Assembly (NCBI RefSeq): GCF_015999245.1 | Contig: NZ_JAEAMR010000006.1 | Span: 80,758 to 144,757 of the forward strand | DNA length: 64,000 nucleotides | Reading direction: 5' to 3' | Source: Streptomyces sp. AV19 | Lineage (GTDB): Bacteria > Actinomycetota > Actinomycetes > Streptomycetales > Streptomycetaceae | Shown here: positions 1 through 64,000 of the stretch, piece after piece | Position numbering within the stretch: position 1 is the stretch's first letter | Layout of the letters: each line of letters starts with the position of its first letter | Notes under the pieces: model-generated | Database searches by the model: none | Seen by the model: the letters and a program-made list of their open reading frames with translations, nothing else | Told to the model about the DNA's origin: nothing | Program-made: the position numbers and the translations under genes

Positions 1-778
1 CAGTGCCGTCCTCGTAGATGCCGATGCGGACCGGCTCGGCGATCGATCCGCCGGGTGAACTGGGCCCGGGGCAGGGCACGGTGTTCTTGAGCAGGTCGTG
101 CGGGACGATCGTCAACTGCGCGCGGGAGGCGGATTCGGGGTCGGCGGTGACGCGGACGGCGTTCTTGGGGACGTCGAGTGCGCTGGCGAGCAACGGGACG
201 GCCTTGGACACGTCGTCCTGGGTGAGCTCACCGCGCGGTAGCTGCAGGTCGAAGGTGGCCTTGTTGGGGGCGACTTCGCTGCGGGCGATCTGGGTCTTGG
301 CCAGGCCGACCTTCTCCAGCAGCCCGCCGTCGGCGCCCGCGGCTCCGATGGCGTCGGGGTTGCGGCGCAGGACCTGGCGGATGTTCCAGGACAGGGCCAG
401 GGCCGGGGCGCCCATGAAGTACAGGCCACCGAGCGGCCCGGCGTCCGGTCCGGCGATGGCCGCCGTGGTGAACCAGCTGGACGCGGCGGCGACGGTGACC
501 GCGGAGTGGAGACGACGCTGGGCGCTGGTGGTCTTGCCCGCCCACCAGGTGACTCCGGTCAGGGCGACGGAGGCGAGGGTGAGACCGGCGGTGGCGGCGG
601 CGCTGTCGGCCCAGTAGTGGTGGGCGGGCAGGGAGGCCAGGCCGGTCCCGGCGCCCGCGAGCCACGGGGGAAGGTGCGGCTTGACGCGGTGCAGCAGGTA
701 TTCGACGACGCCCCCACTGCCGGATGCGGTACGCAGATGTTGCTCGTGGGCCTGCTCGGGGGTGGTGTGCTGGGGCAC
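1..778 (-). CDS. TraB/FtsK-like plasmid transfer protein, N-terminal part
   Basis: The first 259 residues of a protein that runs out of the window. The GTG start at 778 is preceded by GGGAGG. After a short cytoplasmic leader there are about four hydrophobic segments (roughly residues 38-52, 58-80, 91-110 and 114-133), then a soluble part. The ATPase domain with Walker motifs would lie outside the window. An N-terminal membrane anchor followed by a soluble region is the layout of Streptomyces TraB/TraSA, the single FtsK-like DNA pump that moves double-stranded DNA between hyphae. It is the last visible gene of the minus-strand transfer operon. The membrane topology is seen; the TraB identity is inferred from layout and neighbours. 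Confidence 0.6.
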   Translation of the reverse strand, partial: MPQHTTPEQAHEQHLRTASGSGGVVEYLLHRVKPHLPPWLAGAGTGLASLPAHHYWADSAAATAGLTLASVALTGVTWWAGKTTSAQRRLHSAVTVAAASSWFTTAAIAGPDAGPLGGLYFMGAPALALSWNIRQVLRRNPDAIGAAGADGGLLEKVGLAKTQIARSEVAPNKATFDLQLPRGELTQDDVSKAVPLLASALDVPKNAVRVTADPESASRAQLTIVPHDLLKNTVPCPGPSSPGGSIAEPVRIGIYEDGT

Positions 779-872
779 GGCCTTCGGCCTCCCTACATGT
801 GCGGGCGGTACTTGGGGGGATGGACGCTGCTTTGATGGCAGTGCCGGCCGCGGGGCGTCGGCCGGGTCGGAT

Positions 873-1238
873 TCAGCAGTCCAGGAGGTGGTAGGGGAAC
901 GGCTCGTGCTCCATGCGGACGGCGGAAGAGCTGATCCAGTACCAGTGGAAGGGGAAGGAGCGGGCTCTCGGCTCCAGTTCGGTCCGCAGCTCCATAAGGG
1001 CAACGGCCCGGTGATGTCCGTCGGCCACGTACACGTCCGGGTACCGGTCACTGATGCCGAGGATGAGCGGCTCGTGCAGTCCGTGCCTGCGGATCGACTC
1101 CTTCAGCTCCTGGACCTTCGCCCGTTCCTTGTCGCGCCGGTCGAAGTAGCGCATGGCGTCGCGCCACTTGGCGTACTCGGTCGGCCGGATCTGCCGGTCG
1201 TTGAGGAACGACGTCTTCATCTGCCCGCGGTACTTCAT
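873..1238 (-). CDS. ParB/sulfiredoxin-fold nuclease-like protein
   Basis: A 121-aa protein. Residues 40-80 carry the pattern of the ParB N-terminal/sulfiredoxin fold: a helix with IRRHGLHEPLIL, then VYVADGHHRAVAL, where GHHR resembles the nucleotide-binding GxxR of the family. There is no HTH or C-terminal dimer domain, so this is not a full ParB partition protein. Stand-alone domains like this occur in actinomycete transfer operons and may bind or cut DNA or use CTP. It lies 94 bases upstream of the translocase gene and 94 bases downstream of the Asn/Gly-rich gene, in the same direction. Confidence 0.65.
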   Translation of the reverse strand: MKYRGQMKTSFLNDRQIRPTEYAKWRDAMRYFDRRDKERAKVQELKESIRRHGLHEPLILGISDRYPDVYVADGHHRAVALMELRTELEPRARSFPFHWYWISSSAVRMEHEPFPYHLLDC

Positions 1239-1332
1239 CGGGAGGTTCCTCCAGTTCGTGTGTCGGCTCGTCGGGCGAGGTGGGCCGGCCTCCCCGCCCG
1301 GCTTGAGCAGCGCGGGCGGGGAGGGAGCGAGA

Positions 1333-1920
1333 TCAGCTGTTGAAGTCGAAGCGGCGGCCAGTGGGGCGCTGGCGGCTGCGGTAGGGGGCGAGTTCGGGTT
1401 CGAACTCGCGCTGGAAGGCGGCGTAGGTGGCGGCCATGTTCTTGGCGGTGCCGCGGGCCTCCTCGGCGGCCTTCATCAGGCGCTTGGCGACGCGGCGGGC
1501 GCGCATCCGGGAGCCGAAGGGGTGGCCCTCGGGGTCGGGGATCTCCTTGAGGACGGACTGCAGGACCTCGGAGGCGGCGGCGAGTTCGAAGGAGAGCTGG
1601 AGGAACAGGCCCCGTCCGGCGTCGCAGTAGTTGCGCACGTCGACGTTGGAGAAGAACTCCGGGTCGGCGAGCGGGCTGTGCATGCTGCCGGACTGGCGGT
1701 CGCCCCGGCGGAAGAACCCCGACGTGCCGTTCCCGTTCCCGCGTCCGTTGCCGCGGCCGGTGCCGTTGGCGCCCGGGCCGCCGCCCATGTGGAAGTGGTA
1801 CTGACGGTTGTAGGTACGGTTGCTGGTGCGGGAGCGCTGGTTGTTCGGCGGGGGCTGGAAGCCGCTCCAGTTGCCGCCTGTGTTGCGGCCGTTGCCCTGG
1901 CCGTTGGGGGTGGTCGGCAT
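1333..1920 (-). CDS. Asn/Gly-rich transfer-operon protein (TraA-like)
   Basis: A 195-aa protein. Residues 1-75 are low complexity, rich in Asn, Gly, Arg and Thr (NRTYNRQYHFHMGGG). Residues 85-195 are predicted helical and charged. No catalytic motif is visible. The ATG at 1920 overlaps the stop of the upstream membrane gene in a TGATG junction, so the two are translationally coupled. Proteins of this size and composition sit next to traB in several Streptomyces plasmids and are usually labelled plasmid transfer protein TraA; that label is inferred here from context and composition only. Confidence 0.55.
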   Translation of the reverse strand: MPTTPNGQGNGRNTGGNWSGFQPPPNNQRSRTSNRTYNRQYHFHMGGGPGANGTGRGNGRGNGNGTSGFFRRGDRQSGSMHSPLADPEFFSNVDVRNYCDAGRGLFLQLSFELAAASEVLQSVLKEIPDPEGHPFGSRMRARRVAKRLMKAAEEARGTAKNMAATYAAFQREFEPELAPYRSRQRPTGRRFDFNS

Positions 1921-2432
1921 CAGGCGGTCTCCTTCGAAGTCGGTTCAGGCGAGCGGGCGTTGTGCAGGTGACGCCGCACGGCGTGGCCGGTGATCGTGAG
2001 GGCCAGCCAGAGCAGCGGGAGCGGTCCGGAGAGGGGCCCGTAGGCGATGGCGGCGGCGGCCCAGGCCCCGGCGGTCAGCCAGGCGGCGGCCAGGGCGTAC
2101 CGCCAGGCGCGGACGCGGGTCGCGCACGCCGGCCGCTGCTTCTCGGCCCAGATCAGCCAGGCCGGGCCGACGAGGGCCGCGAGCACGGGGAGGGGCCATA
2201 TCGCGGGCGAGGTCCCGTGGAGGATCGCCGTGCCGAGGAGGGCGAAGAGCGCCAGGAGGGAGGGGAGGAAGGCGCGGCGGCGCTTCCAGGCGGCGCGGCC
2301 GATCGCGGCGGCGGCGCGCTGCTTCCAGGTGCGGTGCTCGGGGACGACGATGACGAGCGGGGTGTGCCGTCCGCCGCGGGACTGCTTGGGGATGCGGACG
2401 GTGGTGATGTCGCGCTCGAACCAGGGGGCCAT
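1920..2432 (-). CDS. Small membrane protein of the transfer operon
   Basis: A 170-aa protein. An N-terminal soluble stretch (WFERDITTVRIPKQ) is followed by about four hydrophobic segments between residues 50 and 155, separated by Arg-rich turns. The ATG at 2432 shares a base with the stop of the GGDEF gene (TGATG), and its own stop overlaps the next start, so it is embedded in a coupled operon. It may be an Spd-type protein that helps plasmid spread along the mycelium, but no specific family was recognised. Confidence 0.6.
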   Translation of the reverse strand: MAPWFERDITTVRIPKQSRGGRHTPLVIVVPEHRTWKQRAAAAIGRAAWKRRRAFLPSLLALFALLGTAILHGTSPAIWPLPVLAALVGPAWLIWAEKQRPACATRVRAWRYALAAAWLTAGAWAAAAIAYGPLSGPLPLLWLALTITGHAVRRHLHNARSPEPTSKETA

Positions 2433-3097
2433 CACCGCACCCCCTCGCGGCCGGGGAGGGAGAAGACGGCGGTGCCGGGGCGGCCCTGGCGGCGGCCGCG
2501 CACCGTGGCGTAGACGTCGGGCTGGATGGCGACCTGCGAGCGGGTGCCGAGGCGCTTGGCCCGGTACATCGCCTCGTCCGCACCCCGCAGCAGCTGCGAC
2601 AGCCCGGCGTTGGGCCGGTCGGACCTGCGGCACAGGCCGATCGACGCCCGCGGGAACAGGCGGGCAGTGCCGACGTCCACGGGGGCTGACAGCTCGCCGT
2701 CCAGCCCGCCCAGGTAGGACAGTTCGTCGTGTGCGTCCGTGCCGGGAGCGAGCCGGACGACGGCGGTGAACTCGTCGCCGCCCAGGCGCGCTGCGAACCC
2801 GTGCCGGGCCTCGCACCAGGTGGCCAGACGCTGGCCTACGGCGGCCAGGACCTCGTCGCCGACGTCGTGCCCGTAGCTGTCGTTGGTGTGCTTGAAGTCG
2901 TCCAGGTCGAGCAGGAGGACGGCGGCGTGCGGGTGCTTGACGGCGCGGCGGGCGCGGGCGGTGAACTCGTCGCGGCACATCAGCCCGGTCAGCGGGTCCG
3001 TGCGGGCGACGCGCAGCCGACGCGCGAGGTACAGGGCGTGCACGGCCCAGCCCGCCACGGGAACGGCAACCGGCAGGGCCTGGATCAGGGGAGTCAT
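2432..3097 (-). CDS. Diguanylate cyclase (GGDEF domain) in the conjugation operon
   Basis: A 221-aa protein with one N-terminal hydrophobic segment (about residues 5-24) and a single GGDEF domain. The catalytic signature is intact: DPLTGL near residue 34, DLDDFKHTNDSYGHDVGD near 64-81 (metal and substrate binding) and RLGGDEF at 104-110. The RxxD inhibitory I-site normally five residues before GGDEF is absent (ARHG there), so product feedback at that site is unlikely. There is no EAL domain. It should make cyclic di-GMP, which in Streptomyces controls BldD and the switch to sporulation. It lies between a DUF2637 gene and a membrane gene within the transfer operon and is coupled to the latter. 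Confidence 0.85.
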   Translation of the reverse strand: MTPLIQALPVAVPVAGWAVHALYLARRLRVARTDPLTGLMCRDEFTARARRAVKHPHAAVLLLDLDDFKHTNDSYGHDVGDEVLAAVGQRLATWCEARHGFAARLGGDEFTAVVRLAPGTDAHDELSYLGGLDGELSAPVDVGTARLFPRASIGLCRRSDRPNAGLSQLLRGADEAMYRAKRLGTRSQVAIQPDVYATVRGRRQGRPGTAVFSLPGREGVR

Positions 3098-3167
3098 CGG
3101 GGCACCCTCCTTCGGGGTGTCGAGGTGGAGGGGGGAGCCGCCAAGGGGCCGGCTGCTCCCCGGGGTG

Positions 3168-4481
3168 TCAGGCTGCGGATGGCTCGACCAGCCGGGCGGC
3201 GGCCTCGCGTTCGGCCTTGAGGGCGTCGCGCAGGGCGCGGGCCCGGGACGGGGCGATGCGCAGGGCCTTGCGGATCGCCTCCGCGCTCAGCGCGTCGTCC
3301 GGCCAGTCGGCGGTCAGGGCGCGCGCCTGGGCGAAGAGTTCGTCCTCGGTGCGCGGGGCGGGGGGACGGCGGCTCGATCGGGACAGGCGCCCGGGCGGTC
3401 GGCGCGGTGCCCTGGCACCGAGCGGACGGCTCGATCGCGGCAGCGCCAGATCGAGGGTCATGCCCGGCAACCGGTCGGCCGGGGAGTCGGGCAATGCTGG
3501 GATCGATCCGGGCCGGTCGGGCGCCGATTCCCGCTCGACCGTCATGGATGCCCGGTGCTGCTGCCCGGCCGGGACGGGGCAGGTGGGGCCGACGATCGGG
3601 ATCGGCTGCCAGTCGGCGGACCACAGTCGGGCGGTGATCCGCTGGGCCCCGGTGTCGGCGGCGGTCTCGACGACCTGTCCGAGTCGGCTCTCGGCGGAGA
3701 GTCGGGCGCCGAGCAGATCGGGGGTGAGCCCGGGGGCGGTGCCGTGGTGCACGCGCCAGGCGGTGGCGAACGCGTCCTCCGTCGGGAGGGTGCCGTAGGG
3801 GGCGGCGGTCATCAGCCGGTCGGCTGTCCGGCACACCTTGCGGTGGTGCCACCGGCGCTGGCGGGCATGCCGGGTCCGTTCGCGTTCTTCGCCGGCGGGG
3901 GCGTGGGCGCCGTGCAGGTGCAGCTCCCACATCGCCACCGCGAACAACGACGCCAGCGCCAGGACGACGCCGAGCCACAGCCCGTAATCGCGGCTGCCGT
4001 GCCAGAAGTTGACCCCGGCGGCCAGGGCCGCACAGCCCCAGGTGGCGGCGCGGTACCGGCCGGTGGGACGCCCCTGCCGCGCGGCCTTGGCTGCGCCGAA
4101 CGTCGCCGCCCAGGCCCCGCCTTCGAGCATGACCGCCAGGAGCGCGGCCAGGAGCAGGGCGAGCCCGGCGGTGGACAGTGCGATCACCTGGGAGGCGACG
4201 GCCGGGACGATGGCGCAGGCCATGACGATCGCGGTGCAGATCAGGGCGCCGTTGTCGACCGCCCAGGCCCGCCGCTCACGCTGGCGGGTACGGCGATCGG
4301 CCCGGTCCTGCCGCTTCTCGGCGCGGGCCGCGGCCCGGTCGTCGCGGTCCTGCTCACGCTCCAGGCGCCGGGCCTCCCGTTGCTGGGCGGCGCGCTCGGC
4401 ACGGTCCACGCGGTCCTGCTCGCGCTCGGACAGACGGTCCTGGCGGCGCTGCTCGTGCCAGAAGGCCATGTGCTCGTTCAT
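3168..4481 (-). CDS. DUF2637 membrane protein, SpdB-like
   Basis: A 437-aa protein. Residues 8-72 form a highly charged Arg/Glu/Asp helix, probably a coiled coil. Four transmembrane segments follow at about 78-98, 101-129, 144-160 and 166-186, then a long Arg-rich cytoplasmic tail ending in a helical region (residues 395-437) that resembles a winged-helix turn. This is the DUF2637/Spd architecture common on Streptomyces conjugative plasmids and AICEs, where Spd proteins help distribute the element across septa. The start overlaps the upstream stop as ATGA. The specific role is inferred from family and context. Confidence 0.7.
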   Translation of the reverse strand: MNEHMAFWHEQRRQDRLSEREQDRVDRAERAAQQREARRLEREQDRDDRAAARAEKRQDRADRRTRQRERRAWAVDNGALICTAIVMACAIVPAVASQVIALSTAGLALLLAALLAVMLEGGAWAATFGAAKAARQGRPTGRYRAATWGCAALAAGVNFWHGSRDYGLWLGVVLALASLFAVAMWELHLHGAHAPAGEERERTRHARQRRWHHRKVCRTADRLMTAAPYGTLPTEDAFATAWRVHHGTAPGLTPDLLGARLSAESRLGQVVETAADTGAQRITARLWSADWQPIPIVGPTCPVPAGQQHRASMTVERESAPDRPGSIPALPDSPADRLPGMTLDLALPRSSRPLGARAPRRPPGRLSRSSRRPPAPRTEDELFAQARALTADWPDDALSAEAIRKALRIAPSRARALRDALKAEREAAARLVEPSAA

Positions 4482-5119
4482 GCCGCGGCTCCCATGGACT
4501 CGTCGCGGGGAAGGGCGATGTGGGTCAAGTCGGCGTAGTGGGCGGCCTGCTCGCCGGTGAGGTGTCCGTGATCGTCGATCGCTCCGGCCAGGCGCGGGAC
4601 GCGGTCCCACAGGTGGGACAGGGCCGCGTCGGCCGCCCGGTGGACGACGGCGAGGTCCAGGCCAGCGGCAGGGCTGTGCCCGTACCCGAGGTCTCCGCGG
4701 TTGCAGAACCGCAGGGCCTCGGTGACCTTGTCGCGGTCGTCGGCGGCGAGGCGCTCGACCACCCAGGCGCGATCAGGCGTCCACAGGCCCTGCTCACGCA
4801 GCCATCGGTTCTGGGCACGTTCCCCGGCCGCGCACATCGCGATGAACTGGGCATAGGGGACGGAGAAGTTGCCGCCGGCCTTCACCCACGCAGCGCCGCC
4901 CTCGCCGGGTCCCTTGCCGAGGTCGTCGCAGAGGTGCACCTCGCCCACAGGAATGCCGAAAGCGAGGTACAGCACGGCGTGGCCGGCCTCATGGACCGCG
5001 ATGAACCGGCGCAGTACCGGGTCGGGGAAGTCCAGGACCGCGTAGGTGCTGTTCCAGCGCTGCGGTTCGGGGTGGCGGGTGTAGACGGGCTTGTCGGAGT
5101 TGAGGTGCCAGGTGTTCAC
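4478..5119 (-). CDS. HExxH metallopeptidase-like protein (M41-like)
   Basis: A 213-aa protein. Residues 40-50 read FIAVHEAGHAVLY, a zinc HExxH motif (His43, Glu44, His47) in the same setting as FtsH-type M41 peptidases, but there is no AAA ATPase domain and no membrane segment. A third metal ligand may lie further on, in the helix around DRDKVTEALRFC. The GTG start at 5119 overlaps the upstream stop (GTGA), and the stop overlaps the next start. Such soluble M41-like proteins recur in actinomycete mobile elements; the substrate is unknown. Confidence 0.65.
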   Translation of the reverse strand: MNTWHLNSDKPVYTRHPEPQRWNSTYAVLDFPDPVLRRFIAVHEAGHAVLYLAFGIPVGEVHLCDDLGKGPGEGGAAWVKAGGNFSVPYAQFIAMCAAGERAQNRWLREQGLWTPDRAWVVERLAADDRDKVTEALRFCNRGDLGYGHSPAAGLDLAVVHRAADAALSHLWDRVPRLAGAIDDHGHLTGEQAAHYADLTHIALPRDESMGAAA

Positions 5120-5280
5120 CGGTCGCCCCCGATCCTGATCGGGTAGTCCTCGCGGGCGAGGGGCGTGTCGAGGTCGAGGAACTGGTGGCGCTGTTCGGCC
5201 AGTTGTCCCTGGCGGTAGGCGCGGGGGCGCAGGTGGCGGTAGAGGCGGTGCCGCCAGGCGGCGGGCAGGGCGTGACGCAT
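5116..5280 (-). CDS. Small basic protein of unknown function
   Basis: A 54-aa protein beginning MRHALPAAWRHRLYRHLRPR, strongly basic, with an acidic centre. Support comes from AAAGGAGG placed 9 bases before the ATG at 5280 and from the GTGA overlap with the start of the next gene. No family was recognised. Short Arg-rich proteins of this type are frequent in the transfer regions of Streptomyces elements. Confidence 0.55.
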   Translation of the reverse strand: MRHALPAAWRHRLYRHLRPRAYRQGQLAEQRHQFLDLDTPLAREDYPIRIGGDR

Positions 5281-5368
5281 CGCGGGGCCTCCTTTCGGCG
5301 GAGGTCGGTGGTGGGGGCCCGCCCGGCAATCGCGGGTGCATGCCGGGCGGGCGGCTGAGGAGCAGGGG

Positions 5369-5578
5369 CTACTGGTCGTCGGTGAGACGCTCGTGCTGGG
5401 CGATGACCAACGGAACGAGCTCGGGGGCCGTGGCGTAGCCGGCGTACTCGCCGTCGGCGTCCCACACGTGCCACTGGGCGATGAAGTAGCCAGCGGTCTG
5501 CACGCCGACGGCCAGGTAGCGGCCAGCACGGATGACCGGGTCCAGGACGACGACGTCGAGCGGGAACGGAGTGGTCAT
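5369..5578 (-). CDS. Small hypothetical protein
   Basis: A 69-aa protein starting MTTPFPLDVVVLDPV. It is probably a compact beta-rich domain (WHVWDADGEYAGYATAPELVPLV). The ATG at 5578 follows the previous stop by five bases, and GAGGAG overlaps that stop, so translation is coupled. No known family was recognised; position and spacing make it a genuine gene of the transfer operon. Confidence 0.55.
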   Translation of the reverse strand: MTTPFPLDVVVLDPVIRAGRYLAVGVQTAGYFIAQWHVWDADGEYAGYATAPELVPLVIAQHERLTDDQ

Positions 5579-5583
5579 CGCGC

Positions 5584-6060
5584 TCACTCCTCGTCCGGAC
5601 ACGGACGGGTGCACTCGCCCACGCAGCGGGGGCTCAGGGCCGTCTCCAGCTCGAAGCCCAGGACGTACTCGTCACGGAGCTCGACTTCCGTGTGGCTCCC
5701 GCAGGGGCAGGAGTACAGGAGGATCAAGCGGTCGTGGTATCCGCCCCAGGGGTCGGATACCGGCCTGGAGACCTCGCAGATCAGGAAGATGCCGTTGCCG
5801 AGGTGGGCGACGGCCATGGGCGGCTGGCCCTCCCCGCCGGACGGGTAGCCGCGCCAGGCTTCCGGGGCCAGGACCTTGGCCAGGGTGTTCCGGAACTGGC
5901 GGCCAACGGCGTCGCGGGCCGACATGACGGCCTCGCGCCGCTCGCGGTCCTCGCGCTCCTGGCGCAGCCGCTCGTCCGCAGCGTCCACCGCCGCCTGGTG
6001 CTCGGCAGCCAGGGCGAGGAGAACGGCCAGCAGCTCGGCCGGGGTGTCGAGGGTGGTCAT
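5584..6060 (-). CDS. Hypothetical protein with C-terminal cysteine cluster
   Basis: A 158-aa protein. Residues 1-60 are a helical, charged region likely to form a coiled coil (DAADERLRQEREDRERREAV). Residues 75-130 look beta-rich. Cysteines occur as CPCG near residue 119 and C..C...C near the end (RCVGECTRPCPDEE), possibly binding zinc. The ATG at 6060 overlaps the stop of the exonuclease gene (ATGA). Function is unknown; it is co-translated with the exonuclease. Confidence 0.55.
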   Translation of the reverse strand: MTTLDTPAELLAVLLALAAEHQAAVDAADERLRQEREDRERREAVMSARDAVGRQFRNTLAKVLAPEAWRGYPSGGEGQPPMAVAHLGNGIFLICEVSRPVSDPWGGYHDRLILLYSCPCGSHTEVELRDEYVLGFELETALSPRCVGECTRPCPDEE

Positions 6061-6800
6061 GATTGCTTCCCCTCCGGGGAGTTGATGGTCTGGGGCACGT
6101 AGGGCCAGCGGCCCTCGATGTGGGCGGTGGGGTCGGTGCGGCGCCGGTAGGCCTGCAGGCTCGCCGCCTGCTGCGCGGCCCGTTCGACCTGCAGGGCGTG
6201 CAGGGCGTCCAGCTCCATGGCACCGAGGTGCGGGTAGGTGCGGCCGATGCGCCAGGCCAGGCGTGCGGCGGCGAAAGCGTCGGCGTTCGGGTCGTGCTGC
6301 TTGTCGTGCCGGACCTGCCAGTGCGCGCACAGATCCGGGAGCTGGCGGGAGCCGCGGCGGTAGGGCTGGACCTGCTTGTCGAGGACCAGCGGGTCGATGA
6401 CCGGCGCCAACTCCCGCGACAGAAGCCGGTCCGGGAGCGTTGGCAAGTCATACCGGCGGCACTCGCGGTCCAGCAGGGTCAGGTCGAAGCGGGCATTGAA
6501 GACGACCAGCGGCCATCCCCCGTCCATCTGCAGCCCGAGCCAGTCGGTGATCTCACCGAGGACGGTGGCCGGGTCCCGGCCGTCGGCGCGGGCCTGGTCG
6601 GTGGTGATGCCGTGCACGGCCGTCGCCGCCTGCGGGATCTCCACGCCGGGGTTCACGAGCCACGTCGCGATCTCGGGTTCCCGCCCGGCGCCGACGAGGG
6701 CGACGCAGGCCGCGACGATGCGGTCCGTCGCCCAGTCGGTGCCGGTGGTCTCGGTGTCGAAAGCGATCAGACGGCCGTCCGGCCACGAGGTGGTGGTCAC
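6057..6800 (-). CDS. DnaQ-like 3'-5' exonuclease (DNA polymerase III epsilon type)
   Basis: A 247-aa DEDDh exonuclease. ExoI is FDTETTG near residue 13, followed by HGITTDQA. ExoII is VVFNARFDLTLL near residue 107, and ExoIII is HDPNADAFAAARL with the paired His and Asp. There is no polymerase domain. The GTG at 6800 overlaps the stop of the 41-aa zinc protein (GTGA) and is preferred to an upstream in-frame ATG, which lies inside that gene. It should remove nucleotides from DNA 3' ends and is often carried by AICEs, perhaps to trim or proofread element DNA. Confidence 0.85.
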   Translation of the reverse strand: MTTTSWPDGRLIAFDTETTGTDWATDRIVAACVALVGAGREPEIATWLVNPGVEIPQAATAVHGITTDQARADGRDPATVLGEITDWLGLQMDGGWPLVVFNARFDLTLLDRECRRYDLPTLPDRLLSRELAPVIDPLVLDKQVQPYRRGSRQLPDLCAHWQVRHDKQHDPNADAFAAARLAWRIGRTYPHLGAMELDALHALQVERAAQQAASLQAYRRRTDPTAHIEGRWPYVPQTINSPEGKQS

Positions 6801-6922
6801 CGGATGCCTCCGTCCGCGCGCCGGGGGAAGCAGGTGTGGGTGCGGACGGCGCGGCGGGCAGCGTGCTTGTTGCGGAAGGAGCGGTGCCAGCCGCACACCC
6901 GGCAGCGGGGCAGGGCACTCAT
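6797..6922 (-). CDS. 41-aa zinc-ribbon-like mobile-element protein
   Basis: A 41-aa protein with two Cys pairs, CRVC near residue 7 and HTC near residue 29, spaced like a small zinc finger. The intervening helix is basic (FRNKHAARRAVRTH), suggesting nucleic-acid contact. ATGA overlap with the upstream gene and GTGA overlap with the exonuclease gene both show it is translated. Very small CxxC proteins like this are a recurrent component of Streptomyces AICE transfer operons. Confidence 0.6.
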   Translation of the reverse strand: MSALPRCRVCGWHRSFRNKHAARRAVRTHTCFPRRADGGIR

Positions 6923-7212
6923 CCGACCCGCCTCCCCACGACCGGGGCGCCGGCCGGGCCGAGCACGGCCAGGGCCTGGTCGGTGAGCTGCGGGGCGAAC
7001 TCCGGCAGCACGCCGAGCTCGTCGAGCGCGTCCACCAGGACCGCCTCCGGGTACGGGTCCCCGCCCCAGGACGCGGTCACCACCGCGACGGCGGCGGCCA
7101 GGAGCACCGCGTACTTCCGCTGCACGGCGGCGAGTTCGCGGCGAAGCCGCGCGTTCTGACGCGGGACCGAGACGCGCACCGGCCCCGGGGGGCATTTCTT
7201 CGGATAGGACAT
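6919..7212 (-). CDS. Hypothetical protein of the transfer operon
   Basis: A 97-aa protein. A basic N-terminus (SYPKKCPPGPVRVSVPRQNARLRREL) leads into an Ala/Val-rich helix that could span the membrane (about residues 35-53), then an amphipathic C-terminal half. AGGAGG lies 13 bases before the ATG at 7212, a rather long spacing. The stop overlaps the start of the zinc-ribbon gene. No family was recognised. Confidence 0.5.
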   Translation of the reverse strand: MSYPKKCPPGPVRVSVPRQNARLRRELAAVQRKYAVLLAAAVAVVTASWGGDPYPEAVLVDALDELGVLPEFAPQLTDQALAVLGPAGAPVVGRRVG

Positions 7213-7323
7213 GAGAGGGATCAACCTCCTCTGTCGGAGGGGCTGTCGGGCCCGCGCAGGCAGCACGCAGCCACGGCAGGCCGGCCAGGCCCGACAGCCA
7301 AGGAACGGAAAGGAACGGGTGGG

Positions 7324-7680
7324 TCAGCGGCCGTGGCGGCGCCCGGACTGCCCCTCGCTGAGCAGCGACCGCAGCACCACGGCGACGACGGCGATGGCGA
7401 GCGCGGTCACAGCGGCCGAAATCGCGACCACGGCGACGGACAGCACCAGCGCCACGAGGACGACGCCGACGCCCAGGGCGCCGGCCGCCCCGACCGCGAG
7501 GGCCGTGCCCGGCGACCACCGCACCGCACCGCGCTCGGCGGAGCCGGAGCGGTCGCAGTGGCACGCCGCGCAGTGGTGGCCGGCCGAACGCTGGACGGGG
7601 GCCGGGGGCGGGAAGAGCTGCCGCCCGTAGGCGTCGAAGACCGGCGTGACCTGCGGCTCGTGCGGAGTCGGGGTGCTCAT
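7324..7680 (-). CDS. Two-TM membrane protein with N-terminal Cys/His motif
   Basis: A 118-aa protein. Residues 1-35 are Pro-rich and end in HHCAACHC, a possible metal site. Two strongly hydrophobic stretches follow (about 50-75 and 78-103), then a short basic tail ending GRRHGR. The ATG overlaps the WhiB stop (ATGA), so it is expressed with WhiB. Layouts with a Pro-rich head and two membrane segments are common among Spd-type spread proteins, but the family was not identified. Confidence 0.55.
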   Translation of the reverse strand: MSTPTPHEPQVTPVFDAYGRQLFPPPAPVQRSAGHHCAACHCDRSGSAERGAVRWSPGTALAVGAAGALGVGVVLVALVLSVAVVAISAAVTALAIAVVAVVLRSLLSEGQSGRRHGR

Positions 7681-8003
7681 GCCGCGAGCTCCTTCCTCCG
7701 CAGGGCCCGGCGCTCCTCGGCGGTCAGCCCGCCGAAGATCCCGAACCTCTCCCCGTTGGCCATCGCCCGCTCCAGGCAGAGCTCGACCACCTGGCACCGC
7801 CCGCAGACCTGCTTGGCGGAGTCCACGAACCCCGGGAGGGCCTCGAAGAAGATCTCCGGGTCCTCACCACGGCAGGCCGCCAGGTCCAGCCACGACAGAT
7901 CATCACGCGACCCGGAGGACACGACGGAGACCGGGTACGACTGCACCGCCACCAGCAACGCCCGTCGCATGCCGCGCAGGTTGTGGGAACGAAGCGAGGC
8001 CAT
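7677..8003 (-). CDS. WhiB-family iron-sulfur transcription factor
   Basis: A 108-aa protein with the full WhiB signature: four cysteines (AACRG, CGRC, ELCLE) for a 4Fe-4S cluster, the turn FGIFGG (usually GVWGG) and a basic C-terminus (ERRALRRKELAA). The ATG at 8003 begins one base after the upstream stop and is chosen over an upstream in-frame start. WhiB proteins act with the principal sigma factor to sense redox or nitric oxide. A plasmid- or element-borne copy heading the transfer operon is a likely regulator of the conjugation genes, as seen in other AICEs. Confidence 0.85.
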   Translation of the reverse strand: MASLRSHNLRGMRRALLVAVQSYPVSVVSSGSRDDLSWLDLAACRGEDPEIFFEALPGFVDSAKQVCGRCQVVELCLERAMANGERFGIFGGLTAEERRALRRKELAA

Positions 8004-8004
8004 C

Positions 8005-8370
8005 TCAACGCCACCGCGTCTCGACATAGACCGGGTCGGTGATCAGCCTCGTGGACGCGAACGCCGTCACGTTCAGCTCCCCCAGACGCCCGCGCGCCTG
8101 GAAGTACCAGTTGTCGATGCCCAACGGCTGGAACTCCGGCTCGGCGCCGAGCATCTGGCCCAGCCGGGCCACGGCCGGGAACGCCTCGCCGGAGGGCAAG
8201 TACGCGAACTGCAAGGTGAAGCCGTGGACATCCACCGTCACCGACGGCGCCGGCAGACCGGGAAGCGACTCCAGGAACTCCGCCACCTTCCGCAGGACCG
8301 CCGCGAGCCGCCAGGCCGGCGGCACGGGCTCGGACTCGCGAATGGGCAGGGGCGTACGCTGGTTGTGCAT
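8005..8370 (-). CDS. Hypothetical protein, first gene of the transfer operon
   Basis: A 121-aa protein starting MHNQRTPLPIRES. AAAGGAG is well placed before the ATG at 8370. It has a helical N-terminal third (WRLAAVLRKVAEFLESLPG) and a mixed alpha/beta remainder with no catalytic motif. It is followed by whiB after a one-base gap. It is the promoter-proximal gene of the minus-strand operon, facing the XRE gene across a 316-base divergent region. Function unknown. Confidence 0.55.
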   Translation of the reverse strand: MHNQRTPLPIRESEPVPPAWRLAAVLRKVAEFLESLPGLPAPSVTVDVHGFTLQFAYLPSGEAFPAVARLGQMLGAEPEFQPLGIDNWYFQARGRLGELNVTAFASTRLITDPVYVETRWR

Positions 8371-8686
8371 CAGTGCTCCTTTGCCAGGACTGATGTGGGG
8401 AGCCCCGCCGGGGGCCGGATGGTGTGACCGCACCTCCGGGACCGATACGGCGGGGTTTTCTCATGCCTCCCAGCGAGCGAGACATGTATTACATGTATCT
8501 CACTGTGGATGCGACGGACGTGGCCGTCAAGCCCTTCGCCGGTATCAACTCCGCAGAGTTGCCGTCTGCTTGGGCACGAGCATCGCCTGCGGGATCGAGA
8601 CAAGTTACCGATGCGATGGACGAGTTGGAGGACATCTCAGTACCGTTCAAGTCGTCCCAGGACGTCCCCCGCTGAGGGAGCGTGGC
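8371..8686. promoter_or_regulatory. Divergent control region between transfer operon and XRE cassette
   Basis: A 316-base region that must hold the promoters of the left-facing transfer operon and the right-facing XRE gene. At 8479-8501 it contains two copies of the palindrome ACATGT, 9 bases apart (8482 and 8491), within a larger imperfect dyad flanked by GAGA and TCTC. A short plus-strand frame (8463-8675, about 70 codons) is present but has no convincing ribosome site or recognised motif. The dyad is a candidate operator for the XRE, WhiB or GntR protein. Confidence 0.45.
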
Positions 8687-9454
8687 ATGGCGAACGAACG
8701 GCTCCGCAGCGCCATCGTGGCCAGCGACATGACCATGGATCAGGTAGCTGCACGCATCGGTGTCGATCCCAAGACGGTCGAGCGTTGGATCAACGACGAG
8801 AAGAGGAAGCCCTATAGGCGGTCGCAGTACGCCCTGGCGAACCTGCTCCGGAGGGACGTCTCATACCTCTGGCCCGAAGAGCGGACGGCGGGCGAGGTAC
8901 GCGCAGCCGGCCAGGCGGAGCTGGTACGGCTCTACCCTCACCGTGCGGTCGCACCAAGGGAGTTCTGGCCCGACCTCTACGCGAAGGCCACCCGCGCCTT
9001 TGACGTCCTGGTGTATTCGGGCTTCTGGCTGAGCGAGGACCCCGCGTTCTTCAAGGTGGTGAAGGAGAAGTCGGCCGACGGCGTCCCCGTCCGCTTCATG
9101 CTCGGCGATCCCGGCTGTCTCGCGGTGGCCCAGCGCGGGGAGGACGAGGGCATCGGCACCGGCATGGCGGGCAAGATTCGCAACGCGTTGGTGAACTACG
9201 CGGGGCTGTTCGGGTTGCCGGGCGTCGAGTTCCGCCTGCACTCCACGACGCTGTACAACTCGCTCTACCGGGCCGACGACGAGATGCTGGCCAACGGGCA
9301 CATCTACGGCGTGGGTGCCTACCTCGCCCCGGTGCTCCACCTGACCCGGGTGCCGGGCGGCGAACTCTTCGACTCGTACGCTGAGAGCATCGAACGTGTT
9401 TGGCAGGGGGCCCGCACGATCAACAGCCCCCACGAGCTGGGAGCGGCGGCATGA
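8687..9454 (+). CDS. XRE-family regulator with PLD-like DUF5919 domain
   Basis: A 255-aa protein. Residues 1-50 form a helix-turn-helix (DQVAARIGVDPKTVERWIND). The rest matches the DUF5919 layout, a phospholipase-D-like fold: a strand with FDVLVYSGFWL, VPVRFMLGDP, then a segment around LHSTTLYNSLYRADDEMLANGHIYG where family members place catalytic-like residues. GAGGGAG precedes the ATG at 8687. The stop overlaps the Nudix start (ATGA). In AICEs this pair is recurrent; the protein probably represses or senses a signal for element genes. Enzymatic activity of the PLD-like part is unproven. Confidence 0.7.
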   Translation: MANERLRSAIVASDMTMDQVAARIGVDPKTVERWINDEKRKPYRRSQYALANLLRRDVSYLWPEERTAGEVRAAGQAELVRLYPHRAVAPREFWPDLYAKATRAFDVLVYSGFWLSEDPAFFKVVKEKSADGVPVRFMLGDPGCLAVAQRGEDEGIGTGMAGKIRNALVNYAGLFGLPGVEFRLHSTTLYNSLYRADDEMLANGHIYGVGAYLAPVLHLTRVPGGELFDSYAESIERVWQGARTINSPHELGAAA

Positions 9455-9924
9455 GTCGGACCGACTATTTCCACGACCCCGAGGCGCCGGCGGCCAACTC
9501 CGTCGTCCCGTCGGTCACCGCGGTCGTACGGAACGAGGCCGGGGACATCCTGCTGATCCACAAGACCGACAATGACCTTTGGGCCTTGCCCGGCGGCGGC
9601 CACGAGATCGGCGAGTCCATCGCGGACACGGTGGTGCGCGAGGTCGAGGAGGAGACCGGCATCCGCGTCGAGGTCCTGGACGTGAGCGGCCTCTACACCG
9701 ACCCCGGCCACGTCATGGCCTACGACGACGGCGAGGTCCGCCAGCAGTTCTCGATCTGCTTCCGCGCCCGCCCGGTCGGCGGAGAGCTGCGGACGAGCAG
9801 CGAATCCAAGGAAGTTCGCTGGGTTCCGCCGACGGACCTGGACGGCTTGGACATCCACCGGTCCATGCGCCTCCGCATCGAGCACGGCCTCGACGGCCGG
9901 CAGGAGCAGCCCTACATCGGCTGA
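9451..9924 (+). CDS. Nudix hydrolase, candidate Pif-like immunity factor
   Basis: A 157-aa protein with a complete Nudix box near residues 49-71: GGGHEIGES, then REVEEETGI, fitting GX5EX7REUXEEXGU. It should hydrolyse a nucleoside-diphosphate-linked substrate. It is translationally coupled to the XRE gene and overlaps the HD gene on the other strand by 13 bases. The established parallel is pSAM2 Pif, a Nudix-motif protein that gives immunity against incoming copies of the element; the position in an AICE regulatory cassette makes that role plausible here, but this is inference. Confidence 0.8.
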   Translation: MSRTDYFHDPEAPAANSVVPSVTAVVRNEAGDILLIHKTDNDLWALPGGGHEIGESIADTVVREVEEETGIRVEVLDVSGLYTDPGHVMAYDDGEVRQQFSICFRARPVGGELRTSSESKEVRWVPPTDLDGLDIHRSMRLRIEHGLDGRQEQPYIG

Positions 9925-10478
9925 GGCACACCGACGGCGGCAAGCCTGCGGCTGACGCGCTCGCTCGCCGCGAGGATCTCCGGCTCGGCCCGTCGGATGA
10001 AGCGCCCGACGACGCTGTCCGCACCGTACCGGCCGACGATCTCGGCGACGCGGTCGGTCGGGTTGGTCGGATCGCCGTCGGGTGTGGTGGTCATATCGCA
10101 GTACAGCAAGGCGTCCACCAGGTGCGGCTGCTCCAACGCGAACTCATCCTCAATCTGCTCCCGTAGCCCGCGCTCCTCGGCCTCCAGAAGCGCGCATGTG
10201 TGGTGAGCGACGAGCCGGACGACGCGCTCGTCGGCATGCTCAACGCCGCGCAGGAACCGGGCACCGTCGAGGGGATGAAAGCCGGTATCCCGGAGTCGCG
10301 GCGAGTACCCGATGTCGTGGAGCACGGCGGCCGCTTCGAGCAGCTCGGCGTCGTCGCCCAGGACCGGGGCCAGCCCCCGGGCCCGCGCCTGGACGCCGCA
10401 GGAGTGCGCCCACCGCCGCGGAAGCGGCTCGGCCAGCAGGGACTCGGCAAGTTCGTGCGCCCAAGCGATGAGTTCCAT
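9912..10478 (-). CDS. HD-domain phosphohydrolase
   Basis: A 188-aa protein with the HD superfamily motif: an N-terminal helix with WAHSCGV, then AAVLHDIGYS (the His-Asp pair) near residue 53 and later ARFLRG and VRLVAHHT, followed by a final Asp-bearing helix (VDALLYCDMTTT). It probably hydrolyses a phosphate ester of a nucleotide. It converges on the Nudix gene (13-base overlap) and is 11 bases downstream of the GntR gene, so is probably transcribed with it. HD genes beside GntR and Nudix genes are typical of Streptomyces integrative elements. Confidence 0.75.
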   Translation of the reverse strand: MELIAWAHELAESLLAEPLPRRWAHSCGVQARARGLAPVLGDDAELLEAAAVLHDIGYSPRLRDTGFHPLDGARFLRGVEHADERVVRLVAHHTCALLEAEERGLREQIEDEFALEQPHLVDALLYCDMTTTPDGDPTNPTDRVAEIVGRYGADSVVGRFIRRAEPEILAASERVSRRLAAVGVPQPM

Positions 10479-10489
10479 GTGCAGGGACC

Positions 10490-10939
10490 CTACGGGGTGC
10501 CGGCCTCGGGCGGGAGGGCCTTCACGATCCGCCCTTTCCCGTGTACGGCCTCTAGGAGACCTTCACCCTCAAGCTGCGCCAGGGCCCGCCGGACTGTCGT
10601 CCGCGAGATGTCATAACGCCCGCACAACGCAGCCTCCGAGTAGAACGCGTCCCCGACGGCGAAGCCTTCACCCACAAGGAGGGACCGCACCCGGTCCACC
10701 AACGGCGACGGAGTGTCCCCACCGGTCCGCACTCGCCAACCAACGCCCGGCACGGCCTCGACCAGTCCCTGAGCAGCCAAAGCCCGGAGCGCCCGCCGGA
10801 CAGTCGTCCGAGCGACCCCGTACTCGCGCATCAGCGCCGCTTCCGAAGGAAGCACGGACTGGTCAGGCTCCTCGGTCAGCCGGAGCCGCAGTGCATCGGC
10901 GATCCGTGTGTAGGTACCGCGCTGGCTTCGTTCGGGCAC
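10490..10939 (-). CDS. GntR-family regulator with two tandem DNA-binding domains
   Basis: A 149-aa protein made of two winged helix-turn-helix units and no effector domain. Unit one spans about residues 8-70 (YTRIADALRLRL, then LPSEAALMREYGVARTTVRR). Unit two spans about 80-140 (SEAALCGRYDISRTTVRRAL, then LEAVHGKGRIVK). The GTG at 10939 follows GAGGGGAG and starts VPERSQRG; a longer upstream reading is unlikely. GntR proteins of this kind (KorSA in pSAM2) repress transfer or replication genes of AICEs. The doubled recognition unit could let one polypeptide bind a full dyad. Confidence 0.75.
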   Translation of the reverse strand: MPERSQRGTYTRIADALRLRLTEEPDQSVLPSEAALMREYGVARTTVRRALRALAAQGLVEAVPGVGWRVRTGGDTPSPLVDRVRSLLVGEGFAVGDAFYSEAALCGRYDISRTTVRRALAQLEGEGLLEAVHGKGRIVKALPPEAGTP

Positions 10940-11119
10940 AGGACTCCCCTCGTCGGATGTCCCGGCAAGCGTATGAGACCCCGTTCCGGCCCAAGAGCCC
11001 GATTCGGCCAGGAGCGCACTCGCCAATGCGCGAAATGCACCCTTGTGAACGCACCTGCCCTCCTTCACGGTCATGCCAGGACTGCACTTCAGCAGCCGTA
11101 GAGGGGGAGGTAGACGTTC

Positions 11120-11736
11120 ATGAGGGGACCAAACCCGGACTCAGCGTGGGCACGCCGTGTCTTCGGCGAGCTGGTCGACCCACTGGCCCAGGCCATACCA
11201 GAGTGCCTGGTACGTGCACACGAGCGGGCCAGGGAGGGCCACCAAGGCGTTCACACGCAGACCTTGGAAGCGTATGGCCACGGCCTGTACGCCGTGCAGT
11301 ACGAGGAGCTGCTCGCCGGCCTGCAGGACTTACCCACCGCTCAGCCTGTGCGGTTGGGGTCTCGGACCGTGATGATGGTCGGCGATCACATGCTCTATCC
11401 CCTCCGCTACGCGAAGACCGACGTCCCCGTCACAGAAGCCCGGCTACGCCGGGCCACCGGCCTACGGGCAGACCTCATCCGGCACTAAACGGTCCCGAGC
11501 CGCTGCAAGGAGAGCTGGATCTTGAGTGGGATGAAGTGCCGGAACCAGAGGTCCACCGTAATCTCACCCGGCTCCCTCCGGGCACCAGGTTGATCCTCCT
11601 CGCGTACGCGTGCTCCATGGAACGCGGTGTGATCCGTCTGGAGTGGGGGGAGGCAGAGCTCCGGAGCGAGGACAGGTACTTGGTCTGGCACCACCACGAG
11701 CCGCTCCCGCTGGGCCATCAACGAGGCAGCGGGTGA
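11120..11736 (+). pseudogene. Frameshifted mobile-element hypothetical protein
   Basis: The frame from the ATG at 11120 (after GGGGGAGG) reads well to a stop at 11488 (RLRRATGLRADLIRH). The next frame then continues a smooth protein-like sequence from about 11489 (NGPEPLQGELDLEWDEVPEP, later LPPGTRLILLAYACSMERGVIRLEWGEAEL) to a stop at 11736. Together they make one protein of about 205 aa interrupted by a single-base slip near 11480-11490. It is a helical-then-beta protein of unknown function found beside AICE regulators. It is divergent from the GntR gene. Confidence 0.55.
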
Positions 11737-11824
11737 CGGAAACCAGCTCCTCCGCAGAGCAAGATCCGGGCCATTCGCGGACCACTGCTCCAGGTCACCG
11801 GCGGCACAGCGTGCTCCGCGCAGG

Positions 11825-11986
11825 TCAGCCCAGCAAGGCGCCTTGAACTCCAAGCAGACGAAGAAGCTGCTGGTAGCCGGCCAGGGTGTCATCGATCCGG
11901 AGCTTGGCCGCCAGCTTCCCGCTGTCGTCCGCCAGGGCCACGTCGTGGTGCCCTTCCGCCCAGTCGATCCCGCAGTAGATGGTCAA
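11825..11986 (-). pseudogene. IS110-family transposase, N-terminal fragment
   Basis: On the minus strand, from a TTG at 11986 preceded by a G-rich ribosome site, the frame reads MTIYCGIDWAEGHHDVAL and continues ADDSGKLAAKLRIDDTLAG for 53 codons before a stop. GIDWAEGHHDVAL is the start of the RuvC-like DEDD domain of IS110 transposases (first catalytic Asp in GID). The remaining roughly 350 residues are missing. It is a truncated remnant that cannot transpose by itself. Confidence 0.75.
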
Positions 11987-12723
11987 CTGCCCCCCCTTTC
12001 CTCTCGTCTGCGCTGTTCAGGAGCCCAAGCGGGCCACGCGGCGCTCCAATACCGGGGCTCTCCCCACGCATCCGCAGGCCTGGCCCTCCCTCTCACTGGC
12101 CGTTCGTGGCACCAGCGCACCGCGCGGGCCTCGGTCCGTCTTGAGGCGTCTGGCGCCGAAAGCTTCGAGAGGTCACCGTGCAGCGGGCTCGCATCACAAG
12201 CACCAACGAGAACGCACCCGTTCGGGTGATGACAGATCCGAGGGCACCGGGAGGCGCCGGTCCCTACAAGGGGCTTCACGAGCCGGAAGTAGTCGAAGCG
12301 TCCACCCGGCACCCACGGACCCACCACACCCGAGCGAGGGCAGCAGCCGCAGACCACCGAGAGGTGCCAGTCCATGCTTGAGGCCTCGCTGAGCCGGAAG
12401 GATACGAAGCATCCACCGAAGTCCCACGGCCACTGCGCTCGATCGAACAGCCGGCCTTCCGAGGAGGCCTTCTCAGGGCTTCCAGTTCGGGCTGACACCC
12501 CGTATTGGAAGGATACGGAACCAACAGGGCCCCTCGGACGCCGGTGTGATGAGTGGAATCACCACGCCAACGACGAGGGGCCCTGCCGCGTCACCGACCG
12601 GCTGACCTACCTGTTCATCCCCACAGCACAGGATGAAGACGTTCACTGACCACGGGCACCCGGCGGTCCCCAGGGACGGTCACGGCAGAGGAGCGACGTT
12701 GTCCAACAGGTGCCGTAAGGAGT
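11987..12723. other. Non-coding remnant region upstream of the IS110 fragment
   Basis: No convincing gene in 737 bases. Relative to the IS110 fragment, this is the 5' side, where complete IS110 elements carry the non-coding left end that encodes a bridge RNA. It contains an imperfect direct repeat (12251-12318 and 12361-12429) and several short hairpins. The short frames in this stretch lack ribosome sites and recognisable motifs. Confidence 0.4.
12251..12429. repeat. Imperfect direct repeat, two units about 111 bases apart
   Basis: Unit one (12251-12318) and unit two (12361-12429) share an aligned pattern: GAGG.GCC.GTCC, then GAGCCGGAAG, CGAAGC.TCCACC and CCCACGG in the same order and spacing. 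The best-conserved part is GAGCCGGAAG at 12280 and 12391. A weaker third echo (GGAAGGATACGGA) lies near 12510. The repeats lie within the possible left end of the IS110 remnant. Confidence 0.55.
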
Positions 12724-12801
12724 CGTATCTCTATCGATCACGAGGACAGTCGTTTCGAACAGGGCGCCGGGTCGGGTGATTTTGGTCGGGTGGGTGCATG
12801 A
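12724..12801. repeat. Long direct repeat, copy 1
   Basis: A 78-base unit sharing CGTAT, TCGATCACGAGG, TCGAACAGGG, GGTGAT and CGGGTGGGTGCATGA with copy 2 at 13521-13599 in the same order. The two copies flank the small secreted-protein gene at about 800 bases spacing. They may be ends of insertion elements or a recombination footprint. Confidence 0.65.
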
Positions 12802-13204
12802 AGGCAGGGCCTCCGGTGCAGCACGAGGGTTACTTAAGCCAACTCATGTGCCTGGAGGTCCTGTTGGTGCTGTGGTGCGCGGTTTCGTCCTTCGGGTTCG
12901 ACTCGGCGCCGTCGGCGAGCGACTGCCTCGCGCACCGGTTCGGGAACCTGGCCGATCAGCCGGAGAGGGGTCGGAGTACCCGTCGGACACGACGGCCGCG
13001 CAGTAGGCGTGGTCCGTGACGCGCTGCCGGCGCCAGCCTGGTTGGAGGTGCCTGGCGACGCCTACCCGCACCTTGAATCGTACATATTTCCTCACTTGCC
13101 CCAGCATGGGTGAATGGGTGGATGCCGAACCGCACGCGGGGGATTCTGCCCTTGAGAGATCTGCGATCACGCACATTCCGGTTCAGTAGCCTGGGAGTTG
13201 GCCA
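12802..13204. other. Gene-poor stretch before the secreted-protein gene
   Basis: A 403-base stretch with no recognised gene. A plus-strand frame at 12798-13019 (73 codons) has a hydrophobic run (LMCLEVLLVLWCAVSSFG) but no good ribosome site. The last 60 bases contain TTGAGA at about 13152 and a possible promoter for the gene at 13205. Confidence 0.35.
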
Positions 13205-13468
13205 ATGCCTCATGTCCGTCGCGCCTCCGCTGTCGCAGGAGCAAGCATCCTCCTCACTTTTGGGGGAACTGTGCTGGCTGCACCCGCGCAGGCCCAGGAC
13301 GGGTTCATCGGCGGAGTGCTGGGGCAGGGAGTCTCGACCTTTCTCGATGGGGTCAACTACGGGCTCACGGGATCGGAGCCGCAGGAGGCCACAGGCAACG
13401 GGCTCGTCGGCGGAGCGCTGGGGCAGGGGGTTTCGACCCTTCTCACTGGGGTCAACTCCGGGCTCTGA
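13205..13468 (+). CDS. Small secreted protein with an internal duplication
   Basis: An 87-aa protein. Residues 1-30 are a signal peptide (basic start, hydrophobic core with ILLTFGGTVLAAPA, cleavage near AQA). The mature part is about 57 aa and consists of two copies of GG-LGQGVST-L-GVN-GL, 33 codons apart. The underlying 63-base units (13304-13366 and 13403-13465) agree at about 54 positions, so the duplication is fairly recent. The ATG at 13205 follows GGGAG. No family was recognised; repetitive Gly/Val/Asn segments suggest a surface or self-assembling peptide. Confidence 0.6.
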   Translation: MPHVRRASAVAGASILLTFGGTVLAAPAQAQDGFIGGVLGQGVSTFLDGVNYGLTGSEPQEATGNGLVGGALGQGVSTLLTGVNSGL

Positions 13469-13520
13469 GGGATCGGTGGTGCAGGGCACAGGTTGGAGTA
13501 GCGGTAGTTCGTTGAGAAGC

Positions 13521-13599
13521 CGTATTCCTGTCGATCACGAGGGCGGCTCTGATCGAACAGGGCCCTTTGCCGAGTGATCTCGGCCGGGTGGGTGCATGA
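13521..13599. repeat. Long direct repeat, copy 2
   Basis: A 79-base partner of the unit at 12724-12801, with the same ordered blocks ending CGGGTGGGTGCATGA. It lies 53 bases downstream of the secreted-protein gene. Confidence 0.65.
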
Positions 13600-13627
13600 G
13601 AACGAGCCCTTTGACCGTCGTCCGAGG

Positions 13628-13828
13628 TCAGCCCTCGCGGCGGACCGCCCGGTCCCACACGAACGCCGCGCACCCAAGGGACCACACCACACCCATCCCG
13701 ATACTGATCAGGAGGGGCAGGCGCGTGAGGTCGAAGACCCACGCGAGGACATCCAGTACGGCCCAGGTGACGAGCACGGCGAGGAAGCTGCTGCCCGCCG
13801 CCCGCAGGCGGCTTCCGGTGTCACTCAT
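13628..13828 (-). CDS. Small two-TM membrane protein
   Basis: A 66-aa protein from MSDTGSRLRAAG, with two hydrophobic segments (about residues 12-29 and 33-55) and a short basic tail (WDRAVRREG). The ATG at 13828 lies inside the end of the upstream gene (8-base overlap), indicating an operon with it. A longer in-frame reading is possible, but its N-terminus lies in the coding region of the upstream gene. Function unknown. Confidence 0.55.
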   Translation of the reverse strand: MSDTGSRLRAAGSSFLAVLVTWAVLDVLAWVFDLTRLPLLISIGMGVVWSLGCAAFVWDRAVRREG

Positions 13829-14078
13829 GGCCGCACCGGGCGCGTTCCCTGTGCCACTGGCGCCAGTCAGCCCAGAGCAGACCGGACCAGAAGACGGCCG
13901 CGCAGACGTTGACGACACGGTTGCCCGGAGGCGGCAGCGGGTCCCGTCCGGAGCCGGTGAGCCAGCCGATGACCTCCCCCGCGAGCCAGCCGCCGAAGAC
14001 GAACGCCAGGATCATGACCACCCTGTGGAGCCAGCAACGCCACCGCGAGGCGACGGGCTCGGTGCGGGTCTCGCTCAT
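13821..14078 (-). CDS. Small membrane protein
   Basis: An 85-aa protein from MSETRTEPVASRWR with two hydrophobic segments (about 18-38 and 53-70) and a basic C-terminus (DWRQWHRERARCGHE). It overlaps the 66-aa membrane gene and has the same size and topology, so the two may form a hetero-oligomer or be an old tandem duplication. No family was recognised. Confidence 0.55.
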   Translation of the reverse strand: MSETRTEPVASRWRCWLHRVVMILAFVFGGWLAGEVIGWLTGSGRDPLPPPGNRVVNVCAAVFWSGLLWADWRQWHRERARCGHE

Positions 14079-14115
14079 GCCCCAGACCGTAGGCCGGACA
14101 AGGGCCCGAACCCGC

Positions 14116-15261
14116 TCAGGGCGTGTCCGAGGGTTCCCGGGTGAGGAAGGCACTGGCCAGGCTGTCCTTGAAGCGGACGTACGGCGCAATGGCGACGGCA
14201 CGCTGGTGCCGCATCGCCCGCAGCACGGAGACCGCGTTGTCCGTGGTCGCCGGCGGCTGGACCAGAGAACGTGCGCTGCCCACCACGGGCTCGACGAGGC
14301 AGACATGGCGTTCCGCCTCGACCAGGTCGGATTCGAGGAGGGCCTCCCGCGCGAAGGCGAGCTCCGGTGCGCGCAGGGCCAGCGTCTCGACAGGCTCGGG
14401 CAGCGCGGCGATCAGTTCACCGACGGCATCCCGGTACGCGCGGTACTCCACGTGCATGGCGCCGCTCAGCGGGACCGGGACTACGGTCGGGACCATCGTG
14501 GGACGTACGGCGGTCGCGTAGTGGTCGGCAGGCAGCGCGGACGCGTGCGCACGGGCGGCGGGAAAACCCTGCACGTACACGGTCGCCCGGTGGAGCAGCG
14601 CGGTGGACTGGGGCCACTGTCCCTCGCGCAGTCGCCGTACTGCCTCACGCAGGGCGAACGTTGCGTAGACATTGAACAGGACGTGGATGTGATGACCGGT
14701 GATCCAGCGGGCCAGCCACATGTCCTCCGGCCGCCGGATCCCGTCCACCGGGTCCTCTCCCGGCCCGGTCCCGGGCTCCGCTGCGGCATTCGTGGCCTCC
14801 TCCGGGAACGTTTCCTGCCCCAGGAGGTCCAGCGCCACCTGGCGCATCGCGGCGGTCTCACGGGCGATGTCGCTGCCGGCCAGCGGGGCGTCGCACAAGT
14901 CCACAAGCCCTCGGTGAATCACCCCGGCCGCCTGGTGAGCCGCCTGCCCGGCCCCGAGTTCCGCAGTGCGCACCCGGAAGTAGCTCTGAACGGCCGACTT
15001 GGCGGGAAGCGACTCCGCAGCGGTCACGGTACCGGTGGCGGGAAGAGCGCTGGTCAGAGCATGGGCAGCGCAGGCTGCCGCCCGGAGTGCCGCCGTCCGC
15101 GCCTGGACCGTACCGAACGCGGGCACGGCCGTGAGGGCGGAAGCGAGCTTGACGGCCAACGTGCGAGCCATCCCCTGAAGACAGGGCATGCCGTGTGGCC
15201 GTAAGGGCTCACAGAACACCGTCACCGGAGGAAGAGCGCCTGAACCACCGTCATCCACCAT
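14116..15261 (-). CDS. Unknown 381-aa protein, family shared with 23930-24661
   Basis: A 381-aa mostly helical protein of unknown function. Its middle part aligns by eye with the protein at 23930-24661: RW-x2-GH, a hydrophobic helix, WP-x5-L, and Y-x3-VRPTM-x-P-x2-P-x2-[LF]SGA. It has an extra N-terminal region of about 170 residues rich in Ala, and a longer C-terminus. HHIH near the middle could bind metal or heme. GGGAGG lies ahead of the ATG at 15261; an internal start at 15168 (MARTLAVKLA) is less likely. It is a single gene with no operon partner. Confidence 0.6.
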   Translation of the reverse strand: MVDDGGSGALPPVTVFCEPLRPHGMPCLQGMARTLAVKLASALTAVPAFGTVQARTAALRAAACAAHALTSALPATGTVTAAESLPAKSAVQSYFRVRTAELGAGQAAHQAAGVIHRGLVDLCDAPLAGSDIARETAAMRQVALDLLGQETFPEEATNAAAEPGTGPGEDPVDGIRRPEDMWLARWITGHHIHVLFNVYATFALREAVRRLREGQWPQSTALLHRATVYVQGFPAARAHASALPADHYATAVRPTMVPTVVPVPLSGAMHVEYRAYRDAVGELIAALPEPVETLALRAPELAFAREALLESDLVEAERHVCLVEPVVGSARSLVQPPATTDNAVSVLRAMRHQRAVAIAPYVRFKDSLASAFLTREPSDTP

Positions 15262-15554
15262 TGTGTTCGACCTCCCGCCTCTCACCGGACGCCCGGCCGA
15301 CGGACCCCGTCGGGCCGACGCCGACGGTCCCCTACCCGGCGCGCGAACTGCCAATCAGGCACCACCCGCACGGTACAGCGGTCCGGACGGCGAGTCCGGC
15401 CCAAGCCCAAGCCCCGCCGGACCGCACGAGATGGCCGCCGCGCCCTCAACGGAGGTCAGTGCACAGGCGCTCCGCCTTGGCTGACGGGCCCGGGTTCCGT
15501 CAGCTCCGGGCAAGACGCGCCCACACCCTGGTGGCCCCTCGGGCTCGCAGAGAA

Positions 15555-16312
15555 TCAACATGCCGATTTGATCTTGCTTTGGGTGGGGTTGGAGTCCAGG
15601 AACGTCGCGATGTCGGCGGGTGTGCGGAAGCGAGCTGTGGCGGCGTTGATGCGATGGCCGTGCGCTTCCAGGAGGGGGGCGGACTTCCTGGTTTGCGCGG
15701 CTGATGGTCATGGCAGTGACGCCGAAGAGTTGGCCGAGGAGGTCCATGGTGGCGAGCTTGCGCTGGTGGAGCACGGTGGCCAGGATCCGGTCGGCTGGAG
15801 CGAGCTTGGCTTTGGCGCCTGTGCCGGGGGCCACCAGCCGTTCGTGACCCCGGCGGGCGCGAAGTGTTCGCTCGCGCTGTAGTTCCAGCTGCGGGATCAG
15901 GGTGTCGATCAGCTCGCCGAGCTGTTGGCGGGCCATTCCGGTCAGTTCCGGGTCCTGCAGTGAATCCGGCGTCAGGCGAGGTGGTGTGCTCGCAGGCGCC
16001 CGGTCTGCTGGGCTGGCCGGGGCCGTGTTCAGGGGTGATTGGGGGTAAAGGGTGTAGTTCCAGTCACCGTGGAAGCGGTGGCGTGTGATCGGCAAGGCGG
16101 CGATGACCTGGTCGCTGATATGGATGCCGGTGGGGTACTGGCTGGTGTCGAGCTCGGCGTGCAGCGGTCAAGCCAGTGCGGGTGGTGGTTGCGGCGATGC
16201 TCTGGACGATGACTTCATGGCTGGTCAGGGGCCTGCCGCGCCAGGCGGACGGGCACGATCCCTGCCCAGTAGTCGAGTTCGGCGTCCTTGTCGTCGGATT
16301 GGTCACCGACAC
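15555..16312 (-). pseudogene. ISAzo13-like transposase, C-terminal remnant with frameshifts
   Basis: Reading the minus strand from about 16260 down, the protein pieces are RPLTSHEVIVQ, ATTTRTGL, then after a frameshift near 16160 the ELDTSQYPTGI region, then FHGDWNYTLYPQ near 16065, and a C-terminal helical domain (LAPADRILATVLHQRKLATMD, LFGVTAMTISRANQEV). Another slip lies in a run of C near 15675. After it the frame continues ATARFRTPADIATFLDSN to a stop at 15555. TSHEV...TTTRTGL and GDWNYTL are typical of ISAzo13 transposases. The N-terminal half is missing, so it is dead. Confidence 0.7.
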
Positions 16313-16575
16313 GGGATTTGGCCGTCACCGTGGCAGGGGCGCCGAGTCCGACGCTGACCACCTGGACGCCGGCCAACTCTTTTTGATTGGGCCTGCGAGT
16401 GTCGTGCCAGCGGCCCGGTATGACGTGGTCGACCAGGACTTCGAAGGCATGACAACGCTCTTCGGGCGGGACCAGCCGTGCCGTGCTGTCGACGACGACG
16501 GAACGGAAGTCGACGCCGGTGCTGGTCGTGGCGCGCCCTCCGTCCAGGACTACCCCGAGCGCGTTCGTGCGGTCA
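16215..16575 (-). pseudogene. Truncated PPOX-type flavoprotein gene
   Basis: The frame contains DFRSVVVDSTARLVPPEER, VLVDHVIPGRWHDTRRPNQK, ELAGVQVVSVGL and finally ELDYWAGIVPVRLA, aligning with the C-terminal half of the intact PPOX protein at 41264-41953. The N-terminal half is missing. The end runs directly into the ISAzo13 remnant near 16250, so the gene was cut there. Confidence 0.65.
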
Positions 16576-16599
16576 GCGGGCCAAGAGCGGTATGTACCA

Positions 16600-16897
16600 G
16601 CGAGTTCGATGTAACACCTTCGCGGAGGGGCTTCCCGGCCCGGCGAGCACGGTGAGAGGCGACGCGACAGGCAGGCCGGCAGAACGAGGCGTCGCGGCGG
16701 TGTCCTCGGCCCGGGAGGAAGCGGCGGCCGCAGGCGGGGCAGCGTACGGCGATCGCGTTCGGCCCGTTGAGGATCATGTAGAGGCCGATGGCGGCGCCGT
16801 CGCCGTAACGGCACCGGCCGCGTCCGCCTTGGCCGCACAGGCCGGGCCGCAGTAGAGGGCGTCCGAGCGGACAGCCGCCCGGATCGGTTCCCGGCAC
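16600..16897 (-). pseudogene. Remnant of a Cys-rich zinc-finger-like gene
   Basis: The minus-strand frame reads AIGLYMILNGPNAIAVRCPACGRRFLPGRG across two segments and then DASFCRPACRVASHRARR, a treble of Cys pairs typical of a zinc ribbon. Upstream, in a neighbouring frame, CTC TAC TGC GGC CCG encodes LYCGPACAAKADAAG, which belongs to the same protein, so the gene has lost or gained a base near 16810 and has no clear start. Family not named. Confidence 0.45.
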
Positions 16898-16959
16898 CGG
16901 CGCACTCGACCGGCCATGGCTTCAGCGCCCCGGGCACGGCGCCGGCCCCGTACAGCCGC

Positions 16960-17000
16960 GGGCCCCGGTCGCCCCCTCCGGGAGAGGGCGACCGGGGCCC
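16960..17000. terminator. Strong hairpin downstream of the Nudix gene
   Basis: A GC-rich inverted repeat with 14-15 base arms: GGGCCCCGGTCGCC at 16960-16973 and its complement GGCGACCGGGGCCC at 16987-17000, with a 13-base loop. It lies 20 bases after the Nudix stop. Streptomyces terminators often lack a U tract, as here. Confidence 0.75.
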
Positions 17001-17019
17001 GGTCGGGCTCGGGAGCCGG

Positions 17020-17478
17020 TCAGACTGCCTGGTCGCGCCAGGTGTCGAGAACGGCCTGGACGGCGCTGGAGACCTGGTTCTGCTGAGTGCGGTCGGCCCA
17101 CAGGTGCGCGTCGTGCTCAGTGAGTGTGACCGTCTCGCCCGTGACGGTGGCGGTGAAGTTGAACTGGCGGGTGGCGCGTCCGCGGCCGGAGCGGTAATCG
17201 AAGTGCCCGAGGTAGCGCCCGATGGCGGTGACCGTCAGCCCGGTCTCCTCGGTGACCTCCCGCCGCAGGGCCTCGACGAGGGTCTCGCTGTTGTCGACGC
17301 CGCCGGAGGGCAGTTCCCACAGCCCGCCGAGGTAGTCGTCGGCCGGCCGGTGCAGCAGCAAGACCCTGCCGTCGGCGTCGGCGATGACGGCACCGACGAC
17401 GGTCTTGATGATGCCGTCGCGCTCGGCGGCGCGGGCAAGGTCGTCGAGCAGAGCGGTGTCGGGTGGAGACGGGCTCAC
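17020..17478 (-). CDS. Nudix hydrolase
   Basis: A 152-aa protein with a complete Nudix box: GGVDNSETLVEALRREVTEETGL near residues 60-82 in GX5EX7REUXEEXGU spacing, preceded by VVGAVIADADGRVLLLHRP. The GTG at 17478 overlaps the restored stop of the aminotransferase frame (GTGA), so the two are coupled. It is the last gene of the oxidoreductase-aminotransferase-Nudix operon and ends before a strong terminator. The substrate is unknown; a sugar or cyclitol nucleotide fits the neighbours. Confidence 0.8.
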   Translation of the reverse strand: MSPSPPDTALLDDLARAAERDGIIKTVVGAVIADADGRVLLLHRPADDYLGGLWELPSGGVDNSETLVEALRREVTEETGLTVTAIGRYLGHFDYRSGRGRATRQFNFTATVTGETVTLTEHDAHLWADRTQQNQVSSAVQAVLDTWRDQAV

Positions 17479-18729
17479 AGCAAGTCCTTCGTATGAGAGG
17501 CGACTTTGGCGAGGGCCGCGGTGTAGGCGTCGGCGAGGCGGATGTCCTCCTCACGGGTGCCAGACCGGCAGCTTGAAGGTGGTGGCGTGCACGTGCTCGG
17601 CCGCCGGGAAGTCGCCGGCGGCGGGGCCCCGGCGGTCAGCGTAGCCAGGCAGCAGGGCCCCGGGGGCCTGGAACAGCGGATGAGTGCCCAGGGGGCAGGT
17701 CGAGCCCGGCTGGTCTGTCTCGGTGGCGCCTTCGGCGCGGACGGCGTCGAGGAACCGGTGAAGCGGCAGCCCACCGAGCTCGGCCGGCTCGTACCGCAGC
17801 GGCAGCGCGTACCAGGACGGCCGGGCGGAGACCGGCACGTGTGGCACCTGGATGCCCGGCACACCGTCCAGGGCAGCGCACATGCGGGCCGCGATGGCTT
17901 GTCGCCTGGCGAGGTAGCCGTCCAGACGGGCGAGCTGGGCGCGGGCGAGCGCGGCCGCGAGGGGGTGGATACGCAGTTTGAGGCCCATGCCGGTCACCGC
18001 GAAGCGCGCGAGCGGGTGGTCGGAGGGGATCTCGCGGCGGCACCGCTTGTTGTACTGGCCGTGCAGCAGGAGCCGGTAGTACAGCTCGGTGTCGTCGGTG
18101 GCGACGAACCCGCCCTCGCCGGCCGAGAGCGGCTTGGGGCCGTTGAGGCTGAACGCGGAGGCGGTGCCGAACGTGCCGACCATCTGGTGGTTCCAGGTGG
18201 CGCCGTGGGCGTGGGAGCCGTCTTCCAGCAGCATCAGCTCGTGCTCGTCGGCGAAGGACACCAGCGCGTCCCTGTCCTCGGGCAGCCCCCACAGGTGCAC
18301 CGCGACGGCGGCCTTCGTCCGGGCGGTCAGCCGGCGGGCGGTGTCCTCCAGGTCGAGCCGGCCGCGGTCGTCGACGTCGGCGAGAACGGGGTGGGCGCCG
18401 AGGTGGAAGAGCGGGGTGGCGGTGGCGTGGAAGGTCAGGGCCGGGACGATGACCTCGTCGCCGGGGCCGATCCCGGCGGCCACGTACATCGAATGCAGCG
18501 CGGCCGTTCCCGTGCAGGTGGTCACCACGTGCCGGACCCCGAGGCAGGAGGCGAGCGCGTCCTCCAGGTCCGCGACGACGCCGGAGCGGTCGGGGATCGA
18601 GACGGCCGTCTCCAACTGCTCGGCGACCGCGCGCCGGTCGGCGTCCTCGATCGGCGGCCACACGAAGTGCGGGCCCGGTGCCGTCACGACGGGCCGGCCG
18701 CCGAGCAGGGCGAGCGGGGAGTCATTCAT
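17475..18729 (-). pseudogene. DegT/DnrJ/EryC1 aminotransferase with C-terminal frameshift
   Basis: A PLP-dependent sugar/cyclitol aminotransferase, 392 aa as read (17551-18729). TGTAALHS near 73, LLEDGSHAHGA near 168 (Asp170) and SLNGPKPLSAGEGG near 194 (PLP Lys199) are all intact. The read frame stops at 17551 after FKLPVWHP. One base fewer in the GGG at 17555-17557 would read FKLPVWHREEDIRLADAY, then TAALAKVASHTKDLL, the usual C-terminal helix of this family, ending at 17475 exactly where the Nudix gene begins. It is therefore either a recent frameshift or a sequencing error. Activity may survive, since the catalytic core is complete. The ATG at 18729 overlaps the oxidoreductase stop. Confidence 0.8.
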
Positions 18730-19727
18730 ACGAGGAACTCCTTGGGGTCGGCGGGGCGGTTGGTGGTGGCGGAGGCGTAGGCGGCGGCCAGGAACGCGGC
18801 ATGCGGCAGGTGCGCGGCCGGGCCGGACGGGTTGGGGGCGGTGCCGTCCAGGACACGGCAGAAGCGGTCGATCTGCACGGCGGGTGAGCAGGGTCGCTGC
18901 GGCTCGCGCAGCAGCGACTCGACCACCTGCCCACCGGGGTCGAGGAGGCGGACGGTGCCGCGCTCGACGGTGAGCGTGCCATGCGGACCGGTGATGGCCA
19001 GGCGCTCGCTCTTGGGACCGGCGGAGCGGGAGACCAGCAGCGAGCCGTACAGGCCGCGGTCGTAGGCGAGGTGGACCAGGGCGGTGTCCTCCGCGTCGTA
19101 CTCGGCGCCCGACGCCGCGGCGGTCGAGGTGTCCGCGAGGACGCGGTCGGGCAGCCCGAGATACCAAAGGAGCAGGTCGATCAGGTGATAGCCCATGTCC
19201 GCCAGGCACCCGCCACCGGCGAGCTTCGCGCGGCCACGCCACCCGGCGGCCGGGTCCGGGCAGTGGAAGGTATACCGGCCCTCGACCAGATACGGGGCGC
19301 CGATCCGTTCCAGCAGTTGGAGACCGACGGCGTAGACGGGGTGGAAGCGGCGCTGGACGGTGACCATCAGCTCGATCCCGCTCTTGTCGCACAGCCCGGC
19401 CAGCTCGGCCGCCTCATGGGGGTCGGTGGCGAACGGCTTCTCCTTGAGCACGTGCACTCCAGCCTCGGCGCACGCGGCGACGATCTGCTGCCCGGCGTGG
19501 TGCGGCACCGCGGCGATGACGAAGTCCGGCCGGACCTCCTGGAGCAGGCGCTCGACGCTGGTGAAGCCGGGCACCTGGTGCGCGTCGGCCGCGGCGGCGA
19601 CCCGGTCGGCGTCGACGTCGCAGACCCCGGCGAGCTCGGCGAGGTGGCACTGGGCGAGGCCAGGCAGGTGGTCGTTGGTGGCCTGGCCGCCGAGCCCCAC
19701 CATCGCGGCCCTCTTGGGCACGTTCAT
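18726..19727 (-). CDS. Gfo/Idh/MocA-family oxidoreductase
   Basis: A 333-aa NAD(P)-dependent dehydrogenase. The N-terminal Rossmann fold begins AAMVGLGGQATNDHLPGL (GxGxxxxxH variant). VHVLKEKPFATD near residue 92 holds the catalytic EKP lysine, and GGGCLADMGYHLIDLLLW near 172 holds the D-x-GxH motif of the second domain. It probably oxidises or reduces a sugar or cyclitol hydroxyl, with the coupled DegT enzyme then transaminating the ketone. It is the first gene of the operon, divergent from the XRE regulator across a 201-base region with GCAAA half-sites. Confidence 0.85.
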   Translation of the reverse strand: MNVPKRAAMVGLGGQATNDHLPGLAQCHLAELAGVCDVDADRVAAAADAHQVPGFTSVERLLQEVRPDFVIAAVPHHAGQQIVAACAEAGVHVLKEKPFATDPHEAAELAGLCDKSGIELMVTVQRRFHPVYAVGLQLLERIGAPYLVEGRYTFHCPDPAAGWRGRAKLAGGGCLADMGYHLIDLLLWYLGLPDRVLADTSTAAASGAEYDAEDTALVHLAYDRGLYGSLLVSRSAGPKSERLAITGPHGTLTVERGTVRLLDPGGQVVESLLREPQRPCSPAVQIDRFCRVLDGTAPNPSGPAAHLPHAAFLAAAYASATTNRPADPKEFLV

Positions 19728-19928
19728 CGCTCACATCCCCTCTCGGATGCGCGGCGGCCCGCCGTCCGGGCCCGCCTGCCCTTCGAGGACACCGCGGCCC
19801 TGTCGCCGGTGGCAGGGGCGTTGCCGTGGGCCGCAAAGCCGTTTGCATCCCGTGCAAAGCCCCTGTTGGGGCCCGGCGCGTGCGAGTACGGTGTGCGGCG
19901 GCGCACTCCCGGCGAGCGGGGGACGGGT
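19728..19928. promoter_or_regulatory. Divergent promoter region with GCAAA/TTTGC half-sites
   Basis: Between the oxidoreductase and XRE genes lie three half-sites: GCAAA at 19833, TTTGC at 19842 and GCAAA at 19854. TTTGCA at 19842-19847, a 5-base spacer and TGCAAA at 19853-19858 form a perfect dyad, and an overlapping dyad is formed with the first half-site. The dyad lies about 70 bases before the XRE ATG and 106 bases before the oxidoreductase ATG. It is a good candidate binding site for the XRE protein. Confidence 0.6.
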
Positions 19929-21317
19929 ATGGACGCGGTCAGATCACAGTCGGCACCGGCGGTGGACGGCAGCCCCGGGGAACTGGTCCGGCAAGCGCGC
20001 AAGAAGCAGAGCCTGACCCTGGCCCGGCTCGGAGAGCTGACCGGCTACTCCGCGGCCCAGGTCTCCCGATACGAGCGCGGCGTCTCACCACTGACCGACG
20101 TCACCGTGCTGCGGCGCTTCGCCGACGCCCTGGGCATCCCGTCGCAGGCCCTGGGTCTGGCCGCCCCGCCCGAGGTCCGCCACGGGCGGATGATCGGGCC
20201 AACCGCCGCCTACCCGCGGCTGCCACGTCCTAGGGTGGCGGAGACGGCTCGTCGAGGAGACGGGGAGGACCCGGTGCGGCGCAGGAAGTTGCTCGCGAAT
20301 CTCGCGGTCACGGCCGCCGCAGCCGTCGGCGCCCCCCTCCTGCCCACGGGCAAGGCCCCTGGCGAGGATGCCGCCGTTGGGGAGGTCCTGGTCGCGCGGG
20401 TGCGGGACGCCGTGCTCGGCCTGCACGCGGATATCGCCGTGCCGCCGACTGCGGTCCTGCGCACCGACCTGGCCCGCGCCTTCACCGACTTCCACGCCTG
20501 CGCTTACGGGAGCCTGTCCGTACGGCTGCCCCGGCTGATCTGCGCGGCCCACGCCCGGGCCGCCGGTGAGGGCGCCGAGGAAGACGGGCTGCTGGCCCAC
20601 AGCTATCTGCTGGCCACGCGTATGCTGATCAAGCTGGACGAGCAGCAGCTCGGCTGGATGGCCGCCGACCGCGCCCGCCAGGCAGCCGAAGCCGCCGACG
20701 AGCCCCTGCTGGTCGCGGAGGCCGCGCGGCAGCTCGCGGTTCTGGCCCGTAAGGCCGACTGGCACGAGCAGGCACTGTCCATCGCCCTGGCGGCCGCCGA
20801 CCACCCCGCCCTCCGCGGCGGGGAGCCGGCACTGGCGGCCCAGCGGGGTCTGCTGATCCAGTCCGCCGCCTACACCGCCGCCCGCGCCGGCGACGCGGCA
20901 GGGATGCGGGAGCTGACCGGCGAGGCTGCCGCCGTCGCCCGGGAGCTCGGCCCGGCCGCCGTGCTGCGGGACCACGGCGGCGGGTTCAGCCCCACCACCG
21001 TCCAGCTCCATTTGGTCTCCGCCGAGAACTCCGTCGGCGACCCCTCCGCCGCACTCGCGGCGGCCAAGGCGGTGGCGCCCGGGAGCCTGCCGAGCACCGA
21101 GCGCCGGGCTCGCTACTACACCGACGTCGCCACCGCCTTCGCCCGGTGGAACCACCGGGACGACTGCATCCGCGCACTCCTGGCCGCTGAGCACCACGCT
21201 CCCGAGGAAACCCACGCTCGCCCGGCGGTGAAGTCGCTGGTCTCCGGACTGCTGGTCTCCGGGCGCACGACCACCGAGCTACGCGGGCTGGCCGCCCGTG
21301 TTGGTGTCCTCGCCTGA
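19929..21317 (+). CDS. XRE-family transcriptional regulator with helical repeat domain
   Basis: A 462-aa protein. Residues 18-75 are a classical HTH_3 domain (LVRQARKKQSLTLARLGELT, then GYSAAQVSRYERG). Residue 115 onward contains RRRKLLANLAV and a long alpha-helical TPR-like region (repeated A-x-L pairs such as ARQLAVLARKADWHEQAL). A Streptomyces regulator of this size normally senses a ligand through its helical repeats. GGGGGACGG lies ahead of the ATG at 19929. The divergent placement and the GCAAA dyad suggest that it controls the oxidoreductase-aminotransferase-Nudix operon. Confidence 0.8.
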   Translation: MDAVRSQSAPAVDGSPGELVRQARKKQSLTLARLGELTGYSAAQVSRYERGVSPLTDVTVLRRFADALGIPSQALGLAAPPEVRHGRMIGPTAAYPRLPRPRVAETARRGDGEDPVRRRKLLANLAVTAAAAVGAPLLPTGKAPGEDAAVGEVLVARVRDAVLGLHADIAVPPTAVLRTDLARAFTDFHACAYGSLSVRLPRLICAAHARAAGEGAEEDGLLAHSYLLATRMLIKLDEQQLGWMAADRARQAAEAADEPLLVAEAARQLAVLARKADWHEQALSIALAAADHPALRGGEPALAAQRGLLIQSAAYTAARAGDAAGMRELTGEAAAVARELGPAAVLRDHGGGFSPTTVQLHLVSAENSVGDPSAALAAAKAVAPGSLPSTERRARYYTDVATAFARWNHRDDCIRALLAAEHHAPEETHARPAVKSLVSGLLVSGRTTTELRGLAARVGVLA

Positions 21318-21399
21318 CGGCTCGCTCGCCGTGCAGGACGGGCCATCATCGCCTACGGGCGGAACGGGCCCGTCTCCTCCGGCGTGCCCGCGCCCAGCA

Positions 21400-21700
21400 A
21401 CTGGCTGCCGCCCTTCATCCGGTGCAGGCCGGGGATCACCGCGGACGACCTCCTCGGTGGCGACGGTGGGGCGTCCGCCGACCCGGCCGCGGGCGCGGGC
21501 GGCGGCCAGGCCCTCGTTGGTGCCGATGACGATCAGCTCGCGGATGAACTCCGCCAGGGCGGCGAAGACGTGGAAGACGAGCCGACCGCCGGGCGTGGTG
21601 GTGTCCAGGTTCTCGTGCAGCGAGGTGAAGCCGATGCCGCGCTCGCGGAGCTCGCCGACCACGTTGATCAGGTCCTGGGGCTGCGGCCGCGCTCGGCCAC
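21400..21700 (-). pseudogene. Serine resolvase fragment
   Basis: The minus-strand frame reads PQDLINVVGELRERGIGFTS, LHENLDTTTPGGRLVFHVFA, ALAEFIRELI and EGLAAARARGRVGGRPT, the middle of a Tn3-type resolvase/invertase: the conserved E-helix and the start of the DNA-binding linker. The catalytic N-terminus (YxRVS with the active Ser) is missing, and the HTH after VATEEVV is degraded. Confidence 0.75.
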
Positions 21701-22230
21701 CGGGCCTTCCTTGACCGGGTAGCCATTGGGCGCCGCTCGGTGACCCGGGTCTGGGTCAGCCGCAGCGCGGCGGCCACCAGCCGGGCCGGATGGACGCTCT
21801 CCGGTGCCACCACCGGGGCGCCGGCGACAGCCGAACCGGGCGGGGCGTCACCAGGGAAGCCGACCACACCCGCACCGAGCAGCTTCAAGATCTCCTCGGT
21901 GCACCGCTTCGGCCGAGCGACGCCCCTCTCGTCCAGCGGCAGCGCGTCGAAAGTGTCGCGCTCGAACGCGCTCATCGTGTACGGCGTGAAGTGCCGCACC
22001 ACGGTCACCGGCGGGCCGAACCCCCGCACGCAGACCCGCACCAGGCTCTCTGCCGCGTTGATCAGCCCGGCGCCCAGCTCCAGATCGGTGGCGACCACCA
22101 GGTGCCCGCCGTCCTTCGTCGGCCACACGCGCAGCCGCACATGGATGCGGTATCCGTTGATATCCGGGAACGACCACAGATGGTCATCGCGTATCGGCGT
22201 CAATCGTGTGGGGATGGGGAGTTCGGGCAC
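21700..22230 (-). pseudogene. Hypothetical gene broken by the resolvase remnant
   Basis: From a GTG at 22230 the frame reads VPELPIPTRLTPIRDDHLWS, a beta-rich domain with TKDGGHLVVATDLELGAG, then GFPGDAPPGSAVAGAPVVAP and LVAAALRLTQTRVTE. Near 21735 the natural continuation is in the next frame (NGYPVKEGPVAER), so a base has been lost. The sequence then joins the resolvase remnant. Family not recognised; it is likely a non-functional leftover of an integrated element. Confidence 0.5.
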
Positions 22231-22562
22231 TGGCCGTCCTCTCGTCGCAGGCACGCAGACGAGCACGCCAACCGGCAGCACGGACACACCACGGCCGAGC
22301 GCCAAAGACCGGCCAGATGAGCTCACTCCCAGCCTCAGCAACCCCTGGGGATGTCACGCTGAGCTACTTGTCACTTGGTTCGCCGCTCGTGAACGCCACC
22401 CTGGTGGGGACGCGACACGCGCAATGGACCACACGAACGCCGTTTCCGCCGACTTCGTCATGGAGCGTCCCGTTCGGGTGAGGAAGCAACCGATCCCGGG
22501 ACACGGCGAGGAGCCCCGGCTACGGTCGAGCGGTCGGATGCGCCGTGATGCCGGGGGCGGGC
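22231..22562. other. Intergenic region upstream of the decarboxylase operon
   Basis: 332 bases with no recognised gene. It must contain the promoter of the three-gene biosynthetic operon. TTGTCA at 22370 and TTGGTT at 22376 are possible -35 elements, but no clear -10 follows. No hairpin or repeat stands out. Confidence 0.3.
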
Positions 22563-23933
22563 ATGGAGCTGAAACGCTGGCTGGAACGCGGAGTCGACGC
22601 TTTCGAGGCGTGGGCGGATTCGTACGAGGAGTACGCGGCCCATCCGTCCATGGCGGTCGACGAGGACGCCTGCGCCGCCGCGTTCGACGAGCTGACCGCC
22701 CGGCTGCACGGCAGCTACCCCTTCTTCCACCCGTGTTACGCGGGGCAGATGCTCAAGCCGCCGCATCCCGCCGCCGTCGCCGGATACCTCGCCGCGATGC
22801 TCGTGAACTCCAACAACCACGCCTTGGACGGGGGCCCCGCCACCTCCGTGATGGAGGAGGAGGCGGTGTGCCAACTCGCCGCCATGGTCGGCCTGGAGGG
22901 CCATCTGGGGCACCTCACCAGCAGCGGCACGACGGCCAACCTGGAGGCGCTGTTCGTCGCCCGGGAGAGCCGTCCCGGCCGTTCCGTCGCCGTCAGCGCC
23001 GAAGGCCACTACACCCACGCCCGGATGTGCCACCTCTTGGGCGTCCGAGTGCACCGCGTACCGGTGGACGACCGGGGGCGCATGGCCGTCTCCGCGCTGG
23101 AGACCCTGCTGGCCACGGGTGACGTGGGAACGGTGGTCGCCACCACCGGGACCACCGCGCTGGGCGCCGTCGACCCCGTGCACGACATCGTCCCCCTGGC
23201 GCGGCGCCACGGCGCCCGCGTCCACGTGGACGCCGCGTACGGCGGCTTCTTCACGCTCCTCGCCGACGACCCGCTCATGGACGATGCCACGGGCCGGGCG
23301 CTGCGGGCCGTCGCGGACTGCGACTCCGTGGTGATCGACCCGCACAAGCACGGCCTCCAACCCTACGGCTGCGGCGCGGTGTTGTTCGCCGATCCCGGCA
23401 CGGCCCGGTTCCACCGGCACGACTCCCCCTACACCTACTTCACCTCGGACCGGCCGCACCTGGGCGAGATCAGCCTCGAATGCTCCCGCTCCGGAGCGGC
23501 CGCGGCCGCCCTGTGGCTGACCCTGCGGCTCCTGCCGCTCACCCGGCGGGGCCTGGGCGGCGTGCTCGCCGCCGGGCGCCGGGCCGCCCTGCGCTGGACC
23601 GAACTGATCGGCGGCTCCGCCCTGTTGGGGCTCTACCAGCCCCCCGAGCTCGACATCGTGACGTACTGGCCGCGCACGGAGCCCGCCGCCCTGTCCCGCA
23701 TCGACGCGGCGTCCCAGGAGGTCATGCGGCGGGGGATGGAGGACGCGAAGAACCCGGTCTTCCTCAGCGTCGCCCGCGTCGGCGCCGACGCGTTCACCGG
23801 CCGCCACCCCTCCGTCGTCGCGGACGTCGGCCACACCCGCATCCTGCGCAGCGTCCTGATGAAACCGGAGAGCGAACCGTACGTGGACCGCCTGCACCAC
23901 CGCGTGGAGGAGCTCGCGGAGGCGGCCCGGTGA
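22563..23933 (+). CDS. PLP-dependent group II decarboxylase (aromatic amino acid type)
   Basis: A 456-aa fold-type I decarboxylase. TSSGTTANLEAL is the PLP phosphate-binding region, EGHYTHAR contains the stacking His, VHVDAAYGGF provides the Asp that pairs with the PLP ring nitrogen (about Asp223) and VIDPHKHGLQPYG carries the Schiff-base Lys (about Lys262). Family members release CO2 from Tyr, DOPA, Trp, Glu or diaminobutyrate, giving the amine. The ATG at 22563 is preferred because GGGGGCGG precedes it; GTG/ATG at 22545/22548 lack such a site. The stop overlaps the next start (GTGA). It is the first gene of a three-gene operon with a second decarboxylase. Confidence 0.85.
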   Translation: MELKRWLERGVDAFEAWADSYEEYAAHPSMAVDEDACAAAFDELTARLHGSYPFFHPCYAGQMLKPPHPAAVAGYLAAMLVNSNNHALDGGPATSVMEEEAVCQLAAMVGLEGHLGHLTSSGTTANLEALFVARESRPGRSVAVSAEGHYTHARMCHLLGVRVHRVPVDDRGRMAVSALETLLATGDVGTVVATTGTTALGAVDPVHDIVPLARRHGARVHVDAAYGGFFTLLADDPLMDDATGRALRAVADCDSVVIDPHKHGLQPYGCGAVLFADPGTARFHRHDSPYTYFTSDRPHLGEISLECSRSGAAAAALWLTLRLLPLTRRGLGGVLAAGRRAALRWTELIGGSALLGLYQPPELDIVTYWPRTEPAALSRIDAASQEVMRRGMEDAKNPVFLSVARVGADAFTGRHPSVVADVGHTRILRSVLMKPESEPYVDRLHHRVEELAEAAR

Positions 23934-24661
23934 CCGTCCACGAGGCCGCGTACGACCGGTACTTCGGCCTGCTCAAGTCACCGGGGCGGCTCCGCACCGC
24001 GCCCGTGGTCGCGGCCGTGATCGGCGACCTGCCGCGCACGGGCCTCACCGAGGACGAGCGCACCGTCCTCGCCGAAGGGATGCACCTCGCCTCCCGCGTC
24101 GTCGCCGCCGCGCACCCCCGCGCGCCGTTCGACGCGGAGCCCGTCGACGGCCTCCCGGGCCCGCTGCGCCGCTGGAAGCTCGGCCACCAGGTGTTCCATC
24201 TGCTGCTCACGGCCATGAACTCCGGCCTGGACGACGCCCTGGCCGCCGCGCGGACCGCCGCGTGGCCGTCGCTGCTCCACGACATGGAGCAGCTGCGCCT
24301 GTTGTACGACGCCGCCACCGCGGCCATGGAGTACGCCGCGGATTTCCCCGCCGTCGCCTACCGGGACGGGGTCCGCCCCACCATGACGCCTCCCCATGTG
24401 CCTCCGGGGTTCTCCGGGGCATTCAACCGGGACCATCGCGTCATGGTCCGTCGCCTGCGCGGCCTCGAACGCGCCATGCGGACCCTGCCCCCGGACGTCC
24501 CGGCCCTCGCGGCCGTCCACCGGGGAGCGGCCGCCCTGCAAGGTGCCCAGTGCCGCAACCGCCGTCATCATGCGCGGATCTGCCGGCGGTGCGTGCCGGG
24601 CGGCGCGTCGCTGCTGCGACTCCACTTCGCCCGGGAGGATCCGGCGTGCGACACCGGCTGA
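23930..24661 (+). CDS. Unknown protein, VRPTM family, in the decarboxylase operon
   Basis: A 243-aa, mostly helical protein starting at the GTG at 23930, which overlaps the decarboxylase stop. It shares RW-x2-GH, a WP pair, and Y-x3-VRPTM-x-PP-x2-P-x2-FSGA with the protein at 14116-15261. The C-terminal part is Cys/His rich (AQCRNRRHHARICRRC). Conserved His and Arg could bind a cofactor such as heme or iron, but no catalytic family was recognised. Its tail overlaps the start of the fusion gene by 16 bases. The coupling strongly suggests that it acts in the same pathway as the two decarboxylases. Confidence 0.65.
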   Translation: MTVHEAAYDRYFGLLKSPGRLRTAPVVAAVIGDLPRTGLTEDERTVLAEGMHLASRVVAAAHPRAPFDAEPVDGLPGPLRRWKLGHQVFHLLLTAMNSGLDDALAAARTAAWPSLLHDMEQLRLLYDAATAAMEYAADFPAVAYRDGVRPTMTPPHVPPGFSGAFNRDHRVMVRRLRGLERAMRTLPPDVPALAAVHRGAAALQGAQCRNRRHHARICRRCVPGGASLLRLHFAREDPACDTG

Positions 24662-27441
24662 GCGACCATCTGGACGATGTCACCACCCCGGCCGTCGACG
24701 AGATCGACGGCATCGACGCCCGGACGGGCCTGCGGCTCCTGGACGAGTTGCTCGACGAGGCCGTGTGGCTGGACCACTGCGCGTTCGTCAGCGCGTCGTT
24801 CGGCCCGGCACCGCCCTGGCTCCGCCATGAACCGGTCTCCGCCTGGCACCCCGTGCCCGCGCCAACTCCCCGCGCACGGCCGGGCGTTCCGGGCCCGCGC
24901 CGCGTCTGCGTCTCGTTCGCGCCCGAGCACGGCACGAACGTCCACGACTGGGCCCGTGCGCACGGCTATCTGCTGCTCGCCCCGGAGCCCGGGGTCACCG
25001 CCCGGGCCGCGGACAAGATCCGTGTGCTGGAGCTGTTCTCGGCGGCGGGCGTGCCCGCCCCGTCCTTTGTGCTCGTCCCGGCGGCCGGGCGGGCACCGGC
25101 GCGGGCGTACTGGGACGACCGGTGGCCCGGGGCGGTGGTCCAGCGCCGGGAGAACAATCTCATCGGCCGGGGCACTGTATCCGTCAACTCCCCCGCCGAA
25201 CTGGACCGTTGCCTGTCCGCCTGGCCGGACGAGCCCCTGCGGCTGAGCCGTCGGGCCTCCGGGATCTCCCTGACCGTCAGCGCGTGCGCCGGGCCGGACA
25301 GGACCGTCGTCTCGGCCGTCTCCCACCAGCTGGTGGGACTGCCGGAGCTCGCCGCCTCCTGGGGACAGCACTGCGGCAACCGGCTCGTGCACCCCGGCGA
25401 CCTTCCCGAGGGGCTGTACGCGCAGGCGCGCGACGCGGCCCGCCGCGTGGGCGAGGTGCTGCGCGCCCACGGTTTCCGGGGCGTTTTCGGCCTGGACCTC
25501 GTCGAGGACGGCGGACGGCTCCTCGCCATCGAGGTCAACCCCCGCTTCCAGACGGTCGTCTCACTCGTCCAGGCCGCCGAGCGCGCCGCGGGACTGCTGC
25601 CGTCCCTGGGGCTGCACATCCTCTCCTTCCTCCTGCCCGCGCTGCCCCCGTCCGCGTCACGGGCGCTGCCGCCGGGCCGCCGCCGCCCGAGCCAACTGGT
25701 CGTCCACGCCGCCGAGGACACCACGGTGCGCGCTCTCCCGCCGGCCGGGCGCTACCGCCACGACAGCCGGACGGCGACCGGCCCGCTCCCCGCGCCTCCC
25801 GACCTCGCCGGGCTCGGCGACGACGAGTCCCTGTGGTGGGTCATCGCCCGCCCGGGCCCGGTCGCCGCCGGCCAGGAGCTCGCCCTGCTCCAGTTCGCGC
25901 ACCCCGTGGCCGGCCTCGAACCCCGGCCCCGCCTCCCCCTCGGCGCCCGGGTCTGGACCGCCGCCTTCCGCGAACGGACCGCGACCGGGGCCGAGGAGCC
26001 GGCTCCGCCCCCGCTCCGCCTGGCCGAGGAACCCATGCGCGAGGCGGGCCGGCACGCGATCGACCTCGTCGTCGCCCGGTTCACGGGCGCGCGCGACCGC
26101 CCGCCCCTGCGCGTCCCCCCGCCCGACGCCCTGCGGGCCGCCCTGGACGAACCCCTGCCCGAGGACGGCACCGACGACCTGTGCGCCGTCCTCGACCGCG
26201 TCACCCGGGACGCCCTCGGCGAGGCCACCCGTCTCGACCACCCCCGCAGCTTCGCCTTCACCCCCGCCACCGGCAACTTCCCCGCCGTGCTCGCCGACGC
26301 CCTCGCCTCGGCCCACCTGTCGGTACCGGGAGCGTGGCTCGTCGGGGCCGGACCCACCCAGCTCGAACTCACCACCCTGGACTGGCTCAAGACGCTCCTC
26401 GGACTCCCCGGGGAGACCGGTGGCCTCTTCGTCAGCGGCGGCTCCGTGGCCAACCTCACCGCCCTGGCCGTCGCCCGCGACCACCTGCTCGGCGACGACC
26501 GGACCGGTGCCCGCCTCTACTGCTCCGCCCAGGCCCACCCGTCGGTCGCCCGCGCGGCCCACCTCGTCGGCCTCACCCGCGACCAGCTCTCCGTCGTGCC
26601 GACCGACGACGCCCTCCGTCTGGACCCGGTGAACCTCGCCCGGCGCATTGCCCACGACCGGGCCGCCGGCCTGCGGCCGTTCGCCGTGGTCGGCACCCTC
26701 GGCACCACCGGGACCGGCGCTGTCGATCCCCTCGACGCCCTGGCCGACCTCTGCGCCCGGGAGGGGCTCTGGTTCCATGTCGACGGCGCCCACGGCGCGG
26801 CGGCCGCCGCCACCGCGCGGGGCCACGGCCTGCGTCCCGCGCTGCGCCGCGCCGACTCCCTCACCGTCGACCCGCACAAGTGGCTCTTCCAGCCCTACGA
26901 GATCGGGTGCGTGCTGCTGCGCCGCCCCGAACTGCTGCGCGCCACCTTCGACTTGACCCGCCACGCCCTGGACAGCGACTACCTCGGCCCCACCGTTCCC
27001 CGGGGAGCGGAGGTGAACCTCTCCGACCACGGCCCCCAACAGAGCCGTGGACTGCGCGCGTTGAAGCTGTGGCTGTCACTGAAGACCTTCGGCGCGCGGG
27101 CCTTCCGGCAGGCGATCGACCACGGCATGGACCTGGCGGAGCACGCGGCCGCCCTGATCGCGGCCCACCCCGAGCTGAGCCTGGTCACCCCGCCCGGCCT
27201 CGCCGTCCTCACCTTCCGCTACCACCCGGCGGACGTGCCGCCCGGCTGGGACGCCGACCGCGCGCAGGAACACATCAGCCGGGCCGTCTGCGCACAGAGC
27301 GAGGCCCTGCTGCTCACCACCCGGGTGCACGGCGCCACGGTGCTCCGGATGTGCACCGTCAACCCCACCAGCACCCGGGACGATGTCGCGTACGTCCTCG
27401 ACCAAGCGGTCTGCCACGGGGCGTCGTTGGCGCGCCCCTGA
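24646..27441 (+). CDS. ATP-grasp ligase fused to a PLP-dependent decarboxylase
   Basis: A 931-aa two-enzyme fusion. Residues about 95-330 are an ATP-grasp domain: ADKIRVLELFSAAGVPAPSF, VVQRRENNLIGRGT, GVFGLDLVEDGGRLLAIEVN with metal ligands near Asp284, Glu296 and Asn298. Residues about 465-931 are a group II decarboxylase: VSGGSVANLTAL, CSAQAHPSVARA, WFHVDGAHGAAA (Asp713) and TVDPHKWLFQPYE (PLP Lys745). The linker has a beta-rich segment. The GTG at 24646 follows GGGAGG and lies within the preceding gene. ATP-grasp enzymes join a carboxylate to an amine via an acyl phosphate, so the protein may make an amide or dipeptide and decarboxylate it, or use the amine as partner. Confidence 0.85.
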   Translation: MRHRLSDHLDDVTTPAVDEIDGIDARTGLRLLDELLDEAVWLDHCAFVSASFGPAPPWLRHEPVSAWHPVPAPTPRARPGVPGPRRVCVSFAPEHGTNVHDWARAHGYLLLAPEPGVTARAADKIRVLELFSAAGVPAPSFVLVPAAGRAPARAYWDDRWPGAVVQRRENNLIGRGTVSVNSPAELDRCLSAWPDEPLRLSRRASGISLTVSACAGPDRTVVSAVSHQLVGLPELAASWGQHCGNRLVHPGDLPEGLYAQARDAARRVGEVLRAHGFRGVFGLDLVEDGGRLLAIEVNPRFQTVVSLVQAAERAAGLLPSLGLHILSFLLPALPPSASRALPPGRRRPSQLVVHAAEDTTVRALPPAGRYRHDSRTATGPLPAPPDLAGLGDDESLWWVIARPGPVAAGQELALLQFAHPVAGLEPRPRLPLGARVWTAAFRERTATGAEEPAPPPLRLAEEPMREAGRHAIDLVVARFTGARDRPPLRVPPPDALRAALDEPLPEDGTDDLCAVLDRVTRDALGEATRLDHPRSFAFTPATGNFPAVLADALASAHLSVPGAWLVGAGPTQLELTTLDWLKTLLGLPGETGGLFVSGGSVANLTALAVARDHLLGDDRTGARLYCSAQAHPSVARAAHLVGLTRDQLSVVPTDDALRLDPVNLARRIAHDRAAGLRPFAVVGTLGTTGTGAVDPLDALADLCAREGLWFHVDGAHGAAAAATARGHGLRPALRRADSLTVDPHKWLFQPYEIGCVLLRRPELLRATFDLTRHALDSDYLGPTVPRGAEVNLSDHGPQQSRGLRALKLWLSLKTFGARAFRQAIDHGMDLAEHAAALIAAHPELSLVTPPGLAVLTFRYHPADVPPGWDADRAQEHISRAVCAQSEALLLTTRVHGATVLRMCTVNPTSTRDDVAYVLDQAVCHGASLARP

Positions 27442-27473
27442 CCCCATCGCGGCAGTCAGGCACAAGGTCAGGG
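27436..27473. terminator. Inverted repeat between convergent genes
   Basis: CCCTGACC at 27436-27443 and GGTCAGGG at 27466-27473 form perfect 8-base arms with a 22-base loop. It lies in the 26-base gap between two convergent stops and slightly inside both genes, so may terminate in both directions. Confidence 0.45.
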
Positions 27474-28001
27474 AATCAGCAGCACCGACGGGCCGGTGAT
27501 CCGCCGCACCCCGCGCTCCATGGCGCACGCCGGGACGTCGAGGGTGAGCTGGACACCGGGCGAGAAGACCGCCCGGCCGGCGAACTTCCCCGACACCACC
27601 TTCCCCATGACCAACACCACGGCCTGGCCGACGATTTGCCGCACATTCCCCAGGGGGTAGGTCACCGCGCTCTTCTCGCCGGTGCTCCAGGTGATCTCCT
27701 CCACCGTGGTGGCCTCGGAGGTGAAGCAGCCGTTCGTCCCGCCGCCGCTGATCACGGACTTCGCCGAGGTGAGTCCGGGAACGGTGGACGTGCAGCGGTA
27801 GGCGCCCTCCCCGCCGATCCGCGTCTTCCGCGGCGCCAGGCTCAACCCGGGCGAGAAGTCAATCGTGTTGCTCCCTGCACAGCTGACCGCCGCCTTCTCC
27901 TCGCGCGCGTGTGCCGATGCTCCGGTGGCCCCCGCCACCGTCAGCCCCAGCGCCACGACGACGCTCCCCCACCTCCGCACCCACCCGGCCATCCGACTCA
28001 C
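27468..28001 (-). CDS. Small secreted protein
   Basis: A 177-aa protein with a Sec signal peptide (about residues 1-31: basic MSRMAGWVRRWG, hydrophobic core, cleavage near ASA-HA). The mature part is beta-rich, with cysteines at SCAG, YRCT, GCFT and PACA, enough for two disulfides. No enzyme motif is visible. Proteins like this are common, poorly characterised Streptomyces secreted proteins. It is convergent with the ATP-grasp/decarboxylase gene and transcribed independently. Confidence 0.65.
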   Translation of the reverse strand: MSRMAGWVRRWGSVVVALGLTVAGATGASAHAREEKAAVSCAGSNTIDFSPGLSLAPRKTRIGGEGAYRCTSTVPGLTSAKSVISGGGTNGCFTSEATTVEEITWSTGEKSAVTYPLGNVRQIVGQAVVLVMGKVVSGKFAGRAVFSPGVQLTLDVPACAMERGVRRITGPSVLLIP

Positions 28002-28172
28002 GACTCACCCTCCCCGGTCACCCCCGGCCCACCGCCGACACTGGGATCCTCCCAAACGCCGAGGCCCTCGACCGGCCGATGACACGCGTCCCCGGACCGG
28101 TTGGCGCACGGGCGGGCCGGGGAGCGCGCACGCCCCGCCGGCCGCCCCTTGCTGACGTATCGTCAGGTGACC

Positions 28173-28550
28173 TCAACGCCCATGGTGCACATGCTCGGTG
28201 ACACAGGTCGTCTCGCTGAACACCGCGACGTTGGGGTTCCCGCAGTTGTTGCTGTGCCCCGTGGCGTTCCAGGAAGCGACATGGGACAGCAGCCCGCCGT
28301 CCACGCGCTCGCCGCCCGACCGCTCCCCGTCCCCGTGGATGTGCTTGACCCGGCAGGTCGCCTTCACGCCGACGCTGCCGATGGGCGCTCCGCACTGATC
28401 GGCGTGTCCCGTGCTGCTGCTACTGCTCAGCACGGAGAGGACACCGCCCGTGATGTCCTCGCCCCCGCTCGCGGAGGCCGCACCCGCGCCGCCGCACACG
28501 GTGATCGCCGACAGTGCCAGCGCAGCCAGGATCCTGGAGCCACGAACCAT
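28173..28550 (-). CDS. Small secreted protein, Cys/His rich
   Basis: A 125-aa protein. The ATG at 28550 follows GAGGAAGAGGG; an earlier in-frame ATG at 28616 would put a charged region in front of the signal peptide and is unlikely. Residues 1-28 are a signal peptide (RILAALALSAITVCGGAG, cleavage near SA-SG). The mature part has two related halves, each with Cys, GHADQC/GHSNNC and HIHG/HVHHG, so may be an internal duplication binding metal. No known family was recognised. Confidence 0.6.
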   Translation of the reverse strand: MVRGSRILAALALSAITVCGGAGAASASGGEDITGGVLSVLSSSSSTGHADQCGAPIGSVGVKATCRVKHIHGDGERSGGERVDGGLLSHVASWNATGHSNNCGNPNVAVFSETTCVTEHVHHGR

Positions 28551-28661
28551 GCGAACGCCCTCTTCCTCGTGGTGCGTCCCTTCGGACGCGGACCGCCCGG
28601 CGCGGTCCGCTTGCACTAACCTCCGAAGATCGGAAAAGACACGCCCGCTCTCCGGCGCCGC

Positions 28662-30386
28662 TTACGGCGTCATCTCGTACGCCCCCGCCAGCGCCTCGAC
28701 CCACTCCCACACCCGCGCCGAGCGGGCCGCGTCGACGACCGGGCGGCGTACTGCGCCGAGCGCCCAGGTCTGCTGCTCCTCGGTGGCCGAGTCCTTGCCG
28801 TGCAGCTCGACGGCGTGGGCGGAGAAGTCGCGGACGAGCACGGCGAACAGCTCGTCGAGGACGTCCTCCCCGGCCCCGGTCGTCAACGCCGCCTGCTCCA
28901 GGATCAGCTGGCCGTGCACGACCAGGGCGAAGAGCTGGCCGACGGCCAGGAGGAGGTCCAGGTCGCGGCTCTGCTCCTCGTCGGGGGCCGCGGTGGTGAC
29001 GAACTCGCAGAGCGCGTCGGCCTGTTCGCGGAAGCGGGCGACGTTCGGCAGGTGGGCGTACGCGTCGTAGGCGGGCCGCCAGTCGTGGAAGCGCACCGAG
29101 CCCAGGCCGCGGGCCGGGCCCTGCTCGAAGAGGAACGTGTCGTCGGCCGCGTCCAGCCGCGTCGGCACGGACGGGTAGTCGGCGGGCGCCAGCAGGTGGT
29201 TGCGCAGGAACTTCAGGATGAGCGCGAGGTTGACGTGGACCGTGCCCTCCAGCTTCGGCAGGCCGCGGATCTCGGAGGCGGCCTGGGCGAAGTAGGTGTC
29301 CTTCTCGAAGCCCTTGGCCGCGATGACGTCCCACATGAGGTCGATGACCTTCTCGCCCTCGGTCGTCACCTTCATCTTCGTCATGGGGTTGAAGAGCAGG
29401 TAACGGCGGTCGTCGGGGCCGGCGGTGCGGAAGTAGTCGACGGCGCGGTCGCTGAAGAGCTTCATGCCGGCGAGCCGGACGTACGCGTCGGTCAACTCGC
29501 GGCGCACGTGCGGGAAGGCGGTGACGGGGCGGCCGTAGAGGACGCGGTTGTGCGCGTGGGTGACGGCCTCGTACATCGCGTGCTCGCAGATGCCGATGGA
29601 GGCGGTGCACAGGTTGAACTTGCCGACGTTGACGGTGTTCAGCGCGGCGTCGAACGCGGCGCGCCCGGTGTGCAGGACGTCCTCGGGAGCGACCGGGTAG
29701 TCCTCCAGCCGGAACTCGCTCACGTACTTCGACGAATCGACCACGTTCTTGACCAGGTGGTACGCCTCGTGGCGGCTGTCGGCGGCGAAGAAGACATAGC
29801 CGTCGGGGCCTTCGACGTCGGTGCGGCGGCCGAAGACGGAGACGAGGCCGGCCGCGTTGCCGTTGCCGATGTAGTACTTGGAGCCGGTGGCCCGGAAGCC
29901 GCCCTCGCCGTCGGGCTCCAGCAGCATGTCGGTCGAGTAGATGTCGGCGCCGTGGGTCTTCTCGGACAGGCCGAAGGCGAACACCTCACCCTGGTCGAGG
30001 AGTTCGGCGGCGCGGGCGCGGGCGGCGGCGTTGCCGCTCTGCCAGACCGGGCCGAGGCCGAGGATGGTGACCTGCCAGGCGTACCAGTAGTCGAGGCCGT
30101 AGAAGCCGAATATCTCGTTGAGGGCGGCGATGCGGGCGGTGTCCCACCGCTTGTCCGGGTGGCCGGAGGCATCCGCGGAGGGGGTGAGGAACGTCGCGAA
30201 CAGGCCCTCCTTCGCGGAGAATTCGAGGAAGTCCGCCAGCCAGGCGCGGGAGCGGTAGTCCTCGATCAGCCTGCGCTTGCCGCGGGTCTCGAACCAGTCG
30301 ACGGTCGCGCGCAGCAGCCTGCGGGTCTCGGGGTCGAAGTGCGCCGGGTCGTAGGTGCGCGGGTTGAGGAGGAGCGGGTCGGCCAT
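28662..30386 (-). CDS. Acyl-CoA dehydrogenase
   Basis: A 574-aa flavoprotein of the acyl-CoA dehydrogenase/oxidase superfamily, longer than the typical 380-400 aa because of an extended helical C-terminus. FGLSEKTHGADIYST near residue 137 and TGSKYYIGNGNAAGLVSVFG near 166 are the FAD/substrate beta-domain motifs. VHVNLALILKFLRNH near 382 lies in the last helical domain. It should introduce a trans double bond into an acyl-CoA. It is 44 bases downstream of the padR gene in the same direction, so it is probably under PadR control. Confidence 0.8.
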   Translation of the reverse strand: MADPLLLNPRTYDPAHFDPETRRLLRATVDWFETRGKRRLIEDYRSRAWLADFLEFSAKEGLFATFLTPSADASGHPDKRWDTARIAALNEIFGFYGLDYWYAWQVTILGLGPVWQSGNAAARARAAELLDQGEVFAFGLSEKTHGADIYSTDMLLEPDGEGGFRATGSKYYIGNGNAAGLVSVFGRRTDVEGPDGYVFFAADSRHEAYHLVKNVVDSSKYVSEFRLEDYPVAPEDVLHTGRAAFDAALNTVNVGKFNLCTASIGICEHAMYEAVTHAHNRVLYGRPVTAFPHVRRELTDAYVRLAGMKLFSDRAVDYFRTAGPDDRRYLLFNPMTKMKVTTEGEKVIDLMWDVIAAKGFEKDTYFAQAASEIRGLPKLEGTVHVNLALILKFLRNHLLAPADYPSVPTRLDAADDTFLFEQGPARGLGSVRFHDWRPAYDAYAHLPNVARFREQADALCEFVTTAAPDEEQSRDLDLLLAVGQLFALVVHGQLILEQAALTTGAGEDVLDELFAVLVRDFSAHAVELHGKDSATEEQQTWALGAVRRPVVDAARSARVWEWVEALAGAYEMTP

Positions 30387-30430
30387 GGAGGGTCGCCTTT
30401 CCGGCTGGAAGTCGATGGGTCGGGATGGGG

Positions 30431-30994
30431 TCAGTGCCCCGGACGCTCACGGATCCGGTGGAGGGTGGCGAGCACGTCGTCGAGCCAGGCGAGCGTCATC
30501 CGCTCGTAGGCGATGCCGCCGCGCAGCACGACGTGCTGCAACTCCCGTCCGGCGTCCGGCGTTCCGGGTGCCTCGGGCCCGGTGAAGTCGCGGATCTCCC
30601 CCGCGAGGTAGTGCGCGAGGCGCTCGGAGTGCACCGCGCGGTACCGCTCGACCTCGCGCATGAGGGCGGACGGGTCGTCGAAGGCCGCGCCGCGGATCTT
30701 CACGGCGAGGTCGTGCCGGACGCTCTCGGGCTCGATCGGCTCGTGCAGCCACGCGGAGAGGACCTTTCGGCCGGCGGCCGCGACCGAGTAGTGCTTCTTG
30801 TCCGGCCTGCCCTGCTGCGCCACCTCGCGCGCCGCGACCCAGCCGTCGCCCTCCATCCGCTTGAGGACGCGGTAGATCTGCTGGTGGGTCGCGGTCCAGA
30901 AGTAGCCGATGGACCGGTCGAACCGCCGGGCGAGCTCATAGCCGGAGCCCGGCTTCTCCAGCAGGGAGACGAGGATCGCGTGCTCGAGCGCCAT
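30431..30994 (-). CDS. PadR-family transcriptional regulator
   Basis: A 187-aa protein. The N-terminal winged helix ([20 protein letters not shown], then [20 protein letters not shown]) and the long C-terminal helical dimerisation domain ending HRIRERPGH are typical of PadR. The ATG at 30994 is 13 bases from a dyad with ATG...CAT geometry. It likely represses its own operon, which includes the acyl-CoA dehydrogenase. Confidence 0.85.
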
Positions 30995-31006
30995 GCGTCG
31001 GATCCT

Positions 31007-31026
31007 CTATGCAACTCGTTTCATAG
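31007..31026. promoter_or_regulatory. PadR-type operator
   Basis: CTATG at 31007-31011 and CATAG at 31022-31026 form a perfect 5-base dyad with a 10-base spacer, matching the PadR consensus spacing (ATGT-N8-ACAT, i.e. ATG-N10-CAT). It lies just upstream of the padR start, where repressor binding would block transcription. Confidence 0.65.
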
Positions 31027-31193
31027 GCAAGGGGGGCCGGGTGGGTGAGACGCGGCTCACCCCACGGATACCGTCCGCCCTCAGGGGCCGGACGGCCCCC
31101 GGCGCCCTCCCGACCGGCCCTGGCGACGCCTCCGCGTGCGGGCCGGTCCGGGAAGACGATGCAGGCAGGCCCCGTCCCCCTTCGGAGCCAGTC

Positions 31194-31382
31194 ATGCGGA
31201 ACGTCACCACGACGCCGGCCATAGGTCTCACAGACGAGGAGCTCCGCGCCCTGGACGCCCACTGGCGCGCCGCGAACTACCTGGCCGTCGGGCAGATCCA
31301 CCTGATGGCGAACCCGCTGCCGAGGCAGCCGTTGCGCCCCGAGCGCATCAAGCCCCGGCTGCTCGGCCACTACGGGACGGCG
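31194..31382 (+). pseudogene. Phosphoketolase gene, N-terminal remnant
   Basis: From the ATG at 31194 the frame reads [30 protein letters not shown] and [15 protein letters not shown], the characteristic first 60 residues of xylulose-5-phosphate/fructose-6-phosphate phosphoketolase (WRAANYLxVGQIYLxxNPLL, KxRLxGHWGTxPG). Homology stops at GHYGT; the remaining roughly 730 residues are missing and the frame runs on into unrelated sequence to 31550. Confidence 0.7.
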
Positions 31383-31468
31383 GCGCGCCGGGCCTTCTCC
31401 GCCGAAGCTCCTTTGGCATGCTTCTGCAGTCGTGAGAACAGGCCACCCATCAGGGCAAGGAGCTCGAC

Positions 31469-32107
31469 GTGCAGGAGCAGGGCCCGGATCGGACGGATTA
31501 CGGCGCCCGGCGGTCGGCCGACCTGCTCCGTCTGGCCCGTACCGCTCTGAGCGGTGCCACCGCCGTCCTGGCCCGCTCCGCGGCGGGCGGCGAGAAGGGG
31601 ATGGCCGCCGTCGACAGGGCCCTCGGGGAGCTCTGGGAGACGGCGGAGGATCTCGCCTCGACGGGCCCGGCCGCGGGCGTCGCCCCGGAGGCCGACGTGC
31701 GCACCGTCATCACCGGCATGTACGTCGGTGAGGACGTGGGGCGCATGGCCGTGCTGGCGCGCCAGGTGGGTGACATCGCCTGGGCCCGCCGGTCGAAGCC
31801 ACCGCTTCCCGCGTCCGTCGGGGATCCCCTGCGGGACATGGGTGAAGCCTGTCTGGGCCTGATCGACCGGGCTCACGACTCCGTCGCCTCCCCGGCCCGC
31901 GGCGCGGTCACCGATGCCCAGCTGGCGGACGTCGAGGACCGGCAGGAACGCCTGTGCCACACCTTGCTCTCCGGAAGCGCCGCGCTCGGTGTCATGGACG
32001 CGGTGGACGTGGCGGTGCTGGGCCGCTGCTACGCCGAGTGCGCCCAGCGCGCCGCCGCCGTGGCCGCGCACGTCGCCCTGCTGCGGAGGACCGCGCCGCG
32101 GGGCTGA
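31469..32107 (+). CDS. PhoU-domain protein
   Basis: A 212-aa all-helical protein with two PhoU-like three-helix units. The first contains [20 protein letters not shown] and the second [28 protein letters not shown]-like motifs are metal-binding E/D helices in PhoU, which regulates phosphate uptake and the PhoR kinase. The GTG at 31469 has AAGGAG six bases upstream. There are no pst or pho genes nearby, and the protein directly follows the phosphoketolase remnant. Confidence 0.65.
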
Positions 32108-32117
32108 AGGACGCGCG

Positions 32118-33149
32118 TCACGGCAGCCCGGCCACCGCCGTCTGACCGAGGATCAGCTGCCACACGTCCGGGTCGCGCACCAGCCTGTCATGGGTCACCA
32201 GCATGGCCCGCAGTACGGGATCGTCCGGGTCGGTCCACAGCCCGCCGTCGCGCACGACGTACTCGAGCAGTGCCTGAACGTTGCGGGCGTACGCCGTGGA
32301 AGCCGCCCCCGGAATGTCCTCCGCGAGCCGCCCCGCGCCGATCAGCGTCACGCCGGGCCCGACGACGTCCGTGTGGTCCGGGCGTACGCCGTCGACGTTG
32401 CCCCCTCCGGGCCCGGCGGTCAGGTCGACGACAACGGATCCCGCCCTCATGTCCGCCAGGTCCCGGGCCGCCACCAGGCGGGGCGGCGGCCGCCCCCGGC
32501 GCGGCCGGAGCGTGGTGACGAGCACGTCGACGCCGGCCGGCGAGCCGGCGAGCCGGTCATGGACGCGCACCTCCGCTCCGAGGCGGCGCAGGGTCGCGGC
32601 CGCTTCCGCCGCGGCGGGGTCCACGCCGAGGACCAGGGCCCGGGCGGGCTCCGGCGCGGCGTCGGCGGTGCCGTGCAGCGGACGGTCCAGGCGGTCGGCC
32701 GCCAGGAGAGCCGCCTTGTAGCCGGCGAGCCGGCCCTGTGAGGCGACGGCGTCCATCGGCCGTGCCAGGACCGAGTCCTGTGGCGCCAGGTCCAGCCCGA
32801 TCGAGGTCACGCCGCCGTCCGCCCAGTCCCGGACGCGGAACGGGATGCGCAGCGGGTCCAGGAGGGCGATCAGCGTCTGTCTGCGGCGGAGCCCTCGGCC
32901 GGCCGGCAGGTTGGGCGGCCGTACGCCCACGAGGACGTCCGAGCGGTCGAGGAGCCGGTCGAGGGTGACCGTGTCGGCGCCGGCCCGCCGGTAGAGGTCG
33001 TCGGGCCGCCGGCTCGGTGCCCCGGCGCCCGATTCCACCGCCACGGCCAGGCCCAGGGCCTGCAGGGGCCGGACCGACTCCGGCACGAGCGCCACCCGCC
33101 GCTCGCCCGGCACGGTCTCCTTGTACACGCCCACCGTCAGGCCCGTCAT
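32118..33149 (-). CDS. NAD(P) transhydrogenase alpha-like protein (AlaDh/PNT)
   Basis: A 343-aa protein beginning [20 protein letters not shown] (the KE..pgE.RVAL motif of the AlaDh/PNT N-terminal domain), with the nucleotide-binding domain around [20 protein letters not shown] and [20 protein letters not shown]. The usual GAGVAG loop is changed to GVDPAA, so nucleotide binding may be altered. Transhydrogenase alpha is usually followed by membrane subunits; no pntB or pntA-2 is in this window. Codon use is ordinary. It could be a stand-alone dehydrogenase. Confidence 0.65.
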
Positions 33150-33308
33150 CGGCGGCCGACCTCCGTTCGAAGGCGTCCCGCCTCCCAGTATGGATCTCGC
33201 TCCGGGTGCGTTGCACCGCGAAACCGTGACGGCCGGGCCATGCTGAAGGACCCGCGTCGGCCGGTGGTGGGCGGCGGAGGAGCGGTGGGCGGCGGAGGAA
33301 GGGGCGAC

Positions 33309-36300
33309 ATGGCGTCCGGTGTCGGTCAGGGCTGGCAATTCTGGGTCGACCGGGGTGGCACCTTCACCGATATCGTCGCCCGCGGCCCGGACGGGCGGCT
33401 GCTGACCCGCAAACTCCTCTCGGAGGACCCGGACCGCTACGACGACGCGGCGGTCGAGGGGATCCGCCGGCTGCTCGGCCTGCGCGAGGAGCAGGAGATC
33501 CGGCCCGGTACGGTCGAGGTCGTGCGGATGGGCACGACCGTGGCCACCAACGCCCTGCTGGAGCGCACGGGCGAGCGAACGGTGCTGGTGATCACCGAGG
33601 GGTTCCGGGACGCCCTGCGCATCGGCTACCAGAACCGCCCCGGTCTCTTCGACCGGCGGATCGTCCTGCCGGAAGTGCTGTACGAGCGGGTCGTCGAGGT
33701 GTCCGAGCGCGTCACGGCCGACGGCGAGGTCCTGGTGCCGCCCGACCTCGACGGCCTGTCCACCGGCCTGCGCCGGGCCTACGACGACGGCATCCGGGCC
33801 GTGGCGGTGGTGTGCGTGCACAGTCATCTGCATCCGGCGCACGAGGAGGCGATCGGGAGGCTGGCGGAGCGGATCGGATTCCCGCAGGTCTCGCTGTCGA
33901 GCGAGGTCAGCCGCCTGATGAAGCTGGTGCCGCGCGGTGACACGGCCGTGGTCGACGCCTACCTCTCGCCCGTTCTGCGCCGCTACGTCCAGCAGGTGGC
34001 GCACCGGCTGCCCGGTGTCCGTCTGATGTTCATGCAGTCCAGCGGGGGTCTCGCCGAGGCCGGTCACTTCCGGGGCAAGGACGCCATCCTGTCGGGGCCG
34101 GCGGGCGGCATCGTCGGCATGGCCCGCATGTCGCGGCTGGCGGGCTTCCGGAAGGTCATCGGTTTCGACATGGGCGGCACCTCGACGGACGTGTCGCACT
34201 TCGCGGACGCCTTCGAGCGGGTGGTGACCTCCCAGGTGGCGGGCGTCCGGCTGCAGGCGCCCATGCTGGACATCCACACCGTCGCCGCCGGAGGCGGCTC
34301 CGTCCTGCACTTCGACGGCAGCCGTTACCGTGTCGGCCCCGACTCCGCGGGCGCCCGTCCGGGGCCCGCCTGCTACCGCGCCGGCGGACCGCTGACCGTC
34401 ACCGACGCCAATGTGATGCTCGGCCGCGTCCAGCCGGCACACTTCCCCAGGGTGTTCGGGCCGGACGGCGACCAGCCCTTGGACCCCGGCGTCGTGCGCC
34501 GCCGCTTCACCGAGCTCGCGGACGGGATCCACGCCGCCACCGGCGACCGGCGCACCCCGGAGCAGGTCGCCGAGGGGTTCCTGCGGGTGGCGGTGGCGAA
34601 CATGGCCGCCGCCGTCAAGCGCATCTCGGTGCAGAAGGGCCGCGACGTCACCGAGTACGCGCTGACCACGTTCGGCGGTGCCGGGGGCCAGCACGCCTGC
34701 GCCGTGGCCGATTCCCTCGGCATCCGCACGGTCCTCGTACCTCCCATGGCCGGGGTGCTCTCCGCGCTGGGCATGGGTCTGGCCGACACCACCACCCTGC
34801 TGGAGCGGTCGGTGGAACTCCCCCTCGAAGAAGGGAGCATGGAGCGGATCCGCGCCGTGGCCGAGGAGCTGGAGACCGCGGCCCGCGCCGCCCTCCGGGA
34901 CCAGGACGTCCCCGCCGGGCGCGTCCGGGTCACCGGCCGCGCCCGGCTGCGCTACGACGGCACGGACACGGCCGTGACGGTGGCACTCGGCGAACGCCGG
35001 GCCATGGCGGAGGAGTTCGAGGCGAACCACCGGGCGATGTACTCGTTCCTCCTGGAGCGGCCGGTCATCGTCGAGGCGCTCTCCGTCGAGGCCACCGGGC
35101 TCACCCCGCAGCCCGGGCCCGGCGACCTGGCCCCGGCCCGGCCGGTGGCGGCAGACGGCCCGGACGACACCGGTACGGTCCCGTTGCACACGGACGGGGC
35201 GTGGCGCGAGGTGCCCCTGTGGGAACGCGAACACCTGCGCCCCGGTGCCGTGGTGTCCGGCCCCGCCGTCATCACCGAGGCCGACGCGACCACGGTGGTG
35301 GAGCCCGGCTGGCGGGCCGCCGTGACGGAGGCCGGCCATCTGCTCGTCGAGCGCACGGCCCCGCCGGCCGGAGCCGAGGTGGAGACCCGGGCCGACCCGG
35401 TCCTGCTGGAGATCTTCAACAGCTTCTTCGTGTCCGTCGCCGAGCAGATGGGGGCGCGGCTGGAGGCGACGGCGCAGTCCGTCAACATCAAGGAACGGCT
35501 GGACTTCTCCTGCGCGTTGTTCGACCCCGAGGGCCATCTCGTGGCCAACGCCCCGCACATCCCGGTGCACCTGGGCTCCATGGGAACCGCCGTCAGGGAG
35601 GTGCTCCGCCGGCGGTCCGGGAGGATGCGGCCCGGCGACGCCTACGCCGTCAACGACCCCTATCACGGCGGCACCCACCTTCCCGACATCACGGTGGTGA
35701 CCCCCGTCTTCGACGAGCGGAACGGAACGGCCGGCCCGGCGGTCCTCTTCTATGTCGCGTCCCGGGGGCACCACGCGGAGATCGGCGGACTGACGCCCGG
35801 CTCCATGCCGGCGAACAGCCGCGAGATCGACGAGGAAGGCGTGCTGTTCGACACCTGGCTGCTCGTCGAGGACGGCAGGTTCCGGGAGGCCGAGACCCTG
35901 GACCTCCTGACGTCCGCCCGCTATCCGTCCCGCAGTCCCGACACCAACCTGGCCGACCTCCGGGCCCAGATCGCCGCCAACCGCAAGGGCGTCGAGGAGG
36001 TCGGCAGGATGATCGACCACTTCGGTCCCGACATGGTGCATGCCTACATGCGCCACGTCCAGGACAACGCGGAGGAGGCCGTCCGCCGGGCGGTCGGCCG
36101 CCTCTCGGACGGCGCGTACCGCTACGAGACCGACTCCGGCGCGGTCATCGCCGTGAGCGTGCGGACCGACCGCCGGCAGCGGTCGGCGACCATCGACTTC
36201 ACCGGCACCTCCGCCCAGCTGGGGACGAACTTCAACGCCCCCACCGCCGTGGTGAACGCGGCGGTGCTGTACGTCTTCCGGACGCTCATCGACGAGGACA

Positions 36301-37028
36301 TCCCGCTCAACGACGGGTGTCTGCGCCCCCTGCGCATCGTCGTCCCGCCCGGCTCGATGCTCGCCCCCGAGTATCCCGCCGCCATCGTCGCCGGCAACGT
36401 CGAGACGTCCCAGGCCGTCGTCGGCGCGCTCTACGCGGCGCTCGGGGCCCAGGCGGAGGGGTCCGGCACGATGAACAACGTCACCTTCGGCGACGACCGC
36501 CACCAGTACTACGAGACGGTCGCGTCAGGGTCGGGCGCCGGTCCGGGCTTCGACGGCACGTCCGCCGTCCAGACCCACATGACCAACTCCCGCCTCACCG
36601 ACCCCGAGGTGCTCGAGTGGCGACTGCCCGTCCTGCTCCAGGAGTTCGCGGTGCGCACCGGCAGCGGGGGCGAGGGACGCTGGCGCGGCGGTGACGGTGC
36701 CGTGCGGCGGTTGCTCTTCCGTGCGCCGATGACGGTGAGCACCCTGTCCGGTCACCGGCGGGTCCCGCCCTACGGCATGGCCGGCGGCCGGCCGGGCGCC
36801 CTGGGATCGAACCGCGTGGAGCGGGCCGACGGGAGCACCGTGCCGATGGCCGGCTGCGAGTCGGTCGAGGTGCTGCCCGGTGACGTGCTGGTGGTGGAGA
36901 CCCCGGGCGGGGGCGGGTACGGGCCCCCGGGGGTACCTTCCGGCGGCCGTTGCGGTGACCGCCGGGTCAGCGGCCGCCATGACCCGGGGTCAGCGTCAGC
37001 GTCCGCGTCTCCCCCGGCGGAACGGTGA
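33309..37028 (+). CDS. oplAH: 5-oxoprolinase (hydantoinase A/B fusion)
   Basis: A 1239-aa ATP-dependent 5-oxoprolinase with the two subunits of bacterial hydantoinases fused. The N-terminal HyuA part begins [18 protein letters not shown], with the ATP-binding actin-like fold and [20 protein letters not shown] near residues 260-300. The HyuB part begins near residue 700 ([20 protein letters not shown]), with [16 protein letters not shown] and PGGGGYG near the end. It hydrolyses 5-oxoproline to glutamate. The ATG at 33309 follows GGAGGAAGGGG. A 62-base tail overlaps the GH65 gene convergently. Confidence 0.85.
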
Positions 37029-39378
37029 GCGTACGCCCCCTGAGCACGATCCTGAGCGCCGATTCCTCCGACTCCGGGACGCTGACGGTCAGTTGGCCGT
37101 CGCTCAGGCGCACCCCGATCCCCCAGTGCCCCCGGTAGCGGACGGTGAATCCGAACTCGGAGAGCTCAGGGAGTTCCACCGGGTCGAGCCAGAGGGCGTC
37201 CTCCCGGGTCTCCAGGCCGGTGAGGCCGCGCTGCACCAGGTCCAGGGTGCCGGCCATCGCGCCGAGGTGGATGCCCTCGGCCGTGGTGCCGCCCTGGACG
37301 TCGGCGGCGTCCTCCTCGAGGGCCTCCCGGCAGTACCGCCAGGCGTCGGCGCGGCGGGCGCGGGCCAGCACCCAGCCGTGGACCAGGCCGCTGAGGGTGG
37401 AGCCGTGGCTGGTGCGCCGCAGGTAGTGGTCGACGGTGCGGTGCCACGTCTCGTCGGTGAGTCCGTACCCCAGCCGCCGGAACTGGGCCGACAGTTCGTC
37501 CGGCGAGAAGAGGTAGCCGAGCATGAGCACATCCGCCTGCTTCGACGCCTGGTACCGGTTGACCGAGTCGCCCTCGGCCTCCAGGATGCGGTCCAGCCGC
37601 CTGATGTCGCCGTACCGTTCGCCGTAGAGGTCCCAGTCGAGCTCGGCCAGTTCCCCGTAGCCGTCGAACTGGCTGATGACGCCGCGGTGGAAGGGCACGT
37701 ACAGGCGGCGGGAGACCTCCTCCCACAGCGGGAGTTCCCCGGCGTCGAGGGTGCCGCGTTCGAGCAGCTCCTGGCGGCGCCGGTCGGGCAGGGACCGGAC
37801 CAGCTCCAGCGCGCGGGTGAGGACCCAGGCGGCGGTGACGTTGGTGTACGCGTTGTCGTCGATGCCGGGCCGCTCGGCTTCCGGGTAGGCGTCGTGGTAC
37901 TCGTCGGGACCGACGACCCCGCGGACGCGGTACCGGCCGCTCGCGGGGTCGAGGACGGCCCGGCCGGCCCAGAAGCGGGCGATCTGCAGCAGCATGTCCG
38001 CGCCCTTGGTGTGCAGGTACTTCACGTCGCCGGTCGCCTGGCAGTACTGCCACACGTTGTACGCGACGGCCGAGCCGACGTGATGCTGGAGCCGTGAGCG
38101 GTCCGGCACCCAGTGGCCGGAGCGGGGGTTGAGGTGCAGCGTCTGGGTCTCGTCGCGTCCGTCGCTGCCGCTCTGCCAGGGGTACCGCGCACCGGCCCGC
38201 CCCTCCTGCCGCGCGGCCCGGAGAGCCCTGGGGAGGCGGCGGTGGCGGTAGTTCAGCAATGCCCGGGACACCTCCGGGAAGTGCAGGTTCAGATAGGGCA
38301 GGACGAACAGCTCGTCCCAGAAGACGTGGCCCCGGTAGGCCTCGCCGTGCAGCCCCCGCGCGGGCACTCCCACGTCCAGGTCGGTCGTGTGCGGGGAGAG
38401 CGTCTGCAGCAGGTGGAAGACGTGCAGGCGCAGGACGCGCCCGGCGTCGCCCGGCACCCAGACGTCCGCGCGCCGCCACAGCTGTTCCCAGGCGACGGTG
38501 TGCGACCGCAGGAGCCCGGGGAAGTCCGCGGCCGCCGCCACCCGTTCGACGGCGGCGGTGAAGGGGTCGCTGATCGCCCGGTCGTGGGAGGTGTGCAGCG
38601 CGACCGTCTTGTCCACGGTGACGGAACGGCCGTCGGACACGGCGAGTTCGAAGCGGTGGGCGGCGTGGCGGCCGGTCGTCTCCCGGTACGCGGAGACCGG
38701 CGCGCCCCCGGTCACGGTGGTGCGCTGGGCCAGTGCGACGCCGATGTCGGAGGTCCTCGTGCGGCAGCGCAGCCAGACCGTGTCCGGGCCGGTGGAGCCG
38801 GCGCGGAACGCCGTGAGGTGGCGGCCGTCCAGGGCCCGGTAGCGGGGCACGTTGTCGTTGACGACGTTTCCGTCGAGGGCCGATTCGACCTGGATCCGGC
38901 CGGTCCAGCCGCGGGCGGTGAAGACGGTGCGCAGGACGCCGAGGTGCGGGTCGCCCATGTGGACCAGGCGGCACTGTTCGACGTCCAGCACCCGGCCGTC
39001 GGCGGCCCGGTGGCGGAAGGTCCGGGTGAGCGTCCCGTTCCGCAGCCCGAGGACGAGCCGGTGGTCGAGGAACCCTCCGTCGTCCATGACGGCCCAGGGC
39101 CCGGGCGGGCCGGTGGCGGGCAGCGGCCGGAAGCGCAGGGGCAGCCAGTTCGGGAGGTTGACGATGTCCTCGTTCTCGACCTCGCGGCCGCCCACGGTCG
39201 ACACCAGGCGGTCGTAGCAGCCGGCCGCGTACGTACCCGGGTAGTGCCCGTGGCCGGCGCTGCTCTCGGGGGCCGCGCCCCGGGTGGCGAAGTACCCGTT
39301 GCCGAGCGTGCAGAGCGCTTCGCGCAGTCCCTCGGCGGCGGGGTCGTAGCCCGTGTACTCCCAGATCCACTCCGGCAT
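36967..39378 (-). CDS. GH65 glycoside phosphorylase (maltose/trehalose/kojibiose type)
   Basis: An 803-aa family 65 enzyme. The N-terminal beta-sandwich domain begins [20 protein letters not shown] with [12 protein letters not shown]. The (alpha/alpha)6 barrel holds the catalytic general acid Glu in VVGPDEYHD, the phosphate-binding region after [14 protein letters not shown] and [19 protein letters not shown] near the end, and a C-terminal beta domain. Family members phosphorolyse an alpha-linked disaccharide to glucose-1-phosphate. No transporter or beta-phosphoglucomutase is adjacent. Specificity cannot be assigned. Confidence 0.85.
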
Positions 39379-39867
39379 GGTTCGCGGCCTCGCTTCCGTC
39401 CTCCTGTTCAGGAGAACAGATGCCGGCGGGGTTCGCGGGGCCCGTCACCCCGCCGGGGGCGTGATGGCGTGTACGGACGCGCCGGTGCCGCCCGGACGTG
39501 CTGCGCTCCGCCGGGCTCCGGCACCACCGCGGGAGATGCTCTCCCTGCGGACGGCAACGGCCGGCCACTCGCCGTGTCGGGATGCTCACCCCTGGTCCCC
39601 GGTGCCCCGCCGCAGGTGCCGTGCCGGACCGAACGGGACTGACCGGCCCTGGTGGGTCACCCCGAGGAGTGGTGTGATGGAGGTGACGGGAGGGACGCCC
39701 GGAAGGACGCGGGGAAGCGGCTCCGAGCCGTGCACCGCGCAATCAGGATCCGCGAGAAGTGGATGGTGCCCCTCCCGCCCCGAAGGCCGTCCGTGCGGGC
39801 GGATGCCCCCGGCACCGGAATCCAGGGCAGGCGAGCGACGCGGTGACCGGAAGAAGGGAGCGACGAC
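39379..39867. other. Divergent intergenic region with an inverted repeat
   Basis: 489 bases without a recognised gene between the GH65 and LigD-phosphoesterase genes. CTGTTC at 39404-39409 and GAACAG at 39414-39419 form a perfect dyad with a 4-base spacer about 26 bases before the GH65 start, a possible operator for a sugar-responsive repressor. Nothing else stands out. Confidence 0.35.
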
Positions 39868-40503
39868 ATGGCCTCCCGCAAGGCACGGGCACCGGCGGAC
39901 GGGCTCGCCGATTACCGCCGCAAGCGCGACTTCTCCCGAACCGCCGAACCGGGCGGGACGGACGAGCCGGACGGCCACGGGGAACGGCCGGCCTTCGTCG
40001 TCCAGATCCACGAAGCGAGCACGACGCACTTCGACTTCCGGCTGGAGGCGGACGGCGTCCTGAAGTCCTGGGCCGTCCCCAAAGGACCGTCCCGGGATCC
40101 CCAGGACAAGCGGCTGGCCATGCCGACCGAGGACCACCCGCTATCCTACCTCGGCTTCGAAGGCGTGATCGCGGAGGGCGAGTACGGCGCGGGCCCGGTC
40201 ATCGTCCGGGACGAAGGCACCTTCCGCAACGAGACCACCGGCCGCGGCGGCCGCGGGGTCCCGATGGCCGAGGCGCTGCGGCGCGGGCACGTCTCGTTCC
40301 GGCTGGACGGGCACAAACTGCACGGCGGTTACGCGCTCACCAGGATGCGCGAGGGCCATGACGAGGCGTGGCTGCTGGTCAAACGGCAGGACCGGCACGC
40401 CTCCGCCCACGGCACACCCGACCCCGCCCGGGCCTGCTCGGCCCGCACCGGGCGCACCCTGCGACAGGTCGCACGCCAAGAGGCGAAGGCGGACCGGCCA
40501 TGA
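39868..40503 (+). CDS. LigD-type 3'-phosphoesterase domain protein
   Basis: A 211-aa protein containing the phosphoesterase module of the NHEJ ligase LigD: FVVQIHEASTTHFDFRLEAD near residue 45 (metal-binding His/Asp), SWAVPKGPSRDP near 68, and EGEYGAGPVIV and WLLVKRQD further on. It trims 3' phosphates and ribonucleotides at DNA breaks. ATG at 39868. It is followed by an ATGA-overlapping polymerase-domain frame that is truncated, so the region once encoded a split LigD. Confidence 0.8.
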   Translation: MASRKARAPADGLADYRRKRDFSRTAEPGGTDEPDGHGERPAFVVQIHEASTTHFDFRLEADGVLKSWAVPKGPSRDPQDKRLAMPTEDHPLSYLGFEGVIAEGEYGAGPVIVRDEGTFRNETTGRGGRGVPMAEALRRGHVSFRLDGHKLHGGYALTRMREGHDEAWLLVKRQDRHASAHGTPDPARACSARTGRTLRQVARQEAKADRP

Positions 40504-40705
40504 GCGGCGATGCCATGAAAATCCGCACCGGCCACCGCACCGTCGGCATCAGCCGCCCCGACAAGGTGCTCTTCCCCGGCGCAGGCCCGGGCGGCGATGG
40601 CCTCACCAAGGCCGACCTCGCCGAGTACTACCGCACCGTCGCCCGGCGCATGCTGCCGCACCTGCGCGGCCGGCCGCTGATGCTGGAGCGCTGCCCGGAC
40701 GGGAC
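40500..40705 (+). pseudogene. LigD polymerase-domain gene, N-terminal remnant
   Basis: The ATG at 40500 overlaps the phosphoesterase stop. The frame reads MKIRTGHRTVGISRPDKVLF and then TKADLAEYYRTVARRMLPHL, RGRPLMLERCPDG, the start of the LigD primase-polymerase domain (KVLFP, DLA.YY, PLM.eR.PdG). Homology ends near 40700, where the sequence joins an unrelated kinase-like fragment. Confidence 0.75.
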
Positions 40706-40769
40706 TGCCCGGTGCAGACCGCGGACCACGCCGCGCCCGAGCGCCAGACCGGCGGTCCGGCCACCCGGG

Positions 40770-41150
40770 CGGGCGACGACTTCGCGCTGGCCGTGCTGGT
40801 GTACCTGATGCTGACGGGCGGCAACGACCCCTTCGGCGGGTGCCGCACGACAGCGACTCCCAGTCGACGGTCAAGGACAACATCGCCGCCGGCTGCTCCT
40901 ATGTCGTCCAGCCGGACCGCGTCGTCGTGCCGCAGGGGGTCGTCGACCCGGCGGTCCCCCCTCCCCCGCTGCTGGCGCCGGCGCACCGGGCCTTCGGGCC
41001 GGGGGTGGTGGATCCCTCGGCCCGGCCGTCCGCGCGGGAGTGGCTGCCGGCACTGGGGCAGGAGCGGCCGCTCGTCCAGCTGTGCGGGGTCCGGTCCCGG
41101 CACAGCTACGGTCCGCGCGGCGGACCCGCGGTCGCGCCGGCGGTGCGGGA
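40770..41150 (+). pseudogene. Protein kinase C-lobe fragment with frameshift
   Basis: The first piece reads GDDFALAVLVYLMLTGGNDPF to 40841; the continuation STVKDNIAAGCSYVVQPDRV, VVDPAVPPPP, LAPAHRAFGPGVVDPSARPS and AREWLPAL is in the next frame. Together these give DxFxLaxLvyxlLtGxxPF followed by the helix with RAF...DPxaRPsA.eW, the C-lobe of a Hanks-type Ser/Thr kinase. The N-lobe and catalytic loop are missing. Confidence 0.65.
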
Positions 41151-41263
41151 AGGCGTCACCGGTGTCGAGGGGGGGGTGCCGGTGTCGAGGGCCTTCGCGA
41201 CGACTCCTGGCCCACTGAGCGGGGGTGGGGAACCGAGTGTGCGGACAGACGGCTGACGGGCCC

Positions 41264-41953
41264 CTAGAACAGGGGCCGGTGGGCCTGGTCGGCGAGGTGG
41301 GCCGGCGGGTCGATGCCGTCGGGCAGCGCCGGGTCGGGTTCCAGGGCGCCCCAGTGCTGGTGGAGCGGCAGGACTCCGGCCCAGAGGCCGAGTTCGGCGT
41401 CGGGGCCGTCACCGTCGTCCGGCGGCCCGGTGCGGATCTTCACCGACGCCTCCGCCAGCGACAGCGCGAGCAGGGAGGTCGCGACGAGCTCCTTGCCGCT
41501 GGGCCGGCGGACGTAGTCCCACTGGCCGGGGGTGATGTGCTCGGTGAGGCAGCGCAGACCGGCGAGCTTCTCGTCCGGGTCGGTGACGAGCCGGGGCACG
41601 CCGTAGACCATGGCGCTGCGGTAGTTGACGCCGTGCTCGAAGACGGAGCGGGCCAGCACCAGGCCCTCGACGTGGGTGACGGTCAGACAGACCGGGGCCT
41701 TTGGCGAGGCGACCAGGCTGCGGCTGGCGACCGACCCGTGGAAGTACAGGGTGTCGGGGGTGGCCCCGTAGACAGTGGGCACCACCATGGGGACGCCGTC
41801 CACCATCACGCCGAGGTGGCAGAGGAATCCGTCCGCGAGGACGGCGTCGAGGTCGGCCCGGCTGTCGCTGCCCTGTTCGCGCAGACGACGGTGCCGGGTG
41901 CGTTCGGTGCGGGGCAGGACGTCGGACAGCGCGTTCTGCGCCTGCTCGGTCAT
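41264..41953 (-). CDS. PPOX-type flavin-binding protein
   Basis: A 229-aa split-barrel protein of the pyridoxamine 5'-phosphate oxidase-like superfamily. FLCHLGVMVDGVPMVVPTVY near residue 43, DTLYFHGSVASRSLVASPK near 67 and VNYRSAMVYGVPRLVTDPDE near 107 match the FMN-binding region; ELGLWAGVLPLHQHWGALEP closes the C-terminus. It probably binds FMN or F420 and reduces a small substrate. A truncated second copy of this family lies at 16215-16575. ATG at 41953. Confidence 0.8.
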   Translation of the reverse strand: MTEQAQNALSDVLPRTERTRHRRLREQGSDSRADLDAVLADGFLCHLGVMVDGVPMVVPTVYGATPDTLYFHGSVASRSLVASPKAPVCLTVTHVEGLVLARSVFEHGVNYRSAMVYGVPRLVTDPDEKLAGLRCLTEHITPGQWDYVRRPSGKELVATSLLALSLAEASVKIRTGPPDDGDGPDAELGLWAGVLPLHQHWGALEPDPALPDGIDPPAHLADQAHRPLF

Positions 41954-42473
41954 ATCGCGGCCTTCTCATTCCGGTGCGACCCGATCGGGCCGTGCGAAGA
42001 CAGCGTCAGCCTGCCCGCAGCCGGGAGGTTTGGCAAGAAGATCTTCCGGCCCGCCGGGGCGGATGAGGAGCTCGCCGGCGGTGGCGGCTCACCGGCCTCT
42101 TCGCCCGGCCCGACGCCCGGGCCGGCGGGACGCCACCGGACGCCGAGGATCCGCTTCTTGCCCCGCCGCGCGACTCGCATCCTGCGCCAACCCGCCACCT
42201 GCGCCCGGGACTTAGCCGCCGCACTGAGCCGCACCCGCGACTCGGGACGGACCACCGCCGCCGGCGTCCTCGCCCAGCCGCGCGCCCGGCGCGAGCCCGC
42301 CGTCTGCGACGGCGCCGAGGGCGACCGGGGCCGGCGCCGCGGCACAGGCGATGACCGGCGCGGTACGGCTCCGCAGAACCCGGCACGGGACTGCGCCGAC
42401 GTCACACCGTCCCCGCTTCGCCTCGCGTTGCCGCACGCGGGGCAGGCCAGGTGGCGGCCTGCCCCTGACCGGC
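41954..42473. other. 520 bases without a recognisable gene
   Basis: Both strands carry open frames because of the high GC content, but none has a good ribosome site plus recognisable motif. Short Arg-rich plus-strand frames look like shadows. It may hold a decayed gene, but no family could be seen. Confidence 0.35.
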
Positions 42474-42974
42474 TCAGCCCTCGTGCGCGTGCGCGTCGGG
42501 GTCGGGGAGCGGGGTGCCGGTCTCCAGCAGGGTCTTGAGGCTGGACAGGATCAGGGGCCAGGCCCCGCTGCACATGCCGATCATGACGCCGTCCGGGTCG
42601 AAGCCTTCGTGGGCCATGGTCAGGCGGGTCATGGCCCCGGTCGGCTCGATGTCGAAGGCGACCTTGGTGCGGGGCTCTGCGGCGAGTTCGGCACGCAGGC
42701 CTTCGCTCACGCCGACGGCCTCGGCCCACTGCGGTGTGAAGGTGTGCCAGGTGTAGGCGAGGCGCCGGTGCGGGGTGCTGTCCAGGACGATCTGCTCCGG
42801 GTCGGCGGTGTGGCCGCCGAGCTCGTCCCAGGTCATCGGCGAGCCGGCCTTCCAGTCGGTGTCGAAGCGTACGCCCCAGTACTGGCTGGTGAGTTCGGGG
42901 TCGGTCAGGCCCTGCCAGACCCGCTCGGGCGTGGTGTTGATGTAGGTGGTGTGGGTGATGGTGCCGTTGTTCAT
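42474..42974 (-). CDS. SRPBCC-fold (AHSA1-type) protein
   Basis: A 166-aa protein. ITHTTYINTTPERVWQGLTD at the N-terminus, followed by SQYWGVRFDTDWKAGSPMTW and a C-terminal helix (GAWPLILSSLKTLLETG), is the START/AHSA1 pattern: a hydrophobic cavity that binds a lipid or aromatic ligand. It starts at the ATG at 42974. Upstream is a GNAT gene in the same direction, 92 bases away, so they may be co-transcribed. Ligand unknown. Confidence 0.75.
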   Translation of the reverse strand: MNNGTITHTTYINTTPERVWQGLTDPELTSQYWGVRFDTDWKAGSPMTWDELGGHTADPEQIVLDSTPHRRLAYTWHTFTPQWAEAVGVSEGLRAELAAEPRTKVAFDIEPTGAMTRLTMAHEGFDPDGVMIGMCSGAWPLILSSLKTLLETGTPLPDPDAHAHEG

Positions 42975-43066
42975 GGCGGTGGCTCCGGTCTCGTGAGGGG
43001 ATCCGGGGGCCGGACCTGTCGGGGCGCGCCCGCGCCCCGACAGGTCCGCCGGATGGGGGGCCGGGC

Positions 43067-43582
43067 TCAGATGCCGAACGGGGCGGCGTAGCGGACGGTG
43101 CCGGAGGGCAGGGGGCGCTCGTCCAGGCCCATGGCCATCATGGCCTCGTCCGGTACCTCGATGGTCAGGCCGATGCCGTGTGTCGAGGCGCGGGTGAAGC
43201 CGAACCGCGGGTAGTAGGCGGGGTGTCCGAGGACGGTGACGGCGTGTTCGCCCATGCCCTTGGCCGCGTCGAGTGCGTGACGGATGGCGGCGGAACCGGC
43301 GCCGGTCTTCTGGTACTCGGGGAGTACGGCGACGGGGGCGAGGCACAGGGCCGGGGTGTCGTCGATGTGGCAGCGGGTCAGCAGCGCGTGTCCGACGACC
43401 TTGTCGTCTTCGGTGGTGGTGACGACTGACAGGCCGTCGATCCAGGACGGGTCGGCGCGCAGGGCGTCGACGAGGTCGGCCTCGAGCGGGGTGTCGAAGG
43501 CGGCGAGGTTGACGGCGCGGACGGCCGGGATGTCGGCCTCGGTCTCGGCGCGGGTGTGCCAGTGGTGGGTACGGGTGCTCAT
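43067..43582 (-). CDS. GNAT-family N-acetyltransferase
   Basis: A 171-aa protein of the YhbS-type GNAT group. Motif A is LAPVAVLPEYQKTGAGSAAI near residue 81 (acetyl-CoA pyrophosphate loop Q/R-x-x-G-x-G), followed by VTVLGHPAYYPRFGF near 115. It transfers an acetyl group from acetyl-CoA to an amine; the substrate is unknown. ATG at 43582. Confidence 0.8.
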   Translation of the reverse strand: MSTRTHHWHTRAETEADIPAVRAVNLAAFDTPLEADLVDALRADPSWIDGLSVVTTTEDDKVVGHALLTRCHIDDTPALCLAPVAVLPEYQKTGAGSAAIRHALDAAKGMGEHAVTVLGHPAYYPRFGFTRASTHGIGLTIEVPDEAMMAMGLDERPLPSGTVRYAAPFGI

Positions 43583-43719
43583 GGTGAGATCACGTTCCGT
43601 TTCGTGACGAGTTCTTGTGGTCGTGGTGGCGTCCGCGTGCTCTGCGGTGCGGATCGCCGGACGTGGTGGTGGGTGAGCCGGGGCGGCGGGCCCCGGGCCC
43701 GGGACGCCATGGGCACCGG

Positions 43720-44181
43720 CTACTGCTGCCGACCCTCGAAGCGGCGCATGGCCCGCCGGTGGCCGGTGACGGTTCTGCGGAACCCGGAGCGTTCGCCGGT
43801 GGGCCGGGCGGTGCCGCGCAGGCCCGGGGTGTCGATGAGGACGTCGCCGTGGGGCATGGGCGGCGGTTCGCGGTGGACGGTGGTGTGCCGGCCCTTGCCG
43901 TCGGCCGCTCGTACGGGGGCGGTGTCCATCCGGTCCTCGCCCGGCAGGGCGTTGGCCGGGGTGGACTTGCCCGCGCCGGACGGGCCGGGCAGCACCGTGG
44001 TGCCGGTGACGGTCGCGGTCAGGACGTCCAGGCCCTCGCCGCTGACGGAGCCGGTGGCGACGACGGCCGCAGCGCGGCGGCCTCCGCGCGGGCGCGTGTT
44101 CGGGCAGGGCCGCGGCGATGCGGATCTCCGCCCGGGCGGAAGTCCGGGCTCGTCGGATGCTCGTCGGGGGTGCGTGTCCAC
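43720..44181 (-). pseudogene. RsgA-like GTPase remnant
   Basis: The frame contains VSGEGLDVLTATVTGTTVLP, PSGAGKSTPANALPGED (G1 loop, GPSGAGKS), RAADGKGRHTTVHRE and DVLIDTPGLRG (G3), all characteristic of the ribosome assembly GTPase RsgA, where the HTTVHRELxPLPxGGVLIDTPG segment is diagnostic. The N-terminal OB domain is missing and the C-terminal zinc region is replaced after TPGLRGTARPTGERSG. It is probably non-functional. Confidence 0.7.
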
Positions 44182-44232
44182 CGCGCCGGTACAGGCGGGA
44201 CCGGTACAGAGGGGATGGCCGGTCGCCGTGGT

Positions 44233-45054
44233 TCACGCCGGGTGAGGGTGCGGGGTGGTTCGGTGGGCGGGCAGCCATTGCTCGGCGTAGGCGACGGCTT
44301 CCGCGAGCGGGAACAGCCGTGTGACTGCCGCACCGACCATGCCGTGCCGTACCGCGGCGGGCCGGTCGGCTTCGAACGCGGCTCCCAGGGCGGGGAAGTC
44401 GTCCGCGTCGGTGGCCGGGACACGTACGGTCGTCCAGGTTCGGCCCGCCTCGGTGCGGGCGGCGAAGGAGACGTCTTCCAGCGGGTGCGGGACGCGGTAC
44501 TCGGCGAGGTGGAAGCAGGAGCACACGTCGAAGCCGACGCCGAGCAGCAGGACGTGGGCACCGGCCTCCTCCAGGCGGGCCAGCGGGCTGGACTCACCGA
44601 AGAGACTGTCGGGCGCGTGGCCGTCGGAGACCTCCCGGGCCCGGGGGCCGAGCGCGGCGAAGGACGCCTGCGGATGCGCGCTGCGTACCGCCCCGGGCCA
44701 GCACCTGACCGTCTCCGCGATCACCCCCATGCCGAAGGACCGGCTGACCCGCGGGTCGTAAGCGGGTATCACGTCGCGGATGGCCGGCCACCACTGCTCC
44801 GGAACGGGCGGGTTGCCCCACTCGGCGGGATCGGAGTTGTCCCCCGTCATCGTCGGAACGACGAGCGTTCCCTCCGGCCCGAGCACGTCGAGGAACGCCC
44901 GGACGACGGCCACCGGACCGCCGGCCACCCAGCCCAGCGATGCGAGGGAGGAATGCACCAACAGGGTCCGGCCGGGTCCGGCCCCGGCCGCGCGCAGATC
45001 GGCGGCCAAAGAGTCACGCGTGCACAAAGGCCCGGACACGGGGGATGGGTTCAC
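44233..45054 (-). CDS. Aminoglycoside 3-N-acetyltransferase family protein
   Basis: A 273-aa member of the Antibiotic_NAT family. TLLVHSSLASLGWVAGGPVA near the N-terminus, EGTLVVPTMTGDNSDPAEW near residue 60, RSFGMGVIAE, RSAHPQASFAALGPRA near 124 (His of the catalytic site) and HVLLLGVGFDVCSCFHLAEY near 168 are the family blocks. Members N-acetylate aminoglycosides at position 3; related Streptomyces copies exist without antibiotic clusters, so resistance is not certain. ATG at 45054, 47 bases downstream of the MDMPI-like gene stop. Confidence 0.8.
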   Translation of the reverse strand: MNPSPVSGPLCTRDSLAADLRAAGAGPGRTLLVHSSLASLGWVAGGPVAVVRAFLDVLGPEGTLVVPTMTGDNSDPAEWGNPPVPEQWWPAIRDVIPAYDPRVSRSFGMGVIAETVRCWPGAVRSAHPQASFAALGPRAREVSDGHAPDSLFGESSPLARLEEAGAHVLLLGVGFDVCSCFHLAEYRVPHPLEDVSFAARTEAGRTWTTVRVPATDADDFPALGAAFEADRPAAVRHGMVGAAVTRLFPLAEAVAYAEQWLPAHRTTPHPHPA

Positions 45055-45101
45055 AGCGGAAGTCCTTGGGATGAGAGGTGTCGCACAAGGGGGTGGTGGG
45101 G

Positions 45102-45959
45102 TCAGTGGACGATGGAGACGATCCGGCAGGCCGCCTCCGCCAGCCGACGGTCACCGTCGATGCGGGCCCGGGCCGACGCGGCGTCCGGCCGGACGCCCCG
45201 CGTGCACAGGCGCCACGCGGTCTCCGCGTCCAGGCACACCCGGGCGGCGGGCCGCCCGCCGTCCGGCTCGGCCAGGGACCAGCGGGACCCGGTGGCGGTG
45301 ACGGTCCAGGTGCCGCCGGCCGGGCCGTCGACAACCAACTGGATCTGCGTGCCGACGGGCGCCGTGGTGTCGCGCAGGGTGTGGGGCAGGGCCCGCATGA
45401 AGGTGTCCAGGACGACGGACAGGAAGCGCGGGTCGGGATCCGTGCCCCGGCCGGTCGCGTGGCGGATCTGCTGGCGGTGGGTCCAGAACTCGGTGAAGTC
45501 CCGGGCGCTGTCGAGCCACATCGGGGACGGGTCGGCACCGGCCCAGGACACGCCCAGCGAAGGGGCGTCGGGGTCGGTGGTCTCGAAGAACCGGGCGGTC
45601 TGCCCGCCGACCAGGTCCAGGGTGTCGGTGAGCGCGGCCGGACTCACCCGGGCGTGGGCGTCCACCCATTCCTGGTTGATCCGGTGGATGAACGCCTCCA
45701 GCGTTTCCCCCGGCGCGAACCCGGGACCCTCCCGGTGGCCGTCACGGTCCCGGGCGAGACGCCCGTAGAAGTCACCGAGGAGGTGCGCGGCCAGATCGCG
45801 CACGGTCCAGCCCGGGACCGCCTCCTTGCCCCAGTCGGCGGGCGCCAGGCCGCGCAGTGCGGCCATCAGCGCCGCGTGCTCGGCGACGAACAGGGGCCGG
45901 GCGTCGATCGGGGCACCGAGCCAGGCATGGCCCGGCATGTCGTTGGGCCGGGAGGTCAT
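45102..45959 (-). CDS. MDMPI-fold (mycothiol maleylpyruvate isomerase-like) protein
   Basis: A 285-aa protein. Residues 12-150 match the MDMPI_N/DinB helical domain: LFVAEHAALMAALRGLAPAD, VPGWTVRDLAAHLLGDFYGR with the metal His, RDFTEFWTHRQQIRHATGRG with the second His pair. The C-terminal part is a small alpha/beta domain resembling a sterol-carrier fold (GTWTVTATGSRWSLAEPDGG). It starts at the ATG at 45959, chosen as the first Met after the high-GC leader. Family members depend on mycothiol; the reaction is unknown. Confidence 0.75.
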   Translation of the reverse strand: MTSRPNDMPGHAWLGAPIDARPLFVAEHAALMAALRGLAPADWGKEAVPGWTVRDLAAHLLGDFYGRLARDRDGHREGPGFAPGETLEAFIHRINQEWVDAHARVSPAALTDTLDLVGGQTARFFETTDPDAPSLGVSWAGADPSPMWLDSARDFTEFWTHRQQIRHATGRGTDPDPRFLSVVLDTFMRALPHTLRDTTAPVGTQIQLVVDGPAGGTWTVTATGSRWSLAEPDGGRPAARVCLDAETAWRLCTRGVRPDAASARARIDGDRRLAEAACRIVSIVH

Positions 45960-46329
45960 GGGTAAAGCCTGCCGGCCGGGCGCCCGGCCGGCCACTGAAT
46001 ATCCCGTTCGCGGCGGTCATGGCGCGGGCGGGAAGGACTGCGGGCCCCGGCCGCCGGCACGGCCGTACGCCGCCGGGCACCCGGAACGGGCTGCCGGGCC
46101 CATTCGTACGACTCGTCGTCCCCTGCGGCCTCGCGGTCGTGGCCGTCGGGCAGGGAACAGGTCGCGGTTCGCGGAGTCCCGGTTCTCCACGGCCTGCGGG
46201 CCCTCGTGGATCTCCCGGCGCGGTGCGGGAGTTCGCCGCGCCGCCGCGGCTCCCCCTGCCCGCCACCGCGCCCGGCCTGCTCGCCCCGGCGACCGCGGCC
46301 TTCCGTCACGACCATGGACGACCGGCCGT
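45960..46329. other. 370 bases without a recognised gene
   Basis: Both flanking genes point left, so this stretch should contain the promoter of the MDMPI-like gene and the 3' end of the receptor gene transcript. No repeat, hairpin or gene motif was seen. Confidence 0.35.
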
Positions 46330-47853
46330 TCACCTCGGCGGAATGCAGTCGGTGGGCGGCCTTCCCTCGGGCCAGGAGATCTTCACGAACCGGGGGCTGC
46401 CGTCCGCGGACAGTTCCATGACGGGCACCGCCTTGTTGTACGGGTTCCCGTGCACGTCCAGGCAGATCCACCCGCCGGCGCCCTCCACCCGCTGGGGTCC
46501 CATCAGCCGGGGCCACTCGTTGGCCACGGTGACCAGCCCGGGCACGTGGCCCGGGTCCGGCGTGCGGATGCCCTGCACGGCGGTGGCCATCGCGTCGTAG
46601 GCGACGATGGCCTGGCCGTCCGTGAGGTCGCCGTACTTGAGGGTCCCGATCCCCAGGTCCACTCCCCTGGCGGCCAGCCGGGCGAAGGTGTCGTAGGTGC
46701 TCCGGGAGCCGCCGGCGGCGGGCGCCGAGGCGTCGCGCCAGGCGTCGGGGTGGGCGAGGGCCGTGTAGCGGACGGTGACCTTGTGCTTGACGGCGTTCCT
46801 GTCCAGCTCGGTGTCGCTGCCGAGGTACGAACCCTCGTCACCGGTCAGGACGGTCACCGGCCGGTCCTGGCAGGGGCGCGCGCTCAGCGCGTTGATGAAC
46901 TCGCGGAGCTGGGCGTGCCGGCCCGCGAAGAAGACGTTCTCCGCGTCCTTCGCCCCGCAGACGAACAGCGCGATCTGCCGGGCGGTGCTCGCCGTGCTGC
47001 CGGTGTCGGTGGAGTCGATGGGCTGCGGCTGGTACGGGGAGTCGGCCAGGAGCCGGTCGAACACGTCGCGCAGGGTGCGGGCGTAGCGGTCGTCGGGGTT
47101 CCGGTCGTGGACGAGCAGCGACTTCCTGGGGTCCGTCCGGCCGAAGTGGGTCAGGGCGCGTGCCTCGTCGCGGTTGGTGGGGACGACGCGGGCGAGGCCC
47201 GGGAAGGGCTCCTGCCGGTCGTTGTTGGTGATGTCGTCGGCCGTGATGGTCGTCCCGACCACGGGAACGTGCTTCCTGGTCAGCGCGGTCACGGCGTCCT
47301 TCGTCGCCTGGTCGCTGGTGGCGATGCCGGTCACGGCCCGCAGCCGGTCGGGCCCTTCGGTCATGGCGATCAGCCGGTCCACGACCGGCCGCCAATGGGC
47401 GCTGTCCTTGCCGGTGTTGGCCAGGACCAGGCGGATCGCCGGCCGTTCCCCGTTGGACTCGTGGTTGGCCCGGTACTGCTGGAGGAACGCCCCCTGCACC
47501 GCGTGCAGGATCGTCGAGCGGCGGGTGGGGTCGTCCGAGAGGAACGGCATCATCACGGCGACGGTCGCGTACGTGCCCGGCTCCAGAGCGGCGTTCTCGC
47601 GCGCGATGGCCTCCCCGACCTTCCCCAACTCCTTGTTGCCGAAGACGAATCCGTCCCCGGACACCCCGACGCACTCCTGCTCCGGGCCCGTCTTCCCGAC
47701 CCCGTCGGCACAGGAGGTGTCGGGGTGGAAGAAGCCCCAGGCGAACCAGGCCGCGCCGCCGAGGACGGCCACGGCGGCGGTCACGGCGACGATCCGGGTG
47801 AGGAGGTTGGGGGCGAACAGGTCGCGGAAGGCGTCCACCAGTCTGTTCATCAA
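46330..47853 (-). CDS. Membrane-anchored PBP1-like receptor
   Basis: A 507-aa protein. A single transmembrane helix spans about residues 19-41 (LLTRIVAVTAAVAVLGGAAW). The extracytoplasmic part is a type I periplasmic-binding fold: VAVMMPFLSDDPTRRSTILH near 97, IRLVLANTGKDSAHW, VTGIATSDQATKDAVTALTR, VPVVGTTITADDI and VVPTNRDEARALTHF near 230, with AIVAYDAMATAVQGIR near 415. It resembles amino-acid-binding and ANF receptors but is membrane-tethered and lacks a transporter. It is 54 bases downstream of an ATPase gene in the same direction, forming a two-gene unit. Confidence 0.65.
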   Translation of the reverse strand: MMNRLVDAFRDLFAPNLLTRIVAVTAAVAVLGGAAWFAWGFFHPDTSCADGVGKTGPEQECVGVSGDGFVFGNKELGKVGEAIARENAALEPGTYATVAVMMPFLSDDPTRRSTILHAVQGAFLQQYRANHESNGERPAIRLVLANTGKDSAHWRPVVDRLIAMTEGPDRLRAVTGIATSDQATKDAVTALTRKHVPVVGTTITADDITNNDRQEPFPGLARVVPTNRDEARALTHFGRTDPRKSLLVHDRNPDDRYARTLRDVFDRLLADSPYQPQPIDSTDTGSTASTARQIALFVCGAKDAENVFFAGRHAQLREFINALSARPCQDRPVTVLTGDEGSYLGSDTELDRNAVKHKVTVRYTALAHPDAWRDASAPAAGGSRSTYDTFARLAARGVDLGIGTLKYGDLTDGQAIVAYDAMATAVQGIRTPDPGHVPGLVTVANEWPRLMGPQRVEGAGGWICLDVHGNPYNKAVPVMELSADGSPRFVKISWPEGRPPTDCIPPR

Positions 47854-47907
47854 GCGCTCTCCGGATGCAGAAGCGGACGGGGAAGGAAGCGGACGGGGAA
47901 ACCGGTT

Positions 47908-49911
47908 TCAGAAGGTGCACCGTTGCCCGGCGCCGAGCGCCCACTCCCTCGATGCCTGCCACAGGACGTCACTGCCGGTCCGGTGCAGGTCGGAGAGGCG
48001 CGCGAGTTCGTGGGACATCCTCTCGACGACCCTGGCGTCGTGGAGCGCCAGCGGGTCCCGGACCAGCCACACGGCGTGCAGCAGCCGCTGGATCCGGAAG
48101 TGGAGGACGGGGTCGTCGTCGTGGTCCGGGGGCGGCTGCCGGGGGTCCGTGGCCCCCAGGGCGACGGCCCCCCGGTGGTCCGGGACGGCGAAGTACGGTG
48201 CCGAGGTGATCGCGAGGAGTTCGTCGAGCCACTGCCGGGCCGGCACCTCGGGCCGCCGGAAGGCGTCCCGGAGGTGGACCACCGCGGACTCGGCCCGGCC
48301 GAGGGCGAGTTCGTGGTGCAGCCGGAGGGGCAGGGACGGGATGTGCGGGCGGCCGCGCCACTCGCCGCTCGCGTGGTAGTCGCGCAGGGTGTGGTGGACG
48401 GCCCGCCAGCTCGCGGAGTCCGGGTCCTGGCGGTACAGCCGGTGCAGGAGCGCGGACCGCAGCAGGAGGTCGGCGACGAAGAGGTCCGGGTCCTCGTCCC
48501 AGCCCTCCCTGCGCAGCAGGTCCTTGGCCCGGTGCATGCCGTTGACGCCGCCCCGGGACTGCAGCCGGACCGCGGCGAGGGCCTCGGCGGAGCCGGGGTC
48601 GCGGGCGGCGGCGAGGATCACCAGGCCCTCCAGGCAGTCCGCCGGCACCAGCCGGTGGAGCAGTTCCGCGCCGGTGGTCCGCCCGGTGCCCTGGGCGGGC
48701 GCGTCCAGGAGGGCCCCCGGGGTGGCCTCCCGGCCGTCCGGCAGCCGGTCCACCGCCTCGGCCAGCAGGCGGACGGCGAGCGGGCGGCCGCCGGTGAGGC
48801 AGTGCACGGCGCGGTACAGGCCGGCGGGCCCGCCGCCGGGCGCGGCCTCCACCCGGTCGAAGATGCGGCGCACGTCCTCGGCCTCCAGCGCCGGAATCGG
48901 CGCGGCCAGGACCCCGGATCCGGGCTCCGGGCCGCGCCCCCAGCGGCCCGGGCGGGCGAGCTCCGCGAAGCGCAGGCGCACCGCGTGCTCGGGTGCCGCG
49001 GTGGCCGCGCCGCGCCGCGCGGCGATCACCACGGTCCCGTCGCGGCCGCCCTCGTGCCGGTCGTGCAGCACGGACTCCAGGATCCGGCGGCCGGGTTCGG
49101 CCTGTGCGTTGTCGAGCAGGACCAGCGGGCGTCCGATCCTGCGCAGGCGGCCCACGCCGGCGTAGGCCGCGGCAAGGTCGGCGCGCAGGGCGCCGGCCAG
49201 ATGGCGTTCGGCGACGGCCCGGTGTCCGTCGCCCCGGTGGAAGTGCCGGCCGAGGAGGACCAGCCCGCGCGCGGTGTTCCCGCCCGCGTTGGGGTAACTC
49301 CCGTACCAGTCGGCGGCCTTGCGCTGGCCGCGGTTGAACAGCTCCTCCAGGAGCGATTCCACGGTCGCCTCGACGACGATGTCGACGGCGGGTATGCCGG
49401 TGGTGGCCAGGGTGCTCAGCTTGGTGACCACCTTGTTCAGCCAGGTGCGGCCCTGGTTGTCCCACCAGGAGTCGGGCGCGAGGAGCAGCCCGAGCCTCAC
49501 GGCCTCGGCCCGGATCCGCTCGTCCTCGTCCGGCGCCCAGCCGCTGCTGGCCGCCGCCAGCAGCCCGGCGGCCAGCCGGGGGAAGCGCACCTCGCCGGCG
49601 CCGCGCACCTTGGGCACGAGCTGCTCGCCCAGGGCGTAGAGCGCCTCGGTCACCGGTGTCCACGGCGCACGGCTCCCGTGCGGCGGGCCGGCGAACTCCG
49701 GCGACTCGCAGTCGATCAGGGCGACGGGGAGGTGCCCCCGGTAGGTGTTCCGCAGCTGTTCGAGCACGGCGGTCTTGCCGGTCCCGCGGGCGCCGGTGAG
49801 GAGCACCACGGGCAGGTCGTCGCCGTACTCCAGGCGGGCGCGCCGGTGCTCCGGCGTCAGCCCGACGAGCCGGGGCACGAGCCCCGTGAGCAGAGCGTCA
49901 CGCCCGTACAT
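47908..49911 (-). CDS. STAND-like ATPase paired with the receptor
   Basis: A 667-aa protein with an N-terminal P-loop NTPase: LPVVLLTGARGTGKTAVLEQ near residue 33 (Walker A), RPLVLLDNAQAEPGRR near 260 (Walker B-like LVLLDN), VVIAARRG, and an ordered row of helices to the C-terminus. It resembles AAA/STAND signalling ATPases. The ATG at 49911 is preferred to an upstream reading. The pair with the membrane receptor implies an outside sensor and an inside ATPase; a defence or signalling role is possible. The C-terminus is helical repeat-like, with no catalytic effector domain seen. Confidence 0.65.
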   Translation of the reverse strand: MYGRDALLTGLVPRLVGLTPEHRRARLEYGDDLPVVLLTGARGTGKTAVLEQLRNTYRGHLPVALIDCESPEFAGPPHGSRAPWTPVTEALYALGEQLVPKVRGAGEVRFPRLAAGLLAAASSGWAPDEDERIRAEAVRLGLLLAPDSWWDNQGRTWLNKVVTKLSTLATTGIPAVDIVVEATVESLLEELFNRGQRKAADWYGSYPNAGGNTARGLVLLGRHFHRGDGHRAVAERHLAGALRADLAAAYAGVGRLRRIGRPLVLLDNAQAEPGRRILESVLHDRHEGGRDGTVVIAARRGAATAAPEHAVRLRFAELARPGRWGRGPEPGSGVLAAPIPALEAEDVRRIFDRVEAAPGGGPAGLYRAVHCLTGGRPLAVRLLAEAVDRLPDGREATPGALLDAPAQGTGRTTGAELLHRLVPADCLEGLVILAAARDPGSAEALAAVRLQSRGGVNGMHRAKDLLRREGWDEDPDLFVADLLLRSALLHRLYRQDPDSASWRAVHHTLRDYHASGEWRGRPHIPSLPLRLHHELALGRAESAVVHLRDAFRRPEVPARQWLDELLAITSAPYFAVPDHRGAVALGATDPRQPPPDHDDDPVLHFRIQRLLHAVWLVRDPLALHDARVVERMSHELARLSDLHRTGSDVLWQASREWALGAGQRCTF

Positions 49912-50284
49912 GCGTACCCCCCGGCATGTCCGGCCCCCGGCCGCCACGGCGTCCCGGCCGCCCCGGCAGCACCCGCGGGAAGAGTTTCACGGTGGATCGA
50001 GGGTAGTCACAGCCGGGCCGTCAGCCTAGGGATTTCACTCCGGTGACAGCCGAATCCGACTGCGAATAAAGGGAGTTGTCGACTCCAGTGGCTGCAACAG
50101 CCCCTCCAGCCCCTCGCTGTGCGCAGGCAGCCCCTGGGCGGACGGCCACCCGCTCAGCGGGCGGAATCGACGTTGTCGATCGTCGACGAAGGAAGTGCGC
50201 GGCGGGACGTCCGGGGCCACCCCGTCGCACCCCGGACGGCGTGAGCGTGGAAGGCAAATCGCGAGGGGCGCCCGGGTCGGCCCC
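49912..50284. other. 373 bases without a recognised gene
   Basis: Lies between the ATPase gene start (pointing left) and the 3' end of the glyoxalase-fold gene (also left-facing). It probably holds the promoter of the ATPase-receptor operon, but no confident motif was seen. Confidence 0.35.
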
Positions 50285-50671
50285 TTACTTGCTGTGCACG
50301 ATCTGGATCAGGTTGCCGCAGGTGTCGTCCAGAACCGCAGTGGTGACCGGGCCCATCTCCAGCGGCTCCTGGGTGAAGCGCACCCCGAGCCCGCGCAGCC
50401 GGCCGTACTCCGCTCGCACGTCGTCCACGGCGAAGGACGCGGCCGGGATGCCGTCCCGGACCAGCGCCGTCTTGTACGGCTGCACCGCGGGGTGGCCGGA
50501 GGGCTCCAGCAGCAGTTCGGTCCCGTCGGGGTCTTCCGGCGAGACCACGGTCAGCCACCGGGCCTCGCCCAGCGGGACGTCGTGCTTCTTCACGAAACCC
50601 AGGACGTCGGTGTAGAAGCCCAGGGCCTTGGCCTGGTCGTCGACGAAGACGCTGGACAGATGAATCCTCAT
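50285..50671 (-). CDS. Glyoxalase/VOC-fold protein
   Basis: A 128-aa protein of the vicinal oxygen chelate fold. MRIHLSSVFVDDQAKALGFY, RWLTVVSPEDPDGTELLLEP and the second beta-alpha-beta-beta module (FAVDDVRAEYGRLRGLGV, LDDTCGNLIQIV) are present. His4, Glu/Asp positions at GTELLLE and the final Gln could bind metal, as in glyoxalase I and dioxygenases. GGAGGG precedes the ATG at 50671. The substrate is unknown. Confidence 0.8.
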   Translation of the reverse strand: MRIHLSSVFVDDQAKALGFYTDVLGFVKKHDVPLGEARWLTVVSPEDPDGTELLLEPSGHPAVQPYKTALVRDGIPAASFAVDDVRAEYGRLRGLGVRFTQEPLEMGPVTTAVLDDTCGNLIQIVHSK

Positions 50672-50964
50672 GGGCGTGCCCTCCGGTGCTTCGGGCCTGA
50701 GCCATCGGGTCACGATCGCTCTCTGTGGCCCATACGACAGGGTGGCCCATACGGCAGGCCAGTGAAGACTTGCCTATCGCATGGGGCGCCCTGCCGCCAC
50801 CTGATCGAAGAGGCGGGCGAAGAATTCGTCCCGCAGCTGCCTTGTATGAGGGTTCCGTGACAAAGATGGACTCACGGGACGATTCCGGAACCTCTCGTAC
50901 CAGCGCGCTCATCCAGAAGGACGGAACTGACCGTCTCGCCGCCTTTCGGAGCAGGAGCAGCAGG

Positions 50965-52074
50965 ATGTCGAATTCACCCACCGGGGTCTACCGGTCCCGG
51001 GGCCGCCGCCGTGCGTCCCGTGCCCGGCGCTGGCTCGTCGTCGTGGCGTCCGTCGCCGCGCTCGGGCTGATCGCCTGGCCGGTGATGAGCTACTACGAGA
51101 TCCCGCCGTTCACCGACAAGGGTGATCCCGTCAGCTACGGCCGGGCCGACGGCGCGAACGGCGGGAAGCCCGCCGACTCCGGGACCCTGATGCCCACGGG
51201 CCCGGACGCCGACTTCCGCAATGCCGGTACGAAGAGCGACGGCACGAAGATCAGCGTGGTCACGCTGGACGGCAAGAAGTCCGGGTTCAAGGGCAAGGTG
51301 TGGGTCTGGGCGCCCAAGGAGTACACCGACGACCCGAAGTTCGCGAAGAGCGGCTTCCCCGTGCTGATCGCCCTCCCCGGCGGCCCCGGCTACGAAAGCA
51401 ACTACTGGATCGGGCCCTTCGACACCCCGGACAAGCAGAAGGTGTCGCTGCAGAGCAGCATCTCGAAGTGGTACCACGAGGGCACCAGCAAGCCGTTCCT
51501 CCTGGCCATGCCGGTGCTCAACCCCGGGCCGGACGACAAGGGCATCTACTGGGACGCCAGTGACATCCCCGGCCAGCAGAAGATGGGCACCTGGCTGACC
51601 GAGGACGTCCCGGACCTGATGAAGGCCAACTTCCGCACGATCAAGTCCCGTGACGGCTGGGCCTATATGGGCTCGTCCACCGGCGGCTTCGCGAGCCTGA
51701 AGTCCGTACTGAAGCACCCGGACAAGTTCAAGGCGGCCGTGGCCAACGGCCCGGACATCGTGCCCGACTCGCCGCTGTGGCGCGGCCACGCGAAGGAGAT
51801 GCGGGAGAACAACCCCGAGGTCCTGGCCGAGCAACTGGCGGACACCAAGGGGCCGGACGTCTACCTCGCCTTCCAGTACGGGACGAAGGAGAACGGGAAG
51901 ATGATCAGCGACGTGAAGAAGTTCATCGCCACGTACGGCAAGGGACCGGTCCACACCAAGCTCTGGGAGATACCGGGCGGCTCGCACAACGCCGGAACGT
52001 ACCTCTCGAACATGCAGAATCCGCTGAAATGGATCAGCGACCAGCTGGAAGGACCGACGCCCACGACGTCCTGA
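50965..52074 (+). CDS. Secreted or membrane-anchored esterase (esterase D / antigen 85 fold)
   Basis: A 369-aa alpha/beta-hydrolase. An N-terminal basic region (YRSRGRRRASRARR) is followed by a transmembrane helix (about residues 25-45), so it is a membrane-anchored or secreted protein. The catalytic triad is complete: Ser in MGSSTGGFASL near residue 237, an Asp later and His in GGSHNAGTY near 340. It belongs to the esterase D family with antigen 85-like members. The ATG at 50965 follows AGGAGCAGCAGG. It is the only plus-strand gene between two left-facing ones. Confidence 0.75.
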   Translation: MSNSPTGVYRSRGRRRASRARRWLVVVASVAALGLIAWPVMSYYEIPPFTDKGDPVSYGRADGANGGKPADSGTLMPTGPDADFRNAGTKSDGTKISVVTLDGKKSGFKGKVWVWAPKEYTDDPKFAKSGFPVLIALPGGPGYESNYWIGPFDTPDKQKVSLQSSISKWYHEGTSKPFLLAMPVLNPGPDDKGIYWDASDIPGQQKMGTWLTEDVPDLMKANFRTIKSRDGWAYMGSSTGGFASLKSVLKHPDKFKAAVANGPDIVPDSPLWRGHAKEMRENNPEVLAEQLADTKGPDVYLAFQYGTKENGKMISDVKKFIATYGKGPVHTKLWEIPGGSHNAGTYLSNMQNPLKWISDQLEGPTPTTS

Positions 52075-52086
52075 GGATGCCGGCCG

Positions 52087-52752
52087 CTACTCGCCGGCTG
52101 TCCGCCCGGGCGCTGCCGCGGCCCGGATGAGCCGGCGGAGCGCGCCGTAGTAGACCTCGTGGTCGGTCACGGCGGGCAGGATCGCCGGAAGGTGGCCGGT
52201 CAGCGTCGGGAACTCCTCCGGGTCGAGTGCGGCCAGGGCCCGCCGGGTGGTGGCCTGGGCGGACTTCGGGTCGCGGTGGTCGACGAAGCTCGCGCTGCCC
52301 AGGGTGAGCAGGTAGAGCCGCCGGTACGTGACGATCGCGTCCTCGGGGGTCATGCCGGCCGCGAGGGAGTCGGCGAGCTGCGGCTCCACCAGCCGCCCCA
52401 GCAGCTGGCGGCCCAGCCAGGGCCGTCCGCCGCGCAGGGCGACCAGGCCCGGGTGGGCGGTCAGCAGCTCGTACAGCGCGGTGAACCGCCGCTCGGTGGC
52501 GCTCGCCCAGTCGGTGCCGGGCTCGATGTCGGGCAGGCCGGCGGCGAGGTGGTCGGTGACGAGGTCCAGCAGCCCGGCCAGGTCGGTGCACCGGCGCTGG
52601 AGGGACGCGACGGAGATGCCCAGCGCGGCGGCCAGCGTGCGGAAGCTGAGCGCTGCGGGCCCGTCCCGGTCCACGATCAGCAGGGCTTGCTCCGCGATCC
52701 GCTCGGGAGTCGCGCGGGTCAGGGAAGTGGATTGCCTCGGCATGAGAGACAT
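52087..52752 (-). CDS. TetR-family regulator
   Basis: A 221-aa protein. The N-terminal HTH is RIAEQALLIVDRDGPAALSF and LAAALGISVASLQRRCTDLA; the C-terminal part is a helical ligand-binding domain. There is no Shine-Dalgarno sequence before the ATG at 52752, which may be leaderless; an alternative ATG lies at 52743. It is divergent from the threonine dehydratase gene across a 62-base region with a short palindrome, so it probably controls that gene and itself. Confidence 0.85.
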   Translation of the reverse strand: MSLMPRQSTSLTRATPERIAEQALLIVDRDGPAALSFRTLAAALGISVASLQRRCTDLAGLLDLVTDHLAAGLPDIEPGTDWASATERRFTALYELLTAHPGLVALRGGRPWLGRQLLGRLVEPQLADSLAAGMTPEDAIVTYRRLYLLTLGSASFVDHRDPKSAQATTRRALAALDPEEFPTLTGHLPAILPAVTDHEVYYGALRRLIRAAAAPGRTAGE

Positions 52753-52814
52753 CGTACGGTACGGCGTATCGATCACGCCTGGTCGTGGCCGTCCCACTTC
52801 ACAGGAGCAACACG
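52753..52814. promoter_or_regulatory. Divergent promoter/operator between tetR and dehydratase genes
   Basis: A 62-base intergenic region that must contain both promoters. GTACGGTAC at 52754-52762 is a 9-base perfect palindrome directly ahead of the tetR start, and CGATACGCC lies next to it, forming a wider imperfect dyad. It is a plausible TetR-protein operator. Confidence 0.5.
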
Positions 52815-53816
52815 GTGCACCAACTCACGTACGGCGACATCAAGGCCGCCACCGGCCGGATCGCGGGGCGCGTCCGCCCGGTCACCCTCTCCCGCCTCGA
52901 CCCCGGCGCGATCCGGGGCGACCGGCCCGAGGAGCCGTGCGAGATGTGGCTGGCGCTGGAATTCATGCAGCACACCGGCTCGTTCAAGGCCCGCGGCGCG
53001 CAGAACTTCGTCCAGGCCCACCGGGACGCCGGGACCCTGCCGGATTCCGGGGTGACCATCGCCTCCGGCGGCAACGCCGGCCTCGCATGCGCCTGGGCCG
53101 CCCGGCAGCAGGGCGTTCGGGCCACGGTCTTCCTCCCCGGGACCGCTCCGGCGGTGAAGGTGGACAGGCTCCGCGGGTACGGCGCGGACGTGCGCCTGGT
53201 CGGCTCGGAGTACGCCGAGGCGCTGGCCGCGTGCGAGGACTTCGCCGCCGCCACCGGCGCGCTGGCCTCCCACGCCTACGACCACCCCCTGATCGCCGCC
53301 GGGGCCGGCACCCTGCTGGAGGAGATCCACCGGCGGATACCGGACCTCGACACCGTCGTGGTCGCGGTCGGCGGGGGCGGCCTCTTCGCCGGGGTCGCCA
53401 CCGCCGCCCGGCACCACGGCATCCGTACCGTCGCGGTCGAGCCGGAGAACTGCCGGGCGCTCGACGCCGCCCTCAAGGCCGGGCACTTGGTCGACGTGAC
53501 CGTGGACTCCGTCGCCTCCGACTCCCTCGGCGCCCGCCGCGCCTCCGCCATGGCGTTGCACGCCGCCCGGCAGGACGGCGTCCGCTCCGTGCTGGTGCCG
53601 GACACCGGGATCGTCCGCGCCCGCCAGGCACTGTGGGACGACCAGCGCATCGCCGTCGAGCACGCCGCCGCCACGGCCTTCGCCGCCCTCACCTCACCGG
53701 GCCAACACATACCGGGCCGCGGCTACCGGCCCGAAGCGGGCGAGAAGGTCTGCGTGGTCCTCTGCGGAGCCAACACCGACCCGACCGACTTGGTCAACCG
53801 CCCCGCCGGGCACTGA
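52815..53816 (+). CDS. Threonine/serine dehydratase-type PLP enzyme
   Basis: A 333-aa fold-type II PLP enzyme. EFMQHTGSFKARGAQNF near residue 44 holds the PLP Lys (SFKARGA), ASGGNAGLACAWAARQ near 79 the substrate loop, and VVVAVGGGGLFAGVATAARH near 176 the phosphate-binding Gly loop. Family members dehydrate threonine or serine, or racemise amino acids; there is no ACT regulatory domain. The GTG at 52815 follows ACAGGAG. It is divergent from tetR. Confidence 0.8.
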   Translation: MHQLTYGDIKAATGRIAGRVRPVTLSRLDPGAIRGDRPEEPCEMWLALEFMQHTGSFKARGAQNFVQAHRDAGTLPDSGVTIASGGNAGLACAWAARQQGVRATVFLPGTAPAVKVDRLRGYGADVRLVGSEYAEALAACEDFAAATGALASHAYDHPLIAAGAGTLLEEIHRRIPDLDTVVVAVGGGGLFAGVATAARHHGIRTVAVEPENCRALDAALKAGHLVDVTVDSVASDSLGARRASAMALHAARQDGVRSVLVPDTGIVRARQALWDDQRIAVEHAAATAFAALTSPGQHIPGRGYRPEAGEKVCVVLCGANTDPTDLVNRPAGH

Positions 53817-53976
53817 CCGGACAGCCCGAAGGAAGCATCAGGGCATCGCCCTGTCGACGAAGCGCTGGGGCCAGGGCGCGCCCCCGTGACCGGCGCCGCG
53901 GCCCGGCGTGACGGCCGGGGAAGAGCCGGCCGGGCCTCAGGGCATTCGCGGAGGCCGACGGTGACCGGCCCCGGCA

Positions 53977-56709
53977 TCACCGCTCGTCGCGCAGCGCCCG
54001 GGCGAGTGCCGCGCGCGACGTGATGCCGAGCTTGGGGAAGATCTTGTACAGGTGGGCGGCCACCGTGCGCGGGGACAGGCGCAGTTGCTTGCCGATGTCC
54101 TTGTTCGTCAGGCCCGTCGCGGCGAGTTCGGCTATGCGCAGTTCCTGGCCGGTCAGGAGTGCGTGTCCGGCGCCGGCCGGGCCCACGCGGTGTCCTGCCG
54201 CGCGCAGTTCCTGGGCGCAGCGCTCCTCCCAGGGCCGGGCGCGCAGTGCCCGGAACGTCCGGTGGGCCTCGCGGAGGACGTCGTGGGCCTCGGAGCGGCG
54301 GTGGCGGCGCAGCCAGGAGCCGTGGGACAGGCGGAGGCGGGCGAGTCCGAAGGCCCACTGGTCCGCGCCGGGTACGGCGCAGGCGTCCCGGTAGCGGGCG
54401 TCGGCCTCCTCGTCGGGCGCGGCGAGGGCGGTGGCCGCGGCGAGGAGGAAGGCGTGGTGGGCGGAGATCTCCGTCATCCGTGCCGCGCGCCCCGCGGCCA
54501 GGTGCGCCCGGGCCTCCTGCCGTCGCCCGGTGTGGACGGCAGCGTCCACGAAGTCGAAGAAGGGCAGGTGGAACCAGGGCAGGCCGCGCGGCAGGACGCC
54601 CGGCGGTGTGAGCGCCGCCAGGTCGCGGTAGGCGTCCTCGTGGCGGCCGTGGGCCAGGGCCGCGAGGGCGTTCAGGTGCGTGAGGTGGTCGGTGACGAAT
54701 CGCATGCCGGCGCGGGACGCCACCGGTCTGATCCGCCGCTCGGTCTCGCGCAGGGCCTCCTCGTCGCCGCGTCCGGCGGCGAAGTGGGCGTAGTAGTGCC
54801 GGAACAGCAGCGCGTTGCAGTGGTAGCCGAGTTCCTCGGCGGTCTCCGCCTCGCGCAGGCAGTCGTCCGCCGCGTCCCAGTTGCCGCGCAGGAAGTCCTG
54901 GTAGCAGCGGGCCTTCGCGACCGATCCCTGGGTGGCGTAGGCGTGTTGTCCCCGGATGCGCCGCCACATGTCGTCGTCGGCGAGGTCGACCGCCGAGGCG
55001 GTCCACAGCAGGAGCCAGGCGCTCCCGGCTTCCTGCTCCTCGCTCAACTCCCTTACAAGTTGCCGCAGTTCCTCGGACACGCCGTGTGCGGTGCGGGCCG
55101 GGTCGGACCAGGCGCGGTGGCACAGCCGGGCCAGCGGGGACACGTTCTCCCGGTGGCGTTCCAGCGCGCTCCAGATCTGTGCGTCGTCGGTGTAGGTGGC
55201 GGCGAGCAGCAGCTTGAAGTAGGCCTGTTCGGCCAGTCCGCCGAAGGACTCCGCGCCGGGCGCGGCGAGGGCGTCGAGGGCTTCGGGCAGCAGGGTGCAC
55301 GACGAGGCGAAGTCGACGCGGTGGCTCTGGTCGGCGTACACGACGGCGTAGGCGAACAGCGGGGCGATGTCGGCCGGCACGGGGGCCTGCCGCAGTTCCT
55401 CGACGAGCTTGACGGTGTAGGTGAGCCGGCCGCTCCGGGCGGCCATGACGGCCGCCCAGGTCAGCCGGCGGGCCCGGGAGCCGGGGTCGGCGCTGAGGGC
55501 GGCGGCCCGGTCGAGGAGCAGCGCCGCTTCGGCGTCGCCGCCGCGCCGGGCGAGCCGTCGGCCCGCTTCCTGGAGGCGGGCGGCGAGGTCCTCGTCGGGG
55601 ACGAGTGCCGCGGAGGCCTCGTGGACCAGCCGGCGGGGGTCGTCCGCCGCCAGGCCCGACGCCAGGGTCCGGTGGGCTTCGCGCAGTTCGGGCCCGGGGG
55701 CCGCGGAGACGACGGCGCTGCGCACCAGCGGGTGCCGTAACGCCAGCCGCCCGGAGTCGTCCAGCCCGGCCAGCCCGCTGCCCTCGATCTCGTCGAGCAC
55801 CGCCTCCGCGGCGTCCCCGGTGACCTCGTGCGGCCAGGTGCCGGTGGTGCCGGACGTCGTGCCGCCGCCGAGCGCGGTCAGCAGCAGGGTACGGGCGGCC
55901 GGGGCGGACAGGGAGCGCAGCCGGCCGGCGAACAGCCGCTCCAGCCGCTGCCCCAGCGGCAGCCGCTCGGGGAGGGGGACGATGCCCTTGAGGTGCTCCT
56001 CGCGCAGCTGGCGGGGCAGTTCCACGAGGGCCAGGGGGTTGCCGGCGGCCTCCCGCAGCACCCGGTCGGCGGTCGAGGCGGCCAGCCCGGGGTGCTGCCG
56101 GCGCAGCAGGGCGTCCGCGTCCGCGGAGGCCAGGGCGCCGACTTCGACGGGCTGCGCCGGCCACCCCTCCGGGGCGGCGCCGTCGGGACGGCACGTGCCG
56201 ACGATGACGAGCGGCAGTTCCGCGATCCGCCGGTGGAGGAAGGCGAACACGGTCGCGCTGGAGGAGTCGGCCCAGTGCAGGTCGTCGATCAGGAGCAGCA
56301 GGGGTCGTCTGCGTGCCGCTTCCGCGAGCAGCGTCAGCGCGGAGGCGCCCACCATGAAGCCGTTCGGCGGGAGTCCTTCGCGCAGTCCCAGCGCGCATTC
56401 CAGCGCTTCCCTCCGACGTGGCGGCAGGGCTCGGGAACGCTCCAGCAGCGGCCAGAGCACCTGGTGCAGCGCCCCGAAGGCGAGCTCCGTCTCGGCCTCG
56501 GCGCCCACCGCCCGCAGCACGGCGAACCCGGCGTCGTGCGCCCGTGCCGCCGTCCACTCCAGCAGGGCGGTCTTGCCGATGCCCGCGTCGCCGCGCAGCA
56601 GTGTCGCCGAGCCTCCCGACCCGGTCCGCGCGTCGTCCAGCGCGTGGCTCAGCAGTGCCGTCTCCCGCTGCCGTCCCACGAGTCCGCCGCCACCGGCCAA
56701 CGACACCAC
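53977..56709 (-). CDS. LAL-type LuxR transcriptional regulator
   Basis: A 910-aa regulator of the large ATP-binding LuxR (LAL) type. Walker A is ATLLRGDAGIGKTALLEW and Walker B PLLLLIDDLHWADSS, then a long TPR-like helical region, and a C-terminal LuxR helix-turn-helix (LTGQELRIAELAATGLTNKD, LSPRTVAAHLYKIF). The GTG at 56709 follows AGGGGAG; the longer frame from 56751 is less supported. LAL proteins usually activate secondary-metabolite or sugar-use genes. It is divergent from an AraC gene across 259 bases. Confidence 0.85.
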   Translation of the reverse strand: MVSLAGGGGLVGRQRETALLSHALDDARTGSGGSATLLRGDAGIGKTALLEWTAARAHDAGFAVLRAVGAEAETELAFGALHQVLWPLLERSRALPPRRREALECALGLREGLPPNGFMVGASALTLLAEAARRRPLLLLIDDLHWADSSSATVFAFLHRRIAELPLVIVGTCRPDGAAPEGWPAQPVEVGALASADADALLRRQHPGLAASTADRVLREAAGNPLALVELPRQLREEHLKGIVPLPERLPLGQRLERLFAGRLRSLSAPAARTLLLTALGGGTTSGTTGTWPHEVTGDAAEAVLDEIEGSGLAGLDDSGRLALRHPLVRSAVVSAAPGPELREAHRTLASGLAADDPRRLVHEASAALVPDEDLAARLQEAGRRLARRGGDAEAALLLDRAAALSADPGSRARRLTWAAVMAARSGRLTYTVKLVEELRQAPVPADIAPLFAYAVVYADQSHRVDFASSCTLLPEALDALAAPGAESFGGLAEQAYFKLLLAATYTDDAQIWSALERHRENVSPLARLCHRAWSDPARTAHGVSEELRQLVRELSEEQEAGSAWLLLWTASAVDLADDDMWRRIRGQHAYATQGSVAKARCYQDFLRGNWDAADDCLREAETAEELGYHCNALLFRHYYAHFAAGRGDEEALRETERRIRPVASRAGMRFVTDHLTHLNALAALAHGRHEDAYRDLAALTPPGVLPRGLPWFHLPFFDFVDAAVHTGRRQEARAHLAAGRAARMTEISAHHAFLLAAATALAAPDEEADARYRDACAVPGADQWAFGLARLRLSHGSWLRRHRRSEAHDVLREAHRTFRALRARPWEERCAQELRAAGHRVGPAGAGHALLTGQELRIAELAATGLTNKDIGKQLRLSPRTVAAHLYKIFPKLGITSRAALARALRDER

Positions 56710-56968
56710 GGACGCTCCCCTGTCCCTCGGGCACTTCGGGGTGGTGCGCACCCCTCAGGAACACGCCGTGGTCCGGCGCGCGGCTCAGGATAGCGCCCGC
56801 CCGCCCCTTCAAGATCATCAAGGTGGGTGCGGCGGACAGCGGCCGGTCAGTCAAACGACCTACGGGCGTCCGGCGCGCCGGACGCAGGCTGGGGGCCGTC
56901 GATCCGGAGCGCCCGGCGCACCGGCATCCCGCCCGCTTCTCAGGGCCCGAGCGACATCAGGGAGAGCC

Positions 56969-57838
56969 ATGAGCTCCGCGACCATGACCCCGATTACCCC
57001 GCGGCCCCTGGGCTTTCCGCGGATCCGTACGGTCGCGGGCCCGCCGTCGGTCGTGGTACCGGCGTCCGTCCTCCCACCGGCCGCCGGGACCGGCGACGAG
57101 GTCGTCGTCGCGGTCCACGCACGGGGTCTCGCGAGCTTCGTCCAGCGCGGCGAGGTCCTCGCGTGCGGCCCGCTGGACCTCGTCGTCCTCGACGCCGCCG
57201 TCCCGTTCGCCTTCCACGAGGCGGAGGACTTCGAGCTGCACCTCCTCGGCGTGCCCCGGCACGTCCTGGGGCTGGACCGGCTGGACGTCGAGCTGCTGTG
57301 CCGCCTCCACCCGCACACCCGCGGCACTGTGGCACCCCTGCTGGGCCCCCTGCTGCGGGACCTCGCCGCCACGGCACCGGGCCGGTCGCCGCGGTCGGCG
57401 GAGCAACTGGCCGCCTGCGTCGTCGGATTGCTCGGGACCCTCGCGGCCGAGGCGGGACTCCACGACGCCGACGCCCTCGGCACCGGGGACCGGCACGGCC
57501 TGCCGCCGCGCCTGCGGGCGTACGTGAACGAGCGTCTGGGGGACCGCGACCTCACGCCCGAGAGCATCGCGACCCACCACCACATCTCGACCCGTTCCCT
57601 CCACAAGGCGTTCGCCGCCGAGGGCACCACGGTCGGCCGCTGGATCCAGCGGCGCCGGCTCGAGGAATGCCGCAGGGAACTGGCCCGTCCCCAACCGGGC
57701 CGGCCCCGGCCGGCGGTGGCGGCGGTCGCGAAGCGCTGGGGGATCGCCAACCCCGCGTACTTCAGCCGGGCCTTCCGCGCCGCCTACGGCCTGACGCCGA
57801 CCGCCTGGCGCGACGTCCGCGCCGAGCCGGAGGCGTGA
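56969..57838 (+). CDS. AraC-family regulator
   Basis: A 289-aa protein. A beta-rich N-terminal domain resembles AraC_binding_2 (VVPASVLPPAAGTGDEVVVA, FHEAEDFELHLLGVPRHVL). The C-terminal double HTH is LRAYVNERLGDRDLTPESIA, THHHISTRSLHKAF, then VAKRWGIANPAYFSRAFRAA. GGAGAG lies before the ATG at 56969. Divergent from the LAL regulator; target unknown. Confidence 0.8.
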   Translation: MSSATMTPITPRPLGFPRIRTVAGPPSVVVPASVLPPAAGTGDEVVVAVHARGLASFVQRGEVLACGPLDLVVLDAAVPFAFHEAEDFELHLLGVPRHVLGLDRLDVELLCRLHPHTRGTVAPLLGPLLRDLAATAPGRSPRSAEQLAACVVGLLGTLAAEAGLHDADALGTGDRHGLPPRLRAYVNERLGDRDLTPESIATHHHISTRSLHKAFAAEGTTVGRWIQRRRLEECRRELARPQPGRPRPAVAAVAKRWGIANPAYFSRAFRAAYGLTPTAWRDVRAEPEA

Positions 57839-58093
57839 ACGGCCGGACCGGTTCGCCTTACACCGACTGGTCCACGCGTGGTTCGCGGATCTTCCAGCCC
57901 GGCCACGAAAAGATCCGGAATTCCCTGTTTCCGCAGGTCAGAGCGGTGCGTCGTTCCCCCCCCGTTCCCGGGGCGTCCCACCCGTTACCCGCCCTTCCGT
58001 CCCCGCAGCGGTCTCCTGGCAGCCCCTTCAGCAGAACCCGCAGGACCGACCAGCTCGCCCGCCGGGGCCACCCACACAACAGCGGGTTTCCGG

Positions 58094-58501
58094 TCAGGTG
58101 CGAACGTCCCGCTGCTGCACTTCCTTGAGCACATTCGCCACGGTCACAAAGTCGTTGTCCACGTGGAGGACGGTGTGACCGTGGTGCACCGCCGTCGCGC
58201 ACACCAGCAGATCGAGGGCGGCCGCGGACCGGTGCTGTCCTTGTTGCGTGAGCTTGTACTGCGCGGTGTCCACCCAGCGCCACGCGTTCTTGGGGACCGG
58301 CGAGAGCCGGCACAGGGCGTCCAACTCCTCGGCCAGTTCGTCGCGGTGCGCCGGGCCGGTGGCCGAGTACAAGAACTCGGTCCTGGTGGGTTCGCAGATG
58401 TGGAAGACGCCGGCGGCGATGTGTCCCTCCCAGGGGAGCAACGCTCCCGGAACACGGAAGAGGTGCCAGAGGGCAGAGGTGTCGAGGAGGTACGTGATCA
58501 C
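58094..58501 (-). CDS. vapC: VapC toxin (PIN-domain ribonuclease)
   Basis: A 135-aa PIN-domain protein. MITYLLDTSALWHLFR supplies the first acidic residue of the metal site, TEFLYSATGPAH the conserved Glu, and ALDLLVCATAVHHGHTVLHV with DNDF the remaining Asp residues. Active VapC toxins cleave tRNA or rRNA. The GTG at 58501 overlaps the antitoxin stop (GTGA), the standard vapBC order with the antitoxin first. Confidence 0.85.
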   Translation of the reverse strand: MITYLLDTSALWHLFRVPGALLPWEGHIAAGVFHICEPTRTEFLYSATGPAHRDELAEELDALCRLSPVPKNAWRWVDTAQYKLTQQGQHRSAAALDLLVCATAVHHGHTVLHVDNDFVTVANVLKEVQQRDVRT

Positions 58502-58731
58502 TCGAAGGCCGCCCGCCGGGCACGCTTGGCAGCCGCATGCGCAGCCGCTGCGGCCTCGAACTCACCTTGCTCACCCCGCGCAGCCAGCTTCTCGGCAGCT
58601 TCGAGCCGCTTGATCCGGGCCACGTAGTCCCGCAGGGCCGCGTTGACAGTCTCTTTCTTCGTGGAGGCGCCCATCAGTCGCATGGCTTCGGCCAGCGCCT
58701 CGTCATCGAGGTCGATCTGGGTTACAGACAC
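58498..58731 (-). CDS. vapB: VapB antitoxin
   Basis: A 77-aa protein. The N-terminal ribbon-helix-helix is VTQIDLDDEALAEAMRLMGA followed by STKKETVNAALRDYVARI, typical of the VapB type II antitoxin, with an Ala/Arg-rich tail that would bind VapC. The GTG at 58731 (VSVTQI) is chosen because it begins exactly at the ribbon; an alternative GTG lies three codons upstream. Autoregulation through the operator at 58761 is expected. Confidence 0.8.
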   Translation of the reverse strand: MSVTQIDLDDEALAEAMRLMGASTKKETVNAALRDYVARIKRLEAAEKLAARGEQGEFEAAAAAHAAAKRARRAAFE

Positions 58732-58760
58732 GCCGATCACCCCACCTGTGAACCAACCGT

Positions 58761-58781
58761 ATGTATGCATCCAAGATACAT
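58761..58781. promoter_or_regulatory. vapB: vapBC operator/promoter dyad
   Basis: ATGTAT at 58761-58766 and ATACAT at 58776-58781 form a perfect 6-base inverted repeat with a 9-base spacer, 30 bases upstream of the vapB start. Ribbon-helix-helix antitoxins bind such dyads as a complex with the toxin. TATAC-like bases suggest an overlapping -10 element. Confidence 0.65.
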
Positions 58782-58937
58782 CACCAACATGACCCCGCCG
58801 ACGGAACGAGCCGCACCGGCCGATACCCGCTGAAGCCGTAATCCGACAGGCCAAGCCTCCGCACACCCGGATCGACCATACAGACCTTGTACATCTATCT
58901 GCACTACTGCCGCATGGTGGGGCGAGCGGGGCTCGAC

Positions 58938-59915
58938 TCACGACCGACGGATGGTGAGCCCGCCGGCCGTGCGCCACTCCCGCGGCGAGCGCCCGTACAC
59001 CGTCCTGAAGACGCGGCTGAAGTGCGCCGGGCTGCAGAACCCCCAGCGCAGGGCCACCGCGGACACCGTCGGACCGGCCGTGCCCGCCGCCGGCCGGGCG
59101 AGTTCCTTCCCGCATTCCTCGACGCGGCGCCGCTGGATCAGCCTGCTGACGGTCACCCCCTCGCCCTCGAAGAGCCGGTGGAGGTAGCGGACGGATATGC
59201 GGTGGGCCCGGGCGACGGTCTCCGGCGTGAGGCCGGGGTCGTCGAGGTGCTCGTCGATGTAGCGGCGCACGACGGGCAGCAGGTGGTCGCGGGCCGCGAC
59301 CGGACGGTCGTCCTCACCCTCCGCGTGCTCGTCCACGAGCGCGGCCAGGAGGTCGGCGACGTTGCCGGCCAGCAGGTCGCCCACGGCCGGGGCGACGCGC
59401 GGCGCGCGGTCCGCGAGGCGTTCCAGAAGGGGGGCCAGCAGCGCGGCCGTCCCCTCCCGTGGCGCGAGGGCACGCCCGGCCACCGTCCGCAACCGCGCCT
59501 CGGGCACGTCCGGAACCCGCCCGGGAAGCCGGAACAGCCGCTGCCGGAAGCGCTGTTCCTGCTCCAGGAAGAACGGCCGCCGCAGATCGATCACGGCCAG
59601 ATCGCCCGGGAGCAGCGCGGTGCCGCGCCCGTCCTGCGTCAGGGCGGCGGTCCCGGCCTGCTGGAGGGCGACGACGATCCCGTCGGCGGGGGCGCCGTCG
59701 ACGTGCCGGGACGTCCGGCTCAGGCGTACGGGGTCCGCCTCCAGCGACAGCACGCGCAAGTAGCCGAGGTGTTGTACGTCGAGCGTGCCGGCGAAGCCGT
59801 GCTCCTGCCGCGTCCTGGCCCGTACCGAGGCGGTCAGAGCCTGCTCGACGCCCTGCTGCCAGGTGGCGAGCCGTCCGTCACCGGGGAGGGGGGACGTCGC
59901 GGGGTGCGTGCGCAT
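58938..59915 (-). CDS. AraC-family regulator
   Basis: A 325-aa protein with an N-terminal AraC_binding_2-like sensor domain (LVALQQAGTAALTQDGRG-like stretch ending FFLEQEQRFRQRLFR) and a C-terminal AraC HTH (IDEHLDDPGLTPETVARAHR, ISVRYLHRLFEGEG, then LRWGFCSPAHFSRVFRTVYG). The ATG at 59915 starts MRTHPATS. It is the second AraC regulator in this part of the window, in the opposite orientation to that at 56969. Confidence 0.8.
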   Translation of the reverse strand: MRTHPATSPLPGDGRLATWQQGVEQALTASVRARTRQEHGFAGTLDVQHLGYLRVLSLEADPVRLSRTSRHVDGAPADGIVVALQQAGTAALTQDGRGTALLPGDLAVIDLRRPFFLEQEQRFRQRLFRLPGRVPDVPEARLRTVAGRALAPREGTAALLAPLLERLADRAPRVAPAVGDLLAGNVADLLAALVDEHAEGEDDRPVAARDHLLPVVRRYIDEHLDDPGLTPETVARAHRISVRYLHRLFEGEGVTVSRLIQRRRVEECGKELARPAAGTAGPTVSAVALRWGFCSPAHFSRVFRTVYGRSPREWRTAGGLTIRRS

Positions 59916-60117
59916 GGGGCTCCTTGGTTCCTGCTCGGTCGGCGGACTGCTCGGTCGGCGGCACACGGTCAGCCTGTACGCGGCGCACGGCGGTCCATTA
60001 GGTCATGTGACCGTCCTCTTCGCCCGGTTCAACGCCCCCGGCCGTGCGCCCCCGGGCAAGAACGTGTGCACGCGATGGCACGTCGTCGCCCCGGCACCGG
60101 CCTGGCGTCACGGCGGG

Positions 60118-60570
60118 CGCGGGCGGACTCGCCGAAGACGAGGTTGCCGTGCCGGTCGCCCCGGGCGGCCCGGACGAGCGCGAAGCCGGTGCGGCGGCCG
60201 TGCTCCAGGACGTACGCGGCGCCGTCGAACTCCCGCACCTCCTTGCGCGGCGAGGCGAGCGCGACGCCGCCCCGCCCGTCGTACCGCCGGGGCAGTCCGC
60301 CCTCGGCGGCCTGGGTGCCGACGCCGGCGGGGGTGCAGAAGGCGGGGATGCCGCAGCCGCCGGCGCGCAGGCGTTCGGCGAGCGTGCCCTGCGGGATCAG
60401 CTCGACCTCCAGTTCGCCGGCGAGGTACTGGCGCGCGAACTCCTGGTTCGCGCCGATGCAGGAGCCGGTCACGCGGGAGATCCGGCCCGTGGCGAGGAGG
60501 AGGGCGAGGCCGGAGCCCCTCGCCCCGCAGTTGTCGGAGACGACGCCCAACTCCCGGACCCCGCGCGCTT
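60118..60570 (-). pseudogene. Succinyl/3-oxoacid CoA-transferase subunit A remnant (scoA-like)
   Basis: The frame reads GVVSDNCGARGSGLALLLAT, GRISRVTGSCIGANQEFARQ, YLAGELEVELIPQGTLAERL, RAGGCGIPAFCTPAGVGTQ, ALASPRKEVREFDGAAYVLE and RGDRHGNLVFGESARARRD, the body of ScoA. The N-terminal part (DGATI, GFG..G) and the C-terminal helix after NLVF are missing or scrambled. No scoB follows. Confidence 0.75.
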
Positions 60571-60627
60571 ACACCGCCCGGATGAGGACGTTCGCCGCCA
60601 CGCTATTCTTCTGCACACTGACGAACG

Positions 60628-61021
60628 AGTCGGCAGGAGGCGCACCATCTGCCGCAGTTCGGCGTCCTCAACGCGCCGATGGCCGAACCGGGCCTGGACC
60701 AGCGGACGGTGGGCGAGCGCGTGGGTCTCGACCGCTCGACGATCGCCGAGGCCATCGGCCGGCTCACCCGCCGGGGCCTGCTCGACAAGGTCCGCGACCC
60801 GGCCGACGGCCGCCGGTCCGTACCGCGCCTCACGGAGGACGGAGCCCGCACGCACCGCAAACTCACCGTGCGCACGGCCCGGATGAACCAGATCCTCCTG
60901 TCCCCGCTCTCCCCGCTCCCCCCCCCCGAGGAACAGGCGCTCTTCCCGTCCCTCATGCGCCGGGGTGTCGGACGCGGCGGAGCAACTGCGCAGTCCGGAG
61001 GCGCCACTTGCCGCGTCCTGA
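60628..61021 (+). pseudogene. MarR-family regulator remnant with frameshift
   Basis: The frame reads RQEAHHLPQFGVLNAPMAEP, GLDQRTVGERVGLDRSTIAE, AIGRLTRRGLLDKVRDPADG and RRSVPRLTEDGARTH, the winged helix and wing of a MarR regulator. The N-terminal helix is lost upstream of an in-frame stop. Beyond 60950, an extra G in CGCCGGGG breaks the frame; without it the end reads RRVSDAAEQLRSPEAPLAAS and a stop at 61019. The poly-C run at 60911 is another possible slip. In intact genomes such a gene often flanks scoA. Confidence 0.6.
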
Positions 61022-61107
61022 CCCGGCCCTCTGCAGCCGCCCCCTTGGCAGGCACCGCCCCCTGTGCGAGGCTCGCCGACCACCATCGGCGACCGAGGAG
61101 GCCCCTC

Positions 61108-62517
61108 ATGACGACCGCACAGGGCCACGACCCGACGATCTACCGCACCCCGGCCGACGCCGCCGCCGCGCCGCCGGAGAAGCTCGCCTACCTGGCCGGC
61201 TTCGACCGCACGGCACAGCGCCCGGACGCCCTGTTCACCCTCGACACCGATCCCGCGTCCGCCTCCTACGGACGTGTCCTGAGCATCTCCGAAGTCCCGG
61301 GACTCGGCGACGAACTGCACCACTTCGGCTGGAACGCCTGCTCCAGCTCGCTCGCCCACGCCGGCCACCACCACGCGGAACGGCGCTGGTTACTGGCCCC
61401 CGGCCTGCGCTCCTCCCGCATCCACGTCTTCGACACCCACCCCGACCCGGCCAGCCCCCGCCTGGTGAAGGTGATCGAGGCCGCCGAACTCGCCGACAAG
61501 GCCGGCTATTCCCGCCCGCACACCCTGCACTGCGGCCCCGACGGCGTCCTCCTCTCCTGCCTCGGCGGGGCCCACGGCGCCGACGGCCCCGGCGGCGTCG
61601 CCCTGCTCGACCACGAGACCTTCGACGTCCTGCGCGCCTGGGAGACCGACCGCGGGCCGCAGCGGCTGGCGTACGACGTGTGGTGGCACCTCAACCACGA
61701 CATCGCGGTGACCAGCGAGTGGGGCACCCCTTCGATGATCGAGGACGGCGTCGACCCCGAGTTGCTGCTCGGCCGCGAGTACGGCCACGCGCTGCACTTC
61801 TGGGAACTCGGCGCCGGCCGCCACCTCCAGCGCGTCGACCTGGGCGACGAGCACCAGATGACGCTGGAGCTGCGCCCGGCCCACGACCCGACGGCGGCCT
61901 GGGGCTTCGTGGGCGTCGTCGTGAACGTCGAGGACCTGTCGGCGTCGGTGTGGCTGTGGCACCGGGAGAAGGACGGCCGGTTCGCCGTCCGCAAGGTGAT
62001 CACGATCCCGGCGGAGCCGGCGAAGGCGGAGGACCTGCCGCCCGCGCTGCGCCCGTTCGGCGCGGTGCCGCCCCTGGTCACCGACATCAACCTGTCCGTC
62101 GACGACCGCCGGCTGTACGTCTCGGCGTGGGGGACGGGCGAGTTGTTCCAGTACGACGTCAGCGACCCGTTCCGCCCGCGGCGCACCGCGTCCGTCCGCC
62201 TGGGCGGCGTCGTCGACCGCGCACCGCATCCGGCGGCGCCGGACCTGCCGCTGTCGGGCGGCCCGCAGATGGTCGAGCTCAGCCGCGACGGCCGCCGGGT
62301 CTACCTGACGAACTCGCTGTACGGCTCCTGGGACGACCAGTTCTACCCGGACGGCGTCGAGCCCTGGCTGGCCAAGTTCGACGTGGACCCCGTGCGCGGC
62401 GGGCTCGTACCCGATGTGCGGTTCTTCCCGCGCGGCGCGGAGTTCCGGGGCCGCCGCGTCCATCAGGTGCGGTTGCAGGGCGGCGACGCGTCGTCCGACT
62501 CGTACTGCTTCACCTGA
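61108..62517 (+). CDS. Selenium-binding protein SBP56 / methanethiol oxidase
   Basis: A 469-aa beta-propeller protein. LFTLDTDPASASYGRVLSI, DELHHFGWNACSSSLAHAG, RPHTLHCGPDGVLLSCLGGA and DVWWHLNHDIAVTSEWGTPS are the family landmarks (His residues for copper/selenium binding), with PPLVTDINLSVDDRRLYVSA further on. Bacterial members oxidise methanethiol to formaldehyde, H2S and H2O2. GAGGAGG precedes the ATG at 61108. It converges on and overlaps the MarR gene at 62463 by 55 bases. Confidence 0.85.
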   Translation: MTTAQGHDPTIYRTPADAAAAPPEKLAYLAGFDRTAQRPDALFTLDTDPASASYGRVLSISEVPGLGDELHHFGWNACSSSLAHAGHHHAERRWLLAPGLRSSRIHVFDTHPDPASPRLVKVIEAAELADKAGYSRPHTLHCGPDGVLLSCLGGAHGADGPGGVALLDHETFDVLRAWETDRGPQRLAYDVWWHLNHDIAVTSEWGTPSMIEDGVDPELLLGREYGHALHFWELGAGRHLQRVDLGDEHQMTLELRPAHDPTAAWGFVGVVVNVEDLSASVWLWHREKDGRFAVRKVITIPAEPAKAEDLPPALRPFGAVPPLVTDINLSVDDRRLYVSAWGTGELFQYDVSDPFRPRRTASVRLGGVVDRAPHPAAPDLPLSGGPQMVELSRDGRRVYLTNSLYGSWDDQFYPDGVEPWLAKFDVDPVRGGLVPDVRFFPRGAEFRGRRVHQVRLQGGDASSDSYCFT

Positions 62518-63056
62518 TCCTGGGCGGCGGTGCGCCGCCGGACGTCGGCCATCAGTTTCTCCAGCAGCGTGGTGAGGACGTCGCGTTCGTCCGCCGAGAG
62601 ATCGCTGACGAGTTCGGCCTCGCGGCCGAGGACGGCGTCGACGGATCGCTCGATGAGCGCGTGCCCGTCGGGCGTGAGGGACACCAGTATGGTCCGGCGG
62701 CCGGTGGTCCCCGGTGTCCGCCGGACGAGGCCGTCCCGTTCGGCCCGGGCGACGCGCTGCGAGATCGCCCCGGCGGTGACCAGGGACAGCCGGGCGATCT
62801 CGCGGGTGCTGAGGGTGTAGGGCGGGCCGGAGCGGCGGATGACGGACAGCAGGTCGAGGGTGGCCGCGTCGATCCCCGCTTCGCGCAGCACCTGGTTGCG
62901 GTCGTTGGCGAAGAGCTTCCCCAGCCACCATATGGGCGTGACGATCTCGATCGACCCGGTCGGCGTGCCGGGGCGTTCCCGCCGCCAGGCGGCGGCGATC
63001 TGCGCTGCGGGGTAGGAGGGTACGAAGTCCCCTGTTGCGGAAGTGGTGTTGGCCAC
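62463..63056 (-). CDS. MarR-family transcriptional regulator
   Basis: A 197-aa regulator with the winged helix ATLDLLSVIRRSGPPYTLST, REIARLSLVTAGAISQRVAR, AERDGLVRRTPGTTGRRTIL (wing with R-x-R) and helical dimerisation ends. The GTG at 63056 (VANTTSATG) follows AAGGA. It is divergent from the SDR gene, and a 20-base palindrome lies between them, so MarR autoregulation plus control of the SDR gene is likely. The C-terminal 55 bases overlap the SBP56 gene in a convergent arrangement. Confidence 0.85.
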   Translation of the reverse strand: MANTTSATGDFVPSYPAAQIAAAWRRERPGTPTGSIEIVTPIWWLGKLFANDRNQVLREAGIDAATLDLLSVIRRSGPPYTLSTREIARLSLVTAGAISQRVARAERDGLVRRTPGTTGRRTILVSLTPDGHALIERSVDAVLGREAELVSDLSADERDVLTTLLEKLMADVRRRTAAQDQVKQYESDDASPPCNRT

Positions 63057-63085
63057 AGTGCGGTCCTTGCGAGGCGGGTGCGGGA

Positions 63086-63105
63086 TACGTTTAGGTCTAA
63101 ACGTA
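63086..63105. promoter_or_regulatory. MarR operator palindrome
   Basis: TACGTTTAGGTCTAAACGTA is a 20-base near-perfect palindrome with 9-base arms and two central mismatches. It lies between the divergent marR and SDR genes, 30 bases before the marR start and 24 bases before the SDR start. This is the expected layout for a MarR repressor site covering both promoters. Confidence 0.8.
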
Positions 63106-63128
63106 GCAGTGAGCAGGAGGTCCGATCC

Positions 63129-63836
63129 TTGTCCCGCACCGTGCTCGTCACCGGAGGAACCAGCGGCATCGGCCGCGCCGTCGCCGCGCGGTTCGCCGCC
63201 GACCAGGCGGAGGTCCACATCACGGGACGCCACGCCGACACCGTCGGACAGGCCGCCGAGGAGCTGGGGGTGCACGGCGCGGTCTGCGACGCGACCGACC
63301 CCGCCCAGGTCGCGGAACTCGCCGCCCGCTTCGGCAGGTTGGACGTCCTGGTCAACGCGGCCGGCGGCCTGCCGTCCGTCGGGGGATCGACCCTGGAGGC
63401 GGTACTGGCCGAGTGGCAGGCCAACTTGGCCCAGAACCTGCTGAGCGCGGTCCTGACCACCACCTCGGTCCGCGGCAAACTCGCCCCGGGCAGCTCCGTC
63501 ATCAGCATCGGCTCGATCGGGGCCGAGCGCCGAGGCGGCTCCTACGGCGCGGCCAAGGCCGCACTGGCGGCCTGGAGCGCCTCACTGTCGGCCGACCTCG
63601 GCCCCCACGGCATCACCAGCAACGTCATCGCCGCGGGCTACATCGCCGGCACCAACTTCTTCCAGGGCCGGATGACGGAGGAACGCCACAACGCGCTGGC
63701 CGAGGAGACGCACATCAAGCGCCCGGGCACGGTCGAGGACATCGCCGGGACGACGCACTTCCTCGCCTCGCCGGGAGCCCGGCACATCACCGGCCAGACC
63801 ATTCACGTCAACGGCGGTGCGTTCACGACGCGGTGA
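63129..63836 (+). CDS. Short-chain dehydrogenase/reductase
   Basis: A 235-aa classical SDR. TVLVTGGTSGIGRAVAARFA holds the NAD(P) loop (TGGTSGIG), VNAAGG the NAAG motif, SIGSIGAERRGGSYGAAKAA the catalytic Ser and YxxxK, and the C-terminal Gly is followed by HVNGGAFTTR. TTG at 63129 follows GGAGG; GTG at 63141 is the alternative. Substrate unknown; likely controlled by the divergent MarR. Confidence 0.85.
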   Translation: MSRTVLVTGGTSGIGRAVAARFAADQAEVHITGRHADTVGQAAEELGVHGAVCDATDPAQVAELAARFGRLDVLVNAAGGLPSVGGSTLEAVLAEWQANLAQNLLSAVLTTTSVRGKLAPGSSVISIGSIGAERRGGSYGAAKAALAAWSASLSADLGPHGITSNVIAAGYIAGTNFFQGRMTEERHNALAEETHIKRPGTVEDIAGTTHFLASPGARHITGQTIHVNGGAFTTR

Positions 63837-64000
63837 CCTCGGCCCCTCGGGGGGGGATCCGTTGCAGTCCCACTTTGCGGATGAGCGCGGCGACTACCTG
63901 GACGACGAACGCTTTGCGGGGTGGGCAGTCGGGACGGAGTGTGAATTTCGGTCTTGCGGTTTGTGCGCGCCGGCGGGGGCCGCCGCAGTCGCGCCCGCTC
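63837..64000. other. Window end, no confident gene
   Basis: The minus strand has an open frame (TLRPDCPPRKAFVVQVVAAL and onward) ending near 63823, which could be the C-terminus of a gene starting beyond the window. It has no recognised motif, so it is only noted. The plus strand shows nothing. Confidence 0.3.

Follow-up and report, generated by a model that had tools for sequence, protein, structure and literature searches.

The Locus and Its Genes

The window, a 64,000-nucleotide stretch of DNA from a 7.52-Mb Streptomyces genome (contig C68, positions 80758-144757), contains a gene for a GGDEF-type diguanylate cyclase on its minus strand (window 2432..3097) that starts with ATG and encodes 221 amino acids with a hydrophobic N-terminal helix and a GGDEF domain. 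The next gene upstream encodes a DUF2637 protein of 437 amino acids (3168..4481, minus strand; Pfam DUF2637, E = 4.4e-07), which bears out a sequence-only reading of the window that had placed the cyclase in a transfer operon with DUF2637. The translational coupling claimed in the same reading holds on one side only: the end of the GGDEF gene shares a 4-nt overlap with the downstream gene, whereas 70 nt separate the end of the DUF2637 gene from the first base of the GGDEF gene. The downstream gene (1920..2435, minus strand) encodes a 171-aa protein without a Pfam match that has a homologue at the same place in a related locus (L043), and is followed on the same strand by genes for a 195-aa transfer-operon protein (1333..1920; no Pfam match, homologue in L043), a 121-aa protein with weak ParB_N-like similarity under the curated cut-off (873..1238) and TraB (C68:79508-81535, the 5' part being window 1..778). 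Upstream of the DUF2637 gene, the minus strand encodes a 213-aa operon protein without a Pfam match (4478..5119), an RNase_T-type exonuclease of 247 amino acids (6057..6800; E = 6.2e-16) and, upstream of the GGDEF gene like these, a WhiB-like transcription factor of 108 amino acids (7677..8003; Pfam Whib, E = 1.9e-20). An XRE-like HTH regulator (8687..9454; HTH_3 just below the cut-off) is encoded divergently from the operon on the plus strand together with a NUDIX protein (9451..9924; E = 5.2e-22), and an HD-domain protein (9912..10478; E = 2.3e-12) lies on the minus strand.

To the left of the window, the contig carries a Prim-Pol replication gene (C68:78453-79352; E = 6.5e-37), its neighbor encoding a 616-aa protein without a family match, a gene for an HTH/Xis-like protein (HTH_17) and an integrase gene (C68:74829-76085). 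The integrase matches Phage_integrase with 23.4 bits (E = 5.5e-05), below the Pfam cut-off of 27.1, and falls into one cluster with integrases from other loci, among them one with a score of 91.4 bits. Judged by this gene set (integrase, HTH/Xis-like, Prim-Pol, TraB, DUF2637, WhiB-like, NUDIX and HD), the GGDEF gene is part of an actinomycete integrative conjugative element (AICE). The ends of the element are undefined because neither a tRNA gene (in the window or in the loci L010 and L011) nor bracketing direct (att) repeats (in C68:72001-92000, beyond which the element may extend) were found. Frames resembling pieces of IS110-type transposases were seen by eye on both sides of the element (window 11825-11986 and C68:73530-74588).

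The traB gene of the window element matches NF041214 (plasmid_TraB) in two pieces, at positions 1-289 and 345-639, with one in-frame TAG between them that lies outside the window and splits the gene. The interruption means that the element perhaps no longer transfers; it may be transfer-deficient, or the draft sequence may be in error at the TAG. An intact TraB is encoded in L043 and L051 (914.5 and 892.6 bits, cut-off 800). The first of these loci has a similar operon with a GGDEF protein 69% identical to that of the window, and a tRNA-Ser gene close to its integrase gene. As a control, all nine GGDEF genes of the window genome were located, and only that of the window lies <10 kb from one of the two DUF2637 matches.

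The Predicted Enzyme

The window protein matches the Pfam GGDEF family (PF00990) with 109.9 bits (E = 1.4e-31; curated cut-off 23.8). The two motifs on which the sequence-only reading had based its claim of a catalytically complete domain were both found, and the RLGGDEF motif as well as D64, N72 and D81 are present and conserved in the family described below. An AlphaFold2 model built with 43 family sequences has a GGDEF fold (mean pLDDT 90.3, pTM 0.80) into which a helix of residues 3-31 leads, and a tail of low confidence after about residue 190. The first-ranked PDB structures in a Foldseek search with the model were DgcB, PleD and a Thermotoga maritima GGDEF domain, diguanylate cyclases among them, and a sequence search of the PDB agrees (49 distinct sequences at E <= 0.001). 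The metal and guanine-contact roles of D64, N72 and D81 were assigned through PleD numbering, in which we take D81 to be D344, the guanine-contact aspartate. Hypr-type cGAMP specificity was judged unlikely because D81 is invariant in the family, and we infer that the protein makes c-di-GMP.

The RxxD inhibitory site is missing, as had been noted from the sequence, so that feedback through an I-site was ruled out for the window cyclase, and none of the 100 scorable family members (those of the 101 aligned in which the GG(D/E)(E/Q)(F/Y) motif was located) has RxxD at this place. The window enzyme is thus predicted to be probably feedback-insensitive. The N-terminal helix has a hydropathy of 1.61, a value of 1.6 being reached by 24 and a value of 1.2 by 81 of 101 family members; with this borderline hydropathy, the cyclase is probably anchored in the membrane. 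The 16 residues that follow the helix carry a mean charge of +2.9 (101 family members), and this positive charge suggests that the enzyme domain of the family is cytosolic.

A Family of Cyclases within the Genus

A search of 295 genomes from the genus, in which up to 10 candidates per genome were scored, found related proteins in at least 105 (E <= 2e-26, own genome counted); matches near 1e-21, which lie in long frames as far as listed, are excluded from this count. The window and 100 of the about 150 matches listed, chosen mostly by rank, make up a set of 101 loci, each with flanks of up to 10 kb. Several of these loci end at contig edges, and four had GGDEF genes that were absent from the gene calls and were added back. 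Since the loci were collected by similarity to an element-borne protein, the set is biased toward element-borne copies. The 100 other members are 39-69% identical to the window protein (median 47%). Eleven positions (D64, F68, K69, D73, G80, D81, R104, G107, D108, E109 and F110) are invariant in all 101, N72 is kept in 100, and the helix displays a W-x-x-H motif in which W17 is present in 101 and H20 in 100 members. A single locus (L053) has SGDEF instead of GGDEF.

In a class-wide search of 394 genomes, with up to seven candidates scored in each, all those with E < 1e-28 among the matches listed fall within the genus. A phage collection yielded distant GGDEF matches (85 records, two of which span 80% of the query), and a TraSA-like protein was found on plasmids in four records. 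Seven chromosomal members (L044-L049 and L050), 61-69% identical to the window protein, have no transfer genes within 10 kb; one of this group lies in the window genome itself (C79:285142). Five of the seven adjoin a gene for a small secreted-looking protein (cluster c69), and the group nests with window-type element copies in a midpoint-rooted tree; this chromosomal gene is perhaps domesticated. In L045 and L047, a longer GGDEF-similar protein (706 and 682 aa) is encoded one gene off, about 2 kb upstream of the chromosomal gene. A third family member of the window genome (L142) is located in a plasmid-type context on contig C23 (114.5 kb).

Recurrence in Transfer and Spread Operons

Conserved GGDEF genes on Streptomyces elements, for which the sequence-only reading had suggested a survey, were indeed found next to transfer genes: within about 10 kb of the GGDEF gene, a TraB/FtsK-like gene is present at 74, a replication-type gene at 68, a DUF2637 gene at 67 and an integrase gene at 56 of the 101 loci, as counted from similarity clusters typed through representatives. 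At least two of the integrase, TraB/FtsK-like and replication genes are present at 71 loci. An overlap of exactly 4 nt joins the GGDEF gene to its upstream neighbor in 48 and to its downstream neighbor in 35 loci. The TraB/FtsK-like clusters comprise Pfam FtsK_SpoIIIE (29 loci), plasmid TraB (5 loci) and, as the largest, a weakly FtsK-like cluster (41 loci), and the replication clusters comprise Prim-Pol, RepSA, P4-type primase, DUF3987 and one cluster without a type.

The GGDEF gene commonly occupies one of two operon slots, DUF2637-GGDEF-RRQRL-FtsK-like or traSA-like-DUF2637-spdB-GGDEF-repSA. The loci were divided into types by gene content (individual loci may miss listed genes, and six loci of type D were set by hand). 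Type A (45 loci) contains genes for DUF2637, GGDEF, an RRQRL zinc protein, a 740-aa FtsK-like protein, Prim-Pol, an Xis-like protein and Int. The 740-aa protein, which a public record names FtsK, is weakly FtsK-like, with a best score of 24.7 bits and all scores under the cut-offs. Type B (pSAM2-like, 29 loci) contains genes for GntR, FtsK, DUF2637, SpdB (PF05122, E = 8.1e-29), two small proteins, GGDEF, RepSA (853 bits, cut-off 700), an Xis-like protein and Int. The remaining loci are plasmid-like (type C, 14 loci), of the window type (5 loci), chromosomal (type D, 6 loci) or without a type (2 loci). An 18.4-kb circular plasmid of Streptomyces sp. NBC_00562 constitutes a complete type A element, including an integrase gene and the same operon. 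The element types cluster in the protein tree (13 label changes against a mean of 48.7 after shuffling) yet are not monophyletic, suggesting that the GGDEF gene was mostly inherited with its element lineage, with some exchange.

The cyclase gene is, by these comparisons, an optional but recurrent part of the transfer or spread operon of Streptomyces elements and plasmids. Among 38 genomes (G000-G037) taken from the genus search with its up to 10 scored candidates per genome, a family member lies within about 5 kb of 5 out of 16 type A FtsK-like matches (two fragments excluded), 4 out of 8 window-type TraB matches (own element counted) and 2 out of 60 near-full-length RepSA matches (at least 400 of 438 positions). 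A truncated RepSA (G017, contig C605) also has a family member nearby. Furthermore, 15 neighborhoods of sibling elements, picked mostly for showing no GGDEF in the genus search and in some cases ending at contig edges, were searched by tblastn with nine family members as queries: 14 had no GGDEF gene and one (L235) had it. At L225 and L236, the slot in which the GGDEF gene would be expected is closed, the DUF2637 and RRQRL genes sharing a 4-nt overlap there. Absence from closely related elements had been named as evidence against a role for the gene in the element; the gene recurs on many of them, but its lack in 14 of the 15 siblings fetched speaks against a general necessity.

CdgD and pCdgG of Streptomyces venezuelae

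One genome of the set (G015) has eight GGDEF genes whose positions agree with the vnz numbers published for the eight such genes on the S. venezuelae chromosome (PMC6205966; R-squared 0.9996). At the position of cdgD (vnz19760), this genome carries a family member (L241:9891-10421) within a complete pSAM2-type element. The gene row, read by similarity to the typed clusters, consists of a divergent GntR gene and genes for a 112-aa protein, FtsK, DUF2637, SpdB, two small proteins and CdgD, followed by genes for a zinc protein, RepSA, an Xis-like protein and the integrase. Its position in such a row indicates that S. venezuelae CdgD is the product of an element gene, the strain being identified by gene positions. 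CdgD and the window protein are 49% identical and share the W-x-x-H helix and the GGDEF domain, which places them in the same family. Like the family, CdgD (vnz19760; SCO5345 of S. coelicolor; SSFG_02343 of S. ghanaensis) is a stand-alone GGDEF protein without an I-site, encoded in an operon whose genes have no known function. It differs in its published status, which in the available text of PMC7911125 and PMC6205966 is that of a host cyclase with no element mentioned; the latter paper calls CdgD-like proteins stand-alone and cytoplasmic, and its pan-genome survey did not include plasmids. PMC3218068 refers to an element called Sco5349, whose number is near enough to that of SCO5345 to give a hint, and no more, that the gene lies near it.

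S. venezuelae CdgD is 87% identical to its relative in L115, from which it differs by an in-frame 18-nt deletion between short direct repeats. The six residues lost lie just past the DPLTGL motif and include a conserved aromatic position. In addition, the residue in front of the invariant W is R where the family usually has G, and the Pfam GGDEF match begins at profile position 20 instead of 1. CdgD-FLAG was hardly detectable and a cdgD mutant had no phenotype in S. venezuelae (PMC6205966). The six-residue loss and the R-for-G change may explain both observations, and S. venezuelae CdgD may be inactive, which would bear on the published null results.

A further family member is pCdgG, identified as the annotated GGDEF gene of an S. 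venezuelae plasmid (NZ_CP018075, where the locus tag differs from pvnz37430), with a GW-x-x-H helix, a GGDEF domain and 77% identity to L120. Its plasmid region resembles the family loci in having TraB/ParM, DUF2637 and RRQRL genes; it differs in the plasmid context, in WhiB and Lsr2 genes downstream and in having no integrase annotated in the stretches covered. WhiB genes are located two places downstream of the GGDEF gene on this plasmid and on pFRL2 (L240), and on the latter plasmid a further gene, about 4 kb upstream of the GGDEF gene, has been assigned to the Pycsar system effector family (4142-4630), which brings two cyclic-nucleotide themes together in this region. The WhiB-like genes near GGDEF genes fit an element that touches host development and prove nothing.

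Relation to Known Elements

The family elements share an integrase, an Xis-like protein, Prim-Pol or RepSA, an FtsK-like TraB, spd genes and a NUDIX protein with elements of the pSAM2/SLP1 type. SXT/R391 elements resemble them in being integrative conjugative elements with diguanylate cyclases, DgcL and DgcK; they differ in being Gram-negative and in using type IV secretion. The sequence-only reading had stated that some elements of Gram-negative bacteria carry such enzymes. The dgcL gene is described as variable cargo that SetCD does not activate along with the transfer genes (PMC4344509), whereas the Streptomyces gene is located inside the transfer operon. The Pif protein of pSAM2 is a NUDIX protein, and an mdp-nud-xre cluster has been described for Sco5349 too (PMC3218068). 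The terms GGDEF, diguanylate and c-di-GMP do not occur in the main text of two element surveys (PMC9513070 and PMC3218068), and none of the titles and abstracts listed by searches of an open-licence library connects cyclases with the conjugative elements of actinomycetes. New, as far as these listings reach, is the recurrence of a cyclase inside actinomycete spread operons, with CdgD as a member; the enzyme itself is of a known kind.

Possible Roles of the Element-Borne Cyclase

The reading we favor, and on which we are evenly divided, is that these elements raise c-di-GMP while spreading and thereby hold the mycelium vegetative. The switching on of the transfer operon would let the anchored cyclase make c-di-GMP, the host receptors BldD and the sigma-WhiG anti-sigma factor would then keep sporulation genes off, and the mycelium would stay vegetative while the element spreads, which would make the cyclase one cause of the developmental delay visible as pocks. 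We infer expression at transfer, global action via BldD and a benefit to the element. The window genome contains one match to the BldD C-terminal domain, with the RGD-x8-RQDD motif, which we take to be the c-di-GMP motif of BldD. Overexpression of cdgD in S. ghanaensis and, by citation, S. coelicolor delays or abolishes aerial mycelium, and activity of S. coelicolor CdgD is likewise reported by citation (PMC7911125). When an element spreads, the recipient mycelium develops and sporulates with a delay that shows as pocks, by which Streptomyces conjugation has been recognized by eye since 1982 or earlier (PMC9513070 and work cited there). Pock formation needs three to six spd genes, and no predicted Spd protein resembles a functionally characterized one (PMC4170104). 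With a recurrent cyclase in the spread operon, the pock phenotype would have an enzyme and a signal behind it, together with receptors that are already known, and if the proposal is true, the manipulation of c-di-GMP by conjugative elements extends to Gram-positive, spore-forming hosts.

Several observations argue against this developmental role. To our knowledge, plasmid pIJ101 has no GGDEF gene. Derivatives of pIJ101 nevertheless form pocks (PMC4170104), the gene is optional, the traB of the window element is interrupted, and S. ghanaensis and S. venezuelae mutants without cdgD are unaltered in morphology (PMC7911125 and PMC6205966). The increase in moenomycin after cdgD deletion in S. ghanaensis, which is opposite to the effect of two other cyclases, and the bias of the locus set toward element-borne copies also count against it. 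The earlier suggestion that the element keeps its host vegetative is upheld in part, by the complete cyclase without an I-site in a conjugation operon, the outcome of the survey, the BldD motif of the host and the arrest of aerial development on overexpression of CdgD orthologues. The siblings that lack the gene and the normal morphology of the deletion mutants speak against a general necessity. A BldD box was absent from the window element (L011) at up to one mismatch to the consensus, and was not enriched in 53 operon promoters compared with shuffled ones (three against one at one mismatch, 19 against 20 at two). A BldD box in the element was rejected on the ground that the best promoter match is no better than shuffled. 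The far-reaching form of the proposal, in which c-di-GMP made by the spread-operon cyclase on entry fixes BldD and the complex of sigma-WhiG with its anti-sigma factor in the repressing state, the cyclase is a molecular cause of pocks and CdgD is a parasite's tool, is offered tentatively and with more doubt than conviction.

The main rival is local signaling within the membrane apparatus, in which the anchored cyclase would act on DUF2637, Spd or TraB proteins or on septal cross-walls and tune spreading with little global effect; we consider it unlikely, if a serious contender. It would account for the near-invariant W-x-x-H motif of the N-terminal helix and for DUF2637 as a direct operon neighbor, and it is consistent with the deletion of cdgD in S. 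ghanaensis, which raises moenomycin while the loss of two other cyclases lowers the antibiotic, a result that led the authors to propose local signaling in a CdgD micro-compartment (PMC7911125). However, development does stop when CdgD is overexpressed, and the W-x-x-H helix is also preserved in the chromosomal copies of type D, which have no DUF2637 or TraB gene within 10 kb. A c-di-GMP receptor encoded by the element itself was not recognized either, as Pfam found no known receptor domain in the window proteins scanned (three small operon ORFs lie outside the scan). The changes in moenomycin and, by citation, actinorhodin production that are ascribed to CdgD (PMC7911125) could also be read as the effect of cargo that alters antibiotic production or stress behavior for the benefit of the host and has no part in transfer. 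The optional nature of the gene and the persistence of the chromosomal group apart from transfer genes fit such a role, which we regard as improbable in view of the position of the gene inside the transfer or spread operon, often with 4-nt overlaps, and of its repeated occurrence at this operon slot across several element backbones as well as plasmids.

That the gene is a decayed passenger whose protein is inactive or unexpressed appears very improbable. The in-frame stop in traB of the window element, the six domain residues missing from S. venezuelae CdgD and the scarcely detectable CdgD-FLAG protein (PMC6205966) would all be in line with decay. Against it, the window copy is full length and has kept every catalytic residue, and the dN/dS values of the family (median 0.20, range 0.10-0.47 in 60 sampled out of 230 close pairs) indicate that it is under purifying selection.
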